Shown here: piece after piece, positions 1 through 64,000 of the stretch
How the letters are laid out: each line of letters opens with the position of its first letter
Numbering within the stretch: the first letter of the stretch is position 1
From: Acetobacter fabarum
GTDB lineage: Bacteria; Pseudomonadota; Alphaproteobacteria; Acetobacterales; Acetobacteraceae
DNA length: 64,000 bases
Assembly (NCBI RefSeq): GCF_011516925.1
Contig: NZ_WOTG01000002.1
Coordinates: 434,001 to 498,000 of the forward strand
Direction of reading: 5' to 3'
Notes under the pieces: generated by a model
The model's input: the letters and a program-made list of their open reading frames with translations, nothing else
Database searches by the model: none
Told to the model about the DNA's origin: nothing
Translations under genes and position numbers: made by a program

Positions 1-834
1 GGCGGAATAGTCTGCATCTGCTGCGGCGCGGCGGGTCAGGGAGAGTTCCTGCGTGACTGCGGCCATGGTGGGTACCGGCACGGCCAGACGGGCACAGGCA
101 TCAAGCAGCAGGCGCATGTCCTTCTGCATGAGCCGGGTGGGGAACTGGGGCGAAAAATCCCCTTCCTTGGCCATTTTGATCTTGCGTTTGTGGTGGGGGG
201 AGATCACGGCCATGTTATCCAGCGCATCAAACAGCATGGTGCGGTCGAGCCCTGCGGCCAGACCATAGGCAATGCCTTCGGCCACGGCGGCCAGCCCGGC
301 TCCCATAATCCCGTTAATAACCAGCTTGAGCCGTGCGCCACTGCCTGCCGGGCCTGCATGAATGGTCAGGCGGCCAATGGCGTCAAACACCGGTTTGGCG
401 CGGGCCATGTCATCCTCACTGCCGCCAGCAAGCACCACCAGATTGGCGCTGTCCGCCTCGGGCGTGCTGCCAGAAACCGGACAGTCCACAACGCTGACTT
501 TCAGCTTCTGGCCCGCATCCAGCAAGGTTTGTGCGGCTTCGGGGGAGACGGAGCTTGTGTTTAGTAACAGCCCGCCCTCTGGCATGCCGGCCAGCGCGCC
601 CTGTGGGCCGTACATGCTGGCGCTCAAGGCCTCGTCATCCGGGACGCACACAAGAACAATATCAGCCGTTTTGGCAACATCTGCCGGGCTGGGCAGGAAG
701 GCAGTGTTTTCGTCCCCCCCTTTGCCGGAGGGCGTGTAAGCCACGGCTGCAAACCCTGCTTTTTTCAGGTTTGCGGCCATGCGGCTGGCCATTGCGCCAA
801 ACCCGATAAAACCGATTGTCTTTGCTGTGCTCAT
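1..834 (-). CDS. 3-hydroxyisobutyrate dehydrogenase-like NAD(P)-dependent oxidoreductase (3' end cut by window edge)
   Basis: The gene starts with ATG at 834 and runs off the left edge after 278 codons without a stop. The family is usually about 290-300 residues, so only a short C-terminal piece is missing. The N-terminus has a dinucleotide-binding loop (IGFIGFGAMASRMA, residues 7-20). A substrate-binding PVSGS segment follows at 119-123, and K170 in the RLKLVIN stretch sits where the catalytic lysine lies. This is the beta-hydroxyacid dehydrogenase fold (6-phosphogluconate dehydrogenase N-domain plus helical C-domain), which oxidises or reduces short 3-hydroxy acids or tartronate semialdehyde. 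The exact substrate cannot be read from the sequence. The gene is divergent from msrQ across 119 bp, and its partners lie outside the window. Confidence 0.85.
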   Translation of the reverse strand, partial: MSTAKTIGFIGFGAMASRMAANLKKAGFAAVAYTPSGKGGDENTAFLPSPADVAKTADIVLVCVPDDEALSASMYGPQGALAGMPEGGLLLNTSSVSPEAAQTLLDAGQKLKVSVVDCPVSGSTPEADSANLVVLAGGSEDDMARAKPVFDAIGRLTIHAGPAGSGARLKLVINGIMGAGLAAVAEGIAYGLAAGLDRTMLFDALDNMAVISPHHKRKIKMAKEGDFSPQFPTRLMQKDMRLLLDACARLAVPVPTMAAVTQELSLTRRAAADADYSA

Positions 835-953
835 GGTATCAGAGACTCCTGCATGTTCTTGCGTATTATGGACATAACGCACAAACTCCTTTCAAGGTTA
901 AGGCGCATGGCCTGAATGCGCTGTCAGGCACCCCGGAAGAATAAAGGCTGATC

Positions 954-1583
954 ATGGCTCCACCTGTTGCCGGTCGCGCGCGGCGCAAAAACCTGTCGCC
1001 ACTGGCACGGCAGGTTCTGCTTTACGGCCTGTTCCTGCTCCCCGCCGTGTTTGATCTGGTGGAAGGGTGGCTGGGCTGGCTGGGGCCAAGGCCTTACCGC
1101 GAATGCCTGCATGACTTTGGGCGTTATGCGTTCCGCTTCCTGCTGGTTTCGCTCATGGTGACACCCTTGCGGCGGTTTACCAGAATTAACCTCATCCTCT
1201 ACCGCAGGCCGCTGGGGTTGCTGGCCTTTACCTATGCGGCCCTGCACGTCACACTCTACCTGACATGGGCGCGCGGGCTGAACCCGGCCCTGATCTGGAC
1301 GGATTTTACCACCCGCCCGTTCCTCAGCTTTGGTCTGCTGGCTTTTGTTATCCTGTGCGTGCTGGCGGTTACCTCCACGCGCAAGTCCATTATGCGGCTG
1401 GGCAAGCGGTGGGCACCGCTGCACAGAACGGTTTACGTGGCTATGGTGCTGGCCTGCGTGCACTACAGCATTGCCTTTAAGGTCTGGCACGTTGAGCCAT
1501 TTATTTACGCAGCCATAGCGGCGGCCGTGCTGGCAACGCGCCTGCTCCCCAAAGCACAAAAAAGCCGCCCGACCCCGGTTTAG
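954..1583 (+). CDS. msrQ: MsrQ, heme-binding membrane subunit of the periplasmic methionine sulfoxide reductase
   Basis: This 209-residue protein has about six hydrophobic helices and belongs to the ferric-reductase-like transmembrane family (YedZ/MsrQ). Histidines H98, H157 and H170 lie in the expected contexts (LHVTLYL, LHRTVY, VHYSI) and match the conserved heme ligands of MsrQ. MsrQ passes electrons from the quinone pool or a flavin reductase to the molybdoprotein MsrP, which repairs oxidised methionine in periplasmic proteins. No msrP lies next to it here: the upstream gene is divergent and the downstream SulP gene is convergent. Its last codons overlap a hairpin that probably ends transcription of the SulP gene. 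Confidence 0.9.
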   Translation: MAPPVAGRARRKNLSPLARQVLLYGLFLLPAVFDLVEGWLGWLGPRPYRECLHDFGRYAFRFLLVSLMVTPLRRFTRINLILYRRPLGLLAFTYAALHVTLYLTWARGLNPALIWTDFTTRPFLSFGLLAFVILCVLAVTSTRKSIMRLGKRWAPLHRTVYVAMVLACVHYSIAFKVWHVEPFIYAAIAAAVLATRLLPKAQKSRPTPV

Positions 1584-1598
1584 GGGCGGGGCAGCTTT
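1556..1598 (-). terminator. Rho-independent terminator of the SulP gene, inside the 3' end of msrQ
   Basis: An imperfect GC-rich hairpin pairs 1561-1576 with 1583-1598 (13 of 16 pairs by eye). Read on the minus strand it is followed by six T residues, so it fits termination of the SulP gene that stops at 1637. The plus-strand side overlaps the last codons and stop of msrQ. Confidence 0.6.
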
Positions 1599-1636
1599 GG
1601 GCCGTGCCGGGCTGTGTGGCGCTGGCTTTTGTGCGT

Positions 1637-3094
1637 TCAGGCCAGCAGGTTGGGGTGCCCCAGTGTTGCCAGCAGTTTTGCCGCGCGTGCATCGGCATGG
1701 AGAATGGTAACGGTTTTGCCGCGCCCTTCCAGCCGGGTGGCGGTTTTTTCCAGCGTGTCTGCCGCACTGATGTCCCATAGCTGGGCGTCGGCCAGATCAA
1801 TCACCACGTTTTTTGCGGGGGCCTGAAAATCCACGGCATCGGTCAGCACGCTGGTTGAAGCAAAAAAGAGCTGGCCGCGCACATGGTAGGTGCGGGTTGT
1901 GCCATCGGGCGTATCCTCCGCTCTGACCTGCACCAGCTTCATGACCTGAAACGAGAAGAACAGACCGTTCAGCAACACGCCGCAGCCAACACCAGCGGCC
2001 AGATCATGTGTCAGCACAACCACCACAACGGTTGCCAGCATAACGGTGGAGGACAGCTTGGGGTGGGCTACCAGCTCGCGCAGGGATGACCACGAAAATG
2101 TGCTGATGGATACCATGATCATGATAGCCACAAGTGCTGCCACCGGCACCTGAGCAACAAAGCGGTGCATGGCGACAAGCAACAGCAGCAGAAAAGCCCC
2201 TGCCGTAAAGGTGGACAGGCGGCCCCGGCCACCGTAGCGCAGGTTGCCCACGGTCTGGCCGATCATGCCGCAACCGGCCATGCCGCCAAACAGGCCCACA
2301 AAAATATTGGAAATACCCAGCCCCGTGCACTCCATGCGCTTGCTGGAATGGGTGTCGGTCAACTCATCCACCACCGTTGCAGTCATGAGCGATTCCAAAA
2401 GCCCGACCATGGCCATGGCAAAGGCATAGGGCAGTACAATCTGGAATGTGCTCCAGGTCAGGGGTACCTGCGGCCATGTCAGGTGTGGCAGCCCCGTGGG
2501 GAGCGCCCCAAGGTCGGCCACAACATGAATGGGCATGGGAACGGCAAGGCTGATCCCGGTCAGCACCAGAATGCAGATAAGGGGGGAGGGAACAGCCGTG
2601 CTCAGCCGAGGCAGCAGGTAAACAATGGCCAGCCCAAGGGCGATCAGGGCGTAGGTGTGCCACGTCACATGCAGCATCTGCGGGATCTGGGCAGAAAAAA
2701 TAAGAATGGCCAGCGCGTTGACAAAACCCGTCGCCACCTCGCGCGAGACAAAGCGCATCATGCTTTGCAGCCGCAACAGCCCGAACAGCACCTGCATACC
2801 CCCGGCCAGCAGGGTTGCCAGCAGCAGGTACTGCAACCCATGCCCGTGCACCAGATCCGCCGCAACCAGCGCGACCGATCCAGCGGCCCCCGAGATCATG
2901 CCCGGCCTGCCGCCCGTTATGGCAATGGCAATGCTGATAACGAACGAGGCAAAAAGCCCCACTTCCGGCGCAACCCCCGCCACGTAGGAAAAAGCGATAA
3001 CTTCGGGGATAAGGGCAAAGGTGCCGACCATGCCGGCCAGAACGTTACGGACGGGTTGTTCCGTCCATTCACGCACATACTGCTGAACACTCAC
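1637..3094 (-). CDS. SulP-family inorganic anion transporter with C-terminal STAS domain
   Basis: This is an SLC26/SulP permease of 485 residues from the proposed GTG start at 3094. The SulP signature lies near the N-terminus ([18 protein letters not shown]), followed by roughly 10-14 hydrophobic helices. A conserved middle stretch includes [14 protein letters not shown] and GQTVGN. A cytoplasmic STAS domain occupies about residues 395-485 and ends [18 protein letters not shown]. Members carry sulfate, bicarbonate, dicarboxylates or other anions, and the substrate cannot be assigned from sequence. The GTG is chosen because it precedes the typical VQQYVREW start and no closer in-frame ATG exists; a longer start would run into the divergent lpxB. 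Confidence 0.88.
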
Positions 3095-3257
3095 GAGGCA
3101 GAAAATATCCTGTAAACTAGGGTGGATGGTTTGGTGCTCCCAGCCATAAACCGGACTTTTTATGTGCGGAAAGGTTTTTCTTTGCGGATCATGGCTTGCA
3201 CATTCCCTGTTTGGCCGGAATGGTGGTGTGCCTGCGTTGTGTTTTTGGTGCGTGAAG

Positions 3258-4436
3258 ATGCTTGAACTGCCCCCTCCATCCCCCCTTGTATGGATCCTTG
3301 CCGGAGAGGCGAGCGGGGATGTGCTGGGTGCCCGGCTGATGCACGCACTCCGCGCGCGTAACCCGCATATCCGCTTTGCCGGAGTAGGGGGTACGCGCAT
3401 GGCGCAGGAAGGGCTTGCCAGCCTTTTTCCCATGCGGGATCTGGCGGTTATGGGGCTGGTGGAAATCCTGCCTCGCGTGCGCCAGCTTTCGCGCAGGCTT
3501 AATCAGGCTGTGGCGGATATTGCAGCCCAAAAACCCGATCTGGTGATTACCATAGACAGCCCCGGCTTTGCCCTGCGCCTGCTCCGGCGGATTGCGGGCA
3601 TGGGTATGCTGCGCGTGCATTACGTGGCCCCGCAGGTATGGGCATGGCGGCAGAAAAGGGTGCGCAAGTTCCCTGGTCTTTGGGACGAACTGCTATGCCT
3701 GCTCCCGTTTGAGGAAGAATTTTTTGGCAGGCACGGCCTGAAAACCCGCTTTGTGGGCCACCCCGTTCTGCAATCCGGTGCGCAGGAAGGCAATGCCGCC
3801 CGGTTCAGGGCACGGCACGGACTGGCGGATAACGCACGAGTGCTGGTGCTGATGCCCGGCAGCCGCCGCTCGGAAGTACCAAGGCTGCTGCCCGTATTCG
3901 GGCAGATGCTGGCCCTGCTCCGTACCAGCATGCCCGATGTGGTGCCGGTTGTGCCGGTATCCCCCGTGGTGGCGGCTACTGTTGAGCAGGCCGTGCATGA
4001 CTGGCCCGTCCGCCCGATTGTGGTGACAGATGTGGACGACAAGCATGACGCATTTGCCGCAGCCGGGGCGGCTTTGACCAAATCAGGCACCTCCACGCTG
4101 GAACTGGCATTGGCTGGTGTGCCCATGGCGGTAACATACCGGGTTAACCCCCTTACGGCGTTTATGGCGCGCAGGCTTATCCGGGTGCCCTATGTGGCTA
4201 TGGTCAACCTGCTTGCAGGCCGGGCCGTTGTGCCCGAACTGTTGCAGGAAAACTGCGCGCCAGACGTGCTGTCGCGCGAGGTGCAGACACTGTTTGAAAA
4301 CCCCACCGTGGCTCAGGCCCAGAAGGCGGCCTTTGCCTCGGTCCTGCACGGGTTGGAGGGGCCGGGGGGGAGCCTGCCGGCAGACGCCGCGGCATCTGCC
4401 GTGCTGGACCTGCTGGCCACGCGGGGGCAGCCGTAA
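3258..4436 (+). CDS. lpxB: Lipid-A-disaccharide synthase
   Basis: LpxB (392 residues, GT19) joins UDP-2,3-diacylglucosamine and lipid X to form the beta-1,6-linked lipid A disaccharide at the inner membrane. The N-terminus has the LpxB signature ILAGEASGDVLGARLM. FAGVGGTRM, APQVWAWRQKR and FVGHPVL follow, and the C-terminal half carries LPGSR-like and GTSTLELAL motifs that bind the UDP-sugar. The ATG at 3258 gives the normal family length. The usual lpxD-fabZ-lpxA neighbours are absent: the gene is divergent from the SulP gene and convergent with hisI, 11 bp away. Confidence 0.95.
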   Translation: MLELPPPSPLVWILAGEASGDVLGARLMHALRARNPHIRFAGVGGTRMAQEGLASLFPMRDLAVMGLVEILPRVRQLSRRLNQAVADIAAQKPDLVITIDSPGFALRLLRRIAGMGMLRVHYVAPQVWAWRQKRVRKFPGLWDELLCLLPFEEEFFGRHGLKTRFVGHPVLQSGAQEGNAARFRARHGLADNARVLVLMPGSRRSEVPRLLPVFGQMLALLRTSMPDVVPVVPVSPVVAATVEQAVHDWPVRPIVVTDVDDKHDAFAAAGAALTKSGTSTLELALAGVPMAVTYRVNPLTAFMARRLIRVPYVAMVNLLAGRAVVPELLQENCAPDVLSREVQTLFENPTVAQAQKAAFASVLHGLEGPGGSLPADAAASAVLDLLATRGQP

Positions 4437-4447
4437 GGGGCTACCCT

Positions 4448-4879
4448 TCAGGCGTGGGTGTGGCCGTGGGTTTTATAAAGCTCGGCGGGGTCAATTTCAG
4501 GCTTGGTCAGTTCAAGCAGCCCGGTGGGGGAGAATGCGCGGTAAAAGCAGTTTCTGCGCCCGGTGTGGCAGGCAACGCCAATCTGGTTGACTAGCAGCAG
4601 AACGGCGTCTGCATCACAGTCCAGCCGTGCTTCGTGCAGGTGCTGGACCTGGCCGGATGTCTCGCCTTTACGCCACAGTTTTTTGCGGCTGCGCGAGTAG
4701 TAGCAGACGCGCCCGCTCAGCAGTGTTTCACGCAGGGCTTCGGCATTCATCCATGCAATCATCAGCACTTCGCCCGTGTCATGCTGCTGGGCAATGGCGG
4801 CAATCAGGCCGGAAGCATCGTATTTGACTGTGCTGAGCATGGCATCAAGCACTGCGGCATCGGGTGCGGTGTAGGTCAT
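4448..4879 (-). CDS. hisI: Phosphoribosyl-AMP cyclohydrolase
   Basis: This 143-residue HisI performs the third step of histidine synthesis, opening the purine ring of phosphoribosyl-AMP. Diagnostic motifs are VLMIAWMNAEAL, YYSRSRKKLWRKGETSGQ and the metal-binding CDADAVLLLV with CHTGRRNCF. It is the stand-alone hydrolase and lacks a fused HisE domain. The start ATG (4879-4877) overlaps the ygfZ stop as ATGA, so it should be translated by coupling to ygfZ. That operon places it apart from a his cluster. Confidence 0.95.
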   Translation of the reverse strand: MTYTAPDAAVLDAMLSTVKYDASGLIAAIAQQHDTGEVLMIAWMNAEALRETLLSGRVCYYSRSRKKLWRKGETSGQVQHLHEARLDCDADAVLLLVNQIGVACHTGRRNCFYRAFSPTGLLELTKPEIDPAELYKTHGHTHA

Positions 4880-5757
4880 GGTTTGTCCGGTGTGGTGGCG
4901 GAGGGTTCTGGTGGTGTGCCAAGGGCTGGTAGCAGCCACGCGGGGGGGCGGGCAACCACGTTATGGTCAAGGCAGGTCAGGGGTTTGTCGGCCATGTCCA
5001 CCTTGAGCAGCGCCAGCCCGATATGATCGCGCGAGGAGCGCAGGGTGCCAACCTCCTGCCCGTTATGCAGGATGGCGGTGCCCGGCGCGGGCAGGGGGGC
5101 GATGGCGGCAATGGGTACAAGGCGGCGTTTGAGCAGCGTGCGGTAGTGCATGCGGGCTGTGACTTCCTGCCCCATGTAGCACCCCTTTTTCCAGGCAATG
5201 CCGCCAAGCAGGTCCATGTTGGCCTCGGCTGCCAGTGTGCGGCCCTGTTCGCAGTCCTGTACGCCATCCGGCAGGCCAAGGGCCAGGCGGTGCAGGTCAT
5301 AGTCCAGCTGGGTGGCGGTCTGCTCCGTAGTGGCAGGTGGGTCTATCAGCCGCCAGCCTGCGGCGGGCAGTCTGGGGTCTGCAACGCTTATTGCGTTTTC
5401 CAGCAAGGTGGCCTCGGGCCTGTTACCCCATGCGGCATAAACGGGGAGTGCCGTCAGTTCCATCTGCACATCCGAGCGGAGCCGAAAGCGCATGAGCTGT
5501 GTGCGCAGGGCTTCGGCCTGCTCGGTGGCGCAGTCCAGTAGCAGGCAGGTATCATCCGGGTCGGGTATGGCAAAAAAATCTGCCTGCCAGCGGCCCTGTG
5601 GGGTCAGGCATGCGGCCCATGCGGCCTGAGCCGGTTGCAGGGCTTCAATATCTGCCGTGACCAGCCCTTGCAGAAACCGCACACGGTCCGCGCCGGAAAG
5701 CTTGAGAACAGTCCGGCCCTCAAGCCGGGTGATATGGGATGGGGCGGGTAATGGCAT
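4876..5757 (-). CDS. ygfZ: YgfZ/GcvT-domain folate-binding protein for Fe-S cluster enzymes
   Basis: This 293-residue protein of the YgfZ family (mitochondrial counterpart Iba57) uses folate and supports activity of certain Fe-S enzymes such as MiaB. The family signature K-G-C-Y-x-G-Q-E is present at 191-198 (KGCYMGQE), with the conserved cysteine at 193. The N-terminal GADRVRFLQGLVTADI also fits. It precedes hisI on the minus strand with a four-base stop/start overlap, so the two are one transcriptional unit. Confidence 0.92.
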   Translation of the reverse strand: MPLPAPSHITRLEGRTVLKLSGADRVRFLQGLVTADIEALQPAQAAWAACLTPQGRWQADFFAIPDPDDTCLLLDCATEQAEALRTQLMRFRLRSDVQMELTALPVYAAWGNRPEATLLENAISVADPRLPAAGWRLIDPPATTEQTATQLDYDLHRLALGLPDGVQDCEQGRTLAAEANMDLLGGIAWKKGCYMGQEVTARMHYRTLLKRRLVPIAAIAPLPAPGTAILHNGQEVGTLRSSRDHIGLALLKVDMADKPLTCLDHNVVARPPAWLLPALGTPPEPSATTPDKP

Positions 5758-5841
5758 GGTGTGGTGTCCTTTTATGCAAGGATGCAGGCCGTTGGTGCAA
5801 ACTCTAGACCGGGCGGGGCAATGGGGCCATAGGCAGGCTGT

Positions 5842-6756
5842 TCACGTCCGGCTTTGCCGCAAAAGTGCCAGAGCCGCATGGGCGACGCGCTCCACACTTA
5901 ACCCCGCAATGGGGGCTAGCCCTTCCGGCCCCGGTGCCTCTACCCAGTGCGTCATGGCGCCGGTGGGGGCATATTCCGATGCGCGGGACGGGCCGAACAG
6001 CCCCAGTGTGGGCGTGCCTGCCGCAGCGGCCAGATGCATTAACCCGGAATCGTTACCAATATACAAAGCACAACGGGCCAGCATGGCGGCGGTTTCGGTC
6101 AGGGCAAACCGTCCTCCGGCATCTATGGCGTGGGGCAGGGCGTGCAGCACGGGGCGGGCCAGTTCCGCCTCCTGCGGGCCGGGGCCATAAAAAATGGCAG
6201 GGCGGGCCTGGGGGTACGTGGCGGCAAGCTGCTGCCACAGGGGCAGGTAGTGCTCTGTGGGCCAGATTTTGCCGTGCCAGTTGGCCGTGGGGCCAAGGGC
6301 AATAACCGGTGCATCCGGCGTGTGTGGCGGTATAACCTGCGCGGCAGCCTGCTGGTCGGCATTGTTGAGCCACACCGTAGGGTGCGGAGCGGGGGAAAGG
6401 CCGAGCAGGGCACCCAGATGCCCCACCCGCCTGCCGGGCCTGCGCCCCCCACGCATGACAAACCGCCGCCCCGAGCGCAGGGCAAAACTGATGATTGAGC
6501 CGCGCAGGTCCACGGTCATGTCCCAGCGGGTGGGGGCGCAGGTTTTCCACAAATCCAGCCAGTGCAGGTCGTAGCGGCGTTTGTGCATGACCAGAACCCG
6601 CTCGAGTCCGGGCATGTGGCTGAACAGCCCGGCTGCAACAGGCCCGCAGGCAACGGTTATGCGCGCATTGGGCCATTGCTGTATTAATGTGTTGAGAATA
6701 CCGGTGGAAAGCACCGCATCCCCCAGACGGGTGGCCGTAATAAAAAGAATGCGCAT
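5842..6756 (-). CDS. Glycosyltransferase family 9 (heptosyltransferase-like)
   Basis: This 304-residue GT9 protein starts with MRILFITATRLGDAVLSTG, the typical N-terminus of ADP-heptose:LPS heptosyltransferases. The C-terminal domain has the donor-binding region (LYIGNDSGLMHLAAAAGTP followed by LGLFGPS). It is expected on the cytoplasmic face of the inner membrane, adding a sugar to LPS core or another glycolipid. Which sugar and acceptor cannot be told. It lies 84 bp upstream of ygfZ in the same direction, and no other core-LPS gene adjoins. Confidence 0.85.
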   Translation of the reverse strand: MRILFITATRLGDAVLSTGILNTLIQQWPNARITVACGPVAAGLFSHMPGLERVLVMHKRRYDLHWLDLWKTCAPTRWDMTVDLRGSIISFALRSGRRFVMRGGRRPGRRVGHLGALLGLSPAPHPTVWLNNADQQAAAQVIPPHTPDAPVIALGPTANWHGKIWPTEHYLPLWQQLAATYPQARPAIFYGPGPQEAELARPVLHALPHAIDAGGRFALTETAAMLARCALYIGNDSGLMHLAAAAGTPTLGLFGPSRASEYAPTGAMTHWVEAPGPEGLAPIAGLSVERVAHAALALLRQSRT

Positions 6757-6921
6757 GCAATCAGGCTATACTGTCTCTTTGTCTCTTTTCCAAGCAGAGC
6801 AGATATGGACATTTGCGCGGCATATGCCAGAAGATGGAGCGTTACAGCGCAGGCTGGCCTGCTCCAGTGGGGCAGGTCGCCCGCGTAGGTCCACTGTCTG
6901 GGCAATAAGGGTGTTTTGGCA

Positions 6922-7311
6922 ATGTTGCAGAAAGGTTTTTTGCTGGCTTCCGTCGGGGGGCTGGTGGCTATGGTTGCATGTGTTCCCGCCCATGCGGCCG
7001 AGCGGGCGTGGGTGCCCTCCACCTGTGGTGCGGAACCGCAGGCCCCTGCGGTCGATGTTTCCAGTGTGGAAAAATATAATGCCAGCGTGGACAAGGTCAG
7101 CGCTTACGAAAAAGCCGCCCGGACCTATAACGCCTGTGTCTCCAAGACTGCGGTGAAGGAAGAAACCGCAATCAGCAACGACGCGCGGGATAAAATTGCC
7201 TATATTCATGATGGCAGCACCGCTGTGCAGCAGCGCATCGGGGCTAATTTCACCCAGCTGACAACCGCGCTCAAAGCGGGTGGCACCAAGCTGCAGAAAG
7301 CAGCGCACTAA
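6922..7311 (+). CDS. Small secreted protein of unknown function
   Basis: This 129-residue protein has a clear Sec signal peptide: a lysine, a hydrophobic core (GFLLASVGGLVAMVACV) and a likely cleavage after AHA at about residue 23. The mature part of about 105 residues is rich in Ala, Lys, Thr and Val. It looks helical and has two cysteines (in STCGAEP and YNACVSK) that could form a disulfide in the periplasm. I do not recognise a family. It stands alone, divergent from the GT9 gene, with 156 bp before the yfgM-like gene. An in-frame TTG at 6916 is a possible alternative start. Confidence 0.75.
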   Translation: MLQKGFLLASVGGLVAMVACVPAHAAERAWVPSTCGAEPQAPAVDVSSVEKYNASVDKVSAYEKAARTYNACVSKTAVKEETAISNDARDKIAYIHDGSTAVQQRIGANFTQLTTALKAGGTKLQKAAH

Positions 7312-7467
7312 GCGCTTTTGGGCTTTTGCCGTGCAGCCTGTTGGGCCGTAAGGCAGTATAACAGGCGCACAACAAACACGCTGCGCCTTGTGTGATGCGT
7401 CCGGCTGGGGCAGATATGCCATAATACGGACAGGCATGTATTGGCAGGAACAGGAACGGGCCGGATC

Positions 7468-8163
7468 GTGGCAGAGGATATTTACCGGGAAGTTGACGAA
7501 GAGCTGAAGGCTGAACGCATGCGTGCGGTTGCCCGGCGTTATGCCGGTGTGGCTGTTGCCGCTGTGGTGGCCGTTGTGGCTGGCGCGGGCCTGTGGTCGT
7601 GGAAGCTTGCACAGCACAAGGCTCTGGATCAGGCAGCGACAGGCACGTATCTGGCCGCCTTGCGCCAGACCGATCACCTGCCCGATCAGGTGGGCAGCAG
7701 CCCCATAACCCTTGTCGGCAAAGCGCAGAGTGGTCTGGAAGCCCTGCAAAAGCTGGCAACATCGGGTGATCAGGGTGTGGCCACATTGGCCCGGATGCAG
7801 GAAGCCGCCGTGCAGGCCGCCCGGGGTGATGCCCCCGCCGCACTGGCCGCATGGAACGCCGTGCAGGATAACCCCGCAGCCGACCCGGCCCTGCGCAGCA
7901 TTGCAACCCTGCTATGGTGCCAGCATCAGCTTGATACGGGGGATATTCCGACCCTGCGCTCGCGCCTTTCCCTGCTGACCGGGCCGGGCAAGGCCTGGAA
8001 CGGCCTTGCCGTGGAGGCGCTGGCTGTTCTGGATGTGCGCGAAGGGCATAGGGATGATGCCCGCAAAAAACTGTCTGCCCTTGTGGATTCGGGCGAAACA
8101 CCGGCAGGTGTACGCAACCGCGCACAGGATATGATGCAGGCCCTTGATCCGTCAGCAGGATAA
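7468..8163 (+). CDS. YfgM-like tetratricopeptide membrane protein
   Basis: The 231-residue protein has a cytoplasmic N-tail (AEDIYREVDEELKAER), one transmembrane helix at about residues 25-43 and a periplasmic helical TPR-like region. This is the layout of YfgM, an ancillary factor at the SecYEG translocon that works with periplasmic chaperones. The order yfgM-bamB-der seen here is the conserved order in many proteobacteria and supports the call. The GTG at 7468 is chosen for the AGGAACGGG stretch upstream and for topology; a TTG at 7441 is also possible. bamB starts four bases after its stop. Confidence 0.8.
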   Translation: MAEDIYREVDEELKAERMRAVARRYAGVAVAAVVAVVAGAGLWSWKLAQHKALDQAATGTYLAALRQTDHLPDQVGSSPITLVGKAQSGLEALQKLATSGDQGVATLARMQEAAVQAARGDAPAALAAWNAVQDNPAADPALRSIATLLWCQHQLDTGDIPTLRSRLSLLTGPGKAWNGLAVEALAVLDVREGHRDDARKKLSALVDSGETPAGVRNRAQDMMQALDPSAG

Positions 8164-8167
8164 AACC

Positions 8168-9562
8168 ATGAGCAGCAAAACATATACGGGCGGCGCAGCC
8201 CGCTCCGGCCTTACCCGCAGGAGCCTGCTGGCCGGGGCAGCCCTTGCCCCCACACTGGCCGCTTGTGGTGATGACGACGATAAAAAACCCCTGCTGGCCG
8301 GGCACCGTACGGATGTCCTGTCATCAGGTGCAGGGCTGATGGTGGATAAGGAAGACCGGACAGCCATTACGCTGCCTGCACCTGTTACGGTTTCCGAGTG
8401 GCCGATCAGTGGCCGCGTGCCGGAGCATACGGGCAGTAACTACGCGTGGGGCGGGCTTAAGCGCCGCTGGAAGCATAGCGTTGGTGCGGGTATTTCCGAG
8501 CCGGACTTTATGGCATGGGCAGCCCTTGGCTCGCTGGGGCGGGGTATGCTGTCCTGCCCGCCGGTTATCCATAACGGCCGTTTGTTTATTATGGATGCGC
8601 AAGGCGTTATCCGTGCCTTTACATGGCCTGCCATGCGGCATGTGTGGACTTTTAACCCGCGCCCCAAGCAGTCGCGTTCGAGCAACACTGGTGGTGGCAT
8701 CGGGGTTGATGGGGACGTGCTGTATATTGTGGATGGCATTTCGCAGGCTGTTGCCGTTTATGCCGCAACAGGCAAGGTCAAGTGGCGGACCGATGTTGGA
8801 ACGCCCGGTCGTTCCGCCCCGACCATTGCCGAAGGCCGGGTTTATTTTGGCACGATTGATGAGCGCTTTTTTGCGCTCGATGCCGCGACCGGCCATCAGG
8901 TCTGGACATATGCTGCCACGGCGGCCGAAACCACGGTGTTTGGTCAGGCCGCTCCTGCCTACGCCAATGGCGTTGTGGTGGCAGGCTTTGGCGGAGGCGA
9001 CCTGATTGCCTTCCGCGCCGAAAGTGGTGAGGTCGTGTGGAGCGAAATGCTCGGCAATGTTGGCTCACAGGCCAGCACACTCAACCTGAACTGCGTGCGT
9101 GGCCTGCCGGTTATTGTGGGCAGCGTTGTGTATGCGATCAGCATGGCGCAGGTGCTGGCTGCGGTGGATATCCGCACCGGCCGCCGTGTGTGGGAGCGTT
9201 CCGTTGCCAGCCAGAACAGCATTCTGTGCGTGGGGGAATGGCTGTATGTTGTCTCCCTCGACCAGCAGATCGCCTGTATTGACCGGCTTTCGGGCCATGT
9301 GCGCTGGATCACCCAGCTCCGCCGCTTCCGCAAGATCAAGGAAAGCAAGGACATTGTCACATGGTTTGGCCCCATTATGGCGGGTGGCCAGCTTGTGTGC
9401 CTGAGCACCCTGCCAGAAAACGGCATGATCCGTATTAACCCGGTAACCGGCGCAATTATCTCTATCGATGCCATGGAGGCCATCTCCTTCGTGCCTCCTA
9501 TTGTTGTGGACAATCAAATGCTTATCGTAACTAATGACGGAAACCTGATCTCCTATGGTTGA
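8168..9562 (+). CDS. bamB: BamB, beta-propeller lipoprotein of the outer membrane assembly complex
   Basis: The 464-residue protein has an N-terminal export signal with a twin-arginine-like LTRRSLL (residues 15-21) and a lipobox ending at C33 (PTLAAC). The mature protein would begin CGDDDD. The rest is a PQQ-type eight-bladed propeller with repeated units such as VYAISMAQVLAAVDIRTGRRVWE. BamB binds BamA and helps insert outer-membrane barrels. At about 464 residues it is longer than the E. coli protein (392). It sits between the yfgM-like gene and der, and its last eight bases overlap the der start. Confidence 0.92.
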   Translation: MSSKTYTGGAARSGLTRRSLLAGAALAPTLAACGDDDDKKPLLAGHRTDVLSSGAGLMVDKEDRTAITLPAPVTVSEWPISGRVPEHTGSNYAWGGLKRRWKHSVGAGISEPDFMAWAALGSLGRGMLSCPPVIHNGRLFIMDAQGVIRAFTWPAMRHVWTFNPRPKQSRSSNTGGGIGVDGDVLYIVDGISQAVAVYAATGKVKWRTDVGTPGRSAPTIAEGRVYFGTIDERFFALDAATGHQVWTYAATAAETTVFGQAAPAYANGVVVAGFGGGDLIAFRAESGEVVWSEMLGNVGSQASTLNLNCVRGLPVIVGSVVYAISMAQVLAAVDIRTGRRVWERSVASQNSILCVGEWLYVVSLDQQIACIDRLSGHVRWITQLRRFRKIKESKDIVTWFGPIMAGGQLVCLSTLPENGMIRINPVTGAIISIDAMEAISFVPPIVVDNQMLIVTNDGNLISYG

Positions 9563-10991
9563 ACGTCGCAAGTCCATGCGCCCCCTCCCGCCGATACCGA
9601 CGGGGGACCTGCCGGTTGTTGTTATTGCCGGACGCCCCAATGTGGGCAAATCCACCCTGTTCAACCGCCTTGTGGGGCGCAGGCAGGCACTGGTGGCCGA
9701 TACCCCCGGTGTAACCCGTGACCGCAAGGAAGGGGTTGCCCTTGTCCGCGGTCGCCACATACGCCTGATTGATACCGCCGGGCTGGAAGAAGCCGCGCCA
9801 GATACACTGTTTGGCCGCATGCGCGCCTCGTCCGAAAGTGCGGTGCAGGAAGCGGACCTTATTCTGTTCTGCATAGATGCACGCGCAGGCATTACCCCTG
9901 CTGACGAGCATTTTGCCCAGTGGATCCGCCGCCAGAACCGGCCCGTGCTGCTGATCGCCAACAAGGCGGAAGGGCGGCAGGGCACAGCCGCTGCGCTGGA
10001 AGCTTACGCACTGGGGCTGGGCGACCCGCTGGGCCTGTCCGCCGAGCACGGCGAAGGCGTGACCGACCTGATGTGGGAAATTGCCGAGCGCCTGCCTGCT
10101 GACAAGGTGGAGGATGAAGAGGACGAATGGGCCCCCGAACCCGACCTGTCGGAAGAGGATGAAGAGGAGATTCGCCCCAAGGGGCCGCTCAAGGTTGCCA
10201 TTGTCGGGCGGCCTAATGCGGGCAAGTCCACGCTGCTGAACACCCTGCTGGGTGAAGAGCGCATGATCACCGGCCCCGAACCGGGCCTTACGCGTGATTC
10301 CATTGCCGTAACCCTGCATGACGGGGATGACACGTTCGAGATTGTTGATACAGCAGGCCTGCGTAAAAAGGCCCGTATTGATGAAGCCTTGGAAAAAATG
10401 TCTGTCTCGGCCTCCATTGAAGCCCTGAAAATGGCGGAAGTGGCCGTGCTGGTGCTGGATGCGACCCTTGGTGTGCATGAGCAGGACCTCCAGATTGCCC
10501 GCCTGATCGAGCGGGAAGGACGGGCCTGTGTGCTCGCACTGAACAAGTGGGACGCGGTGGAAGACCGTACGGCCACACGCAAGGCTATTCTGGACCGGCT
10601 GAGCATTTCTCTGGCCCAGATGCGTGGCGTGCCGGTTGTAACCTTTTCTGCCCTGACCGGTTCGGCAGTGCACAAGCTGCTCCCCGCCGTGCGTGAAGCC
10701 TGGACCGTCTGGAACGCCCGCGTTCCCACAGGTGCGCTCAACCGCTGGTTTGAGGAAATGCTTGAACGCCACCAGCCTCCGCTGGTGGATGGCAGGCGGC
10801 TTAAACTGCGTTACATGACGCAGGTTAAATCCCGCCCGCCAACCTTTGTCGTTTTTGGCACCCGAGCCGAGCAGATGCCCGATGATTACAAGCGGTATCT
10901 GGTCAATGGCCTGCGTGAAGCGTTTGACCTGCCGGGGGTGCCCATTCGGCTGCAAACGCGTGGTACCAAAAACCCGTACGCAAATACCTGA
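9555..10991 (+). CDS. der: Der (EngA), double-domain GTPase for 50S ribosome assembly
   Basis: Der (478 residues) has two tandem GTPase domains and a C-terminal KH-like domain, and acts in late 50S subunit maturation. The first P-loop is GRPNVGKS at 26-33 with DTAGLE near 73. The second is GRPNAGKS at 218-225 with DTAGLRKKA and NKWD. The first domain's G4 motif reads NKAE at 136-139 instead of the canonical NKxD. The linker contains an acidic run (about residues 185-205). The ATG at 9555 lies inside the end of bamB. Confidence 0.95.
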   Translation: MVERRKSMRPLPPIPTGDLPVVVIAGRPNVGKSTLFNRLVGRRQALVADTPGVTRDRKEGVALVRGRHIRLIDTAGLEEAAPDTLFGRMRASSESAVQEADLILFCIDARAGITPADEHFAQWIRRQNRPVLLIANKAEGRQGTAAALEAYALGLGDPLGLSAEHGEGVTDLMWEIAERLPADKVEDEEDEWAPEPDLSEEDEEEIRPKGPLKVAIVGRPNAGKSTLLNTLLGEERMITGPEPGLTRDSIAVTLHDGDDTFEIVDTAGLRKKARIDEALEKMSVSASIEALKMAEVAVLVLDATLGVHEQDLQIARLIEREGRACVLALNKWDAVEDRTATRKAILDRLSISLAQMRGVPVVTFSALTGSAVHKLLPAVREAWTVWNARVPTGALNRWFEEMLERHQPPLVDGRRLKLRYMTQVKSRPPTFVVFGTRAEQMPDDYKRYLVNGLREAFDLPGVPIRLQTRGTKNPYANT

Positions 10992-11006
10992 CCCCAACGG
11001 GTCAGG
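10987..11006 (+). terminator. Hairpin at the end of der
   Basis: A perfect eight-base stem (CCTGACCC / GGGTCAGG) with a CAAC loop includes the der stop codon. Only two T residues follow, so intrinsic termination would be weak. It may act with Rho or protect the 3' end. Confidence 0.4.
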
Positions 11007-11100
11007 TTGCGCGCAAAAGGGGTATCCGCTGCGGCTTTGTCATGGGCTGACAGCTCTGCCACAGGCAGTGTGCTGCCCCCAGTAAGGAGCCAGAACCAGC

Positions 11101-12492
11101 ATGACGCCCCCCCAGCAGACCACGCCCCGCCAGCCACCTCCCTCCGATGGTTTGCATGGCTCGGCCAGAAACTGGGCCATGCTGGCGGTTTCTCTTTCGG
11201 TTTTTCTGGCGCTGCTCGACTACGCCATTGCCAATGTGGCCCTGCCAGACATTGCGCGAGACCTCAGGGCGTCTTCTTCCTCCTCCATCTGGATCGTCAA
11301 TGCCTACCAGATGGCCAGTCTGGTTTCCCTGCTGCCGCTGGCTGCCCTTGGTAGCCGGGTGGGGTTTGCGCGGCTGTGCCGGGCGGGCATTCTGCTCTTT
11401 ATGGTGGCTTCACTCCTGTGCGCCATGGCAACCAGCCTGCCGGTACTGGCCGGTGCGCGGGTGTTGCAGGGCATAGGGGGGGCTTGCATCATGAGCGTGA
11501 ACATCGCTCTGGTGCGCTTTATTTACCCTTCGGCAGAAATCGGGCGCGGCATGGCCCTTAACGGGCTGGTGGTAGCTCTTGGGGTGGCGTTAGGGCCTAC
11601 AGCTGCTGCGGGTATTCTTACCTTTGCATCCTGGCCGTGGCTGTTCTGGATCAACCTGCCTTTGGGGGCTGCGGCTCTGGGTATGGCGTTTTACGCCCTG
11701 CCCAACACGCCACGCGCGCCCCATATGCCCGACATGACCGGCAGCCTGCTGTGCGTTGTGGCCTTTGGGGCCTGCATTATGGGGGGCGATGGTCTGGCCC
11801 ATGCGCAGGGCTGGGTTGGCTCTTTGCTGCTGCTGTTATGTGGGCTTATGGCTGGCGTGTGGTTGGTGCGGCGTGAGGTCGGGCTGGCACAGCCGATCCT
11901 GCCGGTTGACCTTTTGCGCCGCCCCGATTTTGCCGTGGCGTTTACCACCGGGTTCTGCGGTTTTATCGCGTCCAATTTTTATATCGTTTCCATGCCCTTT
12001 ACCCTGCATGACGCGCTGGGCCTTAGCTCCGCCCAGACCGGGCTGCTCATTACTCCGTGGCCTATTGGTATTATGCTCTCGGCCCCGGTTATTCGCCGGG
12101 TGGCGGACCGTATTTCGGCCGGGGTTCTATCTTCCATCGGGCTGGGGCTTACGGCTTCGGGGTTTTTCCTGCTCTGGCAACTGCCTGCCCACCCTGCATT
12201 GTGGGACATCGCTTGGCGCACGGCCCTTGCCGGGTGGGGGTTTGGGTGTTTTCAGCCCCCCAACAACCGGGCGATGATGGTTGCTGCCCCCCTGCACAGG
12301 GCCGGGGGTGCCAGCGGCATGGTGCAGGTGGCCCGTCAGGCTGGGCAGACGGTTGGGGCTATGGGGGTTGCTGCCTTTTTTACCCTCTGGGCAGATGCTG
12401 CCAACCGTGAATGCCTGCTGGCTGCGGGGTGTGTGGCTTTGTTTGCTGCACTGCTGAGTGCCAGCCGCCTGCTGGGCGGGCGCTCTGCATAA
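11101..12492 (+). CDS. Major facilitator superfamily exporter, DHA2 (EmrB/QacA) type
   Basis: This 463-residue, very hydrophobic protein has about 14 predicted helices. The N-terminal helices contain LDYAIANVALPDIARDL (the DHA2 motif D1) and SIWIVNAYQMASLV. The motif C region of proton antiporters follows (VALGVALGPTAAAG). Such proteins expel drugs, dyes or organic acids in exchange for protons; the substrate is unknown. It lies 110 bp after der behind a hairpin, and a GT4 glycosyltransferase follows 37 bp later in the same direction. Confidence 0.88.
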   Translation: MTPPQQTTPRQPPPSDGLHGSARNWAMLAVSLSVFLALLDYAIANVALPDIARDLRASSSSSIWIVNAYQMASLVSLLPLAALGSRVGFARLCRAGILLFMVASLLCAMATSLPVLAGARVLQGIGGACIMSVNIALVRFIYPSAEIGRGMALNGLVVALGVALGPTAAAGILTFASWPWLFWINLPLGAAALGMAFYALPNTPRAPHMPDMTGSLLCVVAFGACIMGGDGLAHAQGWVGSLLLLLCGLMAGVWLVRREVGLAQPILPVDLLRRPDFAVAFTTGFCGFIASNFYIVSMPFTLHDALGLSSAQTGLLITPWPIGIMLSAPVIRRVADRISAGVLSSIGLGLTASGFFLLWQLPAHPALWDIAWRTALAGWGFGCFQPPNNRAMMVAAPLHRAGGASGMVQVARQAGQTVGAMGVAAFFTLWADAANRECLLAAGCVALFAALLSASRLLGGRSA

Positions 12493-12529
12493 TGCCCTAT
12501 TGCGTGGCAACAGCTCAGGGGATGGCAGC

Positions 12530-13621
12530 ATGAGAACATGTCTTGTGTACAGGGATCGGCTTCTGCCCGCATCCGAGCATGCCTTCATGCGCAGGCAGTA
12601 CATGGCCTTCAGCCAGTTGCGGCCTTACTGGGTTGGTTGCCACCGAGATAACCCTCCGGCGGATATGGCCACCACCTTGCGCATTCTTGGCGAAGGCCGT
12701 GTGTTAGGGGGGCTGCGGCGGCTGGCGTTTAAACAACTGGGGTGGGGGGCAGGTCGTGCCGTGGCTGATCTGGCCCCTGTGGTGGTCCATGCCCAGTTTG
12801 GGCGGGGGGGCGCGTTGGCTCTGCCCATTGCCCGGCAACTGGGCCTGCCACTGGTTGTGACATTCCACGGAGGCGATGCCTTTAAGGACAAGCATTACGC
12901 AAACCGCTTTCCGCCCCCTGTTTTTCAGCGCCGGTGGCAAAGTCTGCTGGATTACAGCGCCATGTTTGTGTGCGTGTCCGACGGGGTACGGGACAGACTA
13001 TTGGAGCGCGGTGTGCCTGCCCACAAGCTTGAGGTGCTGAACATTGGCACCGAGGATGTGGCACCCGCTCGGGGGCCGTTTGACCGTTTGGTTTTTGCCG
13101 GACGGTTTGTGGAAAAAAAAGGACTGCCTGTTCTGCTGGATGCCCTGCGTATTCTGGCTGGGCAGGGGTTAACGCCCCCTGTGGTGCTGGCGGGCGACGG
13201 GCCAATGCGCGCGGCCATGGAGCAGTATGCCGCAGGGCTTGAGCATGTCTGTTTTGCTGGCTGGTTAAGTGCCGGGCAGCTCCGCCAGCAGCTTGAACAC
13301 GCGGTAGCACTGGTCGTGCCCAGTGTGCGGGCCACAGGCGGAGACCGGGAGGGCCTGCCTAGTGTGGCGGCTGAAGCCATGATGTATGGCGTGCCGGTTG
13401 TGGCCTCCAGCGAGGCCGGGCTGGAGACAACACTGCTTGATGGAGGGGGGCTGGTGGTGCCAGCGGGGGATGCGCAGGCACTGGCGCAGGCACTGGCCCA
13501 TGTTCTTCAGGCGGGTGTACGCACTGGCATGGGGCAGGCGGCGCGCAGGGTGGCGCGGGAGCAGCTTAGGGCGTCGGTCCAGTCTGCCCGGCTGGAACAA
13601 CGCCTTTTGTCTGTTTTGTAA
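12530..13621 (+). CDS. Glycosyltransferase family 4 (group 1)
   Basis: This 363-residue GT-B fold enzyme shows an acceptor-domain motif (VVHAQFGRGGALALPIA), then FHGGDAF. The C-terminal donor domain includes LVFAGRFVEKKGLPVLLDAL, LAGDGP, the E-x7-E type region (DREGLPSVAAEAMMYGVPVV) and ASSEAGLETTLLDGGGLVV. It would transfer a nucleotide-activated sugar to a lipid or polysaccharide acceptor at the inner membrane. The ATG at 12530 follows an AGGGGA ribosome binding site. Its TAA stop abuts the stop of the convergent gshA with no bases between. Confidence 0.87.
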   Translation: MRTCLVYRDRLLPASEHAFMRRQYMAFSQLRPYWVGCHRDNPPADMATTLRILGEGRVLGGLRRLAFKQLGWGAGRAVADLAPVVVHAQFGRGGALALPIARQLGLPLVVTFHGGDAFKDKHYANRFPPPVFQRRWQSLLDYSAMFVCVSDGVRDRLLERGVPAHKLEVLNIGTEDVAPARGPFDRLVFAGRFVEKKGLPVLLDALRILAGQGLTPPVVLAGDGPMRAAMEQYAAGLEHVCFAGWLSAGQLRQQLEHAVALVVPSVRATGGDREGLPSVAAEAMMYGVPVVASSEAGLETTLLDGGGLVVPAGDAQALAQALAHVLQAGVRTGMGQAARRVAREQLRASVQSARLEQRLLSVL

Positions 13622-15052
13622 TCAGATTTCGCTTTCAAGGAAAATGCGCGAGGCATCACCCATCCACGGGCCGTAATAGCGTTCCAGCCAGTGTTCGGCC
13701 TGTGTGGGGGCACCTGCGGCAAGGGCTGTGAGCGGGGCCAGATAGACCCATTCGCTCGTCTGGCTCTGTTCGTCCACCATATCCCGGTTTTGCAGGCCAT
13801 CCATGGAAATGGAGAGCATATGGGCGGCAAGGTCACGCACTGTGCCTTCACCCCAAGGGGTGTCCAGCCCCATCATGGGTACCAGTTCACGTAGCTTCAC
13901 GTAGTCTTCCCACGGGCGGGCGCGCACCAGTTCCCATGCGGCTTCCAGTGCGGAGTCATCATACAGCAGGCCGGTCCACAGGGCGGGCAGGGCCATCATC
14001 ATTTCGGGCGATCCGGCATCGGCCCCGCGCATTTCCAGAAACTGTTTGAGCCGCACATCGGGGAAGGCGGTTGTCAGGTGGTCTTCAAAATCACCCAGTG
14101 TGGGGGTAAAGCCTTCCAGCCCATCCTGCCGTTCACCATTCAGCCATGCGCGGAAGGAGCGGCCAGCCACGTTGTGCATCCGGCCCTCACGCATGATGAA
14201 GTACATGGGCACGTCCAGCGCCCAGTCCACATAGCGTTCAAAGCCAAAGTCTTTTTCAAACACACAGGCAGGCATGCCCGAGCGGGCATTGTCCGTATCG
14301 GTCCAGACCCGTGCACGGTTGGAAAGGAAGTTGTTGGGCTTGCCCTCCACAAAGGGAGAGTTGGCGAACAGGGCCGTGGCTACGGGTTGCAGCGCCATGG
14401 AAACCTGCATCTTGCGCACCATGTCCTGCTCGGAGCCGAAGTCCAGATTAACCTGCACGGTGCAGGTGCGCTGCATCATGTCCAGCCCCATGGTGCCGAC
14501 CTTGGGCATGTAGTCGCGCATGATGCCGTAGCGTGTTTTGGGCATCCATGGCTGGTCAGCACGGGTTGCGGTGGGGTGGAAGCCCAGCGGCGCAAAGCCC
14601 AGCCCCAGCTTGCGTGCCAGCGGGCGCACGGCGTCAAAATGGTTGCTCAGTTCTTCCGCCGTGTCATGCAGGGTGCGCAAGGGCGCGCCGGAAAGTTCGA
14701 ACTGCCCGGCCGGTTCGAGCGATATGGCAGCCCCCGCAGCCTCCCCCTGACCTTTGAGCCCGATAATGCGTCCGTCATCCAGCACGGAGGTCCAGTCATC
14801 GGGTTCGGATTTGTGGAGGTTCCGCAGCAGGGTTTCTATGCCCTGTGGGGCATAGGGGGGTGTTGCGTAGGCTGTGTTGCCAGCCTGGGGTGCGTCTGCG
14901 CCCACGGTGGCTTCTGGGCGCACAAAGCCGAATTTTTCATGCTCGGTGCCTATGCGCCACGCATCACGCGGTTTGCAGCCCTGCGCAAGCAGTTCGGCCA
15001 ACTGCGCAATGGAATGGATGGGCGTTGTGTCGGAAGCACCGGGGTTGGACAT
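13622..15052 (-). CDS. gshA: Glutamate-cysteine ligase
   Basis: This 476-residue enzyme of the plant/alphaproteobacterial class performs the first step of glutathione synthesis, ATP-dependent joining of glutamate and cysteine. Recognisable pieces are RIGTEHEKFGFV near the N-terminus, ISLEPAGQFELSGAPL, MPKTRYGIMRDYMPKVGTMGLDMM and TCTVQVNLDFGSE. The start ATG at 15052 gives MSNPGASD. gshB lies 36 kb away at 51.2 kb. It is downstream of rsmE in the same direction with a 60 bp gap. Confidence 0.95.
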   Translation of the reverse strand: MSNPGASDTTPIHSIAQLAELLAQGCKPRDAWRIGTEHEKFGFVRPEATVGADAPQAGNTAYATPPYAPQGIETLLRNLHKSEPDDWTSVLDDGRIIGLKGQGEAAGAAISLEPAGQFELSGAPLRTLHDTAEELSNHFDAVRPLARKLGLGFAPLGFHPTATRADQPWMPKTRYGIMRDYMPKVGTMGLDMMQRTCTVQVNLDFGSEQDMVRKMQVSMALQPVATALFANSPFVEGKPNNFLSNRARVWTDTDNARSGMPACVFEKDFGFERYVDWALDVPMYFIMREGRMHNVAGRSFRAWLNGERQDGLEGFTPTLGDFEDHLTTAFPDVRLKQFLEMRGADAGSPEMMMALPALWTGLLYDDSALEAAWELVRARPWEDYVKLRELVPMMGLDTPWGEGTVRDLAAHMLSISMDGLQNRDMVDEQSQTSEWVYLAPLTALAAGAPTQAEHWLERYYGPWMGDASRIFLESEI

Positions 15053-15112
15053 GAGGTTTTCTGTATCCCAAAAACAGCCTTGCGGTCGCACGGCAAGACA
15101 GGAGCAATTGCC

Positions 15113-15886
15113 TTATTGTGATGAAACAGGGGCAGAGCGCAAGCCATTGCCCAGCAGCGCAAGCCCCGCCACCACCGCAGTATCGGCCCGCAGCACCAGT
15201 GAACCAAGGGAAATTGGGGCAACAAAAGGGCGCTTGAGCAGGGTCTGGCACTCACCATCGCTCAACCCGCCTTCCGGCCCGATCAGGAGTCCATCTCCCT
15301 CCTGCACCAGTCGCGGGGTGGGGTGGGGTGTGCTCTCGCGCTCGTCCAGCCGTTCTATTGCGGCAAACAGGCTTGTCTGCTGCGGCCAGCTCCCCAGCAA
15401 GGCGGGCAGGGTCTGCACCTGCGCTATGGCCGGTATGTCCAGCCTTTCGCATTGTTCGGCGGCTTCCACGGCTATGGCGTGCAGGCGCTCGGGGTTGATG
15501 CGGTGGGTGTTGGTGCGTTCGGTGACAAGTGGCAGAAATTCCGTCACGCCCAGTTCGGTGCCCATGCGCAGGACCAGATCGGTGGCATCGCGCTTGAGCA
15601 GGGCAAAGGCCAGCCGCAGGGGCGGGCAGGGCTGTGGGGCGCGTAGCTGGCGCTCAAGGGTCAGGCTGCCCCGGTCCTTGCGGATTTCGGCTATGCTGGC
15701 CAGCCATTCCCCCATGCCTGCATGGAACACACGCACCTGTTCCCCAGCCTTTTTGCGCAGGACAGTGCCAAGGTAGCGTGCCTGCTCGGGGGCAATCGGG
15801 CAGGGAGCGCCCTCCTGCGCCGTGGGCACAAGGGCGGGGTCCATATACAGGCGGGGGAGGCGGGAGAGGCCATTCATGCCGGTCAT
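15113..15886 (-). CDS. rsmE: 16S rRNA (uracil-1498-N3)-methyltransferase
   Basis: RsmE (257 residues) is a SPOUT-fold enzyme that methylates U1498 of 16S rRNA. The C-terminal AdoMet-binding knot is evident from LLIGPEGGLSDGE and ISLGSLVLRADTAVVAGLALL. The N-terminal PUA-like part has HYLGTVLRKKxG-type sequence (ARYLGTVLRKKAGEQVRVF). A second in-frame ATG three codons in (15877) is possible. It is divergent from ubiA across about 170 bp and precedes gshA. Confidence 0.94.
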   Translation of the reverse strand: MTGMNGLSRLPRLYMDPALVPTAQEGAPCPIAPEQARYLGTVLRKKAGEQVRVFHAGMGEWLASIAEIRKDRGSLTLERQLRAPQPCPPLRLAFALLKRDATDLVLRMGTELGVTEFLPLVTERTNTHRINPERLHAIAVEAAEQCERLDIPAIAQVQTLPALLGSWPQQTSLFAAIERLDERESTPHPTPRLVQEGDGLLIGPEGGLSDGECQTLLKRPFVAPISLGSLVLRADTAVVAGLALLGNGLRSAPVSSQ

Positions 15887-16054
15887 TTATCCTGCATCTG
15901 CTCGGGTGAGGGAGGAACAGGCCCGGTTTACGCACGAAATACCCTGTTTTGCAAAGGAGGTGGTGGGGGGAGGTTATGGTCCGCACCAGTTTGTGGCATA
16001 GGGAAGGGCGCAAAACGGTGCCCGTTGTTCCTGACCAGAGGCCTTATCAGAATC

Positions 16055-16972
16055 GTGTCTGCTTCCACCAGCCATACCGACATCCGGGTTACGGGATGGA
16101 TTGCCCGCCTCCCTCCCTCCCTGCAGGCTTATGCCCTGCTGGCCCGGCTGGACCGGCCGGTGGGAACATGGCTTTTGTGGCTGCCCGGTGTGTGGGGCAT
16201 TCTGCTCCCCCAGGGCGTGGCCCCCATGGAACGGGTCAGGCTGATTGTGCTGTTTGGCATTGGCAGTCTGGTCATGCGTGCGGCGGGCTGTGTTGTAAAC
16301 GACATGTGGGACCGCGATATTGACCGCCAGGTTGCGCGTACGGCGGGACGGCCACTGGCGTCCGGCGCGCTGGGCATGCGGCAGGCCACGGCCTTTCTGG
16401 CGTTGTTGCTGGTTATGGGGCTTGGGGTGCTGGTGCAGCTTAACCCCCTTTCATGGATGCTGGGGGTGTCCTCCCTTGTGCTGGTGGGGCTTTACCCTCT
16501 GGCCAAGCGGTTCACATGGTGGCCGCAGCTTGTCATGGGGTTTACGTTCGGCTTTGGCGCACCCATGGGGTATGCGGCGGCTGCGGGGCAGCTGGCATGG
16601 GCGCAGGCCGCCCTTTATGCTGCCACGATTGTCTGGCAGCTTGGGTTTGATACGATCTATGGCTTTCAGGACATGGAGGATGATGCGCGGATTGGCGTTA
16701 AATCCACCTCGCGCCTTATGGCCGGGCGGGCACGGGCGTTTATTGGCGTGTGCTATGGGCTGACCCTTGTGCTGCTGGCGGGGGCTGGCCTGCTGGCCGG
16801 TGCTGGCTGGCTGTTCTGGCCCGCGCTGCTGCTGCCCGGTGTGCTGTTCTGGCGGCAGGCTGTAGCGGTTAACCCGGCCCGGCCGGCTTTGTGCCTTGCG
16901 CAGTTTTATGCCAACCGCAAAATTGGGCTGACCATTGCGCTGGCTCTGGCGCTCGGGTTGCTGGTGGTTTGA
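16055..16972 (+). CDS. ubiA: 4-hydroxybenzoate polyprenyltransferase
   Basis: UbiA (305 residues) is an inner-membrane prenyltransferase that attaches the polyprenyl tail to 4-hydroxybenzoate in ubiquinone synthesis. The first Asp-rich motif is N82-D83..D86..D90 (VNDMWDRDIDRQVARTAGRP). YPLAKR at about 147-152 and the second Asp motif (FDTIYGFQDMEDDARIG, about 198-214) follow. The start is taken as GTG at 16055, which gives the normal family length; no in-frame ATG lies nearby. lolA follows 72 bp downstream. Confidence 0.92.
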   Translation: MSASTSHTDIRVTGWIARLPPSLQAYALLARLDRPVGTWLLWLPGVWGILLPQGVAPMERVRLIVLFGIGSLVMRAAGCVVNDMWDRDIDRQVARTAGRPLASGALGMRQATAFLALLLVMGLGVLVQLNPLSWMLGVSSLVLVGLYPLAKRFTWWPQLVMGFTFGFGAPMGYAAAAGQLAWAQAALYAATIVWQLGFDTIYGFQDMEDDARIGVKSTSRLMAGRARAFIGVCYGLTLVLLAGAGLLAGAGWLFWPALLLPGVLFWRQAVAVNPARPALCLAQFYANRKIGLTIALALALGLLVV

Positions 16973-17044
16973 GAGTATCTGCGTTTTTTGCTGGCGGTAA
17001 TGGCTGGCTGTAATAGCTGGCAGTCAAAGTGAGATGCCCTGTTC

Positions 17045-17710
17045 ATGATAAGAGTTTTTCGTGCTGTTGCGCCATTATGTGCCGGTCTGCTCCTGCTGGC
17101 GGGGGCTGCCCATGCGCAGGATGCCGAAGGTAGTGCAGATACCGCAGCCGCCAGCACCGTGCAGCCCGCACGCCTGAGTGCTGCGGACAAGGTATGGGTT
17201 GCCCGGATTGAGCAGGAGCTTAACCATGCGCTCACCTTCAAGGCTCGCATCCAGCAGATAGATGCGGAGGGCAAACGCACAACCGGCACGGTGTGGATGA
17301 AGCGCCCCGGCCAGATGCGTCTGGCCTACGACCCGCCATCCCCTTTGCTGCTGGTTGCCAATCAGGGCAAGGTCGTGTTCCGCGACAGCCAGCTGGACCA
17401 GACAACGGTCATACCCATGGACCGGACCCCGCTTGGGCTTCTGCTGGCCCAGCATGTCAGCCTGTCTGACGGGGTTACATTGACCGCCTTCCGCCACGAG
17501 GCCGGGCTGCTTGCGGTCAAGCTGGTGCGCACGGCCTCGCCCGGAGATGGCAGCCTGACACTGGTGTTTTATGAAACCCCGCTGGCCCTGCGCTCATGGA
17601 GTGTGCTGGATGCACAGGGGCATGAGACCCGCGTGACCCTGTTTGACGTGCATCCGGGTGCGGATATTCCGGCCAGTACGTTCGACCTGCCCGCCCAGCC
17701 GGAAGAATAA
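17045..17710 (+). CDS. lolA: LolA-family outer membrane lipoprotein carrier
   Basis: This 221-residue secreted protein has a signal peptide (LCAGLLLLAGAAHAQ, cleavage near residue 24). The beta-rich LolA core starts at WVARIEQELNHALTFKARIQQID and contains TVWMKRPGQMRLAYDPP and LLVANQGKVVF. LolA ferries lipoproteins such as BamB and BamE across the periplasm from LolCDE to the outer membrane. Both of those clients are in this window. Confidence 0.88.
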   Translation: MIRVFRAVAPLCAGLLLLAGAAHAQDAEGSADTAAASTVQPARLSAADKVWVARIEQELNHALTFKARIQQIDAEGKRTTGTVWMKRPGQMRLAYDPPSPLLLVANQGKVVFRDSQLDQTTVIPMDRTPLGLLLAQHVSLSDGVTLTAFRHEAGLLAVKLVRTASPGDGSLTLVFYETPLALRSWSVLDAQGHETRVTLFDVHPGADIPASTFDLPAQPEE

Positions 17711-17854
17711 TATCGTCCCCGACGGGGCCGGCCCAGCACGGCCCGGTTTGTGCAGCTACTGGAAAAACAGGCCGCGCATGGCGATATATACGGCGCACAG
17801 GACAGATTTTGAGACTGAAGGTATGAACGCCATGACCACACGGCACGCAGCACC

Positions 17855-19204
17855 ATGACGGGAGAAGACCTGTTTGGCGGGGCCTCCCCCACGCCGGGTG
17901 CCGATGCCGCTCCGGCGCGCACGGGGGGCAGGCCCGCTCCAACCCAACCACTGGCGGACCGCCTGCGCCCGGCCTGTCTGGCCGATGTGGTGGGGCAGGG
18001 GCACCTGCTGGGGCCGGAGGGCACGCTTACGCTCATGCTTGAGCGCGGCACCCTGCCCAGCCTGATCCTGTGGGGTGGCCCGGGGGTGGGTAAAACCACC
18101 ATAGCCCGCCTGCTGGCACAGGCTGCGGGGTTGCGGTTCATGCAGATTTCGGCCGTGTTTTCCGGGGTGGCGGACCTGAAAAAAGCGTTCGACGCCGCGC
18201 GCAAGCTGGCGGCTGGGGGCGTGGGCACACTTTTGTTTGTGGACGAGATCCATCGCTTCAACCGCGCGCAGCAGGACGGCTTTCTGCCCGTGGTGGAGGA
18301 CGGAACCGTGGTGCTGGTAGGGGCCACGACCGAGAACCCTTCCTTCGCCCTGAACTCGGCCCTGCTCTCGCGCTGTCAGGTTATGGTGCTTAACCGGCTG
18401 GATGACCCGGCACTGGAAGCGCTGCTGGCCCGCGCGGAGGAGGAGACAGGCCACCCCCTGCCGCTTACGGAGGACGGGCGCGCCACCCTGCGCGCCATGG
18501 CCGATGGGGATGGGCGCTACCTGCTGAATATGGTTGAGCAGGTTTTAAGCCTGAAAAACACAAAACCGCTGGATGCGCAGGCTCTGGCCCGGTTGCTGGC
18601 CAAAAGAGCCATTCTGTATGACCGGGACCGGGAGGAGCATTACAACCTTATTTCCGCCCTGCACAAATCACTCCGTGGCTCGGACCCCGACGCCGCGCTG
18701 TACTGGTTTGCGCGTATGCTCGAAGGGGGCGAGGATCCGCGTTATCTGGCCCGCCGCCTGACCCGCTTTGCCACCGAGGATGTGGGCATGGCCGACCCCA
18801 ATGCCCTGCCTCTGGCCGTGGCTGCGTGGGAGACATATGAGCGGCTTGGCTCGCCCGAGGGTGAGCTGGCTCTGGCACAGCTTGTGGTGCATCTGGCGAC
18901 AGCCCCCAAATCCAACGCGGCCTACAAGGCGTATGGGGCTGCACGTCGCGCCGCCAAGGCCACTGGCAGCCTTATCCCGCCCGCGCATATCCTGAACGCG
19001 CCCACGCGGCTGATGCAGGATATTGGCTACGGCAAGGGGTATGAATACGACCACGACGCGGAGGAAGGTTTTTCGGGGCAGAATTATTTCCCCGATGGTA
19101 TGCGCCGCCAGACCTTTTATAATCCAACGGGTAGAGGCTACGAACGGGAGGTCAAACACAGGCTGGAAACATGGTCCCGCTTGCGGGAACGGCGCCAGTC
19201 GTGA
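17855..19204 (+). CDS. rarA: Replication-associated recombination protein A (MgsA/RarA)
   Basis: RarA (449 residues) is an AAA+ ATPase related to clamp loaders that acts at stalled replication forks. LADRLRPACLADVVGQGHLLGP leads into Walker A GGPGVGKTT (74-82), Walker B LLFVDEIHRF with VDEIH at 129-133, and the sensor region GATTENPSFALNSALLSRC. The C-terminal tetramerisation region contains YGKGYEYDHD and the ending QNYFPDGM. It starts the rarA-rluC-asmA-ATP12 run; rluC follows by 10 bp. Confidence 0.95.
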   Translation: MTGEDLFGGASPTPGADAAPARTGGRPAPTQPLADRLRPACLADVVGQGHLLGPEGTLTLMLERGTLPSLILWGGPGVGKTTIARLLAQAAGLRFMQISAVFSGVADLKKAFDAARKLAAGGVGTLLFVDEIHRFNRAQQDGFLPVVEDGTVVLVGATTENPSFALNSALLSRCQVMVLNRLDDPALEALLARAEEETGHPLPLTEDGRATLRAMADGDGRYLLNMVEQVLSLKNTKPLDAQALARLLAKRAILYDRDREEHYNLISALHKSLRGSDPDAALYWFARMLEGGEDPRYLARRLTRFATEDVGMADPNALPLAVAAWETYERLGSPEGELALAQLVVHLATAPKSNAAYKAYGAARRAAKATGSLIPPAHILNAPTRLMQDIGYGKGYEYDHDAEEGFSGQNYFPDGMRRQTFYNPTGRGYEREVKHRLETWSRLRERRQS

Positions 19205-19214
19205 ATATCAGCGC

Positions 19215-20198
19215 ATGAGTGTTGTCAATCTTACCGTGAGCGAGGACGAGGCCGGTATCCGCCTCGACCGTTATTTCCGTCGCCATTACCCGCATCTGAC
19301 CCAGGGCGCGCTGCAAAAACTGTGCCGCACAGGCCAGATTCGCGTTGAGGGCAAAAGGGTGGAGGCTTCCACCCGGCTCGAGCCGGGGCAGAGCGTGCGC
19401 GTGCCGCCCATTCCCATGGCTGCCAAGCCCGCACGTGATGTGCCGCGCCCGCTGGACGACAAGCTGGTGCGCGAAATCCAGCGTATGGTCGTTTATCAGG
19501 ACAAGCACCTGATTGTGCTGAACAAACCCTCCGGCCTGGCCGTGCAGGGTGGTCCGGGCATTACCCGCCATGTGGACATGATGCTCGATGGCCTGCGCGA
19601 AAACCCCGATGACCCGCGCCCGAGGCTGGTCCACCGGATTGACCGCGATACATCGGGCCTGCTGCTGCTGGCCAGAACCCCCGGCGTGGCTGCCAAACTT
19701 GCGGCCTCCTTCCGTGGGCGGGACGTTAAAAAGACTTACTGGGCTGTTGTTGTGGGCAGGCCAGACCCGCTCTCTGGCGAGATCGACCAGCCGCTTGCCC
19801 GTCTGGGTGCCGGGCCGGGGGCCATTACCGTTGCCGCCGACCGTAAGGATGAGGATGCCCAGTCCGCCCGTACTGTGTACGAAGTGCTGGATTCGGCAGC
19901 CCGCAAGTTCTCATGGCTTGGGCTTTCCCCCCTTACGGGGCGCACGCACCAGTTGCGCGTGCATTGCGAATCCCTTGGCACCCCCATTCTGGGTGATCCC
20001 AAATATGGTGGGGCCACAGCGCACCCCTCCGGCTTTACGGACCAGTTGCACCTGCATGCGCGGGAGCTGGACATGCCCCACCCCGCAGGTGGCCGCCTTG
20101 TTGTAAGCGCTGAACTCCCCGCGCATATGCGTGAGACCTTCCGTGCTCTTGGCTTTACACCCGGAACAACGCCGCCCCCTGCGCGCAAGGGCGGCTGA
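19215..20198 (+). CDS. rluC: RluC-type 23S rRNA pseudouridine synthase
   Basis: The 327-residue RluA-family enzyme has an N-terminal S4 RNA-binding domain (DEAGIRLDRYFRRHYP through QIRVEGKRV, residues 10-66). A catalytic domain follows with LVHRIDRDTSGLLLLAR, where D143 is the catalytic aspartate. The C-terminal GRTHQLRVHCESLGTPILGD completes the family pattern. VRVPP after the S4 domain resembles RluC, which modifies U955, U2504 and U2580 in E. coli; RluD specificity cannot be excluded. The ATG at 19215 is preceded by the end of rarA. Confidence 0.9.
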   Translation: MSVVNLTVSEDEAGIRLDRYFRRHYPHLTQGALQKLCRTGQIRVEGKRVEASTRLEPGQSVRVPPIPMAAKPARDVPRPLDDKLVREIQRMVVYQDKHLIVLNKPSGLAVQGGPGITRHVDMMLDGLRENPDDPRPRLVHRIDRDTSGLLLLARTPGVAAKLAASFRGRDVKKTYWAVVVGRPDPLSGEIDQPLARLGAGPGAITVAADRKDEDAQSARTVYEVLDSAARKFSWLGLSPLTGRTHQLRVHCESLGTPILGDPKYGGATAHPSGFTDQLHLHARELDMPHPAGGRLVVSAELPAHMRETFRALGFTPGTTPPPARKGG

Positions 20199-20227
20199 GC
20201 GGCAACCGACCTCGCGCGGGAGAAAAC

Positions 20228-22384
20228 GTGACAATGCGGTTTAAGTGGAAAATTGGCCTGCTTGCGGGTGTTGTGGCTGTGGTCGCGGGTGGCGGGACAA
20301 TTTTTTCCGCAACGCAGGATGCCACATGGCTGAAAACCCGGCTGAGTGATGCGGTGGAACAGGGCACGGGGCGGCACCTGAGCATTGGCACGCTGCATGT
20401 GTGGGTGCTGCCCTTCCCTTGGGTGGAGGCGCAGAATGTGCGCCTTTCCGGCGTGGAGGATGGTGGCCCGGACGTGCTGGCGGTCAAGCAAGTGCGGGCA
20501 CGGCTCTCCATCACGCCGCTGTTTTCCCACCGCATTGCGTTCCGAGATGTGAGCATTATTGCCCCCAAAATCACCCTGCGCCGCCTGAGCGATGGCCGGG
20601 CGGACTGGTTGCTGACCCCACCAGCCGCCACGGAGCAGGCTGCGGGCCCTGCACCTGCGGTGCGGATGCACTGGAATGTCAGCGCATCGGACCTGAATAT
20701 CGTGCAGGCAGATGTGGTGTGGGATGACGCCCTTACCCATTATTCGGGCACGTTTGGCCTGCGCAAGGCCACGTTGCGTGGGCTGGATGGCACGGCCCCC
20801 GATCTGGACATACAGGGCCAGAAGGGCTCCGCCAGCTTCAGCCTGACCGGGCAGACAGGCCCGTTCTGGCCCCTTGGTGCGCAACTGCCCCTGCAACTCC
20901 GCCTGAGTTTGAACAATGGCGGGCATTCCATAGGCCTTGCGCATGTGGATGGCGTGATCAACGCACCGCAGGCCGAGCGTGTGTATAACCTGCATATGGG
21001 CGGCTCTGTCGGGCAGTTACAGGACCTGAATACCTTTTTCCCTCATGCCAATCTGCCTGATGGGCAAAACCTCTCGGTGGATCTGAGCGTGGCGGGGAGT
21101 GGTGATGCCCCGCAGGTCCAGAGCCTGCATATTCGCATGGGACGTGTGGATCTGGGGCGCTGGCTGCCACAGGCAGCACTTGTCCGTGCTGTGGTGGATG
21201 CGCCCACACCCGCAGACCCGCTCAGCCTGCATGTAGAAGGGCAACTGGGTAGCCAGCCTGTGGGTCTTAACGGGTCCGCAGGCACTCTGGCGCAACTTGT
21301 GCAGATGCAGGAGCAAACCCCTGCACCCGTGGATCTGGCGCTTACGCAAGGGCAGTCATCCGTGCAGGTCAAGGGTGCGCTCAGTGCTGCCCATTCCGCG
21401 CTGGATGTGCAGGGTACGCTGGAGCATCTGGCGTTTGGCACGCAATGGCCGGATGCTACTGGGCTGACAGTTACCGGGCATGTTGAAACCGACAAAACGG
21501 CATTTTTATACAAAAATCACGCGGTTGCGGACGTCATGCACAACCTTGCGCTGGCGGGGGATATGCAGGTGCAGGCCGTAAGCTGGCAGGGTGTTGCCTG
21601 GTCGCAGGTGCAAACGCATGTGGCACTTGCCAATGCCCGTCTGGTGCTGGACCCCATCCATGCCGTGGGGAATGGCCAGCAGCAGGTTGCCCGGTTTGTG
21701 TATGACCTGTCTGGCCCGCAGCCACAGGTGGAGGCTTCCGCCCGCTCGGTTTTCCTGCCTCTGGCGGTTGTACAGGCATGGATGCAGGTTGCGCCGGACA
21801 TGCAGGGCACGGTCCAGCTTGTGGGTGCGCTCTCTGCGCAGGGTGATACGGCGGCTGCGCGCAGTAGTTCCCTTGCAGGGCATCTGGGTGCGTCCGTGGT
21901 GGACGGGAGCGTGGGCGGCGGGCTGATACGCCGTTTGCTGGGGCCGCAGGTGCCGGTCAAGGGGCAGATGCCTGTGCGCTGTTTTGGCGTGCATACACAG
22001 TTTGCCAACGGCGTGGCCCATATTGATCAGGTCGGGCTGGAAAGCGCCTTTTTGCACCTGCGCGGGCAGGGAACGGTTACTCTGGATACGCATGAGCTCA
22101 ACATGGAGCTGGCACCGCAGGTGCTGCTGGGTGGGGCTTCGGCGTCGTCCTCCCTGCGTGTCACGGGGCCATGGAATAACCCGCAGGTGAGCATGGCTGC
22201 CGCGCAGGATGGGCGCGTTGGCATTACCATTGGTGGGGAAGGGGAGGAGGCTACCTCCTGCGCGCCACTTCTGGCGACTGCGCGTGAAGGAGCCGATGGT
22301 CCAAGCCCGACCGTGGTGACAAAAAAAGCCAGCAAGGAGGAAAAGATCATGAACATGCTGCATGGTCTGGGGCTGTTCCGGTGA
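20228..22384 (+). CDS. AsmA-family envelope protein
   Basis: This 718-residue protein has one N-terminal transmembrane helix (about residues 7-25, IGLLAGVVAVVAGGGTIF) and a long periplasmic beta-rich body. The N-terminal AsmA signature is visible (TGRHLSIGTLHVWVLPFPWVEA), and the C-terminal AsmA-2 region has the PxVSMAAAQDG type. AsmA-like proteins are thought to form phospholipid-conducting bridges between membranes. A GTG at 20228 sits well behind GGGAG; the ATG at 20234 is an alternative. The stop overlaps the ATP12 start (GTGA). Confidence 0.82.
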   Translation: MTMRFKWKIGLLAGVVAVVAGGGTIFSATQDATWLKTRLSDAVEQGTGRHLSIGTLHVWVLPFPWVEAQNVRLSGVEDGGPDVLAVKQVRARLSITPLFSHRIAFRDVSIIAPKITLRRLSDGRADWLLTPPAATEQAAGPAPAVRMHWNVSASDLNIVQADVVWDDALTHYSGTFGLRKATLRGLDGTAPDLDIQGQKGSASFSLTGQTGPFWPLGAQLPLQLRLSLNNGGHSIGLAHVDGVINAPQAERVYNLHMGGSVGQLQDLNTFFPHANLPDGQNLSVDLSVAGSGDAPQVQSLHIRMGRVDLGRWLPQAALVRAVVDAPTPADPLSLHVEGQLGSQPVGLNGSAGTLAQLVQMQEQTPAPVDLALTQGQSSVQVKGALSAAHSALDVQGTLEHLAFGTQWPDATGLTVTGHVETDKTAFLYKNHAVADVMHNLALAGDMQVQAVSWQGVAWSQVQTHVALANARLVLDPIHAVGNGQQQVARFVYDLSGPQPQVEASARSVFLPLAVVQAWMQVAPDMQGTVQLVGALSAQGDTAAARSSSLAGHLGASVVDGSVGGGLIRRLLGPQVPVKGQMPVRCFGVHTQFANGVAHIDQVGLESAFLHLRGQGTVTLDTHELNMELAPQVLLGGASASSSLRVTGPWNNPQVSMAAAQDGRVGITIGGEGEEATSCAPLLATAREGADGPSPTVVTKKASKEEKIMNMLHGLGLFR

Positions 22385-23133
22385 GCGCGAACGCAACGGG
22401 TCTGCCCGGGCGTACCCCGGCAGGGCGCAAACGGTTCTGGAAGCAGGTCCAGCTTGTCCCGCATGATGGGGGATTTGCTGTTCATCTGGACGGGCGCAGC
22501 GTACGTCTACCGGGTAAAACGGTCTTGTGTGTGCCATCCCGCGCGCTGGCCGAGGCACTGGTGGCCGAATGGCAGGCTGCCGGGCAAACCGCAGAGGGGT
22601 ATTTTACCCCCGATGACCTGCCATTAACCGGCATTGCAGGCTCCATGCTTGAGCGCATTCCGCAGGCGCGGGACGGGGTAGTGCAAAGCCTTCTGGCTTA
22701 TGCCAACAGCGACCTGATCTGTTACCGCGACGGCGCGGGCGGCAAGCTGGCGCAACAGCAGGCAACCCTGTGGGACCCGTGGCTGGCATGGCTTGATAAA
22801 ACCTACGGTGCAACCTTCCGGACCACACTCGGGGTTATGCCTATCTGCCAGTCCGATCAGGCCTTGCAGGCGCTTGGTGCGGTTATGGAGAGCATGACAG
22901 ACGCGCAGCTTGCCGTGCTGGGGGTAGCCGTTCCGGCACTGGGGAGTCTGGTGCTGGGGCTGGCCTTGCTTGGTGGCGCGCCGGTGGAGGAGCTGGTTGC
23001 CTGCGCTACGGTGGATGAGCGTCAGCAGATGGCGGTCTGGGGGCAGGATACAGAAGTTACGGACCGCATTGCCCGTATGCAGATGGAGCTGGAAACAGCC
23101 GCCCGGTTTGAAGCGTTAATGCATCAGGCCTGA
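22381..23133 (+). CDS. ATP12-family F1-ATPase assembly chaperone
   Basis: This 250-residue protein matches the ATP12 chaperone family: KRFWKQVQLVPHDGGFAVHLDGR at the N-terminus, then LPGKTVLCVPSRALAEALVAEWQ, and the core LAYANSDLICYRD and QATLWDPWLAWLDKTYGA. In mitochondria ATP12 guards the F1 alpha subunit during assembly, and the alphaproteobacterial forms are thought to do likewise. It starts with GTG overlapping the asmA stop, so it is coupled to asmA. Confidence 0.92.
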   Translation: MSANATGLPGRTPAGRKRFWKQVQLVPHDGGFAVHLDGRSVRLPGKTVLCVPSRALAEALVAEWQAAGQTAEGYFTPDDLPLTGIAGSMLERIPQARDGVVQSLLAYANSDLICYRDGAGGKLAQQQATLWDPWLAWLDKTYGATFRTTLGVMPICQSDQALQALGAVMESMTDAQLAVLGVAVPALGSLVLGLALLGGAPVEELVACATVDERQQMAVWGQDTEVTDRIARMQMELETAARFEALMHQA

Positions 23134-23254
23134 GCGCTGGCTGCCCATGCTCCGCTAAGGCAGGGTGTGGGGTGTTTGCGCACGGGGCGTTTTGGTGTTT
23201 TTGTGGTCACTGTCAAACAGTGGCATCTGTTTTTGCAGGGGAGTATTTCAGGTC

Positions 23255-23773
23255 ATGAAGATCAGCAACGGTGTCTTGGCTGCGGCAATGGTCGCGGGGC
23301 TTTCTCTCTCTGGTCTGTCGGCGCATGCGGCGGGGCCGGGTGGCTGGGGTGGTGGCATGGGTGTTGGCTCCACCTTTGGCGGTCCGGGCGGTAATGCGCT
23401 GGACGGGCTGGACCTGACCCGCAAGCAGCGCAACCAGATCACAACCATCCTCAAGGAAGCGCATGATCAGGATCAGGCGCAGGACACGCAGGAAGAGTTT
23501 GAAAACCTGCACGAGCAGATACAGGACCTGCTGAGTGTGCCCGGCCCGCTGGATCAGAACCAGATTGCGCAGGTACAGCAGAAAATGGCAGCCCTGCGTG
23601 CAGAGCGCGAGGCACGGCACCTCCAGACCGCCAGCCGGATTCATGACGTGCTGACGCCTGAGCAACTGACCCAGATGCGTGAGCGGCAGCGCAAGATCCA
23701 TGACCTGCTGAGCCAGCTGAATGCCTTGCAGCATCCCGCCCAGCAGATTTCTTCCGATAACCAGAAGAAGTAA
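23255..23773 (+). CDS. Spy/CpxP-like periplasmic helical protein
   Basis: The 172-residue secreted protein has a signal peptide (LAAAMVAGLSLSGLSAHAA, cleavage near residue 23) and then a glycine-rich stretch of about 25 residues. Helical segments follow with two LTxxQ-like motifs (LTRKQRNQITTIL and LTPEQLTQMRERQ), the mark of Spy/CpxP envelope-stress chaperones. It is rich in Gln, Arg and Asp. It sits alone between the ATP12 gene and ffh, with about 120 bp on each side. Whether it is stress-induced cannot be read here. Confidence 0.78.
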   Translation: MKISNGVLAAAMVAGLSLSGLSAHAAGPGGWGGGMGVGSTFGGPGGNALDGLDLTRKQRNQITTILKEAHDQDQAQDTQEEFENLHEQIQDLLSVPGPLDQNQIAQVQQKMAALRAEREARHLQTASRIHDVLTPEQLTQMRERQRKIHDLLSQLNALQHPAQQISSDNQKK

Positions 23774-23889
23774 AAACCAGAAGTTCCTTGACTCAGGGCC
23801 CGGTCGTACCGTAAGCCCTGCAACAAATCAGGACCGCCACTCCGCGAGTGTTCGCGCAGTGGCGCGTCTCGTTATGGGGTGTGTTGCAC

Positions 23890-25290
23890 TTGTTCGAAGC
23901 TCTTTCAGGCAAGCTTTCCGGGGTTTTTGATGGTCTCGCCAAACGTGGCGCGCTGTCTGAAGCCGATGTGATGGAGGCCATGCGCGAAGTCCGTCTGGCC
24001 ATGCTGGATGCGGACGTCGCGCTGCCCGTTGTTAAGGACTTTGTTAACAAGGTTAAGGAACGCGCGGTTGGGCAGGAGGTGCTGGAAAGCATTTCTCCCG
24101 GTCAGGCCGTTGCAAAAATTGTTAACGATGCGCTGATCGACGCGCTCGGCGGTGCAGGTGTTGCCCCCCTTAACCTGAATGCCACCCCACCCGTGCCGGT
24201 GCTTATGGTCGGGCTTCAGGGTTCGGGTAAAACCACCACATCGGGCAAGCTGGCCCTGCGCCTTGCTGCGCGCGAGCGTAAAAAAGTGCTGCTGGCCTCG
24301 CTCGATACGCAGCGCCCGGCCGCCCAGTTGCAGTTGGCCCAGCTTGCCCAGCAGGCTGGTGTAACGTCCCTGCCCATTATTGCGGGGCAGACGCCAGTTG
24401 GGATTGCCCAGCGCGCGCTCGAAGTTGGGCGCAAGGAAGGGTATGACGTCGTTATCCTCGATACGGCGGGTCGTCTGTCCATTGACGAAGCGCTGATGGA
24501 GGAAGTCCGCCAGATCAGGGACGTAACACACCCGGCGGAAACGCTGCTGGTTGTGGACGCCATGACCGGGCAGGACGCGGTCAATACCGCCAAGGCGTTT
24601 AACGAGGCCGTGGGTGTGACCGGTGTTGTCATGACCCGTATGGATGGTGATGCGCGCGGTGGTGCGGCCCTGTCCATGAAGGCCATTACCGGCGCGCCCA
24701 TCAAGCTGACAGGCTCGGGCGAAAAGCTGGACGCGCTGGATGAGTTCCATCCCGAGCGTGTGGCAGGCCGTATTCTGGGCCTGGGTGATATTGCCGGTCT
24801 TGTGGAAAAAGCAGCGGATACGCTGGACCACGAGGAAGGTGAGCGTCTGGCCCAGCGCATGATGGCTGGCAAGTTTGATCTGGATGACTATGCATCCCAG
24901 ATCCGCCAGATCAACAAGCTTGGTTCCATTTCCGGTATTCTGGGAATGTTGCCGGGTATGGGTAAGGTCAAGGAAGCGCTGGGGGACAAGGACCTTGATA
25001 CGTCCGTCCTTAAAAAGCACCTTGCCATTATCGGTTCCATGACCCGGGGCGAACGTCGTGCGCCGGGGATTATCAAGGCCTCGCGCAAAAAACGGATTGC
25101 CGCAGGGTCTGGAACAACAGTTCAGGACGTCAACAAGCTGCTCAAGCAGTTCGACATGATGTCCACCATGATGAAGCGTTTTAACAAACTGGGCGTGAAA
25201 GGTCTCATGCGCCAGGGAATGTCTGCGCTCATGCCTAAGGGAATGGGTGGAGGCCCGCCGGGTGGTCCTGGCGGTTCTCCCTTCCGCTGA
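23890..25290 (+). CDS. ffh: Signal recognition particle protein Ffh
   Basis: Ffh (466 residues) binds signal sequences and 4.5S RNA and targets membrane proteins to FtsY and SecYEG. The N domain begins [12 protein letters not shown]. The G domain has the P-loop [10 protein letters not shown] (about 108-117), [10 protein letters not shown] and [14 protein letters not shown], and the methionine-rich M domain ends with GMGKVKEAL and poly-Gly. The start is set at TTG 23890, which aligns with the family's MFxxLSxxL N-terminus; a GTG at 23881 would add three residues. It leads the ffh-rpsP-rimM-trmD-rplS operon. Confidence 0.94.
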
Positions 25291-25348
25291 TGCGGCCTGT
25301 TTCTGCCTAAGTTTTCCGGGTTTTGTTTTTCGGTCTGGAGTATTCCGA

Positions 25349-25699
25349 ATGAGTGTTAAAATTCGTCTTGCCCGCGCTGGTGCCAAGAAGCGTCCTTACT
25401 ACCACATCGTTGTGGCAGACAGCCGCAGCCCGCGTGATGGCCGCTTTATTGAAAAAGTGGGTGCCTACAACCCGATGCTGCCTTCCGACCACGCTGAACG
25501 CGTGCGTCTGGTAAACGAACGCATCACGCACTGGCTTTCCCAGGGTGCGCAGCCGACCGATCGTGTTGCCCGCTTCCTGGGTAACGCCGGCCTGATCGCC
25601 AAGCCGAGCTTTAACGAGCAGCCCAAGCAGTCTGCTCCGAAGAAGAAGGCACAGGAACGTGCAGCCGCTGCCGCCAAAGCAGCAGAAGCCGCAGCCTGA
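25349..25699 (+). CDS. rpsP: 30S ribosomal protein S16
   Basis: S16 (116 residues) begins [18 protein letters not shown] and contains [19 protein letters not shown], the universal S16 core. The C-terminal 30 residues are a lysine- and alanine-rich tail common in alphaproteobacteria. It sits in the conserved ffh-rpsP-rimM-trmD-rplS order, 17 bp before rimM. Confidence 0.97.
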
Positions 25700-25716
25700 G
25701 CTAAGCCGAGCCAGCT

Positions 25717-26256
25717 ATGCAGCCTGACCTGATCCTTGTTGGTGTTGTGGGTAAACCGCATGGAGTGCGCGGCCTTGTGCGCGTGCATTCCTATGCGGCG
25801 GATGCCGCAACGCTGGAGGATTATGCGGTTCTGCAGGATGCGCAGGGGCGTAAATGGTCCTTGCGCTGGTGCGGTGCGGATAGCGTTGCCGAGCTTAAAG
25901 ACGCAGATGGCAAGCCACTGGCGGATCGGACTGCGGCACAGGCGCTGGTGAATACCCGCCTGTATGTGCCGCGCTCCTGCCTGCCGGAGCCAGAGGAAGA
26001 AGAATTCTACCATGCTGACCTGATCGGCATGGAAGCGTTTGAAAAAGGTCTTTCTCTGGGGCGCGTCCTCATGGTTCACGATTACGGTGCCGGTGCCAGC
26101 CTTGAACTGGGTGATGGCTCGCTTGTTCCCTTTACCAAGGCCTGTGTGCCTGAGGTCAAGCTGGATGAGCGTACCATAACCATTGTTCGTCCCGACGAAG
26201 TTTCGGGGGAAGAAGGGCGTGGTGTTGGCAAGCGGCAGGCGGGGGCGCCAGCATGA
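25717..26256 (+). CDS. rimM: Ribosome maturation factor RimM
   Basis: RimM (179 residues) helps mature the 30S head and binds S19. The N-terminal domain has the family signature [19 protein letters not shown]. The C-terminal PRC-barrel includes [11 protein letters not shown] and [20 protein letters not shown]. The stop overlaps the trmD ATG (ATGA). Confidence 0.96.
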
Positions 26257-27020
26257 GCTGGCAGGCCACCGTTGTAACACTCTTCCCGGAAATGTTTCCG
26301 GGGCCTTTGGGGCAGTCCCTTGCAGGGCGTGCGCTGGAGAACGGGGTGTGGTCCTGCCGTACCGAAGACCTGCGTGAGCATGGTCTTGGTCGCCATCGTG
26401 CTGTTGATGATACGCCGTTTGGTGGTGGCGCAGGCATGGTTATCCGCCCGGACGTGGCCGATGCGGCACTTGCCGCAACGCAGGCTGACGCCAATATTCC
26501 GTGTGTGTATCTTACGCCACGGGGGCGTCCGCTTACACAGGCGGATGTACGGCGTTACGCGGCAGGTCCAGGCGTTATGCTGCTGTGTGGCCGGTTTGAA
26601 GGGGTGGACGAGCGCTTTTTGCAGGCAAGGGGTGTCGAGCAGGTTTCCATCGGGGATTATGTTCTCTCGGGTGGGGAAACTGCAGCTCTGGTTCTGCTGG
26701 ATGCGTGTGTTCGTCTGCTCCCCGGTGTAATGGGGAGTGAACAGAGCGGTGTGGAGGAAAGTTTTTCCGACGGGCTGCTCGAATACCCACATTATACCCG
26801 CCCGGCTGTATGGGATGGGCATGAGGTACCCGAGGTTCTGCTTTCGGGTAACCATGCTGCAATAGCGCAGTGGCGGCAGGCTAAGGCTGAAGAGACAACG
26901 CGGGAAAGAAGGCCGGATCTGTGGTCTGCCTGGCTGGCTCGCAAGAATGAAAACAGGACTGCAGCTGTGGGCGGGGCCGCACAGGCAGACCTTAGGGGTT
27001 TGAGAAGGATACCGACATGA
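26253..27020 (+). CDS. trmD: tRNA (guanine-37-N1)-methyltransferase
   Basis: TrmD (255 residues) methylates G37 of tRNAs next to the anticodon and prevents frameshifting. The SPOUT knot is seen in [15 protein letters not shown] and [16 protein letters not shown], and [18 protein letters not shown] starts the protein. One of its main substrates, a tRNA-Pro with a GGG anticodon, is encoded at 40.2 kb. Start and stop both overlap neighbours (rimM and rplS) by four bases. Confidence 0.97.
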
Positions 27021-27403
27021 ACATTATCCAGCAGTACGAAGCTGCCGAAATTGAACGTCTGACCGCTGCGCGCGCAGTGCCCGTATTTGATGCCGGTGAC
27101 ACCGTGCGTGTTTCCGTGCAGGTCAAGGAAGGCGAGCGCGTTCGTCTTCAGGCGTTTGAAGGCGTTGTGATCGCCCGTTCCAACAAGGGCCTGAACAGCA
27201 ACTTCACCGTGCGCAAGATCTCCAACGGTGAAGGCGTGGAACGTGTGTTCCCGCTGTATGCTCCGACTGTGGCCGAAATCAAGGTCGTGCGTCGTGGTAA
27301 GGTGCGTCGCGCAAAGCTGTATTACCTGCGTGGCCGTAGCGGCAAGTCTGCACGTATTGCAGAACGCCCGCGTGAAGTTGTTGCTCCGGCAGCAGCAGGC
27401 TAA
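27017..27403 (+). CDS. rplS: 50S ribosomal protein L19
   Basis: L19 (128 residues) lies at the 30S-50S interface. It shows [43 protein letters not shown] and [20 protein letters not shown]. It closes the ffh-rpsP-rimM-trmD-rplS operon and is followed at once by two hairpins. Confidence 0.97.
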
Positions 27404-27423
27404 AAGCCACAAGGCTTTTGGGC
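27402..27423 (+). terminator. First hairpin after rplS
   Basis: AAAAGCC and GGCTTTT (27402-27408 and 27413-27419) can pair around a four-base loop directly after the rplS stop. The T-rich side is part of the stem, so termination strength is modest. Confidence 0.4.
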
Positions 27424-27448
27424 ACGACGCCAGACATGGCTTGTGTGA

Positions 27449-27480
27449 ACCCGACTGGCCTGTGGCCAGTCGGGTCTTTG
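27449..27480 (+). terminator. Main terminator of the ffh-rplS operon
   Basis: A perfect twelve-base stem (ACCCGACTGGCC, loop TGT, GGCCAGTCGGGT) is followed by CTTTGTG. It separates the ribosomal operon from leuC, which has its own leader of about 70 bp. Confidence 0.7.
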
Positions 27481-27550
27481 TGATAAAACAGGGTGTGTGC
27501 AGCGCTCATTCAAGGCTGTTCACACGGATATAAAGGTAAGGAGGATGCGC

Positions 27551-28954
27551 ATGGCTGCGCGTACGTTGTTCGACAAGATCTGGGATGATCATGTCGTGGA
27601 AACCCTTCCGGACGGCACCTCCATTCTTTATATCGACCGCCACCTCGTCCATGAGGTGACCAGTCCGCAGGCGTTCGAAGGCCTGCGTCTGGCCGGGCGC
27701 AAGCTGCGCCACCCGGAAAGAACCGTGGCTGTTGTGGACCATAACGTGCCCACATCCGACCGGAGCCAGCCGATCGAGGAAGCGGACAGCCGCAACCAGA
27801 TTGAAACGCTCGAACGCAACGTCAAGGAATTTGGCGTTCCCTATTTTCCGCTTCTGTCTGCCAATCAGGGGATTGTGCATGTGGTTGGGCCGGAACAGGG
27901 GATTTCCCTGCCGGGCATGACCATTGTGTGCGGTGATTCGCATACCTCCACGCATGGAGCACTTGGCTCGCTGGCGTTTGGTATTGGCACGTCCGAAGTT
28001 GAACATGTCATGGCCACGCAGACCATTCTGCAACGCCCTGCCAAAAACATGCGTGTCAATGTGGAAGGGACCCCCGGAGCGGGTGTTTCCGCCAAGGACA
28101 TCATGCTGGCCATTATCGGGCATATCGGCACCGCCGGTGGCACGGGGCATGTGATCGAATTTGCCGGGTCCGCCATTCGTGGGCTGGACATGGCTGGCCG
28201 CATGACCATCTGCAACATGGCGATCGAGGCCGGTGCCCGCGCAGGGCTTGTTGCCCCGGATGAGACCACGTTCGAGTACGTGCGCAACCGCCCGTTTGCC
28301 CCCAAGGGTGAAGGGTTTGAGCAGGCCGTTGCCTACTGGAAAACCCTTGCGTCGGACGACGGTGCGCATTTTGACCGCGAAGTAACCCTGCGCGCTGAGG
28401 ACATTGGCCCGACCCTGACATGGGGCACAAGCCCCGAAACAGTTCTGGCCATTACCGATACCGTGCCCGACCCGGCACAGGAAACCGACGAGGCCGTAAA
28501 AGCCCAGTTGCAGCGCATGCTGGATTATATGGGCCTTGAAGCCGGGCAGAAAATTGCTGGTACCCCGGTGGATGTGGTCTTTATTGGCTCATGCACCAAC
28601 AGCCGGATTGAAGACCTGCGTATGGCTGCTCAGGTTGCCGCCGGGCGTAAGGTTGCTCCGGGCGTGCGCGCCATGATTGTTCCCGGTTCGGGCAACGTCA
28701 AACGGCAGGCTGAGGAAGAAGGTCTGGACCGTATTTTTCTGGATGCCGGTTTTGAATGGCGTGAGGCCGGGTGCTCCATGTGCCTTGGCATGAACCCCGA
28801 CCGCCTGACCCCCGGCCAGCGTTGCGCATCCACCTCCAACCGTAATTTTGAAGGGCGGCAGGGGCCGGGTGGGCGCACACATCTGCTTTCTCCCGCCATG
28901 GCTGCTGCTGCTGCGGTCACGGGCTGCCTGACTGATGTGAGGGAACTGGCATAA
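27551..28954 (+). CDS. leuC: 3-isopropylmalate dehydratase large subunit
   Basis: LeuC (467 residues) is an aconitase-family Fe-S subunit that, with LeuD, isomerises 2- to 3-isopropylmalate in leucine synthesis. Cluster ligands lie in [14 protein letters not shown] and [38 protein letters not shown] is conserved. AGGAGG at 27539-27544 fits the ATG at 27551 rather than the ATG at 27545. It overlaps leuD by one base (TAATG). Confidence 0.97.
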
Positions 28955-29577
28955 TGGAAAAGTTCGTCACGCTGTCCGCCATTGCAGCGGCTCTGCCGCA
29001 GGCCAATATTGATACGGACAAGATTATTCCGGCGCGGTTTTTGAAAACCACTCAGCGTACCGGCCTTGGCAAGCACGCGTTTGATGCCATGCGCTACCTG
29101 CCCGATGGTGCCGAAAACCCGGATTTTGTGCTCAATCAGCAGCCCTGGCGCAAAGCCGAAATCCTGATCACGTATGACAATCTGGGTTGTGGTTCCTCGC
29201 GCGAGCATGCGCCGTGGGCTTTGCTGGATTTTGGTATCCGCTGCGTTATTGCGCCCTCTTTTGCCGATATTTTCTTCAACAACTGCTTCAAGAACGGCAT
29301 TCTGCCCATCCGCCTCCCGCGTGAGGTGTGTGATGAGCTGATGGGGGACGCACAGATGGGCAGCAATGCCCGCCTGACGGTGGACCTGCCGCGTCAGGTT
29401 GTTATTCGCCCCAATGGGGAAGAAGTCCCGTTCGAGATTGATGCCTTCCGCAAGCATCTCCTGCTCGAAGGGCTGGATGACATCGGCCAGACTCTCAAGC
29501 ACGAAGCAACAATTACAACATACGAAAAACGGCAGGACCGGGATAAATCCTGGCTGCCCACCATTCATTTTGACTGA
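28954..29577 (+). CDS. leuD: 3-isopropylmalate dehydratase small subunit
   Basis: LeuD (207 residues) is the swivelling partner domain of Leu[30 protein letters not shown]-type sequence (here [18 protein letters not shown]), [21 protein letters not shown] and the C-terminal half are typical. It starts inside the leuC stop and is followed after 23 bp by leuB. Confidence 0.97.
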
Positions 29578-29600
29578 ACAGATCCCTACGGAGCACCGCG

Positions 29601-30725
29601 ATGACAGACCCCAAGCAGCCCGTTAAACTTCTTGTCCTGCCCGGAGATGGGATCGGCCCCGAAGTTGTGCGCGAAGTCGGCCGGATTATTGCATGGCTGG
29701 AAAAAAAGCGCGGCCTGACATTTGAACTGACCGAAGACCTTGTGGGTGGTGCCTCTCTGGCGGAATACGGCGTGCCGATCCGTGATGAGGTGATCGAGAA
29801 GGCCTGGGCCGCCGATGCTGTTCTGTTCGGCTCGGTGGGGGACCCCAAATGGGGGCATGTCAGCTTTGACAAGCGGCCGGAAGTGGCCATTCTCAAGTTG
29901 CGGCAGGAACTGGGGCTGTTTGCCAACCTGCGTCCCGCCAAGGTGTTTGATGCGCTGGTCGATAGCAGTACGCTCAAGCCCGATGTCGTGCGTGGTCTGG
30001 ATATCATGATCGTGCGTGAAACAGTGGGCGGCATTTATTTTGGTGACCCGCGCGGGATCGAAACCCTGCCCGATGGCTCCAAGCGCGGCATTAACACCGA
30101 GGTTTACACCACATCGGAAATCCAGCGCGTGGCACGCGTTGCGTTCGATCTGGCCCGCAAGCGCGATAACCGCGTGTGCTCGGTGGAAAAATGCAACGTG
30201 ATGGAAAGCGGCCTGCTGTGGAAAGAGGTCGTGACCGATGTGCACGCCCGCGAGTTCCCCGATGTGACGCTGTCGCACATGCTGGCCGACAATTGCGCCA
30301 TGCAGCTGGTGCGCAACCCGCGTCAGTTTGACGTGCTGGTAACCGGCAACCTGTTTGGCGATATTCTGTCCGACCTCGCCTCCATGCTGACAGGTAGCCT
30401 TGGCATGCTGCCATCTGCCACGCTGGGGGCGGAACAGGCCGATGGTCGTCGCCCGGCGCTGTATGAGCCCATCCATGGTAGCGCGCCTGACATTGCAGGG
30501 CAGGGTATTGCCAACCCGATTGCCCAGATTCTCTCGTTTGCCATGCTGCTGCGGTATTCGCTCAACCTCCAGACCGAAGCAGATATGATCGAGCAGGCGG
30601 TTTCCAACGTTCTGGCCAGTGGTCTGCGTACGGCGGATATTATGGCCGAAGGCATGGCCCGCGTTGGTACGTCCGTTATGGGCGAAGCCATTGTGCGCGA
30701 ACTGGACAAGCTCCAGAACAGCTAA
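29601..30725 (+). CDS. leuB: 3-isopropylmalate dehydrogenase
   Basis: LeuB (374 residues) oxidises and decarboxylates 3-isopropylmalate with NAD+. The N-terminus [17 protein letters not shown], the central [15 protein letters not shown], and [18 protein letters not shown]-type sequence ([20 protein letters not shown]) mark the isocitrate/isopropylmalate dehydrogenase family. GSLGMLPSA and [17 protein letters not shown] finish the active site. It ends leuC-leuD-leuB; leuA is not in the window. A strong terminator begins 20 bp later. Confidence 0.97.
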
Positions 30726-30744
30726 AGCTGGAGCATACGCTCAC

Positions 30745-30780
30745 AAAAAAGCCGCCCACAGTATTGTGGGCGGCTTTTTT
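30745..30780 (+). terminator. Terminator of leuCDB
   Basis: A perfect 16-base stem (AAAAAAGCCGCCCACA, loop GTAT, TGTGGGCGGCTTTTTT) has T6 on the plus side and A6 on the other. It should stop leuB transcripts and could also work against read-through from rpsU. Confidence 0.9.
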
Positions 30781-30822
30781 GTTTGTAGCTTCAAGCAGGC
30801 TCTGGCTTGCATCCGGGCAAAC

Positions 30823-30858
30823 AAAAAGGCCGGAGCCCGTGGGGGCAACCGACCTTTA
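30823..30858 (-). terminator. Terminator of rpsU
   Basis: On the minus strand AAAGGTCGG pairs imperfectly with CCGGCCTTT around a C-rich loop, and T residues follow. It lies about 30 bp past the rpsU stop. Confidence 0.55.
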
Positions 30859-30885
30859 ATGCCTGCAAAACAGGAGGAGGCTGGC

Positions 30886-31089
30886 TTAGAAGCCTTCGCG
30901 TTCCAGACGCTTCCGTTCCATTTTGCGTGCGCGACGTACGGCTTCTGCCGCTTCACGCGCTTTGCGTTCGGACGGCTTTTCAAAGTGCCGACGCAGTTTC
31001 ATTTCACGGAAGATGCCTTCGCGCTGCATTTTTTTCTTGAGCGCTTTAAGAGCCTGATCGACATTGTTGTCACGGACTAGAACGTGCAC
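30886..31089 (-). CDS. rpsU: 30S ribosomal protein S21
   Basis: S21 (67 residues) has the canonical [18 protein letters not shown] start and the basic tail [16 protein letters not shown]. The first codon is GTG at 31089. It is divergent from def, with a candidate promoter and a GC hairpin in its leader. Confidence 0.96.
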
Positions 31090-31108
31090 TTGGTCACTAA
31101 CCCCTGTT

Positions 31109-31134
31109 CAAAAAAATCCGGCAAACCGGTTTTT
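31109..31134 (-). promoter_or_regulatory. Possible attenuator hairpin in the rpsU leader
   Basis: On the minus strand, CCGG-TTTG-CCGG followed by A and T7 lies 20-45 bases before the rpsU GTG. The stem has only four pairs, so it is a weak intrinsic-terminator shape. Its location between the candidate promoter and the start codon suggests attenuation. Confidence 0.3.
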
Positions 31135-31199
31135 GGGAAGCCATTATGGAAGGAGATCTGCGTTACCCTTCCGGGCTGCCGATTCCACTGTTGGCGGTC

Positions 31200-31229
31200 T
31201 CTATAACACGGCCTTAAGACAAGATACAA
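31200..31229 (-). promoter_or_regulatory. Candidate sigma-70 promoter for rpsU
   Basis: Minus-strand TTGTAT (31229-31224) and TATAGA (31205-31200) are spaced by 18 bases. Transcription would begin near 31193, giving a leader of about 104 nt. Judged by eye. Confidence 0.4.
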
Positions 31230-31304
31230 TTCGTTCTTGCGTATCAGACCCGCACTTCCGTGTGTTTTATTGTGGATGTGCAAAAAAACAGGACAACAAA
31301 AAGC

Positions 31305-31835
31305 ATGTCGGTTCTTGCTATTGCCCGTATGGGCCACCCGGTTCTGCTGCAACGCGCGGTTGAGGTGGAAGATATCAGTGCTCCCCAGATCAGGGAACTG
31401 CTGCAGAATATGCGAGAAACCATGACCGAAAGTGGCGGTGTGGGTCTGGCGGCACCGCAGGTGCATGTACCGCTCCGGCTGTTCCTGTATTCGGTACCCC
31501 CAACGCGCAGCGAAGGGGAGGATGACCCGCCACGCCCGGTACAGGCCCTGATTAACCCGGTTATCGAACCGGATGGGCCGGATATGATGCCGCGGCTTGA
31601 AGGATGCCTGTCCATTCCCGGCTTCAGGGGGGAGGTGCCGCGTTACCGCCGTGTGCGCTATAGTGGTTGGGACGAGCACGGCGCGCGGGTGGAGGGCATA
31701 GCCTCGGGCTTTTGCGCCAATGTCATGCAGCATGAAATGGATCATCTGGACGGAATCCTCTATCCCATGCGTATGAAGGATATGGCCCGCTTTGGTTTTG
31801 AGGCGGAAATCACACGGTATGGGATACAGGCATGA
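31305..31835 (+). CDS. def: Peptide deformylase
   Basis: Def (176 residues) removes the formyl group from new proteins. All three metal-site motifs are intact: GVGLAAPQ (45-52), EGCLS (99-103, metal ligand C101) and HEMDH (143-147). The ATG at 31305 follows an AGGACA site. The usual partner fmt is absent. Instead the COQ9-family gene starts within its stop codon (ATGA). Confidence 0.95.
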   Translation: MSVLAIARMGHPVLLQRAVEVEDISAPQIRELLQNMRETMTESGGVGLAAPQVHVPLRLFLYSVPPTRSEGEDDPPRPVQALINPVIEPDGPDMMPRLEGCLSIPGFRGEVPRYRRVRYSGWDEHGARVEGIASGFCANVMQHEMDHLDGILYPMRMKDMARFGFEAEITRYGIQA

Positions 31836-32497
31836 GCATGCTGCCGGGAAAAATGGAACAGGCCTTGTCTTTGGCGGTGGCAACACTGGCTGCGGGCGTT
31901 ATGCCCGCCCCCATGGAGCGGGATGCGGACCGGGATGCCGCCTTGCGCAAGCTGGCATCCGTTGCCGGGGAGCGCGGGTGGAGCATGGCCACACTCAGAT
32001 CCGTGGCAGGGGCCGATGCAGACCTGCTTTTTCCCGCAGGGGTGGTGGAAATGGTGGAAGCTTGGTCCGACCTGTGTGACCGCGCCATGGTGGACGCCAT
32101 GCAGGACACGCAGGAACCCCGGCTGAGCCAGCGGGTGCGTCAGGCTATTCTGCTACGTCTGCCGCCCGATGAGCAGCGCCGCACGGCTGCCCTGCGGGGG
32201 ATGCGTGTCTTTTTATCCTGCGGGGGGCAAAAGGCTTTCCGCCGCGCATGGCTGCGCACGGTTAATGCCATATGGCAGGCTGCGCAGGACGATGCGACAG
32301 GCCTGACCTATGTGAGCAAACGGCTGACTCTGGGCGGGCTGTATGCCTCGGTCTTTCTGTTCTGGCTGAGCCGTGGGCAGGATGAAGCAGCATTCGAAGC
32401 GTTTGTAGACAGGCGTCTGGCCGATGTGCTGCGCATAGGCCGCTTTAAGGCCCGCTTTGGCGTACAGGCAGGCACCCCGGCACCAGCCGCAGGGTAA
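31832..32497 (+). CDS. COQ9-family protein
   Basis: The 221-residue protein has the COQ9 pattern: GWSMATLRSVAGADADLLFPAG, a central WLRTVNAIWQAAQDDATGLTYVSKRLTLGGLYAS, and FEAFVDRRLADVLRIG. In eukaryotes COQ9 is a lipid-binding helper of the hydroxylase COQ7 in ubiquinone synthesis, and alphaproteobacterial members often lie beside rpsU as here. Its start overlaps the def stop, so both are coupled. ubiA of the same pathway is at 16 kb. Confidence 0.88.
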   Translation: MSMLPGKMEQALSLAVATLAAGVMPAPMERDADRDAALRKLASVAGERGWSMATLRSVAGADADLLFPAGVVEMVEAWSDLCDRAMVDAMQDTQEPRLSQRVRQAILLRLPPDEQRRTAALRGMRVFLSCGGQKAFRRAWLRTVNAIWQAAQDDATGLTYVSKRLTLGGLYASVFLFWLSRGQDEAAFEAFVDRRLADVLRIGRFKARFGVQAGTPAPAAG

Positions 32498-32505
32498 ACA
32501 CACGC

Positions 32506-33024
32506 ATGGTCATGCCACCTCCCCATGAGCGCGCAGGCTCAGACCTGCTCTTTTTGCGTGAAGAAAGTTTAAGACTGGCACAGACTCTCATGTTTTTGGC
32601 CGCGCGGGACATGGCCGAGGCTGTGGCCCCCGTGCTGGAGGAGGATGGGCTGGGTCGCGCGCATTACCGTGTGCTGCAGGTGCTGGCGTTTAGTCCGGGT
32701 ATTCCTGTTAGCCGGTTGCAGGACATTCTGGGTGTGACCAAGCAAAGCCTTGGCCGCACACTGCACGAGCTGGATGCGCGGGCATACCTGCAAAGCAAAG
32801 TCGGGCGGCAGGACAGGCGGCAGAAACTGCTGTTTTTAAGCCCGACTGGCAAAGCTGCTGAGGCCCGTCTGTTTGCCGTTATCCGGCAAAGGCTGGTTGC
32901 CGCCTACCGCGAGGCCGGGGGCGCTGCGGTGGAAGGTTTCCGCCGTGTTATCAATGGTATGCTGTCCGAGCATAGTCGTGCCTTGCTGAGCGAAGAGAGC
33001 GCAGGGCGAAGGGAAGGGCGTTAA
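32506..33024 (+). CDS. MarR-family transcriptional regulator (PetP-like)
   Basis: The 172-residue winged-helix protein has ALGRAHYRVLQVLAF-type helix sequence (GLGRAHYRVLQVLAFSPG), then the recognition region SRLQDILGVTKQSLGRTLHEL and the wing VGRQDRRQKLLFLSPTGK. It lies 1-2 bp before an OmpR-type regulator. In Rhodobacter capsulatus the same MarR-OmpR pair is petP-petR, which controls bc1 genes. The target here is unknown. Confidence 0.85.
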   Translation: MVMPPPHERAGSDLLFLREESLRLAQTLMFLAARDMAEAVAPVLEEDGLGRAHYRVLQVLAFSPGIPVSRLQDILGVTKQSLGRTLHELDARAYLQSKVGRQDRRQKLLFLSPTGKAAEARLFAVIRQRLVAAYREAGGAAVEGFRRVINGMLSEHSRALLSEESAGRREGR

Positions 33025-33025
33025 C

Positions 33026-33748
33026 ATGTCTGAGCAGATAACAACAGCCGAAGGAGACGTGGCCGCCCACGTAATGGTGGTGGATGACGACCCGCGCCTG
33101 CGCCGTCTGTTGCAGCGTTACCTGTTTGAGCATGGGTTCCGCGTGAGTGTTGCCGCCAATGCGACCGAGGCACGGCACACGCTGGAAGGTATCCAGCCCG
33201 ATGCGCTAGTGCTGGACGTGACCATGCCGGGGGAGAACGGGCTGGAATTAACCCGGTCCCTGCGAGATGCCGGGCAGGACTTGCCCATTCTGCTCCTGAC
33301 CGCGCGCGGGGAGCCGGAGGACCGTATTACCGGCCTGGAAGCGGGAGCAGATGATTACCTGGGGAAACCTTTTGAACCGCGCGAGCTTTTGTTGCGGCTC
33401 AAGGCGCATCTCCGCCGGCATCAGCCCCCACCGCCAACAGACAACCTGCGGATTGTCCGACTGGGGGATAAGGAGTTCGATCCGGTCAGGCTTCTGCTCA
33501 GCGGGCCGGATGGCAATATCCACCTGACCGGGGGGGAGGCGGCCCTGCTGTGCGTTCTGGCCCGCAGACCCAATGAAACCTTCACGCGCGAGGACATCGC
33601 CAAGGCCATGGACATGACCGAAATTGGCGAGCGCGCGGTTGACGTGCAGGTAACACGCCTGCGTCGTTGCATAGAACCAGACCCGCGTGAGCCGCGCTTT
33701 TTGCATACGGTGCGCGGGCGCGGATATGTGCTTAAGCCGGGTTTATAG
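33026..33748 (+). CDS. OmpR-family response regulator (PetR-like)
   Basis: The 240-residue protein has a receiver domain with acidic pair D21-D22, phospho-acceptor D64 (LVLDVTMPGENG), T92 and K114 (GKPFEP). A C-terminal winged helix follows, with FTREDIAKAMD and ERAVDVQVTRLRRCIEPDPREPRFLHTVRGRGYVL. It is immediately followed by its likely cognate kinase and preceded by the MarR gene, forming one operon. Confidence 0.93.
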   Translation: MSEQITTAEGDVAAHVMVVDDDPRLRRLLQRYLFEHGFRVSVAANATEARHTLEGIQPDALVLDVTMPGENGLELTRSLRDAGQDLPILLLTARGEPEDRITGLEAGADDYLGKPFEPRELLLRLKAHLRRHQPPPPTDNLRIVRLGDKEFDPVRLLLSGPDGNIHLTGGEAALLCVLARRPNETFTREDIAKAMDMTEIGERAVDVQVTRLRRCIEPDPREPRFLHTVRGRGYVLKPGL

Positions 33749-33753
33749 AGCGT

Positions 33754-35139
33754 ATGATGGGCCGCAAGGGATTCCGCCTTTTCCCACGTGGGGGGTGGCC
33801 CGCGCTCAAGGTGGAAAAATCGGTCAGGCGCATGTTGCCGCGCTCCCTGCTGGGGCGTTCTTTGCTGATTGTTCTGTTCCCGCTGCTGATCACGCAGGGA
33901 ATCGCGCTTGAACTTTATTACGGCAATTTTCTCAAGGTGGTATCCCGGCGGTTGACCGGGTCGGTCACGGCGGAAATTGTTTTGTCCCTTAACGCGCTGG
34001 AACGGCTTAAAAACCCGGCGGACAAGGAATGGTTTGTTGCGCAGGCGCGTGAGCAGCTCCAGCTCATAGAAATCTGGCGACCGGGGGAAAAACTCTCCCG
34101 CGTGGGGTCCACCCATGTTCTGGGCCCTATGGATGATGACCTTGTGCATGCGCTGCGGGAGGCCATTGATTACCCGTTCTTTGTCAAATGGCGGCATTTC
34201 CATCATGCTGTGCGTATTTACATCCAGCTTCCCGATGGCGTGCTGGAAATAGATACCCCGCGCAAACGGCTGGATATGGGGCAGATCTGGCTGTTTGTGG
34301 CATGGACCGTGGGCAGCACGTTTTTGCTGTTCATTATTGCGGGGCTGTTCATGCGCAATCAGGTGCGCGCCATCCGGCAACTGGCTCAGGCGGCGGAGCA
34401 GTTTGGCATGGGGCGCGATATTGGCCCTATTCGCCCCGCAGGCGCGCAGGAGGTGCGTAAGGCTGCCGTGGCCTTTAACCGCATGCAGGACAGGATAACC
34501 CGCTTTGTGGCGCAGCGTACGGGCGTTCTGGCCGGGGTTTCGCACGATCTGCGTACCCCACTGACCCGCCTGCGGCTGTCTCTGGCCATGATGCCGCGTG
34601 AAGGCAGCATATGCGCCAAGGCCATGACCGAAGATATTGATGAAATGATCGGCGACATTGCCGAAATGGAACACATGATCGACAGCTACCTTTCCTTTGC
34701 GCGGGGGGAAGGGTCGGAGAGTGTCCAGCAGGTCGAGATGCTGCCGTTTCTGGAGGATGTGGTGGCCGCTGCAAGGCGGGCAAGTGTGCATATTCGTGCA
34801 CTTGTGGTGGAGCCGGGGTTGCGTGCGCATATGCGCCCCGATGCCATGCGCCGTGCCTTAGGTAACCTGTTTGATAACGCCCGCAGGCACGACGCAAGCG
34901 TGGTGCTGAGTGCGCGCCGCGTAGGCGGTGGGGTGAGTATTCTGGTGGATGATGACGGGCCGGGTATTCCGCCAGACCGCCGTGCCCAGGTGCTACGTGC
35001 GTTCGAGAGCGGGCAGGATGGTGGCACCGGGCTGGGCCTGACCATCGCGCGTGATATTATTCGTGCACATGGGGGGGAAATGGCGCTGGAACAGGCGCCA
35101 GAAGGCGGGCTGCGCGTCCGGCTGTATCTACCAAACTAG
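33754..35139 (+). CDS. EnvZ-type sensor histidine kinase
   Basis: The 461-residue membrane kinase has helices at about 33-52 and 179-199 around a periplasmic domain of roughly 125 residues. A HAMP linker follows, then the H box GVSHDLRTPLTRLRLS (phospho-accepting H264), the N box GNLFDNARRHD, G1 VDDDGPGIP and G2 GGTGLGLTIA. It should autophosphorylate and pass phosphate to D64 of the upstream regulator. The gap is 5 bp. The signal sensed is unknown. Confidence 0.93.
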   Translation: MMGRKGFRLFPRGGWPALKVEKSVRRMLPRSLLGRSLLIVLFPLLITQGIALELYYGNFLKVVSRRLTGSVTAEIVLSLNALERLKNPADKEWFVAQAREQLQLIEIWRPGEKLSRVGSTHVLGPMDDDLVHALREAIDYPFFVKWRHFHHAVRIYIQLPDGVLEIDTPRKRLDMGQIWLFVAWTVGSTFLLFIIAGLFMRNQVRAIRQLAQAAEQFGMGRDIGPIRPAGAQEVRKAAVAFNRMQDRITRFVAQRTGVLAGVSHDLRTPLTRLRLSLAMMPREGSICAKAMTEDIDEMIGDIAEMEHMIDSYLSFARGEGSESVQQVEMLPFLEDVVAAARRASVHIRALVVEPGLRAHMRPDAMRRALGNLFDNARRHDASVVLSARRVGGGVSILVDDDGPGIPPDRRAQVLRAFESGQDGGTGLGLTIARDIIRAHGGEMALEQAPEGGLRVRLYLPN

Positions 35140-35164
35140 CAACGCGCTGCCGGGAAAAGGTATT

Positions 35165-35725
35165 TTACAGCGAGTTACCCGAACCGAAGTGACCGGGGCC
35201 GGAGCTGTTGTTGAACATTCCGCCCTGTCCGCCCGCAGCGCCTGAGCCCATCATGTTCTGCATGGGGTTATAACGGCCTACATTGCCCAGAATCTGCTGG
35301 AGTGCGTTAATCTTGGTGCCCGGCGTTGGCGTGATCTCGTTGATCATGGCCACGTGTTTGGCGTCCTTGATGTTGAGCGTGCGCATGCTTTCCAGCGTGC
35401 CTGCGCTGTTGAACTTGAGCACAACAAGGTCCTGCTTCATCACACCGGGGAAATCCATGGGCACCAGATGGGTGGTCATGGAAATGTAGATCCAGATATT
35501 ATCGTCAAACGCGCCCTTGGTGGTGGGGGAGCCCATCAGGTCAATGGCGTCTGCGCGGGTGCTGGTGCCGGGTTCAAGCTGGCTGTATTCTTCAGGCTCA
35601 AGCAGGGAGCCTCTGGGCGTGGGGGTGGGGCCAAAAGCCTGACAGCCGGACAGCACAAGAACCGTGGCGAGTGCCCCACAGGCACTTTTAAGGCGCGATG
35701 TCTTGTTCTTGCGTGGCGGCGTCAT
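35165..35725 (-). CDS. bamE: BamE (SmpA/OmlA) outer membrane assembly lipoprotein
   Basis: The 186-residue protein has a lipoprotein signal with VLVLSGC (C28). The SmpA/OmlA core includes LEPGTSTRADAIDLMGSPTTKGAFDDNIWIYIS and LVVLKFNSAGTLESMR. A Gly/Asn-rich tail follows. BamE stabilises the BamA-BamD complex. ATG 35725 is taken as start because the longer one gives an odd prefix before the basic signal region. It is divergent from the DUF177 gene, an arrangement common in alphaproteobacteria. Confidence 0.9.
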   Translation of the reverse strand: MTPPRKNKTSRLKSACGALATVLVLSGCQAFGPTPTPRGSLLEPEEYSQLEPGTSTRADAIDLMGSPTTKGAFDDNIWIYISMTTHLVPMDFPGVMKQDLVVLKFNSAGTLESMRTLNIKDAKHVAMINEITPTPGTKINALQQILGNVGRYNPMQNMMGSGAAGGQGGMFNNSSGPGHFGSGNSL

Positions 35726-35981
35726 CTGGTCAGGGTGTCCCAAGCGTAAGATTGTGATCCATGATCGTCATCCAACTGGCAACGGCCATGTCTGTCCGAT
35801 GCCCCAACACTCGCGGGGCGTCAATTGCTGAATGGCAAAAAGAGCACGCTTTATGCGGCTCAGGCCCGGACATTACTCCATAAAGTTCCGCTTGTGTGGT
35901 AGATTGTTCAGGCGGTGGTCAGAAAGCTTTGTCCCGAGCGCATCCCGCCTGCTTGTTTCAGCGTTACTTCAGGAGACTTCC

Positions 35982-36536
35982 ATGACCGAAAAGCCAGAAT
36001 TCTATCGCCCTCTGGCCGTGCGCCGAATCGGAATGCTGGGAACGGATATGACCGTGGAAGCCACGCCGGATGAGTGTAAAAAAGTGGCCCGGCGTCTGGG
36101 CCTGCAGGATGTGGCCCTGCTGCGCTGCCGTTACCGGCTCAAGGATGACGGGCGCGGTGTTGTGACGGCCGAAGGCGCGCTGGCTGTCCGTTTTACGCAG
36201 ACCTGTGTTGTGAGCATGGAGGCGTTTGAGGATATGATGGCGGGATCGTTCGTTGTCCGCTTTGTTCCGGCCAGCCAGTTTGTGGAAGGCGACGCGCCGG
36301 ATATGGACGCGATTGATGAAATTCCGTATGAGGGGCAGGACGTTGATCTGGGCGAGGCTGTTGTTGAACAGTTTGCTCTGGATCTGGAGCCTTATCCGCA
36401 TGCGCCGGATGTTGTTCTCCCTCCCGGCCTGATCATGGATGAGGATGAGGCTGAACAACACGGTCTTGAGGAAGAGCCTGAGAAAAAGGCCAGTCCTTTT
36501 GCTGGTCTGGCTCGCTGGCGGGGCGGAAACGCGTAA
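35982..36536 (+). CDS. DUF177 (YceD-family) protein
   Basis: This 184-residue acidic protein belongs to the YceD/DUF177 family, which in bacteria and plants is linked to 23S rRNA accumulation and is encoded before rpmF. The middle contains the conserved beta core (GALAVRFTQTCVVSMEAFED) and GEAVVEQFALDLEPYPHAPD near the end. AGGAG lies before the ATG at 35982. rpmF follows after 170 bp. Confidence 0.88.
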   Translation: MTEKPEFYRPLAVRRIGMLGTDMTVEATPDECKKVARRLGLQDVALLRCRYRLKDDGRGVVTAEGALAVRFTQTCVVSMEAFEDMMAGSFVVRFVPASQFVEGDAPDMDAIDEIPYEGQDVDLGEAVVEQFALDLEPYPHAPDVVLPPGLIMDEDEAEQHGLEEEPEKKASPFAGLARWRGGNA

Positions 36537-36706
36537 TTGCCCAAGTGTGGGTGTGGGGTTTTCTTGTAGGATTGCTTGCGAAAACGCTTGCTGTCTGCTA
36601 GAGGCCGCGGCTCAGTGCTGGTGATAAACCTGTTTTGGCGTCTGGCTGCGTTAACGCGTGACCGGGCGTGTTGTTCTAACCATTTTTATGAGAAGGGGCT
36701 GGGCTT

Positions 36707-36910
36707 ATGGCTGTACCCAAAAAGAAAACCTCGCCTTCACGTCGTGGCATGCGTCGCAGCCATGAAGCTCTGCGTGCAGAAGCTCATGCTGAATGCTCCA
36801 ACTGTGGCGAACTGAAGCGTCCTCACAATGTCTGCAGTCACTGCGGTCATTACGACGGCCGTGAAGTGATTGCCGCAGGCAAGGCACTCAAGGTCGCCGT
36901 TCGCGCCTGA
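36707..36910 (+). CDS. rpmF: 50S ribosomal protein L32
   Basis: L32 (67 residues) starts [21 protein letters not shown]. It keeps four cysteines (C30, C33, C43, C46), so it is the zinc-binding form. It lies between DUF177 and plsX, the usual arrangement. Confidence 0.97.
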
Positions 36911-36995
36911 TTTTTCAGGCGTGAAAACGCGTGCTGCATCCGTAGCACGCGGGGTAATGGGGGTAAGGCATCTGCGGCATGGCAGAGAAGCAGGC

Positions 36996-38102
36996 ATGAG
37001 CAAGACCGAGATTCCAGAAAGTTTTCCTTCCGACCCTAACGAGGTGTTCAACCTCGCCGTGGACGGAATGGGGGGCGATGGGGCTCCAGAAGTGGTTGTT
37101 GCCGGGCTTGCCATTGCTGCCGAACGGCACCGCAATATCAAGGTGCTGCTGATCGGGGATGAGGCGCGCCTGCTGCCTTTGCTGGCGAAGTATCCCAAGG
37201 CTGCGTCCATATGCACGGTGTGGCATACGGATGTGTCTGTTTCTATGGACATGAAGCCAACATCCGCTTTGCGGATGCGTCAGTCCTCCATGCGGCTTGC
37301 CATGGACGCCGTAGCCAGTGGACGTGCCCAGGGGGTTGTGTCCGCCGGGAACAGTGGTGCCATGCTGGCTCTGGCCAAGATTGTGGTCAAAACCCTGCCG
37401 GGTATTTCCCGCCCGGCCATGGCGGCCATCAGTCCCACCATCAAAGGCGACGTGGTCATGCTTGACCTTGGCGCCAACGTTGCGTGCGACTGGCGTAATC
37501 TGGTCGAGTTCGCCGTTATGGGCGAAGCCTTTGCCAAATCTGTTCTGGGGTTGCCCGCACCAACCATTGGCCTGCTCAATATTGGCGCGGAAGAACTCAA
37601 AGGGGACGAAAAACTGCGCGTAGCGGCTGAAACCCTGCGTGAGAGTCCTCTGGCTGCCCAGTTCCACGGTTTTGTGGAAGGGCATGATATTACCGCGGGC
37701 ACCACGGATGTGGTTGTAACTGACGGGTTTACCGGAAATGTTGCGCTTAAAACCGGCGAAGGTGTGCTTAAAATGGCCACCACCCTTTTGCGCCGTGTTT
37801 TCCAGCGTGGGATCATCTCCCGCCTTGGCTACCTGCTTGTTCGCCCCGGTCTGGAGCGGATGAAGGAGTGGCTGGACCCACGCCGTTATAATGGCGCTGT
37901 TTTTGTGGGCCTGAACGGTGTGGTGGTAAAATCCCATGGCGGCACAGATGCCGAGGGCTTTGCCGCCGCAGTCGATGTGGCCATGGATATGGTCACGCAT
38001 GGTTTTAACGAAAGCATTCGTGAGCGTCTTTCTCATATGGGGGCGTTGTTAATGCGCCCGCAGACGGAGGAGGAATGTGAACCAGCCCTCCCGGTGACCT
38101 GA
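36996..38102 (+). CDS. plsX: Phosphate acyltransferase PlsX
   Basis: PlsX (368 residues) converts acyl-ACP and phosphate into acyl-phosphate, the first step towards phosphatidic acid. LAVDGMGGDGAPEVVVAG at the N-terminus, GVVSAGNSGAMLALA, RPAMAAISPT, LDLGANVACD and VVTDGFTGNVALKT are diagnostic. The ATG at 36996 gives the typical length. fabH follows after 72 bp. Confidence 0.97.
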   Translation: MSKTEIPESFPSDPNEVFNLAVDGMGGDGAPEVVVAGLAIAAERHRNIKVLLIGDEARLLPLLAKYPKAASICTVWHTDVSVSMDMKPTSALRMRQSSMRLAMDAVASGRAQGVVSAGNSGAMLALAKIVVKTLPGISRPAMAAISPTIKGDVVMLDLGANVACDWRNLVEFAVMGEAFAKSVLGLPAPTIGLLNIGAEELKGDEKLRVAAETLRESPLAAQFHGFVEGHDITAGTTDVVVTDGFTGNVALKTGEGVLKMATTLLRRVFQRGIISRLGYLLVRPGLERMKEWLDPRRYNGAVFVGLNGVVVKSHGGTDAEGFAAAVDVAMDMVTHGFNESIRERLSHMGALLMRPQTEEECEPALPVT

Positions 38103-38174
38103 GTAAACGGGACGAATGTGTTGCGCGTGTAAGCCTTTGAGCTGCCTGCGCTGGCGGATAATGAAAGAACGGTC

Positions 38175-39143
38175 ATGGCGAAACGTTCGCTTCTGGTAGG
38201 TTTTGGTGGATTTCTGCCAGAAAGAGTTGTCACGAACGAAGAGCTGGCAACCCGGCTTGCGACATCGGATGACTGGATCAGAACCCGCACCGGTATTACC
38301 CGCCGCCATATTGCTGGCCCCGATGACAGCGCAACCAGCATGGGGGCGGAAGCCGCACGCAGGGCGCTGGATTATGCGGGCCTGAGCGCTGATGATATTG
38401 ATGTTGTTCTGGTCGCAACATCCACCCCTGATCAGGCTTTTCCCGCAACGGCAGTTCGGATTCAGGCTGCTTTGGGCATGACCCACGGGTTTGGCTTTGA
38501 CGTTGCAGCAGCCTGTTCCGGTTTTATTTTTGCTCTGGCAACAGCGGATTCCTTTATCCGTTCCGGGCAGGTGCGTAATGCCCTGGTGATCGGGAGCGAG
38601 GTTTATTCCCGTATTGTGGACTGGGAAGACCGCGGTACATGCGTCCTGTTCGGGGATGGTGCCGGGGCTGTTGTCTTGTCTGCATCAGAGAGCGAATCCG
38701 ATGCACGCGGTATTCTGTCCACCCATCTGCATTCCGATGGCACAACAGGCGACCTGCTGTATGTGGATGGCGCCGTGGGGCAGCCCGATAAAACCGGACA
38801 TTTGAAAATGAGCGGGCGTGACGTGTTCCGCCATGCCGTGGCCAAGTTGTCGTCTTCTGTGGATGAAGCGCTGGAAGCCGAAGGGCTGACCTACGCGGAT
38901 GTGGACTGGCTTGTGCCGCATCAGGCCAATATCCGGATTATTGAAGGTGTGGCCAAAAAGCTTGCACTTCCGGCTGATCGCGTAGTTGTGACCGTTGACC
39001 GGCACGCCAATACCTCTGCCGCTTCCATTCCTCTGGCACTGGATGAAGCCGTGCGGGATGGCCGGATTCAAAAAGGTGAACTGGTGCTGATGGAAGCACT
39101 GGGCGGCGGGCTGACATGGGGTTCGGTGCTGGTCCGTCTGTGA
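38175..39143 (+). CDS. fabH: 3-oxoacyl-ACP synthase III
   Basis: FabH (322 residues) condenses acetyl-CoA with malonyl-ACP to start fatty acid synthesis. The catalytic Cys lies in VAAACSGFIFAL, the His in VPHQANIRI and the Asn in DRHANTSAASIP. WIRTRTGITRRHI is the typical N-terminal motif. It continues the plsX-fabH-ihfA-merR block. Confidence 0.97.
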   Translation: MAKRSLLVGFGGFLPERVVTNEELATRLATSDDWIRTRTGITRRHIAGPDDSATSMGAEAARRALDYAGLSADDIDVVLVATSTPDQAFPATAVRIQAALGMTHGFGFDVAAACSGFIFALATADSFIRSGQVRNALVIGSEVYSRIVDWEDRGTCVLFGDGAGAVVLSASESESDARGILSTHLHSDGTTGDLLYVDGAVGQPDKTGHLKMSGRDVFRHAVAKLSSSVDEALEAEGLTYADVDWLVPHQANIRIIEGVAKKLALPADRVVVTVDRHANTSAASIPLALDEAVRDGRIQKGELVLMEALGGGLTWGSVLVRL

Positions 39144-39216
39144 TCGGGTGATAACAGACAAGTGACATCATTGTGAATGAATTGACGCGCCGCACAGGCG
39201 TGTTACCTTTCTGCGC

Positions 39217-39534
39217 ATGGAAACTGTCACACGTGCATCTTTGATAGAGCAGATCTATCAGCAGGTAGGGTTGTCTCGTAAAGAGTCGTCTGTGCTCCTA
39301 GAAGATGTTCTGGAGACAGTCATGCAGGCGCTCGAACGAGGCGAAAGTGTCAAAATCAGCGGTTTTGGCACGTTCTCAGTCCGAAAAAAGGGGCAGCGCT
39401 GCGGGCGTAACCCCAAAACCGGGGAGGAAGTGCCTATTCTTCCCCGCTCCGTTCTGGTGTTCCGTTCCAGCCAGTTGCTGAGGGCGGAAGTCAACCATGA
39501 GGAGGCAGAGCCGGGAGTCGATTATGACGATTGA
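39217..39534 (+). CDS. ihfA: Integration host factor alpha subunit
   Basis: IhfA (105 residues) bends DNA as a heterodimer with IhfB (44.5 kb in this window). [36 protein letters not shown] and the DNA-intercalating arm [13 protein letters not shown] are conserved. Its 3' end overlaps the likely start of the MerR gene by 11 bp. Confidence 0.95.
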
Positions 39535-40126
39535 TGGCACATTCCCCCACAATGACGCCGCGCCTGACGTGTCTGATGCCGATATGGATGTGTCGGAGTC
39601 GGGTTCTTTCGAAAAAGGCCCTCACGCTTTCCGCACAATTAGTGAAGTGGCGGATGAGCTGCATGTGCCCCAGCATACCCTGCGGTTGTGGGAGACTCAG
39701 TTCCATCAGGTCCGTCCCTTAAAAAGAGGTGGTGGGCGGCGGTATTACAGGCCGGAAGATGTGCTCCTCCTCGCCCGTATTGCGGACCTGCTCTATAATC
39801 AGGGTTATACTGTAAAAGGTGTGCAGCGCCTGTTGCAGGAAGGGGACGCATTACAGACAACCGCCCCCCAGTCCGTGGAAACTGTAAGGCCAGACGAAAA
39901 CAGCGTGGCGGAAGCCGCGCTGGCGGAAGACGCTCAAACACAGGATGCACCATTGGTTGCAGACTACCAGCAGGTAGAAGCCGTTGTGGCCGAACTGCCC
40001 GCAGCGGTAGAGGCAGGGCTGGAACAGGCATTGGTGCAGGTTATGGGGCAAAACGTACGCCTGCGCTCGGATCTGGCCGATGTTCTGGTGGAGCTGGAAG
40101 CCATCCGGCGCAAGATTTTGGTCTGA
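39524..40126 (+). CDS. MerR-family transcriptional regulator
   Basis: The 200-residue protein has a winged helix at about 38-100 ([25 protein letters not shown], then [25 protein letters not shown]). A disordered acidic linker follows, then a C-terminal helix that could dimerise. No metal-binding cysteines are present. The ATG at 39524 follows GGGAG. The same gene follows ihfA in many alphaproteobacteria; its target is unknown. Confidence 0.87.
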
Positions 40127-40160
40127 TTGAAAAAAAGATAAAAATAACGAGTAGAGTGGG

Positions 40161-40189
40161 TTGTGCTCTTCGCAAGGTATTGCTAAACA
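40161..40189 (+). promoter_or_regulatory. Candidate promoter for tRNA-Pro
   Basis: TTGTGC at 40161-40166 and TAAACA at 40184-40189 have a 17-base spacing. They lie just upstream of the tRNA at 40204. Judged by eye. Confidence 0.45.
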
Positions 40190-40203
40190 CCACTCACACT
40201 TAA

Positions 40204-40277
40204 CGGGCAGTAGCGCAGTCTGGTAGCGCATCAGTCTGGGGGACTGGGGGTCGTGGGTTCGAATCCCGCCTGCCCGA
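40204..40277 (+). tRNA. tRNA-Pro (anticodon GGG)
   Basis: A 74-base cloverleaf has acceptor stem CGGGCAG/CTGCCCG (7 pairs) and discriminator A at 40277. The anticodon arm TCAGT-CTGGGGG-ACTGG gives anticodon GGG, and the T arm contains GTTCGAATC. CCA is not encoded. It reads proline codon CCC and is the type of tRNA whose G37 TrmD methylates. Confidence 0.95.
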
Positions 40278-40338
40278 TATTTTTTCCAAATGAAATTGCT
40301 AAATAACCCCACCCTCGGGGGGAAATGCAAAAGTCTTT

Positions 40339-41457
40339 TCAGACTTCTGCATTGTTTCCGTATGCCCAGCGCTGCCAGATCAGGTTGAGTGCGGCCATTG
40401 CGGCAGGCCCAATAAACAGGCCGATCAGCCCCCACATTTCTGCTCCACCCAGAATACCAAGCAGCACCCACAGGAAGGGGAGCTTTGTTGTGCCGCCAAT
40501 CAGGGTCGGGCGTACAAAGTGGTCAGCCACAAAAATAACCGTGGCCCCAATGCAGAATGTGACAATGGCCGCTACCGACGCGCCTGAAACCAGAATCAGG
40601 AGCGAAACCAACCCAATTGCGATCATGGCGCAAAAAGGGATCATGGCTGCTACGGCAGTAATAACCCCAAACAGGGCGGGGTGTGGTGCATGGGCAAAAA
40701 GATAGACAAGCCCCATGAGCAGGCCTTCACCAATCCCCACCAGAACAAGCCCCTGCACGGAACCATGGATGGAGGCAACAATCTGGCGTGCAATGCTTTC
40801 CCCCCTGCGGCCGAAAGCCCGGCAGGATGCAACGCGGCACTGACGAATGACGGAAACCCCGTCCTTGTACAGAAAAAACAGGGTGAGAATGGAAAAGCAG
40901 AACAGTGTGCCCCTGTGTGCTATCTGGCTGCCAAGGGCACGTGTGACCATGACCCCCTTATTGTCCAGAGCACCCAGCAGGCCGGAAACATCGCGCGGGT
41001 TGGACAGGTGCGTTTCCCACAGATGCGCAATGCTTGCGGCGCCTACGGGTAATTGCTGGATAACATCAGGCACGGGAACGCCAAATTTACGGGCATGATC
41101 CAGCCATTCCAGCGCACTCTGGGCTTCTCCTATGGCTTCAAGCGTGATCAGTGTCAGCGGGATAACAAAGAGCAGCGCCATAACAACCGTAAACAGTAAT
41201 GGTAACAGCGTGCCACGCGCCGCATTGGGCCACATACGGCATGCACGGCTGTAAAGGGGCCATGTGGCAATGGCAAACACGCCGCCCCAGGCCAGGGCGG
41301 GTAGAAAACCTTGTATGGTGTAAAGGGCTACGGCCACAATAAAGAGCGCAAGCAGACTGCGTGCCATTTCCTGTCCCCGCTTGGAGCGCTGGCTGGCCTT
41401 GATAAGGCCGCAACGCTGGTGAGCAGGCACTAACGAAGATGGAGGCGTATTGGGCAT
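40339..41457 (-). CDS. AI-2E/PerM-family permease
   Basis: The 372-residue membrane protein of the AI-2E exporter family (PF01594) has about eight helices. The glycine-rich C-terminal half includes PALFGVITAVAAMIPFCAM and GGTTKLPFLWVLLGILGGAEMWGLIGLFIGP, the family's best conserved segment. Members include the autoinducer exporter TqsA and the Na+/H+ antiporter-like proteins; the substrate here is unknown. The ATG at 41457 is chosen because upstream residues look non-coding. It is divergent from murJ. Confidence 0.85.
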   Translation of the reverse strand: MPNTPPSSLVPAHQRCGLIKASQRSKRGQEMARSLLALFIVAVALYTIQGFLPALAWGGVFAIATWPLYSRACRMWPNAARGTLLPLLFTVVMALLFVIPLTLITLEAIGEAQSALEWLDHARKFGVPVPDVIQQLPVGAASIAHLWETHLSNPRDVSGLLGALDNKGVMVTRALGSQIAHRGTLFCFSILTLFFLYKDGVSVIRQCRVASCRAFGRRGESIARQIVASIHGSVQGLVLVGIGEGLLMGLVYLFAHAPHPALFGVITAVAAMIPFCAMIAIGLVSLLILVSGASVAAIVTFCIGATVIFVADHFVRPTLIGGTTKLPFLWVLLGILGGAEMWGLIGLFIGPAAMAALNLIWQRWAYGNNAEV

Positions 41458-41663
41458 GCGCGAGGTGTCTTTCCAAAAGTTCTGCTTAATACAGGGCGCT
41501 CTTTCCGTGCTGTACACAGCATACTGTGTTGTGGGTGAATAATACAGCGCGCGAGGGGGCACGGAGTATGCACACAGCCCGGAATGGGGCGCATTGGCAG
41601 TATCTTTTTCTGAATTTATCTCTAGTGTTCCGCTGCCTGCCTGCACATTGAAGCGGATACCCC

Positions 41664-43214
41664 ATGCTCAGAAATTTTCTGACGGTTGGTGGCTGGACCA
41701 TGCTCAGCCGCATTCTTGGATTGATACGCGACCAGCTTCTGGCGGCCTTTATGGGGGCCGGGCCGTTACAGGATGCTTATCAGGTTGCGTTTCGCCTGCC
41801 CAACATGTTTCGCCGTCTGTTTGGGGAGGGTGCGTTTAATGCCGCCTTCGTGCCCATGTTCTCGAAAGTTATGGTGCAGGATGGGCGGGACGAAGCACGC
41901 CTGTTCGCCCGCCGTGCGCTTGGGGTTATGTTGGCATGGCTGGTGTTTTTGTGCGTGCTGGGCGAAGTGTTCATGCCGCAGGTGCTGCGCGTGATAGCGC
42001 CGGGTTTCCTGCAAAATGGGGACCGTTATGATCTGGCGGTCAGCCTGAGCCGCATTACCTTTCCCTATCTGGTCATGATTTGCGCTGCAGCATTGCTGGC
42101 TGGGGTGCTGAATGGCCTGCACCGCTTTGGTGTGGCGTCTGCTGCCTATCTGGCGTTCAACGTGGTGGGTATTCTGGCTATTGTTGGGGCTTCTCCCTTT
42201 TTCCCCAGTGTTGCCTATGCTGCGGCATGGGGGGTTACCGCCTCTGGCGTGGTGCAGTTGGGCTTGCTGGCATGGGCGTGCGAAAAAGCCGAGTTCGGGC
42301 TTATGCCGCTATGGCCTCAGTTAACGCCGCGCATCCGTCTTTTGCTGCGCCGCATGGTGCCGGGCCTGATTGGGAGCGGCGTTGGCCAGATCAATTTAAC
42401 GGTGGATACCATTATTGGCACCCTGCTGCCCGCAGGCAGTGTGTCGCTCATGTATTTTGCAGACCGGATCAACCAGTTGCCGCTTGGTGTGCTGGGGGCA
42501 GCCGCCGGAACAACGCTACTGCCCGTGCTCACGAGGCATCTGAGTGCCGGGGATATACAGGGCGCGCACACGGCCCAGAACCGTTCTATTGAATATGTCG
42601 TGCTGCTGACCCTGCCTGCCGTTGCCGGGTTGCTGGTTCTGGCTGGCCCGATCATGATTGTGCTGTTCGGGCATGGCTCTTTTACCGAGCATGATGCGCT
42701 GTTATCCGCCCAGTCCTTACGGGCTTACGCGGTGGGGCTACCCGCTTTTATTCTGGTTAAAGTTCTCTCCCCTGCATTTTTTGCACGGGGCGATACCCGC
42801 ACCCCCGTTTACGTTGGGGTTGGGGTGCTTGTACTCAATTTTATTCTCAACCTGCTGTTTATGAAGCCTCTGGCGCATATGGGGCCGCCGCTGGCCAGTA
42901 GCGTGACCGCCTGCGTGAATGTTGCTTTTCTGGTAGTGCTGCTGCTGCGTAAAAACGCGTTGCTCGTATACGGTTCAACCTTATCCCATATGGGGCGGGT
43001 TGGTGTTGCGGCCCTGCTTATGGGGCTGGGCCTGCTGGGGCTTGAAAGTTTTGTCTCTCTGCCCGCAATTTTTGTGACCCGGGCACTCTGGCTGGTTGGT
43101 ATGGTTGTGGGGGGCGCTGTGTTTTATGCCGCGCTCCTGCATGCTCTTGGTGTGGTTAACCTGTCCGATGTGGTTGTGCGCATACGGGGGCGGCTGCGGC
43201 GCAAGATGGGGTAA
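41664..43214 (+). CDS. murJ: Lipid II flippase MurJ
   Basis: MurJ (516 residues, 14 helices) flips lipid II across the inner membrane for peptidoglycan synthesis. Typical features are GWTMLSRILGLIRDQLLAAFMGAGPLQDAYQVAFRLPNMFRRLFGEGAFN at the start and SPAFFARGDTRTPV in the second half. It stands divergent from the permease gene and 15 bp before the UdgX fusion. Confidence 0.95.
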   Translation: MLRNFLTVGGWTMLSRILGLIRDQLLAAFMGAGPLQDAYQVAFRLPNMFRRLFGEGAFNAAFVPMFSKVMVQDGRDEARLFARRALGVMLAWLVFLCVLGEVFMPQVLRVIAPGFLQNGDRYDLAVSLSRITFPYLVMICAAALLAGVLNGLHRFGVASAAYLAFNVVGILAIVGASPFFPSVAYAAAWGVTASGVVQLGLLAWACEKAEFGLMPLWPQLTPRIRLLLRRMVPGLIGSGVGQINLTVDTIIGTLLPAGSVSLMYFADRINQLPLGVLGAAAGTTLLPVLTRHLSAGDIQGAHTAQNRSIEYVVLLTLPAVAGLLVLAGPIMIVLFGHGSFTEHDALLSAQSLRAYAVGLPAFILVKVLSPAFFARGDTRTPVYVGVGVLVLNFILNLLFMKPLAHMGPPLASSVTACVNVAFLVVLLLRKNALLVYGSTLSHMGRVGVAALLMGLGLLGLESFVSLPAIFVTRALWLVGMVVGGAVFYAALLHALGVVNLSDVVVRIRGRLRRKMG

Positions 43215-43229
43215 GCAGGGGAGTGGCGC

Positions 43230-44504
43230 ATGCCAGAGGTTGTTCTTGCGCATCAGGTCGATTTTGCAACTTGGCGGAAGGCGAGCAGCCATTTTGTGCG
43301 TGCTGGAGTGTTGCCGGAATCCATATTCTGGCAGGTAGCTCAGGCAGGGCAGGGGGCTGCGTGGTCTGCCGAGCCTGCGCAAAACCCACCAGAGCCCCCG
43401 CAAGGCCTTAACCTGTCCCGCCGTTTTGTGGGTGTGCTGGCCCAAGCATTGCAGGCGCATGATCCCGAACGGTTTACAATACTTTACCGTATTGTTTATC
43501 GCCTTGCGTATGCCGGACTGGCATTAACAGATACGACTGACCCGGACCTGCTGTGGCTCCGGCAGGCCTTGGCGGCTGTCAGGGCAGATACGCTGCATTT
43601 TCGTGAAGTTTTTTCCGCGTTTACGGCGCAGGGAACGAGTGACGTACTGCATTGCACGCCAGAGCATTATATTCTGGAAGCCAACTCCCATTACTGCATG
43701 GAGCGGAATGTAAGGCCGTGGCGGGTTGTAGCCCCGTACCGGCGGATGGAATGGGCCGGAGGCATACGCTTTGCTGCGGGAACAGATACGCAGGCGGATG
43801 ATGCCGCAGTGCAATGGCAGGCCGATGGTACAGGCATCTGGCAGGGGTATGGCCTGAGCGTTTTGCCCCCGCAGCGTAAGGATGTGGAAGAAGCTTCCAA
43901 CCTTGCCATGCTGGCAGCCCGTGCAATGGATTGCCGCGCCTGTGCGCTATGGCAGCCTGCTTCCCGCACGGTTTTTGGCGAAGGACCAGAGCATGCCCCC
44001 ATTATGTTTGTGGGGGAACAGCCGGGGGATCAGGAGGACCTGCAGGGACGGCCTTTTGTGGGGCCAGCGGGCCAGCTTCTGGACCGCGCCTTGCAGGATG
44101 CCGGGTTGCACCGTGATCAGATTTACGTGACCAACGCCGTCAAACATTTCCATTTCACGTGGAACGGTACCCGCCGCCTGCATCATAAGCCCGAAGCCGA
44201 GCATGTAGCTGCCTGCCATGAGTGGCTGAATGCGGAGCGCCGGCTTGTTCGCCCGGCATTGCTGGTAATGTTGGGGGCAACGGCCGCGCAGAGCGTGCTG
44301 CAACAACCCGTTACAATTTCCCGCACCCGTTCACGCCTGTTCCCGCTGGAAGATCAGACACAGGGGCTGGTAACGGTTCACCCGTCCTATCTGCTACGGT
44401 TGCGTGATGAGGACAGCAAACAGCGCGAATATGCTCATTTTGTAGAAGATTTGCGACTGGCGGCCGACTATATGAGGCAGCACAGGAACGCAGAAGAAGG
44501 ATAA
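43230..44504 (+). CDS. DUF4130-UdgX fusion, uracil-DNA-binding/glycosylase protein
   Basis: This 424-residue protein has two domains. Residues about 80-190 resemble DUF4130 (FREVFSAFTAQG, then WRVVAPYRRMEWAGG). Residues about 225-415 form a family-4 like uracil-DNA glycosylase of the UdgX type, with Fe-S cysteines C235/C238 and C329 and GEQPGDQEDLQGRPFVGPAG. The loop RRLHHKP has H318 at the position of the UdgX histidine that forms a covalent bond with the DNA. UdgX caps abasic sites after excising uracil. The fusion is a known family architecture; no adjacent radical-SAM partner is present. Confidence 0.85.
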   Translation: MPEVVLAHQVDFATWRKASSHFVRAGVLPESIFWQVAQAGQGAAWSAEPAQNPPEPPQGLNLSRRFVGVLAQALQAHDPERFTILYRIVYRLAYAGLALTDTTDPDLLWLRQALAAVRADTLHFREVFSAFTAQGTSDVLHCTPEHYILEANSHYCMERNVRPWRVVAPYRRMEWAGGIRFAAGTDTQADDAAVQWQADGTGIWQGYGLSVLPPQRKDVEEASNLAMLAARAMDCRACALWQPASRTVFGEGPEHAPIMFVGEQPGDQEDLQGRPFVGPAGQLLDRALQDAGLHRDQIYVTNAVKHFHFTWNGTRRLHHKPEAEHVAACHEWLNAERRLVRPALLVMLGATAAQSVLQQPVTISRTRSRLFPLEDQTQGLVTVHPSYLLRLRDEDSKQREYAHFVEDLRLAADYMRQHRNAEEG

Positions 44505-44516
44505 AAAGGGGAGGGG

Positions 44517-44807
44517 TTAACCCGCATCCGCTTTATTCAGGCGTTGGTGAAGCTCTTTGCCTGTTTTGAAAAAAGGAACCAGCTTTTTGCTGACCTTGAC
44601 CTGTTCCCCGGTCTTGGGGTTGCGGCCCAGGCGTGGCTCCCTTTCCTTGACGGAAAAAGCGCCAAACCCACGCAGCTCAACGCGGTTGCCTGCTGCCAGG
44701 CTGCTTGTAATGCCACCAAAAACCGTATTCACCAGCAGCGTAGCCTCTCTAAGCTGTAGGTGCGGGTTTTTCTCTATAAGAATGGCAATAAGTTCAGACC
44801 GCGTCAT
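44517..44807 (-). CDS. ihfB: Integration host factor beta subunit
   Basis: IhfB (96 residues) partners IhfA. The start [32 protein letters not shown] and the intercalating arm [13 protein letters not shown] distinguish it from HU. ATG 44807 is chosen because the upstream in-frame extension is not conserved-looking. It is 153 bp downstream of mucR in the same direction. Confidence 0.93.
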
Positions 44808-44960
44808 TGAGCCCCCTGCCGAATAGGGTAGAGAATTAAGGTCTGACTGAATCTGTGCCAGACAGATGCAAGCATTCCGTTCTCTATGGCTGAGCGTCAA
44901 GATAAAAAATGCGTGACGGCCAGGGCACAGGGCCAGACCGCCGTAGCATTCGGGATTATC

Positions 44961-45425
44961 TTAGGCGGTTGCTGCCTTTTTACCGCGCTTTGCACGGCCA
45001 GACGTATCGTCTTCATCACCAGCAGCGTGGATTTTGCGGCCAAGGCCGATTTCCCGTGCCAGCGTGGAACGACGTTCTGCATAGTTGGGGGCAACCATGG
45101 GGTAGTCCGCAGGCAGGTTCCAACGTTCACGGTACTGCTCGGGGGACATGCCATATGCGCTCTGAAGATGACGCTTGAGCATCTTCAGCTTTTTGCCGTC
45201 TTCGAGGCAAACGATATAGTCGGGGAAGACCGAGCGTTTGACAGGAACGGCTGGCTGCAGTTTTTCCGGTTCGCTCTGCGGCTGGTCAGCCGTTTTGAGA
45301 GCCTGAAAAACGTCCTTGATCAAAACCGGAATGACAGCAGGGTCCGTCGGGTTGTTGGAGACGTGTGCAGACACGATCTCGGATACAAGATCTAGGAGAG
45401 GCGAATAGTTCTGGATCTCACTCAT
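44961..45425 (-). CDS. MucR/Ros-family transcriptional regulator
   Basis: The 154-residue protein has the Ros/MucR DNA-binding domain: VFPDYIVCLEDGKKLKMLKRHL, YGMSPEQYRERWNLPADYPMVAP and NYAERRSTLAREIGLGR. The zinc-site residues C73, D76 and H86 are present, but the last ligand (H97 of Ros) is Y91 and its neighbour is A90. MucR proteins silence AT-rich genes in alphaproteobacteria, often including their own promoter; an AT-rich region lies just upstream here. ihfB is the next gene. Confidence 0.92.
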   Translation of the reverse strand: MSEIQNYSPLLDLVSEIVSAHVSNNPTDPAVIPVLIKDVFQALKTADQPQSEPEKLQPAVPVKRSVFPDYIVCLEDGKKLKMLKRHLQSAYGMSPEQYRERWNLPADYPMVAPNYAERRSTLAREIGLGRKIHAAGDEDDTSGRAKRGKKAATA

Positions 45426-45851
45426 GACAGGCCTAATTAAAAATTCAGTGTGAATAATAAGAACCATACTCAATTATTTAATCGTTGTGAACTACCAATA
45501 TACAAAAAAGCAAAAATAAGGCCCGTCTGGTATAAAATGTTGGAATGTCCGATTGATTTTTTTAGTATTTGAAGGAATTCGTATAAATTATTCGTAATAT
45601 TTTGTTTAATAATACTCAATGATTATACAGGTGTGCAGAGCGGCTTTGTCCTGTGCTCGGGTTCTGGTGGTTGTCTTGGTATTTTATGAAGTTTGATTGA
45701 TAATATTATAATATTTCTGATAACGACCGCATTCGCAGGATGAGCGGACGGTAGAAAAGACAGTATTCCTATTTAGTATTGTCCTCTTGAGAATAAGGAC
45801 TGCGTTTTTGGAATATCTGCAACGCTTTATAGGCGCGGTTGATTTTGGAAC
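45426..45851. other. AT-rich intergenic region upstream of mucR
   Basis: No credible coding sequence is seen in these 426 bp. The region is far richer in A and T than the rest of the window, with runs such as AATATTATAATATTT around 45700 and T-rich stretches near 45540-45610. GTCCTcttgagaataAGGAC at about 45780-45798 can form a small hairpin. It must carry the mucR promoter and is a plausible MucR or IHF binding region. A small RNA is possible but unsupported. Confidence 0.6.
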
Positions 45852-45900
45852 AAAAAAATCCCGGCTTTCCGTATGGAGGAAAGGCCGGGATTTTTAAAAA
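45852..45900 (-). terminator. Terminator of the LysR-family gene
   Basis: A long hairpin, AAATCCCGGC-TTTCC / GGAAA-GGCCGGGATTT with one unpaired base, is flanked by T5 on the plus side and T7 on the minus side. It begins 15 bp after the LysR stop and probably works in both directions. Confidence 0.85.
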
Positions 45901-45914
45901 CCGCGTATTCAGTC

Positions 45915-46796
45915 TTAACGAATACCGAGTTCGCTCATCAGAAAATCACGGAACACGGCAACACGCTTGGAACTGCGCAATTCCTCAGGATAGACAAAAT
46001 AGGCGTCCACCGTTGGGGTCGTAATTTCCGGCAGGATCTGCACCAGATCAGGGAACTTGCTTGCGGCATAAGACGGAATGGACCCAATGCCCAGCCCGGC
46101 GGCAATGGCAGAGGCCATGGCGGCCATGCTGTTGACCTCCAGCCGCGCAGGACGAGCGTGGCTGCTGACCTGCCCGGCTTCGGCCAGCCAGTTGATATGG
46201 GCAACCGGGGGGTGGTGCTCACCGAACAGAACCAGCTGGTGGTTTTTAATGTCTTCCAGGCTGGAAGGCATGCCGTGGCGTTCAATATACTGTGGTGCGG
46301 CAAAAATGGGCAGGTTGAAGTCCGCCAGATGTCGCTGGATCAGATCCGGCTGGCGGGGGGCGTGCATTCGTACGGCCACATCCGCTTCACGCATGCCAAG
46401 GTCCAGATCGTTATCTTCCAGAATAAGGCAGATATCAATTTCGGGGTTGGCTTCCATAAACTTATGGAGTCGTGGCATAAGCCAGCAGTTACCAAAGCCT
46501 GTTGTGGTTGTAACCCGTAGGCGGCCTGCGGCTTTTTCCTTGCTCTCTGTCAGCAAGGTCTGTGTCATCTCCAGCTTGGAGAACACCTCCCGCACTGTTT
46601 TATGCAAGGTTTCCCCTTGCTCAGTCAGGATCAATCCACGCGCATGGCGGTGGAATAGGGGTACCTGAAGAACATCTTCCAGAGCAGAAATCTGTCTGGA
46701 TACGGCAGACTGGCTTAGGTTAAGCACATCCCCCGCGTGGGTAAAGGAACCGGCTTCCGCTACGGCATGGAAAACCCGGAGTTTGTCCCAGTCCAC
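45915..46796 (-). CDS. LysR-family regulator next to trxB (LsrB-like)
   Basis: The 293-residue protein has a LysR winged helix (LRVFHAVAEAGSFTHAGDVLNLSQSAVSRQISALE, residues 6-40) and a periplasmic-binding-like effector domain. It has only two cysteines (C104, C123). Its position beside trxB matches lsrB of Sinorhizobium, a redox- and envelope-related LysR; orthology is inference. It starts with GTG at 46796 behind GGAGG. A perfect 22-bp palindrome and a good promoter lie just upstream. Confidence 0.88.
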   Translation of the reverse strand: MDWDKLRVFHAVAEAGSFTHAGDVLNLSQSAVSRQISALEDVLQVPLFHRHARGLILTEQGETLHKTVREVFSKLEMTQTLLTESKEKAAGRLRVTTTTGFGNCWLMPRLHKFMEANPEIDICLILEDNDLDLGMREADVAVRMHAPRQPDLIQRHLADFNLPIFAAPQYIERHGMPSSLEDIKNHQLVLFGEHHPPVAHINWLAEAGQVSSHARPARLEVNSMAAMASAIAAGLGIGSIPSYAASKFPDLVQILPEITTPTVDAYFVYPEELRSSKRVAVFRDFLMSELGIR

Positions 46797-46822
46797 GCAC
46801 GCCTCCTGCTAAATTGACTGAA

Positions 46823-46851
46823 ATTACAAAAGCACAATACCATGCTTTCAA
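46823..46851 (-). promoter_or_regulatory. Candidate promoter of the LysR gene
   Basis: Minus-strand TTGAAA (46851-46846), a 17-base spacer and TGTAAT (46828-46823) form a near-consensus sigma-70 promoter. The start of transcription would be near 46816, about 20 bases before the gene. Confidence 0.55.
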
Positions 46852-46858
46852 AGTTACT

Positions 46859-46880
46859 ACGTGCAGTAATTACTGCACGT
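46859..46880. promoter_or_regulatory. Perfect 22-bp palindrome, likely operator
   Basis: ACGTGCAGTAA is followed directly by its exact reverse complement. It lies between the trxB stop and the LysR promoter, about 43-64 bases upstream of the predicted transcription start, where LysR activator/autoregulator sites usually lie. There is no T-run, so it is not a standard terminator. Confidence 0.55.
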
Positions 46881-46899
46881 GGTCAAGGTATGGGCAGCG

Positions 46900-47853
46900 T
46901 TACGTTTTGGGCAGTTCTGCCAAATACCGTTCCGCGTCCAGCGCCGCCATGCAGCCGGTGCCTGCGGCTGTAACAGCCTGACGGTATATTTTGTCCTGTA
47001 CATCGCCCGCGGCAAATATACCGGGGACAGATGTGCGGGTCGTTCCGGGGGTGGTCTGAATATACCCTTCGGTATCGAGCGCGAGCTGGCCCTTGAAAAT
47101 CCCGGTGGTGGGGGCATGGCCAATGGCAATGAACAGGCCATCAATTTCCAGCGTGGTTTCGCTCTGGTTCTTCAGGTTGCGCAGGCGCACAGCACTGACC
47201 ACTTCTGGCGTTCCGGTGGAGAGAATATCTTCCACCTCGCTATCCCAGATGACCGAAATCTTGGGGTGGCTGAACAGCCGGTCCTGCAGGATTTTTTCAG
47301 CCCGCAGGGAGTCGCGGCGGTGGATCAGGGTCACGTGGGCTGCGTGGTGGGTCAGGTACAGCGCTTCTTCCACTGCGGTATTGCCACCACCAACCACAGC
47401 CACCTTTTTACCCCGGTAGAAAAAGCCATCGCAGGTGGCGCAGGCGGAAACACCACCGCCTTGCAGGCGTTTTTCGCTCGGCAGGCCAAGCCAGCGTGCC
47501 TGAGCACCTGTCGCAACAATAATGGCCTTGGCATTATAGATGGTGCCGGAATCCCCAACCAGCCGGAAGGGGGAACCCGTGCTGAAGTCCACCTCTGTAA
47601 TAATGTCGTATTCAATGCGGGTGCCAACATTCAGGGCCTGCTCGGCCATCTGTTCCATCAGCCACGGGCCCTGCACGGCTTTGGCAAAGCCGGGGTAGTT
47701 TTCTACATCCGTTGTAATGGTCAGCTGCCCGCCGGGTTGCAGGCCAGCCACCAGAACGGGGGAGAGGTTGGCGCGGGCAGCGTAAATGGCCGCCGTGTAG
47801 CCTGCGGGGCCTGCGCCAATAACAAGCAGGTCGGTTGTGATGGTCTCAGTCAT
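46900..47853 (-). CDS. trxB: Thioredoxin-disulfide reductase
   Basis: TrxB (317 residues) reduces thioredoxin with NADPH. It has the FAD-binding [16 protein letters not shown] (13-28), the redox-active C138-A-T-C141 and a second nucleotide-binding [15 protein letters not shown], plus the terminal [26 protein letters not shown] 47853 gives the normal length. The LysR gene follows after about 100 bp; an Lrp-type gene is divergent. Confidence 0.97.
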
Positions 47854-48056
47854 GCCAGAAGAGTTCCCCAAAGCAAGAAGTGCGGGTGCAGTTGTGCCGC
47901 GCAAGCATGGTCCAAAATGTGTTGGACAAAAGGATATGACGGGTGACTTGGCGTTGAGCAAGTGTTGAGAGATCAGTTTGCGGCATGGCGGGGAGCGTGG
48001 CATATACTCCCCACTCTTCATGGGAGTGGCATCTTGCACAGGATAGGTCGGATAAG

Positions 48057-48542
48057 GTGACGGATCTGGACGCTGTTGATCTTCGTATCGTAGCTGAATT
48101 GCAGGATGACGGTCGCATGACCAATGTCGAACTGGCGCGGCGTGTTGGTATTTCCGCTCCTCCCTGCCTCCGTCGTGTTCGGCGGCTGGAGGAGGAAGGC
48201 GTTATCCGTGGTTATCACGCCCAGCCGGATGCAACGGCCCTTGGCTGGCCAATCATCTTTTTTGCGCTGATCGGCCTGGATAGCCAGAAAGAAACCGTGC
48301 TCTCCGCCTTTGAACGCCAGCTTGCCGAATGGCCAGAAGTGCGTGAATGCCACATGATTCGCGGTGGGGGGGATTTTCTGGTCCGCCTGATCGCGCGTGA
48401 CGCAGCACATGAAAATGCACTGACCCGGCAGTTGACCGAAGCCGCACACGTTATTCGGGTGCAGACATTGCAGACCATCCGCACCAGTCTGGAACGCAAG
48501 GGTGTGCCATTGCCCGGCCCGCGGGAAGGAACTGCGGAGTAA
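48057..48542 (+). CDS. Lrp/AsnC-family transcriptional regulator
   Basis: The 161-residue protein has an N-terminal helix-turn-helix ([47 protein letters not shown]) and a RAM effector-binding domain. It probably senses an amino acid. The GTG at 48057 has a GGATAAG site upstream and is preferred to a longer frame. The stop overlaps the start of a glycosyltransferase as TAATG. Confidence 0.9.
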
Positions 48543-49663
48543 TGCCAGCCACGGATGCGCCCGAGGGCGGTATGGCAGGTGGTCCCCAAATCAGCATTAT
48601 TGTACCGTGTTATAATGAAGCCGCCAACGTGGCACCCCTTGTTGCCATGCTGGAATCCGTTATGGCCGGCCGCCGTTGGGAAGTGATTTTTGTCGATGAC
48701 AATTCACCCGATGGCACAACAGCAACAATATGCACGCAGGCAAGGCACAAAAACTATGTGCGTGGCATCTGCCGTATTGGCCGCAGGGGGCTTTCCTCCG
48801 CGGTGATAGAAGGGGTTCTGTCCTCTTCCGCGCAGGTTGTCGCCATCATGGATGGTGACCTGCAGCATGATGAAAGCCGCCTGATCGCCCTGATAGACGC
48901 TGTATCCACGGGTGCGTGCGATATTGCCGTTGGCAGCCGCCATGTGGAAGGCGGTAGCAATGCGGGGCTTGCCAATGCGTGGCGGCATGCCTTGTCGGAT
49001 AGCGGAATATGGCTGGCGCAGCGGTTTTTGCCGGTCAGGCTGACAGACCCCATGAGCGGCTTTTTTGCCTTGCGCCGGGATACGTTTGTGGCCATTGCGC
49101 CGTACCTGTCGGGGGCCGGGTTTAAAATCCTGCTTGATCTGCTGCTTTCATCCAAAAAGCCACTTACTGTGCGTGAGATAGATTGTGGCTTCAAACCCCG
49201 TGTGGCGGGGGAGAGTAAGCTGGATGCTCTGGTTATGCTCCAGTTTGCCGCTCTTCTGGTCGAAAAAGTCTCACGCGGGTTGGTGCCTTTGCGCTTTGTG
49301 GCCTTCTGCGCCGTGGGGCTGGCGGGGATTGTCGCCAATCTGGGGGTTATGCATCTGGTCTGGCTGTGCGGAGTGCATTTTTCCACCGCGCAGGCCATTG
49401 GTACCGTTGCCGCCATGGTTGTGAATTTTTCGCTGGATAATAACTTCACCTATCGGGACCGGCGTCTGCACGGCAGGCGCTGTGTGTGGGGGCTGGTCCT
49501 GTTTATGCTGGTCTGTTCCGTAGGAGCGCTGGCCGATGTGGGTGTGGCACATCTGATGTATGCGCAAAGCTACAGGGTGAATGAGGCCAGTCTGGCTGGG
49601 GCCGTGCTGGCCGTAGTCTGGAATTATGCCATGTCCTCCACAATTGTCTGGAGAACCCGGTAA
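48542..49663 (+). CDS. Family 2 glycosyltransferase with C-terminal GtrA-like membrane domain
   Basis: This 373-residue protein begins with a GT2 domain of the dolichol-phosphate-mannose synthase type (ISIIVPCYNEAANVAPL, FVDDNSPDGT with D52/D53, and DGDLQHDE with D104/D106). Four C-terminal helices match GtrA (LRFVAFCAVGLAGIVANLGV). It should load a sugar onto polyprenyl phosphate and help flip it. The next gene looks like a transferase that uses such donors. It is translationally coupled to the Lrp gene. Confidence 0.88.
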   Translation: MPATDAPEGGMAGGPQISIIVPCYNEAANVAPLVAMLESVMAGRRWEVIFVDDNSPDGTTATICTQARHKNYVRGICRIGRRGLSSAVIEGVLSSSAQVVAIMDGDLQHDESRLIALIDAVSTGACDIAVGSRHVEGGSNAGLANAWRHALSDSGIWLAQRFLPVRLTDPMSGFFALRRDTFVAIAPYLSGAGFKILLDLLLSSKKPLTVREIDCGFKPRVAGESKLDALVMLQFAALLVEKVSRGLVPLRFVAFCAVGLAGIVANLGVMHLVWLCGVHFSTAQAIGTVAAMVVNFSLDNNFTYRDRRLHGRRCVWGLVLFMLVCSVGALADVGVAHLMYAQSYRVNEASLAGAVLAVVWNYAMSSTIVWRTR

Positions 49664-49665
49664 TC

Positions 49666-51135
49666 TTGCGCGGCGGTCTGGCACAGTACGGATACTGGGC
49701 GTGGGGGCTGGGTCTTGTTACCGTTTTGCGCCTTGTGCTGGCCGCGTACATCCCGCTTGCACCGGATGAGGCTTATTACCGCATATGGGCGCTGGCCCCA
49801 GCCGGGGGGTACCTGGACCACCCACCCATGGTGGCCGTTTGGGCGCGTGTGGGCATGTTCCTTGTAGGCGACACTCCCTTGGGTGTGCGCCTTATGGGGC
49901 CACTTTCCGCCTGTTTGGGCACGGTGCTGGTTGTTCAGGCCGCGTCCTGCTGGTTGCGCACCCAGCTTGCGCCGGAGCAGGCCCGCACGGGGGCTATTCG
50001 TGCAGGTGTTTTGCTGAATGGTACTCTGGGCATCGGGCTTGGCACTCTGGTCATGACCCCGGATACCCCTTTGCTTCTGTGCGTAGCGCTGATGCTCTGG
50101 GGTTTGGTGCATGCCTGTTTAGGGCGGCAGAACTGGATGTGGCTGGTTGTAGGGCTGGCAGCCGGGCTGGGGTTTGAGAGTAAATACACCATGCTGCTCC
50201 CGCTGGGCGGGCTTGTCGTGTGGCTGCTTGCTACCAAAGCGGGCAGGGCATGGCTGCGTACGCCGTGGCCGTTTGTGGGCGCGTGCGTGGCCGCTGTCTG
50301 CGTTGTTCCGGTAGTCTGGTGGAATGCGCAGCATGGCTGGGTCAGCTTTTTCAAGCAGGGCGGACGGCTGGGGGACTGGAACCCGACACGTGCGCTTGGC
50401 TTTATGGGCGAGTTGCTGGGCGGGCAGGTTGGGCTGGCAAGCCCACTGGTTTTTCTGTTTTTTGCAGGTGGTGTCTGGTTGCTCTGGCGACGGCGGGATA
50501 GTTTTTCCGTATTGCTGCTGTGCATGATCATGCTGCCCGTGGCCGTGTTTGTGCAGCATGCACTGGGTGCGCGGGTGCAGGCTAACTGGCCAGTCATGCT
50601 GTACCCTGCCTTGGCGCTTGCTGCTGCATGGGTGCTATGGCCGTGGTGGAAGGTGGCAGGTTTTCTGGGGCTGGGGCTTACGGGTATCGTTTGTGTGCAG
50701 GCGGCATTTATGCCACTACGCCTGTCTCCTCATCTGGATGTCACCTTGCGGCAGGTTGGGGGGTGGCCCGCTTTTGCGCGTGCTGTCTCGGCGCAGGTGC
50801 CGCAGGAGTTCCCGCTTGTTGCGGATGAATATGGTCTGGCGTCCGAGCTGGCATTTTATGCGCCGGAGCGGGTGGTTGCCGGGGTTGAACCGCGCTGGGC
50901 GCTATTTGCGCTCCCCCGGCCAGCATGTGGGGCGCAGGCCTACCTTGTTCTCAGCCACCGGCGGCAAGGGCCACCAGATACCCGTTTTTTTGAGGTGCTG
51001 GACGTATTACCAGAGCAGGTGCGCGCGCGCCGGGGTGTGGTGGCGGATATGTATTCCATCTTCCATGTAAGGCTGCGCTGTGCGGTGCCGGGTCTTATGC
51101 GTGATGCCGCTTTGCTTTCTGGCGGTGCGCGCTAG
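49666..51135 (+). CDS. ArnT/PMT-like membrane glycosyltransferase
   Basis: The 489-residue protein has about 11-13 helices. The conserved N-terminal loop has the acidic pair region APDEAYYRIWALAPAGGYLDHPPMVAVWARVG, like GT39/GT83 enzymes (PF13231). These take sugar from polyprenyl phosphate on the periplasmic side and attach it to lipid A, polysaccharide or protein. The start is TTG at 49666, two bases after the GT2 stop. The acceptor is unknown. Confidence 0.82.
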   Translation: MRGGLAQYGYWAWGLGLVTVLRLVLAAYIPLAPDEAYYRIWALAPAGGYLDHPPMVAVWARVGMFLVGDTPLGVRLMGPLSACLGTVLVVQAASCWLRTQLAPEQARTGAIRAGVLLNGTLGIGLGTLVMTPDTPLLLCVALMLWGLVHACLGRQNWMWLVVGLAAGLGFESKYTMLLPLGGLVVWLLATKAGRAWLRTPWPFVGACVAAVCVVPVVWWNAQHGWVSFFKQGGRLGDWNPTRALGFMGELLGGQVGLASPLVFLFFAGGVWLLWRRRDSFSVLLLCMIMLPVAVFVQHALGARVQANWPVMLYPALALAAAWVLWPWWKVAGFLGLGLTGIVCVQAAFMPLRLSPHLDVTLRQVGGWPAFARAVSAQVPQEFPLVADEYGLASELAFYAPERVVAGVEPRWALFALPRPACGAQAYLVLSHRRQGPPDTRFFEVLDVLPEQVRARRGVVADMYSIFHVRLRCAVPGLMRDAALLSGGAR

Positions 51136-51216
51136 CAGGCGGCGTTTGCGTGTTGATGTGAAAAAAGGCAGGATGGCAGGCAATCGCTTCGCCAGCAGAA
51201 ACAGGAACCCGAGTTT

Positions 51217-52212
51217 ATGGCTTCTCCACGGCTTGTGGCGGTCCAGATGGACCCACTTGAGCATGTTAATATTGATGGGGATTCAACCTTTGCCCTGATG
51301 CTCGAAGCTCAGGCACGCGGGCATAGCCTGTTTGTGTACGAAGTGGGGTCCATGGCTCTGGATGAAGGTGTGCACGAAGCGCGTGGCGCAACCCGTACCG
51401 ATGTCACGGCTCTAATGCGCCCAGTTACCGTGCGGCGGGAAAAAGGGCGGCACGCCACGTTTGGTGATGCCGAACGCCGCTCGCTGCGTACGATGGATGT
51501 GGTGCTCATGCGCCAGGACCCACCGTTTGACATGGCTTATATTACCGCCACGCATATGCTGGACCATATCCACGGCGTTGGTCCCGACCGCGCACTCGTG
51601 GTCAATGACCCGCGCTGGGTGCGTGACAGCCCGGAAAAACTGCTGGTCACGCATTTTCCCGAGCTGATGCCACCAACACTGGTGACATGGGACATCGAGC
51701 AGATTCGGGCATTTCGCGCCAAATGGAAGGACATAATTGTCAAACCCCTGTTTGGTAACGGCGGGAGTGGCGTTTTCCGGATTAAAGCGGATGACCAGAA
51801 CCTGAACGCCCTGCTGGAAATGCACTTTGCCCGCTCGCGCGAACCTCTCATGATCCAGCGGTACGAACCCGCCGTAACCGCAGGGGACAAACGCATTATT
51901 CTGGTGGATGGTCAGCCGATTGGTGCGATCAACCGCGTGCCATCGGGGGATGACCACCGCTCCAACATGCATGTGGGGGGCGTGGCCTGCAAAGTGGAAC
52001 TGAGTGCCCGTGATCGCGAGATTTGTGAGGCAATCGGACCGTTTCTTAAAGAACATGGCCTGATTTTTGTAGGCATTGATGTTATTGGGCAGTATCTGAC
52101 GGAAATCAATGTGACATCCCCCACCGGTTTGCAGGAGCTGGAACGGTTTGATGGCACGAATGGTGCCGCCAGCATATGGGATTGTATTGAACGTAAGTTG
52201 TCTGTCCAATAA
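51217..52212 (+). CDS. gshB: Glutathione synthetase
   Basis: GshB (331 residues, ATP-grasp) adds glycine to gamma-glutamylcysteine. The N-terminal VAVQMDPLEHVNIDGDSTFALMLEAQARGHSL, then VLMRQDPPFDMAYI, VNDPRWVRDSPEKL, KPLFGNGGSGVFRI and ITEINVTSPTGLQEL-type end (LTEINVTSPTGLQE) are diagnostic. ATG 51217 lies 81 bp after the previous gene. gshA is at 13.6-15 kb. Confidence 0.97.
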   Translation: MASPRLVAVQMDPLEHVNIDGDSTFALMLEAQARGHSLFVYEVGSMALDEGVHEARGATRTDVTALMRPVTVRREKGRHATFGDAERRSLRTMDVVLMRQDPPFDMAYITATHMLDHIHGVGPDRALVVNDPRWVRDSPEKLLVTHFPELMPPTLVTWDIEQIRAFRAKWKDIIVKPLFGNGGSGVFRIKADDQNLNALLEMHFARSREPLMIQRYEPAVTAGDKRIILVDGQPIGAINRVPSGDDHRSNMHVGGVACKVELSARDREICEAIGPFLKEHGLIFVGIDVIGQYLTEINVTSPTGLQELERFDGTNGAASIWDCIERKLSVQ

Positions 52213-52347
52213 AAGCAGTCAGACCCTGTTGGGCGGTATCATGCCGGGCTGCCACACAAGGGTACTTTTGTGGTGTGTGCTGCAAGCAGGAAGGAAGAGA
52301 GTATAGTGGCTCTTGAAGAAATGTCCGCCAGCGGGCAGAGAGAGAAC

Positions 52348-53043
52348 ATGAGTGACGTTCTCCAAGAATACCCCTCCAGCGGAGGGGAAAGCCCCGTACC
52401 CCCTCCCTCGCGTTCTGCGCTTGATGCGGAGGCCGTCAAACAGGCCTATCGGCGTTGGGCCAATGTCTATGATCTGGGATTCGGCGGTATTTCGCGTTTC
52501 GGTCGCCTCAAGGCGGTCAATACGATCAATGCCCTGCCCGGCAAGGATGTGCTGGAAGTGGGTGTGGGGACCGGGCTTGCGCTCCCGCATTACAACCGCA
52601 GCAAGGTCATTACCGGCATCGACCTTTCAACCGACATGCTGGCCAAAGCGCGCGAACGCGTCAAACGCGATAACCTGAGCAATGTGACGGCCCTGCTGGA
52701 AATGGATGCAGAGGACACCACGTTCGAAGACAACTCGTTTGATGCAGCCGTTGCCATGTTTGTTGCATCCGTTGTGCCGCACCCGCGCAAGCTGCTGTGC
52801 GAGCTCAAGCGTGTTGTCCGTCCGGGCGGGCATATCCTGTTCATCAACCATTTTCTGGCCCCCGGTGGTATCCGCGGCGCAGTGGAACACGCTATGGCGC
52901 GCGCCTCCCACTCGCTTGGCTGGCACCCCGATTTTGCCATGGAATCGCTTCTCCCGCAGGCAGACATCGCGCGGGCGACTATTCAGCCAGTGCGGCCTTT
53001 TGGCCTTTTCACGCTGGTTACTCTGGAAAATCTGCCGGATTAA
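52348..53043 (+). CDS. pmtA: Phosphatidylethanolamine N-methyltransferase, PmtA type
   Basis: The 231-residue soluble methyltransferase has the AdoMet motif VLEVGVGTGLALPHY and resembles Rhodobacter PmtA in YRRWANVYDLGFGGISRFGR and HVVRPGGHILFINHF-type sequence (VVRPGGHILFINHFLAPGG). It converts phosphatidylethanolamine towards phosphatidylcholine. The start is uncertain: ATG 52348 is chosen after an AGAGAG site, while ATG 52321 would add nine residues. A hairpin follows its stop. Confidence 0.85.
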   Translation: MSDVLQEYPSSGGESPVPPPSRSALDAEAVKQAYRRWANVYDLGFGGISRFGRLKAVNTINALPGKDVLEVGVGTGLALPHYNRSKVITGIDLSTDMLAKARERVKRDNLSNVTALLEMDAEDTTFEDNSFDAAVAMFVASVVPHPRKLLCELKRVVRPGGHILFINHFLAPGGIRGAVEHAMARASHSLGWHPDFAMESLLPQADIARATIQPVRPFGLFTLVTLENLPD

Positions 53044-53052
53044 TAAACATGT

Positions 53053-53076
53053 GCGCTCCAGTTTTGGCTGGGGCGC
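53053..53076 (+). terminator. Hairpin after pmtA
   Basis: A nine-pair stem (GCGCTCCAG / CTGGGGCGC, one G-T pair) with loop TTTTGG lies 10 bp after the pmtA stop. No T-run follows, so termination may need Rho. Confidence 0.35.
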
Positions 53077-53090
53077 TAGACATGCGTGGC

Positions 53091-53118
53091 TTGGCAGAAC
53101 GCTTTTGTGCCATAAAAC
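53091..53118 (+). promoter_or_regulatory. Possible promoter of the COX1-like gene
   Basis: TTGGCA at 53091-53096 and TAAAAC at 53113-53118 are separated by 16 bases. They lie about 80 bp before the gene's ATG. Judged by eye and weak. Confidence 0.3.
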
Positions 53119-53196
53119 ACTAGAATATGGTCGTTTTTTGTCTAGCGGGTTTACTGTTCTCCATTACGGGCCTGCACAGAATATGGAACATGGAGC

Positions 53197-54462
53197 ATGA
53201 TCTCCGCTCACAGCCTGTCTCACCAGTATTCGGCTCCGGTGGGTAAAACTGCCAGCCAACGGCAGGATGCCGCCGCTGGAACAGCGTATCTGCTGCTTGC
53301 TGCTTCTGCCGCTCTTGTTGGGGGCGGTGTTTCCGTTCTGGCAGGTATGGGCATGTTGCCTGCAACGGGGCTGTGGGGCAGGCTTGCACAGGCCCATCCG
53401 GCCCTGATGCTCCTGTATGTTGTTGTTCCCGCACTGGTCAGTGGTTTTGGCACGCTCTGGCTGCCTCGTGCCCTTGGGCGGGGGAGCATGCTGCTGGGGC
53501 GGCTTAATCTGGCAGCCGTTGGTGTGTTTGCCCTGGCTGCGGTGCTGACCTGCACTCTGCCCGATGCACGTATTGCCCATATTCTGTGGTCACTGGGCGC
53601 GCTTATGTCCGCCATGGTCCTGTTGAGCACTATTTTTGACAGCTGCGCAGATAGTCTGGAGCAGACGTCTTTCTCCCCCTTCGTGTGGGGGGAAATGCTG
53701 TCTGCTGCCGTGCTGTTGCTGAGTGTTCCGGTTTTTGCGGCTTCTACGCTGCGGACATGGCTGTGGCCTGCGACCAACCCTGTGATCGGCGCTGAGTATT
53801 TTGCAGCCCCCATCGGGTTGATTGTCCTGCTGGCCGGGTTCGGGATCGTGTTTGAAATGGCCGCCCGCATCGGGCAGGTTAAAACACGCCCTGTTGCCTA
53901 CATTATGGCGGCTACTGCGGCTTCGGGCGTTGTGGCATGGGCCAAAAGCAGTCTGGCGCATGGAGCCGATAGCCAGACGGCGCAAATGGTTGGCAACAGC
54001 CTGCTGGCGTTATGCTCCCTCTCCGCCGTGTGCCTTGCCGGTCTGTGGCTTGCGGGTACCTGGAAGGCACGGGTTTCATTGCGTACGCCGCTGCTGTGGG
54101 GCATGGGTTTTCTGGCTGTTGTGGCCGGTGGCTGGGTTGTCCAGCTTGTGCAGGGCACAGGCTTGCACCCGGCCTTGCAGCTTGGCGCGCTTTATGCCGT
54201 TTGCGGTGGTTTTTACCTCTGGCGGGGTGAGGCCTGTGGGTTCTGGTACCCACAAAAGCTGGCTCGCCTGCACTTTGTATTAACGGCGGCGGCAACGCTT
54301 TGCCTGTTTGTTTCTGGCATGCAGGTGCTGGGTTGTGCTCTGTTTGGCATGGCCGCACTGGTGTTTGTGCTGGCAGCAGTGATCAGCTTCCAGCGTGATA
54401 TTCCAATGGTTACGGGTCATGCAAATGTGGCAGCCAGCGCTGCCGGAGGGTCTGCCCTATGA
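53197..54462 (+). CDS. Degenerate cytochrome oxidase subunit I-like membrane protein
   Basis: The 421-residue protein has about 11-12 helices and aligns with heme-copper oxidase subunit I along its length. H67 (AQAHPALM) matches the low-spin heme ligand in GHGLIM, and GFGTLWLP matches GFGNWFVP. Before GFGI (214-217), AAPIGL replaces GHPEVY, so the Cu_B His is A204 and the cross-linked Tyr is L208. WAHH is W248-A-K-S251, losing two more Cu_B ligands. HFHY becomes GLHP: H324 keeps the low-spin ligand and the heme a3 His is lost. GGFYLW and LARLHF align downstream. It cannot reduce oxygen in the normal way. It sits where coxA lies before ctaB, overlapping it by four bases. Function unknown; possibly heme or electron handling. 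Confidence 0.8.
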   Translation: MISAHSLSHQYSAPVGKTASQRQDAAAGTAYLLLAASAALVGGGVSVLAGMGMLPATGLWGRLAQAHPALMLLYVVVPALVSGFGTLWLPRALGRGSMLLGRLNLAAVGVFALAAVLTCTLPDARIAHILWSLGALMSAMVLLSTIFDSCADSLEQTSFSPFVWGEMLSAAVLLLSVPVFAASTLRTWLWPATNPVIGAEYFAAPIGLIVLLAGFGIVFEMAARIGQVKTRPVAYIMAATAASGVVAWAKSSLAHGADSQTAQMVGNSLLALCSLSAVCLAGLWLAGTWKARVSLRTPLLWGMGFLAVVAGGWVVQLVQGTGLHPALQLGALYAVCGGFYLWRGEACGFWYPQKLARLHFVLTAAATLCLFVSGMQVLGCALFGMAALVFVLAAVISFQRDIPMVTGHANVAASAAGGSAL

Positions 54463-55424
54463 GCGAAGCCAGTCTTTCCCAGCCGCAGGCCAGACGGCCA
54501 CGTTTTAAAACGGAGCAGGTTGGTACGCAGGCGCGTGACTGGCTGGCTCTGCTCAAGCCCCGGGTTATTTCACTGGTCGTGTTTACGGGTGCTGCGGGGA
54601 TGTTCATGGCACCCGGGCACCTTGACCCGTTTGTGGGGCTGGTTACCATATTCTGCATCTGTCTGGCCTCGGGCGCTGCCGGGGCCATTAACATGTGGTA
54701 CGACCGGGATATTGACGCGGTCATGCAGCGGACCATTACACGGCCAGTACCTTCAGGGCGTATTCCCCAGAACGAGGCTCTGGCTTACGGGGTAGGCCTT
54801 TCCTGCCTGTCCGTCTGCCTTATGTGGATTGCAACCAACACACTGGCTGCCGCTATTCTGGCGTTTTCCATCTTCTTCTATTCCGTTATTTACACCATGT
54901 GGCTCAAGCGCTCCACGCCGCAGAACATTGTTATTGGTGGGGCAGCGGGTGCCTTCCCCCCCATGATCGGCTGGGCGGCTGCTACGGGCCACATGGCACT
55001 TATGCCGGTGGTCATGTTCGGTATTGTGTTCTTCTGGACACCGCCGCATTTCTGGTCTTTGGCGCTCTACGCCTGCAAGGATTACGGGCGTGCGGGTATT
55101 CCCATGCTGCCGGTTGTGCGTGGCATGCGTCATACACGGTGGCAGATATTCTCCTACACACTGGTGCTGCTCGCTGTTTCGCTTATCCCGTCCTTTGTGG
55201 GGCAGAGCGGGCTGATCTACACGGTGACTGCCGTGGTGCTGGGGCTTGGGTTTGTTGCCTGTGCTGTGCGTGTACTTCTGGAACCGCAAGACGAAAACGG
55301 CGTCAGCCAGAAGGGGGATAAGGCTGCGCGGATCTCGTTCCGGTTTTCTCTGGCTTATCTGTTCTTTCTGTTCTGTGGCCTTCTTGGTGACCACTTCTTT
55401 CAGATATGGATGCACTCAGCATGA
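54459..55424 (+). CDS. ctaB: Heme O synthase (protoheme IX farnesyltransferase)
   Basis: CtaB/CyoE (321 residues) adds a farnesyl tail to protoheme. The UbiA-fold signature is LLKPRVISLVVFTGAAGMF, and the Asp motif is NMWYDRDID (78-86) with TITRPVPSG after it. WLKRSTPQNIVIGGAAGAFPPMIGW and DYGRAGIPMLPVVRG complete the pattern. Heme O would serve a bo3-type quinol oxidase encoded elsewhere. The start overlaps the COX1-like gene (ATGA) and the stop overlaps a 45-residue gene (ATGA). Confidence 0.95.
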   Translation: MSEASLSQPQARRPRFKTEQVGTQARDWLALLKPRVISLVVFTGAAGMFMAPGHLDPFVGLVTIFCICLASGAAGAINMWYDRDIDAVMQRTITRPVPSGRIPQNEALAYGVGLSCLSVCLMWIATNTLAAAILAFSIFFYSVIYTMWLKRSTPQNIVIGGAAGAFPPMIGWAAATGHMALMPVVMFGIVFFWTPPHFWSLALYACKDYGRAGIPMLPVVRGMRHTRWQIFSYTLVLLAVSLIPSFVGQSGLIYTVTAVVLGLGFVACAVRVLLEPQDENGVSQKGDKAARISFRFSLAYLFFLFCGLLGDHFFQIWMHSA

Positions 55425-55558
55425 CCACTCTCCCAATGGACCAGACCCCAGAACAGCTTGAACGGCAGAAGCGGCAGAGCCAGCGGGTACGGAGCATGCT
55501 TGTGTTCATGCTTGTTCTGGCTGGCATTATGTTTGGGCTGACATTGTTCCACCCGTAA
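55421..55558 (+). CDS. CoxF-like 45-residue single-helix membrane protein
   Basis: ATG at 55421 overlaps the ctaB stop as ATGA. The 45-residue product has a charged N-terminal part (TPEQLERQKRQSQRVRS) and one helix (MLVFMLVLAGIMFGLTL). The TPEQxxRxxR pattern and single helix resemble CoxF, the small protein that follows ctaB in alphaproteobacterial aa3 oxidase operons. The usual next genes ctaG and coxC are absent. The length, the coupling and the position support a real gene. Confidence 0.65.
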   Translation: MTTLPMDQTPEQLERQKRQSQRVRSMLVFMLVLAGIMFGLTLFHP

Positions 55559-55610
55559 TGCCATGTCCGGTATGGGCCATTACCGGTACTTTTTGCAGTG
55601 AACGCATATA

Positions 55611-55645
55611 AAAACCCCGCCCTCCATAACGGAAGGCGGGGTTTT
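55611..55645. terminator. Terminator after the COX1-like/ctaB operon
   Basis: A hairpin of CCCCGCC(c)TCC and GGA(a)GGCGGGG has A4 on one side and T4 on the other. It lies between the convergent CoxF-like and Tim44-like genes and may serve both. A weaker hairpin, CCGGTA/TACCGG at 55567-55586 followed by five T, precedes it. Confidence 0.8.
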
Positions 55646-55673
55646 CTATTGCAGCTACAGTCTGGCCCGAGGT

Positions 55674-56627
55674 TTAGCGGGCCTGCTGAATAGCCGAAAG
55701 CAGCCAGCGCCCCCCGCGGGAAGGACGGACAAATGTCCAGACCTCGGTAATGGTTACGGGGGTGGTGGAACTGCCATCAATCACCTGACCGGTGGCGTTG
55801 GTTGTCAGGTCGATCAGGCTGTAACGCATGGCTACACTTGCGTAGTCCATGTTGTTCTCACGCCATGCTTCGGCCAGATCCCCCTGAAGGAAGCGCACAT
55901 CCGAGACAACGTTGCGGGCACCCTGACTGGCCAGAGTTGCCAGCTGCTCATTGAAGTAGGAGACCATTTCCGGTGTGGCCATCTGCTGCATGGCCGGAAT
56001 GTTCTGCTGGTTCCACGCACTCTGAATATCCATCAGCGTTTGCTGGAAAGACTGGTAATCCGCCGTGGTAATCTGCACGGGTGCCCCTCCTGCGGATGGC
56101 GCGGGGGAGGCAGGTGCTGCACCGGGCATACCGCGGGGGGAGGACATGCCAAACCCGTGAGTGCCCTGGCTGGAACGCCCGAACCGGCGGATCAGCCACA
56201 GGACGAGCATAACCACCAGCCCGATCTGGACCAGAAGCCCCAGAAAGCTGAAGAAGCCGTGCATCCCGCCCATAAAGCCATGGCCGCTCAACATACCAAA
56301 CAGCCCGGCCCCCAGAAAACCACCGGCCAGACCGGTCAGGAATGGGTGGCGGTTGGGGTAGCCCATGGGGCGGGCAAAGGGAGCACCCATTTGCGGTGCG
56401 CCATAGCCGGGGGTGGGCGCAGTGCGCGGCGTAATGGAGCGGTCCATGGGAGCAGTGCTGTACGGCGTTGTGCGCGTAACAGGGGGCGCGCTCCATGTGC
56501 GGCTACCACGGCTCCCCATGGACCCACCCTGACCGGGCCGTGCATCGGCCTGTATGGCCAAGGGTCCGGCCAGCAGGCTGGCAGCCAGCAATGCATGAAG
56601 GGTCGATCGCAGCAGACGTGATTTCAC
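55674..56627 (-). CDS. Tim44-like domain protein
   Basis: The 317-residue exported protein has a signal peptide (LLAASLLAGPLAIQADA), then a Gly/Pro/Arg-rich linker. One or two hydrophobic segments follow (GLAGGFLGAGLFGML and GLLVQIGLVVMLVLWLIRRFGR), then a C-terminal Tim44-like domain (about 175-317) ending EVWTFVRPSRGGRWLLSAIQQ. Bacterial Tim44-like proteins are related to the mitochondrial import motor subunit and have no certain function; association with phospholipid is suggested. pmbA lies 24 bp upstream in the same direction. Confidence 0.85.
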   Translation of the reverse strand: MKSRLLRSTLHALLAASLLAGPLAIQADARPGQGGSMGSRGSRTWSAPPVTRTTPYSTAPMDRSITPRTAPTPGYGAPQMGAPFARPMGYPNRHPFLTGLAGGFLGAGLFGMLSGHGFMGGMHGFFSFLGLLVQIGLVVMLVLWLIRRFGRSSQGTHGFGMSSPRGMPGAAPASPAPSAGGAPVQITTADYQSFQQTLMDIQSAWNQQNIPAMQQMATPEMVSYFNEQLATLASQGARNVVSDVRFLQGDLAEAWRENNMDYASVAMRYSLIDLTTNATGQVIDGSSTTPVTITEVWTFVRPSRGGRWLLSAIQQAR

Positions 56628-56651
56628 GGGTTTTTGGTCTCCGGCTAACAG

Positions 56652-57992
56652 TTATGCCCCGGCAGTATTCAGGACATCTGTGCGTAATGTGGGAGCGTCG
56701 GTGCCAAAACGGAATACCAGATCATCCGCTAATGTGATGGAAGCAAAAATTTCCAGCAGATTCCCCGCAAGAGTAAAGCCCGCTACGGGCTCGGCTATCT
56801 GGCCATCACGGATCATGAAGCCCGAGGCGCCACGGCTGTAATCCCCGGTCAGCCCGTTAATGGAGGAGCCCATCATTTCCGTAATGTACAGCCCTTCCCG
56901 AATGTCGGCCATCAGGGCTGAGGGGGAAAGATGGCCGGGTTCAAAGAACAGGTTGCTTGCCGAGGGACCGGGCGGGCTGGCCGTGCCGCGGGCTGCGCGG
57001 GCATTGCTTTGCAGGCCAAGCTGGCGCGCGCTCCGGCTGTCCAGCACCCAGGTTTGCAAAACGCCACCCTGTACGAGCGAGAGCGGGGCGACGGCCATGC
57101 CTTCTCCGTCAAACGGGCGGGAGCGCAGGCCTTTTATGCGGGTCGGGTCATCGGTAATGCCAACCGAGTTGGCAAAAATGGCCTGCCCCATTTTGTCTTT
57201 AAGGAAGGATGTACCACGGGCAATGGCGGTGCCCGTAATGGCCCCCACAAAATGCCCCAGAAAGCTGCCAGCAACCCGTGGATCAAACACAACAGGGTAG
57301 CGCCCTGTTTTGGGGCGGCTCGGGTTCAGGCGTGCAACTGCTTTATGCCCGGCATTGCGGCCAAGTTCTGCCGCGTTCTTCAGGTCGTGCAGCCAGACTG
57401 TGCCGTGGTAGTCGTAATCACGCTGCATGCCATCCCCCGCACCTGCCAGAACACAGACGGAGTTGGAATGGCTGGTGCGGCTGTAAGTGCCCGCAAACCC
57501 GGCGGAGGTTGCCAGAGTAATGTCGGTGCGCCCCCAGGACGCACTGCTACCAGCGCTGTTGGTCACGCCTTTTATGGCCAGTGCAGCTTCTTCCCCCGCC
57601 TGAGCGCGTGCGAGCAGGGCGGCTGTATCGGGCTCGGCCGGGTCTGCCAGTTCCAGAGCATTGGTCTGGAATGTGCCTTGCATGGCGTTGGGCGCAAGGC
57701 CTGCGTACTGGTCGTCAGGGAGCACGCGGGCCATGGCCAGAGCCTGCTCGACCAGCGCGCCAAACTTGGCCCGGTCCGGAGTTGTGGTGGAGACAATGGC
57801 GTTTTTGTTGCCAACAAAAACCCTCAACCCCAGATCGGTTGTTTCCGAGCGTTCCAGTTCTTCTGTCACGCCATTGCGCACACCAGCGCCTACAGCGGTA
57901 CTGCTGACAAAAACGGCATCGGCGGCATCCGCACCACTGGTGCGGGCAAGCTTAACCAGATTGGCAATAAGGTCGAGGGGCTGTTGCGTCAT
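56652..57992 (-). CDS. pmbA: PmbA (TldE), partner of TldD peptidase
   Basis: The 446-residue protein belongs to the TldD/PmbA family. PmbA and TldD form a protease that matures microcin B17 and degrades CcdA; the zinc site lies in TldD. Recognisable stretches are VFVGNKNAIVSTTT, SNSVCVLAGAGDGMQRDYDY, PVVFDPRVAGSFLGHFVGAITG and GMAVAPLSLVQGGVLQTWVLDSRSARQLG. tldD is not in the window. The ATG overlaps the stop of the M16 peptidase gene (ATGA). Confidence 0.93.
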   Translation of the reverse strand: MTQQPLDLIANLVKLARTSGADAADAVFVSSTAVGAGVRNGVTEELERSETTDLGLRVFVGNKNAIVSTTTPDRAKFGALVEQALAMARVLPDDQYAGLAPNAMQGTFQTNALELADPAEPDTAALLARAQAGEEAALAIKGVTNSAGSSASWGRTDITLATSAGFAGTYSRTSHSNSVCVLAGAGDGMQRDYDYHGTVWLHDLKNAAELGRNAGHKAVARLNPSRPKTGRYPVVFDPRVAGSFLGHFVGAITGTAIARGTSFLKDKMGQAIFANSVGITDDPTRIKGLRSRPFDGEGMAVAPLSLVQGGVLQTWVLDSRSARQLGLQSNARAARGTASPPGPSASNLFFEPGHLSPSALMADIREGLYITEMMGSSINGLTGDYSRGASGFMIRDGQIAEPVAGFTLAGNLLEIFASITLADDLVFRFGTDAPTLRTDVLNTAGA

Positions 57993-59254
57993 GCTGCCAG
58001 TGTCTCCTTGATGCTTTGCAGGGAAGGAATGTGGCCGATGGGGCCAAGGGCTGCAAGTGTTGGCGTTCCGGCAAAAATGCGGGCTGCCGCACGGCAGATG
58101 TCCTCCCGCGTGACGGCCTCGATCTTGGCGACGGTTTCATGCGTGGGGATGACGCGGCCAAAAATCTGGAGTTGCCGTGCAATCTGCTCGCACCGGCTGC
58201 CCGTGCTTTCGAGCGACATGAGCAGGGAGGATTTAAGCTGTGCGCGGGCACGCACCAGTTCGTCCATGCTCACTTCCAGCTGGACCTTGCGGAGCTCTTC
58301 CAGTGTTACGGGAATAAGCTCTGCGCATTCCTTTTCCCCCGTGCCGGCATAAATGCCAAACACGCCGCCGCCTTCAAACGGGGCGTTAAAGGAATAGACC
58401 GAGTACACCAGCCCGCGTTTTTCCCGGATTTCCTGAAAAAGACGTGAGGACATGCCCCCACCCAGCAGGGTGGAAAGCAGCAGGACTGCGTAATAGTCGG
58501 GGTCATGGTACCCGGTGGAGGGGAAGCCAAGCACAATATGCGCCTGATCCAGCTCCTTGATCTGGCGGAACTCGCCCCCGGCGTAGTGTGCGGCCTCCAT
58601 GGCTGGGGCCTTGGTGGTGGGCAGGTGGGCAAAATGCTGCTCAACCTGCGCAACAACAGCCTGATGCTCCAGATTGCCAGCGGCGGCCACAATCATGTTC
58701 GCAGGGTTGTAGTGCGTGCGCATATACGAGGTAAGCGTATCGCGCTGCATGCCTTTGATCAGCGCCTCGGTGCCCAGGATGGGGCGTCCCATGGGCTGGT
58801 TGGGAAAAGCGGTTTCCTGAAAATGGTCAAAAACAACGTCATCCGGCGTATCGTTCGCCTGACCGATTTCTTGCAAGATCACGCCCCGCTCGCGTTCAAG
58901 CTCGGCGGCATCAAACGTGGAGTGGGTGAGAATATCGCCAATAATGTCGATCCCCAGCCCAAGATTTTCCTTGAGAAGCTTGACGTAAAAAACCGTCTGC
59001 TCGCGGGCGGTATAGGCGTTGATATGCCCGCCCACATTTTCAATCTCTTCGGCAATGCGCAGGGCAGAGCGGCTGGTTGTGCCTTTGAAGGCCATGTGTT
59101 CCAGAAAATGGGATACGCCATTTTCCGCCGCGGTTTCGTTCCGGGTGCCAGCGGAAATATAGGCTCCGAAGGAAACGGTTTCCACACGGTCCATGCGTTC
59201 GGTCACAACGGTCAGGCCGGAGGGCAGGCGGGTGAGCTGGATGGGGTCTGTCAT
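57989..59254 (-). CDS. M16-family zinc peptidase (processing-peptidase type)
   Basis: The 421-residue protein has the inverted zinc motif HFLEH (H49, E52, H53) and further family sequences SFGAYISAGTRNETAAENG and GGHINAYTAREQTVFYVK. It resembles the mitochondrial processing peptidase beta subunit, as do many alphaproteobacterial M16 proteins. It is coupled to pmbA. A hairpin separates it from thrC upstream, so it may have its own promoter. Confidence 0.92.
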   Translation of the reverse strand: MTDPIQLTRLPSGLTVVTERMDRVETVSFGAYISAGTRNETAAENGVSHFLEHMAFKGTTSRSALRIAEEIENVGGHINAYTAREQTVFYVKLLKENLGLGIDIIGDILTHSTFDAAELERERGVILQEIGQANDTPDDVVFDHFQETAFPNQPMGRPILGTEALIKGMQRDTLTSYMRTHYNPANMIVAAAGNLEHQAVVAQVEQHFAHLPTTKAPAMEAAHYAGGEFRQIKELDQAHIVLGFPSTGYHDPDYYAVLLLSTLLGGGMSSRLFQEIREKRGLVYSVYSFNAPFEGGGVFGIYAGTGEKECAELIPVTLEELRKVQLEVSMDELVRARAQLKSSLLMSLESTGSRCEQIARQLQIFGRVIPTHETVAKIEAVTREDICRAAARIFAGTPTLAALGPIGHIPSLQSIKETLAA

Positions 59255-59265
59255 TCTTGTCCTGA

Positions 59266-59300
59266 AAAACAGCAGGGCTGCCGCGTGGGCAGCCCTGCAA
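59266..59300 (-). terminator. Terminator of thrC
   Basis: A perfect 11-base stem (GCAGGGCTGCC / GGCAGCCCTGC, positions 59272-59282 and 59288-59298) is followed on the minus strand by TGTTTTTC. It lies 20 bases past the thrC stop. Confidence 0.8.
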
Positions 59301-59320
59301 AGGGGGAGGGTGTGTTGTAC

Positions 59321-60721
59321 TTAGCCTGCGTTGGAAAGAACCGCCGCGCGGACTGCATCCTTGATCGCGCCTTCGGTCGCGGGGACCGTGCGGTAACGTT
59401 CCTCCCGCTCGAACAGGTCCGCCAGATGCACGGGGAGCGCGGGGTGAATACCCGTTGCGGCCACCATGGCGTCGGGGAACTTGGCCGGGTGTGCCGTGGC
59501 TTCGGCCACCATGGGAATACCCGGCTGGCGGAAGCGGCGGCCAGCGGCAATACCAATGGCGGAGTGCGGGTCGGCCATATAACTGGACCGTTGGTGCAGG
59601 GTGCGGATCTCGGCCTCGGTCTGGGCATCATCCAGCGCCAGACCAGAGAACAGGGTGCGGGCGTTCTCCCAGACTTCGGCCGGTACGTCCATATGCCCCG
59701 TGCTGCGGAAGCCGGTCATGATCCGGGCGCAGGCCGGTGCATCCCGCCCGAGCAGTTCAAACAGCAGGCGTTCGAAGTTGGAAGAAACCTGAATGTCCAT
59801 GGAGGGGGAGAGGCTGGGCACCACCCCTTTGATGGTCATGTCATTGGCGTTGAGGAAGCGGGTTAGAATGTCGTTACGGTTGGAGCCGACACAAAGCTGG
59901 CGGATGGGCAGGCCCATCTTGCGCGCAGCCCATGCTGCCAGAATATTGCCAAAGTTGCCCGTGGGCACGGCAAAGGAGACTTCACGCTCCGGCGCGCCCA
60001 GAGCAAGTGCGGCATGCACATAGTACGGGATTTGCGCGGCAATACGCGCCCAGTTGATGGAATTGACGGCAGAAAGGTGCATCTCCCGGCGGAAGGGAAT
60101 ATCCGCAAACAGGCTTTTTACCAGATCCTGACAATCATCAAACGTGCCTTCAACCGCAAGGTTGGTCACGTTGGGTTCACGCACGGTGGTCATCTGCCTG
60201 CGCTGCACTTCCGATGTGCGGCCCTTGGGGTGCAGGATGATCACGGACAGGCGCTTGCGGCCCCGGCAGGCTTCAATGGCAGCGGAGCCCGTATCCCCCG
60301 AGGTGGCGCCGACAATGGTGACGTGCTCGTTACGCTGGGTCAGAACATGCTCAAAAAGCTGGCCAAGCACCTGCATGGCCATGTCCTTGAAGGCAAGGGT
60401 CGGGCCGTGGAACAGTTCCTGCACGAACAGCCCGTCCTCCACCTGTGTCAGCGGCACAATGGCAGGGTGGTCAAAACCGGCATAGGCTTTGGCGCACAGG
60501 GTTTTGAGCGTGTCTTCGTCAATATCGGAGCCGGTAAAACGGGCCAGAATACGGGCGGCCAGCTCCGGGTAGGGTAGGGCACGCATGGCCTGCCACTCGG
60601 CTAGCGAGAATTCGGGCCATGTCTGTGGCAGATACAGCCCGCCATCTTCGGCAAGGCCACTCAGCAGGACATCGGAAAAAGAAAGAACGGGAGCATTCCC
60701 GCGTGTGGAAATGTAGCGCAT
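59321..60721 (-). CDS. thrC: Threonine synthase
   Basis: ThrC (466 residues, PLP-dependent) converts O-phosphohomoserine to threonine. The N-terminus MRYISTRG, K112 in GPTLAFKDMAMQ (PLP lysine), and GATSGDTGSAAIEACRG are characteristic, as are VNSINWARIAAQIPYYVHAA and VPTGNFGNILAAW. It is transcribed alone: a terminator follows, and the upstream gene lies 64 bp away. Confidence 0.96.
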   Translation of the reverse strand: MRYISTRGNAPVLSFSDVLLSGLAEDGGLYLPQTWPEFSLAEWQAMRALPYPELAARILARFTGSDIDEDTLKTLCAKAYAGFDHPAIVPLTQVEDGLFVQELFHGPTLAFKDMAMQVLGQLFEHVLTQRNEHVTIVGATSGDTGSAAIEACRGRKRLSVIILHPKGRTSEVQRRQMTTVREPNVTNLAVEGTFDDCQDLVKSLFADIPFRREMHLSAVNSINWARIAAQIPYYVHAALALGAPEREVSFAVPTGNFGNILAAWAARKMGLPIRQLCVGSNRNDILTRFLNANDMTIKGVVPSLSPSMDIQVSSNFERLLFELLGRDAPACARIMTGFRSTGHMDVPAEVWENARTLFSGLALDDAQTEAEIRTLHQRSSYMADPHSAIGIAAGRRFRQPGIPMVAEATAHPAKFPDAMVAATGIHPALPVHLADLFEREERYRTVPATEGAIKDAVRAAVLSNAG

Positions 60722-60785
60722 GAGGGCGTTTATATCCTGAATGACGGATGCCGCGAAGTGGCTTGTACGATAATTTCGGCAGTGC

Positions 60786-61937
60786 CTAGCCCGGCGGGGG
60801 TGTTGTGGGCAGGGTCAGCTCGTAAATGGTGATCGGCCATGTAATGGTAGCCGAGGGCGCGCCAAAAGCCGTGCTGTGGTTGAGCTGGCTGGCGGAAACA
60901 TACAGGTGCCCGTGCCCGTCCAGCCCCGGTGTGGTGGGCCATTGCAGGCGCGGGTCGGTTATCAGCCTGCGTGGCACTCGCCCGGTGGTGTAGCTGAGAA
61001 TACTCGATGTTGTGATGTCGGCCCAGTAAAGCGTGCCGTCATTATCAATGGTCATGCCGCCGAGCGATGGGGTTTTGAACCACTGTGTCACGCTTTCTTC
61101 AAACGCGGCGGGGGTTATGTCGGGGTCGGTAAAAATGGCGGTGGACACGCGGGAGAGGTATTGCCCCGGAGCCTGCAGCACAATCCACGTGCCATCGGGG
61201 CTGACTGCAACCATGCTGGCATCCACGGCTGCGTAACGGCCTGTGTTGTCCCGCACCGGGCCGGTGGGCGTTACAATCGGGCGGCTGGCAATAAGGTCGG
61301 GGTGGTGGTCCAGAAAGCGCCGGGCTGTGGCGGTGGCAATGTCAATGACCAGCAGGCCCGCAACGCCTGAATCGGGCACGTAAGCCGTAGTGCCATGCAC
61401 GGCAATGCCCGACAGAATGCTCCCCGGCCGCAAGGCGCTGGCCTGTACGGGTACCGTGCGGAGTACGGTATTGGTGCCAGGGTCAATTTCCACCAGTTTG
61501 GGGGGGGCTACGGGCGGGTTCTTGCGGTTTGTCACGCCGCTGTCGAGCACCCATATGTGGCCATCCGCGGTTCTGGTCAGCCCGCCAAGGGCTACAAACC
61601 GGGTTTGTGCATCCCCTTCGGGCGCGTTCCATGCAGCATTGGGCCATGCGGCCAGTTGCCCGTTTGTGTCCCGCACAAAAAGCTGCGGGCCGGTGTTGCC
61701 AACCCATGCCGGGGCTTCCAGCAGCATGCGCCCGTCAGGCAGGGGGAGCACTGCATCCCATATCTGGCTGCTGGACTGCATGAAGGGCTGGAGCGCACTG
61801 GCAGGCAGTTCCGCAACCTTGGGCATGTGCAGCGCCCATGCCGGGGCACTGGCCAGCGGGAGAGCAAACAACGCTGCCAGCAGGCCAAAAGTCGCGCGGC
61901 GATTGGGGGCGTAAGAGCGGGGGATAAGAACAGTCAT
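60786..61937 (-). CDS. Major royal jelly/yellow-family secreted protein
   Basis: The 383-residue protein has an export signal with two arginines (NRRATFGLLAALFALPLASAPAWA) that may be Tat-type. The mature domain is a six-bladed propeller of the MRJP/yellow family: YVPDSGVAGLLVIDIATATARRFLDHHP, then GGMTIDNDGTLYWADITTSSI and DPRLQWPTTPGLDGHGHLYVSASQL. Insect members include L-dopachrome-converting enzymes; the bacterial function is unknown. ATG 61937 is preferred to GTG 61949. It stands between thrC and the M32 gene on the same strand. Confidence 0.85.
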   Translation of the reverse strand: MTVLIPRSYAPNRRATFGLLAALFALPLASAPAWALHMPKVAELPASALQPFMQSSSQIWDAVLPLPDGRMLLEAPAWVGNTGPQLFVRDTNGQLAAWPNAAWNAPEGDAQTRFVALGGLTRTADGHIWVLDSGVTNRKNPPVAPPKLVEIDPGTNTVLRTVPVQASALRPGSILSGIAVHGTTAYVPDSGVAGLLVIDIATATARRFLDHHPDLIASRPIVTPTGPVRDNTGRYAAVDASMVAVSPDGTWIVLQAPGQYLSRVSTAIFTDPDITPAAFEESVTQWFKTPSLGGMTIDNDGTLYWADITTSSILSYTTGRVPRRLITDPRLQWPTTPGLDGHGHLYVSASQLNHSTAFGAPSATITWPITIYELTLPTTPPPG

Positions 61938-62069
61938 GCGCGCGGGCACCCGGTTGGTGGAGAGTCAGGCATAAAAACGTGGGCAGGAGTTTCCGCCCCA
62001 CAGGCGGGCCTTGCAAACGCCTTGTGTGCAGGGCCGGTTTGTTGTGGGTGTGGTGCGCTGCGCTGCCTT

Positions 62070-63575
62070 TTACGCATCGGGTGCGCGCTCAAGGTAACGG
62101 CGGCGGATATGGGTCAGGTAGGCCGTGGCGTCCAGCGGTTTGCCGGTGGCATCCTGTATGATCCGGGGCATGCTGGCACTGCGCGCGCGGCCATGAACAT
62201 TCTGGCGCAGCCATGCCAGCAGGGGGGCAAAATCCCCTTGACCAATGGCGGGCAGAATGGCCGGGTTGGCTTTGCAGGCCGCGTTGCGCAACTGGGCTGC
62301 GGTCATGGCACCAAGGGCATAGCAGGGGAAGTAGCCGAACAGCCCCGCAGGCCAGTGAATATCCTGCAAACAGCCGCGCCGGTCATCTGGCACGCGCAGG
62401 CCCAGCAGGGCGTGCAGGCGGTCATTAAAGGCTCCAGGCAGGTCGGCCAGTGCCAGATCGCCCGAGATCAGGGCTTTTTCCAGCTCGTAGCGGACCAGAA
62501 TATGGGCGGGGTATGTGACCTCATCCGCATCCACCCGAATAAAGCCGGGTTCAACATGCGTCAGGTGCCGGTGCAGGCTGGCTGCGTCCCATCCGGGGGT
62601 GTTGTCCGCCACGCCAAAACTGTTGCGCACCTGCGGAGCCAGCCAGTTTGCAAAGGTGAGGGAACGGCAGAACTGCATTTCCATCAGCAGGGACTGGCTT
62701 TCATGCAGGGTCATGCCGCCGGACTGGCCCACAGGCTGGCTGGCCCATTCGGCCGGGAGCCCCATTTCATACAGGGCATGGCCTGTTTCGTGCAGCACAC
62801 CCATCATGGCGGGAATAAAATCCGCCTCCACGTAGCGGGTGGTCAGGCGTACGTCGTGGGTCGCACCACCGCAGAACGGGTGCGCGCTTACGTCCAGCCT
62901 GCCGCGTGTTATGTCAAACCCCATATGGTGCATCAGGCGGCGGCCCAGAGCTTCCTGCCGTGCAATGGAGAATGGACCTGCGGGGGGCTGAAGGGCTGGC
63001 AGGCTGGCCTGCTGTTCCAGCACGGAGCCGATCAGTTCAGGCAGTTCTGCGGCCAGAGACGTAAAAACAGGGTCAATGTCCGCCTGCCGTGTGCCGGGGT
63101 CAAAACTGTCGAGCAGGGCATCGTAGTCAGTCAGCCCCATGGCCTCGCCCGTGGCTACGGCGGTTGCACGGGTCAGGCGCAGCACTTCTGCCAGATGCGG
63201 CTCAAGGCTTTTAAAGTCACTTTCCTCACGCGCGGTACGCCATGCCATTTCGCACCGTGCCGTAGCCTGTGCGCTGGCTTCCACCAGTTCGCCCGGCAGG
63301 GCGGTGGCCTGAGTGTGCTGCCTGCGCATCTGCTCCAGATTGGCAGCGCGCCACGGATCATCCCCCGCATCGGCCTCGGCCAGCAGGTCCGCCATAACCG
63401 GAGCGGTCAGGATTTCGTGGCGCAGCCCTTCCAGCATGGCCAGATTATCCGCCCGGCGCTCGGCAGCGCCCGATGGCATCATAACTTCCTTGTCCCACCC
63501 CAAAATACCAAGGGCATCATTGAGGGAGGAAAGGCGCGCAAAGTGGCGTTCGAGGGAAAGATAGGCTTTGTTCAT
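62070..63575 (-). CDS. M32-family metallocarboxypeptidase
   Basis: The 501-residue cytoplasmic enzyme has the zinc motif HETGH (262-266), preceded by DVRLTTRY and followed by HESQSLLMEMQFCRSL. The start MNKAYLSLERHFARLSSLNDALGILGWDKEVMMP is typical of the thermostable carboxypeptidase Taq family. It removes C-terminal residues with broad specificity. Confidence 0.95.
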   Translation of the reverse strand: MNKAYLSLERHFARLSSLNDALGILGWDKEVMMPSGAAERRADNLAMLEGLRHEILTAPVMADLLAEADAGDDPWRAANLEQMRRQHTQATALPGELVEASAQATARCEMAWRTAREESDFKSLEPHLAEVLRLTRATAVATGEAMGLTDYDALLDSFDPGTRQADIDPVFTSLAAELPELIGSVLEQQASLPALQPPAGPFSIARQEALGRRLMHHMGFDITRGRLDVSAHPFCGGATHDVRLTTRYVEADFIPAMMGVLHETGHALYEMGLPAEWASQPVGQSGGMTLHESQSLLMEMQFCRSLTFANWLAPQVRNSFGVADNTPGWDAASLHRHLTHVEPGFIRVDADEVTYPAHILVRYELEKALISGDLALADLPGAFNDRLHALLGLRVPDDRRGCLQDIHWPAGLFGYFPCYALGAMTAAQLRNAACKANPAILPAIGQGDFAPLLAWLRQNVHGRARSASMPRIIQDATGKPLDATAYLTHIRRRYLERAPDA

Positions 63576-63677
63576 GCAGGGGATGCTACAGCATCATGCC
63601 CGCAAACAAAATGTGTCTGATCGGGCATATCCACCTTTCAGGCCGGGTTTGGCTGCAAAATTAAAGGGGCAGACCGC

Positions 63678-64000
63678 GTGAACGGGAAAAAAACGGATCA
63701 GGACCCTCCGCTGGCGCCGGCGGATATGGCGCTGGCCTGTCTGGCGCGGGGGGATGCCGAGCAGGCCGAATCCCTTTTGCGCGCGCATTTGCGCCTTAAC
63801 CCAGCGGATGCACAGGGCTGGCACGCCATGGCCTGTATTGCCCGTGCCGGGGGGAATGCAGCGGCCGCAGTAGCCCTTGCGGGCAAGGCGGTGGAGCAGG
63901 CGGGGGAGCCGTTTTTTTATATCACACTGGGCTTGGCCCTGCTGGAACTGGGGCATGTGGAGCAGGCGCGGGCGGCGGCCAATGTGGCCGTGCTTGCAAC
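63678..64000 (+). CDS. TPR-domain protein (5' part; cut by window edge)
   Basis: A GTG at 63678 behind AAAGGGGC opens a frame that runs to the right edge without a stop (107 codons). It contains TPR-like repeats: ALACLARGDAEQAESLLRAHLRLNPADAQGWHAMACIAR, then ALAGKAVEQAGEPFFYITLGLALLELGHVEQARAAA. It is divergent from the M32 gene across about 100 bp. Proteins of this shape are often large, sometimes with a fused glycosyltransferase; that part is not visible. Confidence 0.75.
   Translation, partial: MNGKKTDQDPPLAPADMALACLARGDAEQAESLLRAHLRLNPADAQGWHAMACIARAGGNAAAAVALAGKAVEQAGEPFFYITLGLALLELGHVEQARAAANVAVLA

Follow-up and report, generated by a model that had tools for sequence, protein, structure and literature searches.

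A COX1-like gene next to ctaB in Acetobacter that keeps the two low-spin heme ligand histidines of oxidase subunit I

The COX1-like gene and its neighbours

The window, a stretch of 64,000 nucleotides from Acetobacter fabarum, carries on its forward strand a COX1-like gene (53197..54462) for a protein of 421 amino acids with 12 long predicted helices. The reading frame is open across all 421 codons. Judged by its sequence, the protein is a homologue of heme-copper oxidase subunit I (COX1). It matches the PF00115 COX1 family with an E value of 4.4e-13 (49.3 bits versus a cut-off of 34.8), and solved COX1 chains match it as well, the top one being 7jro (E 2.1e-17). Both results agree with the initial annotation, which had called the protein subunit I-like. 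The score with the CtaD equivalog model, 49.6 bits, is far below the cut-off of 670.75.

The next gene on the same strand (54459..55424) is ctaB/cyoE, encoding the heme O synthase (NF003349, 341 bits; TIGR01473, 327 bits with a cut-off of 210). Its ATG at 54459 overlaps the stop codon of the COX1-like gene by 4 bp (ATGA), and the position of a coxA gene just before ctaB, and coupled to it, is therefore as had been proposed. A class I methyltransferase of the PmtA/UbiE-like type (52270..53043, forward strand) lies upstream, separated from the COX1-like gene by a 153 bp gap. There are no further COX genes directly after ctaB because a convergent Tim44-domain gene (55674-56627) comes next. No gene for subunit II was found beside the COX1-like gene at this locus, where the 153-bp gap lies upstream and ctaB directly downstream. 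The gene order methyltransferase - COX1-like - CtaB is that of the family: a homologue of the methyltransferase is present in 43/43 COX1-like loci, and CtaB adjoins the COX1-like gene in 42 of the 43, the exception (L022) being at a contig edge. Two loci with a true COX1 (L048 and L049) likewise have the subunit I gene before ctaB, and at L048 the same methyltransferase is found further upstream.

A gene of this kind has been described before. A 'deranged COX1-like protein' of Acetobacter encoded beside ctaB is attributed to Matsutani 2014 in a passage of PMC10715153, where the protein is said to lack all metal-cofactor-binding residues and a structural role, the stabilisation of CtaB, is suggested. 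The initial annotation knew of no described function. The window gene and the published one agree in family, in description and in place, directly before ctaB, the agreement being one of these features and not of named strain sequences. Excerpts of PMC5158111 list ctaD as APT_01775 and ctaB as APT_01774, and those of PMC4007555 describe acetic acid bacteria without an aa3 oxidase. Passages of PMC4596401, PMC5112900 and PMC4013037 contain no word on the COX1-like protein. A literature search, mostly at the level of titles and abstract openings, returned no mention of conserved low-spin ligands in it and, at the same level, nothing on its function or essentiality apart from PMC5158111.

Cofactor sites in the protein and its family

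The equivalents of the cofactor sites were taken from alignments. The site labels H102, H284, E286, Y288, H333, H334, H419 and H421 follow the Rhodobacter numbering, and the codon positions of the residues listed were checked on the window DNA. H102 corresponds to H67 (53395..53397) and H421 to H324 (54166..54168), all codons being on the forward strand. These are the equivalents of the low-spin heme ligands of helix II and helix X, and both histidines are present. The oxygen-reducing site is erased. At A204-L208 (53806..53820), the remains of part of the GHPEVY motif, the CuB histidine H284, the glutamate E286 and the cross-linked tyrosine Y288 have become A204, I206 and L208, while the proline is kept. 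The CuB histidine pair H333 and H334 is replaced by K250 and S251 (53944..53949), which leaves none of the three CuB histidines, and the proximal ligand of the high-spin heme a3, H419, is G322 (54160..54162). The initial annotation had placed the two retained ligands and the lost ones at these same residues, and the alignments agree with it. A working oxidase is ruled out by the erased active site.

The fold was predicted with AF2 from an alignment of 39 rows, consisting of the window protein, its relative L051 and 37 true COX1 sequences. The model is of only fair confidence (pLDDT 75.7, pTM 0.80); twelve helices lie within residues 19-399, and a short one of 4 residues follows at the end. This fold, which is partly circular and not independent evidence because 37 of the 39 rows are true COX1, puts H67 within helix 2 and has H324 at the N-terminal end of helix 10. 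With the two COX1-like sequences alone the model was poor (pLDDT 45.7, pTM 0.41). A Foldseek search with the 39-row model gave 146 PDB matches, 56 of them at E <= 0.001 and the best at 5.3e-11. The best 50 of the 146 are cytochrome oxidases, their supercomplexes or bo3 (TMq 0.70-0.80). The predicted fold is consistent with that of COX1.

The family was collected by searching 249 Acetobacteraceae genomes with the window protein and 394 genomes with a profile of 30 COX1-like proteins. CtaB was searched for in 30 + 30 chosen genomes. A search of genome contigs with the COX1-like alignment was unproductive, the sequences being too diverged; the same kind of search with CtaB gave one usable COX1-like protein among the 80 loci listed (L051, Komagataeibacter xylinus). 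From the fetched loci 164 distinct COX1-type reading frames were gathered, and those that keep at least three of the four active-site histidines were classed as true oxidase subunits. There were 59 of these, including the CyoB of the window's own genome (L001), and 105 others. The true-COX1 set consists of the 53 long members of the 59, with CyoB left out. From the 105, five were removed: L056 and L060 are pieces of true COX1, L079 and L148 are fragments, and L022 is truncated at a contig edge, with the H67 equivalent present and the C-terminal part missing. The resulting 100 proteins are part of all the COX1-like matches from the 394-genome search. A fresh set of 20 more proteins, none identical to any of the 100, was fetched after the analysis.

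The 100 proteins are highly diverged, with a median pairwise identity of 26% and a minimum of 15%. At least 95% conservation is reached by only 11 of the 386 aligned columns, and invariance by only four: H67, W164 (53686..53688), W248 (53938..53940, adjoining the erased CuB pair) and H324. Both low-spin ligand equivalents are histidine in 100/100, a count that does not amount to 100 independent tests because the genomes were mostly chosen among the matches and the proteins are related. In the fresh set both histidines and both tryptophans are present in 20/20. Orthologues without H67 or H324, which would have spoken against the reading in the initial annotation, were found neither among the 100 nor among the 20. 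The two tryptophans may line the heme pocket, or they may occupy the room that the heme a3/CuB centre has left.

The other cofactor positions behave differently. The equivalents of H284 and Y288 and the K-path lysine are each kept in 0/100. H334 is histidine in 5/100 (L138-L141 and L143), H333 in 46/100 and the a3 ligand H419 in 2/100, and E286 is kept in 50/100. In the fresh set H284, Y288, H334 and H419 are kept in 0/20, H333 in 5/20 and E286 in 18/20. Ten columns are histidine in at least 98% of the 53 true COX1 sequences; of these only the H67 and H324 sites are kept in all 100 COX1-like proteins, and the remaining eight reach 46/100 at most. Two proteins (L024 and L039) have the histidine at the a3 position, in an HxH motif, with the rest of the oxygen site largely gone; it is probably secondary because their near relatives carry other residues there. 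Two arginines were also followed, R462 and R62 of the true COX1 L049. R462, the arginine of the loop before the last helix, which in COX1 clamps the heme propionates, is kept in 0/100, the column being gapped in 98. R62, the equivalent of bovine R38, the partner of the heme a formyl group, is kept in 8/100.

A second MAFFT mode gave the same 100/100 at both histidine sites. A profile built from true COX1 only aligned histidine in 86/86 rows at the first site and in 66/67 rows at the second (the remaining one being A), a control that is incomplete because 14 and 33 rows, respectively, are unaligned there. The columns flanking the two sites have histidine in 0-7 of the 100 rows. Chance or an alignment artefact as the source of the two histidines is ruled out by the two MAFFT modes and the true-COX1-only profile, and the flanking columns and the fresh set speak further against it.

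The published statement that the protein lacks all cofactor ligands is contradicted, at the level of aligned sequences, by every one of the 100 + 20 proteins. The COX1-like gene is a known one that has apparently been misread. It resembles COX1/CtaD (A family, PF00115) in sequence, predicted fold, twelve helices and both low-spin ligands. It differs from it in the lack of the CuB ligand set, the cross-linked tyrosine, the a3 ligand and the K-path lysine, in the deletion of the R462 loop in 98/100, and in having no subunit II gene alongside.

Descent of the family and its genomic companions

A FastTree tree of 154 sequences groups the COX1-like proteins in one clade with support 1.0, which is to be taken with care because the branches are long. 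Several proteins are basal in this clade (L036, L213, L031, L146, L023 and L032); L036, from genome G071, has 520 amino acids and may represent an early step in the conversion. The COX1-like subtree has a length of 45.5 substitutions per site. The number of Fitch changes is 0 at H67 and 0 at H324, with 22.6 for the mean column, and at the columns of the oxygen site it is 29 for H284, 20 for E286, 18 for Y288, 15 for H333, 29 for H334 and 24 for H419. These counts indicate that the oxygen site drifts like ordinary positions and the low-spin pair is frozen.

The gene is under purifying selection. Between the window gene and its closest relative (L184 of genome G400) dN/dS (NG86) is 0.06, with 0.03 for CtaB of the same pair. 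Eight less closely related members of the genus give 0.09-0.32 at dS values of 0.96-2.1, which are partly saturated, and CtaB gives 0.03-0.10 in the comparisons with the window. In 28 pairs without a shared sequence, whose tree paths may overlap, dN/dS is 0.06-0.22. Two matches flagged with an in-frame stop (G309 and G293) turned out to be intact reading frames of 428 and 421 codons. A pseudogene is ruled out by dN/dS and the intact frames; that the frame is not decaying had already been stated in the initial annotation, on the intact frame and its coupling.

In the CtaB tree the clade linked to the COX1-like gene has 101 tips, 100 of which have the gene. The sole tip without it (L203, genome G009) is at a contig break, the COX1-like piece of that genome being L022; at all the other CtaB loci of the clade the COX1-like reading frame is intact. 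The support of the clade node is 0.575 and that of the next nodes 0.953 and 0.904. The nearest sister, L149 of genome G001, has no COX1-like reading frame; its methyltransferase runs up to the beginning of ctaB, and the COX genes have apparently been cleanly deleted. The other next branch (L150, G031) starts at a contig edge. In the more distant L152 (G053) the methyltransferase is upstream of CtaB with no COX1 between. The methyltransferase travels with the heme O synthase even in these two lineages, L149 and L152. G001 has two full-length PF00115 oxidases elsewhere, and G053 also has full-length PF00115 oxidases elsewhere. CtaB can evidently manage without the COX1-like protein, since these two genomes have the one without the other. 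We infer an ancestral order methyltransferase - (ctaC) - ctaD - ctaB, from which some sisters would have cleanly deleted ctaD, while the acetous lineage would have retained and altered it. A contig titled MAG: Asaia bogorensis (CAMCDA010000103.1) carries a full-length true COX1 of 539 amino acids (L052); its CtaB is only 59% identical to the window CtaB, and the binning or the label of the contig may be wrong.

A CyoB-size PF00115 reading frame (662-711 amino acids, E <= 2.3e-138) is present in 38/38 COX1-like genomes tested, which cover 20 genus codes, and several of the 38 carry additional oxidases. Five genomes have neither CtaB nor the COX1-like gene. In two of them, G210, of the same genus as the window, and G070, no PF00115 match was found, and in G029, G116 and G066 the only such match is a divergent protein of 785-833 amino acids. 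SURF1, which serves true COX as heme chaperone, was found in 8/8 genomes picked for true COX1; it is absent from 38/38 COX1-like genomes and is also unmatched in the window's genome, which is weak evidence because an E. coli control was silent too despite its PF00115 oxidase.

The window's genome has one full-length oxidase of CyoB size (L001, 682 amino acids, contig C7; G000:C7:42797-44143). It is homologous to the COX1-like protein and has the same low-spin ligands, but it keeps all eight checked residues and is by its sequence a working oxidase subunit. Heme A synthase CtaA (L050) is encoded on the same contig, ~26 kb from the CyoB-size gene. Since the genome keeps CtaA, heme A may be present in its quinol oxidase, which would then be of the ba3 type. 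For the quinol oxidase of A. pasteurianus, the ba3 type is given as probable (PMC6915089).

Possible functions

The COX1-like gene probably keeps a heme-handling job, because the oxygen site is erased and the low-spin heme residues are unchanged. The best reading, to which we give about an even chance, is a membrane protein with one bis-His heme that acts with CtaB in the supply of heme O to the quinol oxidase. The initial annotation had proposed a mono-heme membrane protein or an assembly factor, a proposal that the sequence data support in part. Subunit I would have been left alone once the lineage of acetic acid bacteria had lost its aa3 cytochrome c oxidase. The stranded subunit would then have been stripped of the oxygen-reducing centre and the proton-path residues, and retained as a 12-helix membrane protein in which H67 and H324 hold a single heme. 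The protein, coupled to CtaB, would most likely work at the heme O step, where it might present heme B to CtaB or hold the new heme O, to be taken by the quinol oxidase (CyoB) or by heme A synthase. The homology, the loss of the oxygen site, the invariance of the two histidines in the proteins analysed, the purifying selection, the gene order and the co-occurrence with a Cyo-size oxidase are observed; the binding and type of heme, the CtaB partnership and the course of evolution we infer. Two findings count against this reading: the alignments show the propionate-arginine loop deleted in 98/100 proteins and the R38 equivalent in only 8/100, and the COX1-like gene is missing from the nearest sister lineage, in which CtaB and Cyo-size oxidases are present.

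Electron transfer in COX runs through the bis-His low-spin heme. With both of its ligands invariant here, the protein could instead be a b-type cytochrome that passes electrons through a single low-spin heme, for example between heme A synthase and a partner such as a quinol, a c-type cytochrome or a dehydrogenase. We regard such a redox role as rather unlikely. The heme a3/CuB electron acceptor is gone and the K-path lysine is kept in none of the 100 proteins; the 153-bp gap beside the gene fits no gene for subunit II; a single heme cannot span the membrane by itself; and the gene order points to heme O synthesis, not to a dehydrogenase.

The suggestion of PMC10715153, a structural partner that stabilises CtaB in the membrane and has no cofactor, agrees with the adjacency and the 4-bp overlap of the two genes and with their joint absence from five genomes. 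It leaves unexplained why exactly the two low-spin ligands never change in proteins that otherwise share a median identity of 26%, and the CtaB of the nearest sister lineage is without such a partner; on balance it appears unlikely. A different reason for keeping the two histidines, such as another metal, or a contact between helix 2 and helix 10 that serves packing or folding, would accommodate the deleted propionate-arginine loop and the equal invariance of W164 and W248. It has to face the fact that only 11 of 386 columns are conserved to at least 95% and that precisely these two bind the iron in the parent protein, and we consider it unlikely. A neutral relic heading for loss, which the destroyed oxygen site and the missing subunit II neighbour might suggest, is hardly credible given dN/dS of 0.06-0.22 in the 28 pairs, an intact frame at every CtaB locus of the clade but the one at the contig break, histidines invariant across 45.5 substitutions per site and the intact frames of the two stop-flagged genes.

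The reading as a one-heme partner of CtaB can be extended to the history of the group. A single conversion near the base of the acetic acid bacteria might have turned an oxidase core into a membrane heme chaperone for the heme O synthase, one that replaced SURF1 and fed the bo3/ba3 quinol oxidase; this is possible but doubtful. Any analogy to SURF1 would be one of job only, the holding of heme for a terminal oxidase, as SURF1 belongs to another family (PF02104). Background on SURF1 and on CtaA-CtaB complexes is given in sections of PMC5249081 and PMC9145763, which treat the delivery of heme from the synthases into subunit I as an open question. A family in which the low-spin ligands are all that subunit I has left of its cofactor chemistry, encoded next to ctaB, would offer a simple system for this question of heme insertion. 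If the reading is true, it would correct the printed view of a cofactor-free remnant, and the core of an oxidase would have been reused for another job.
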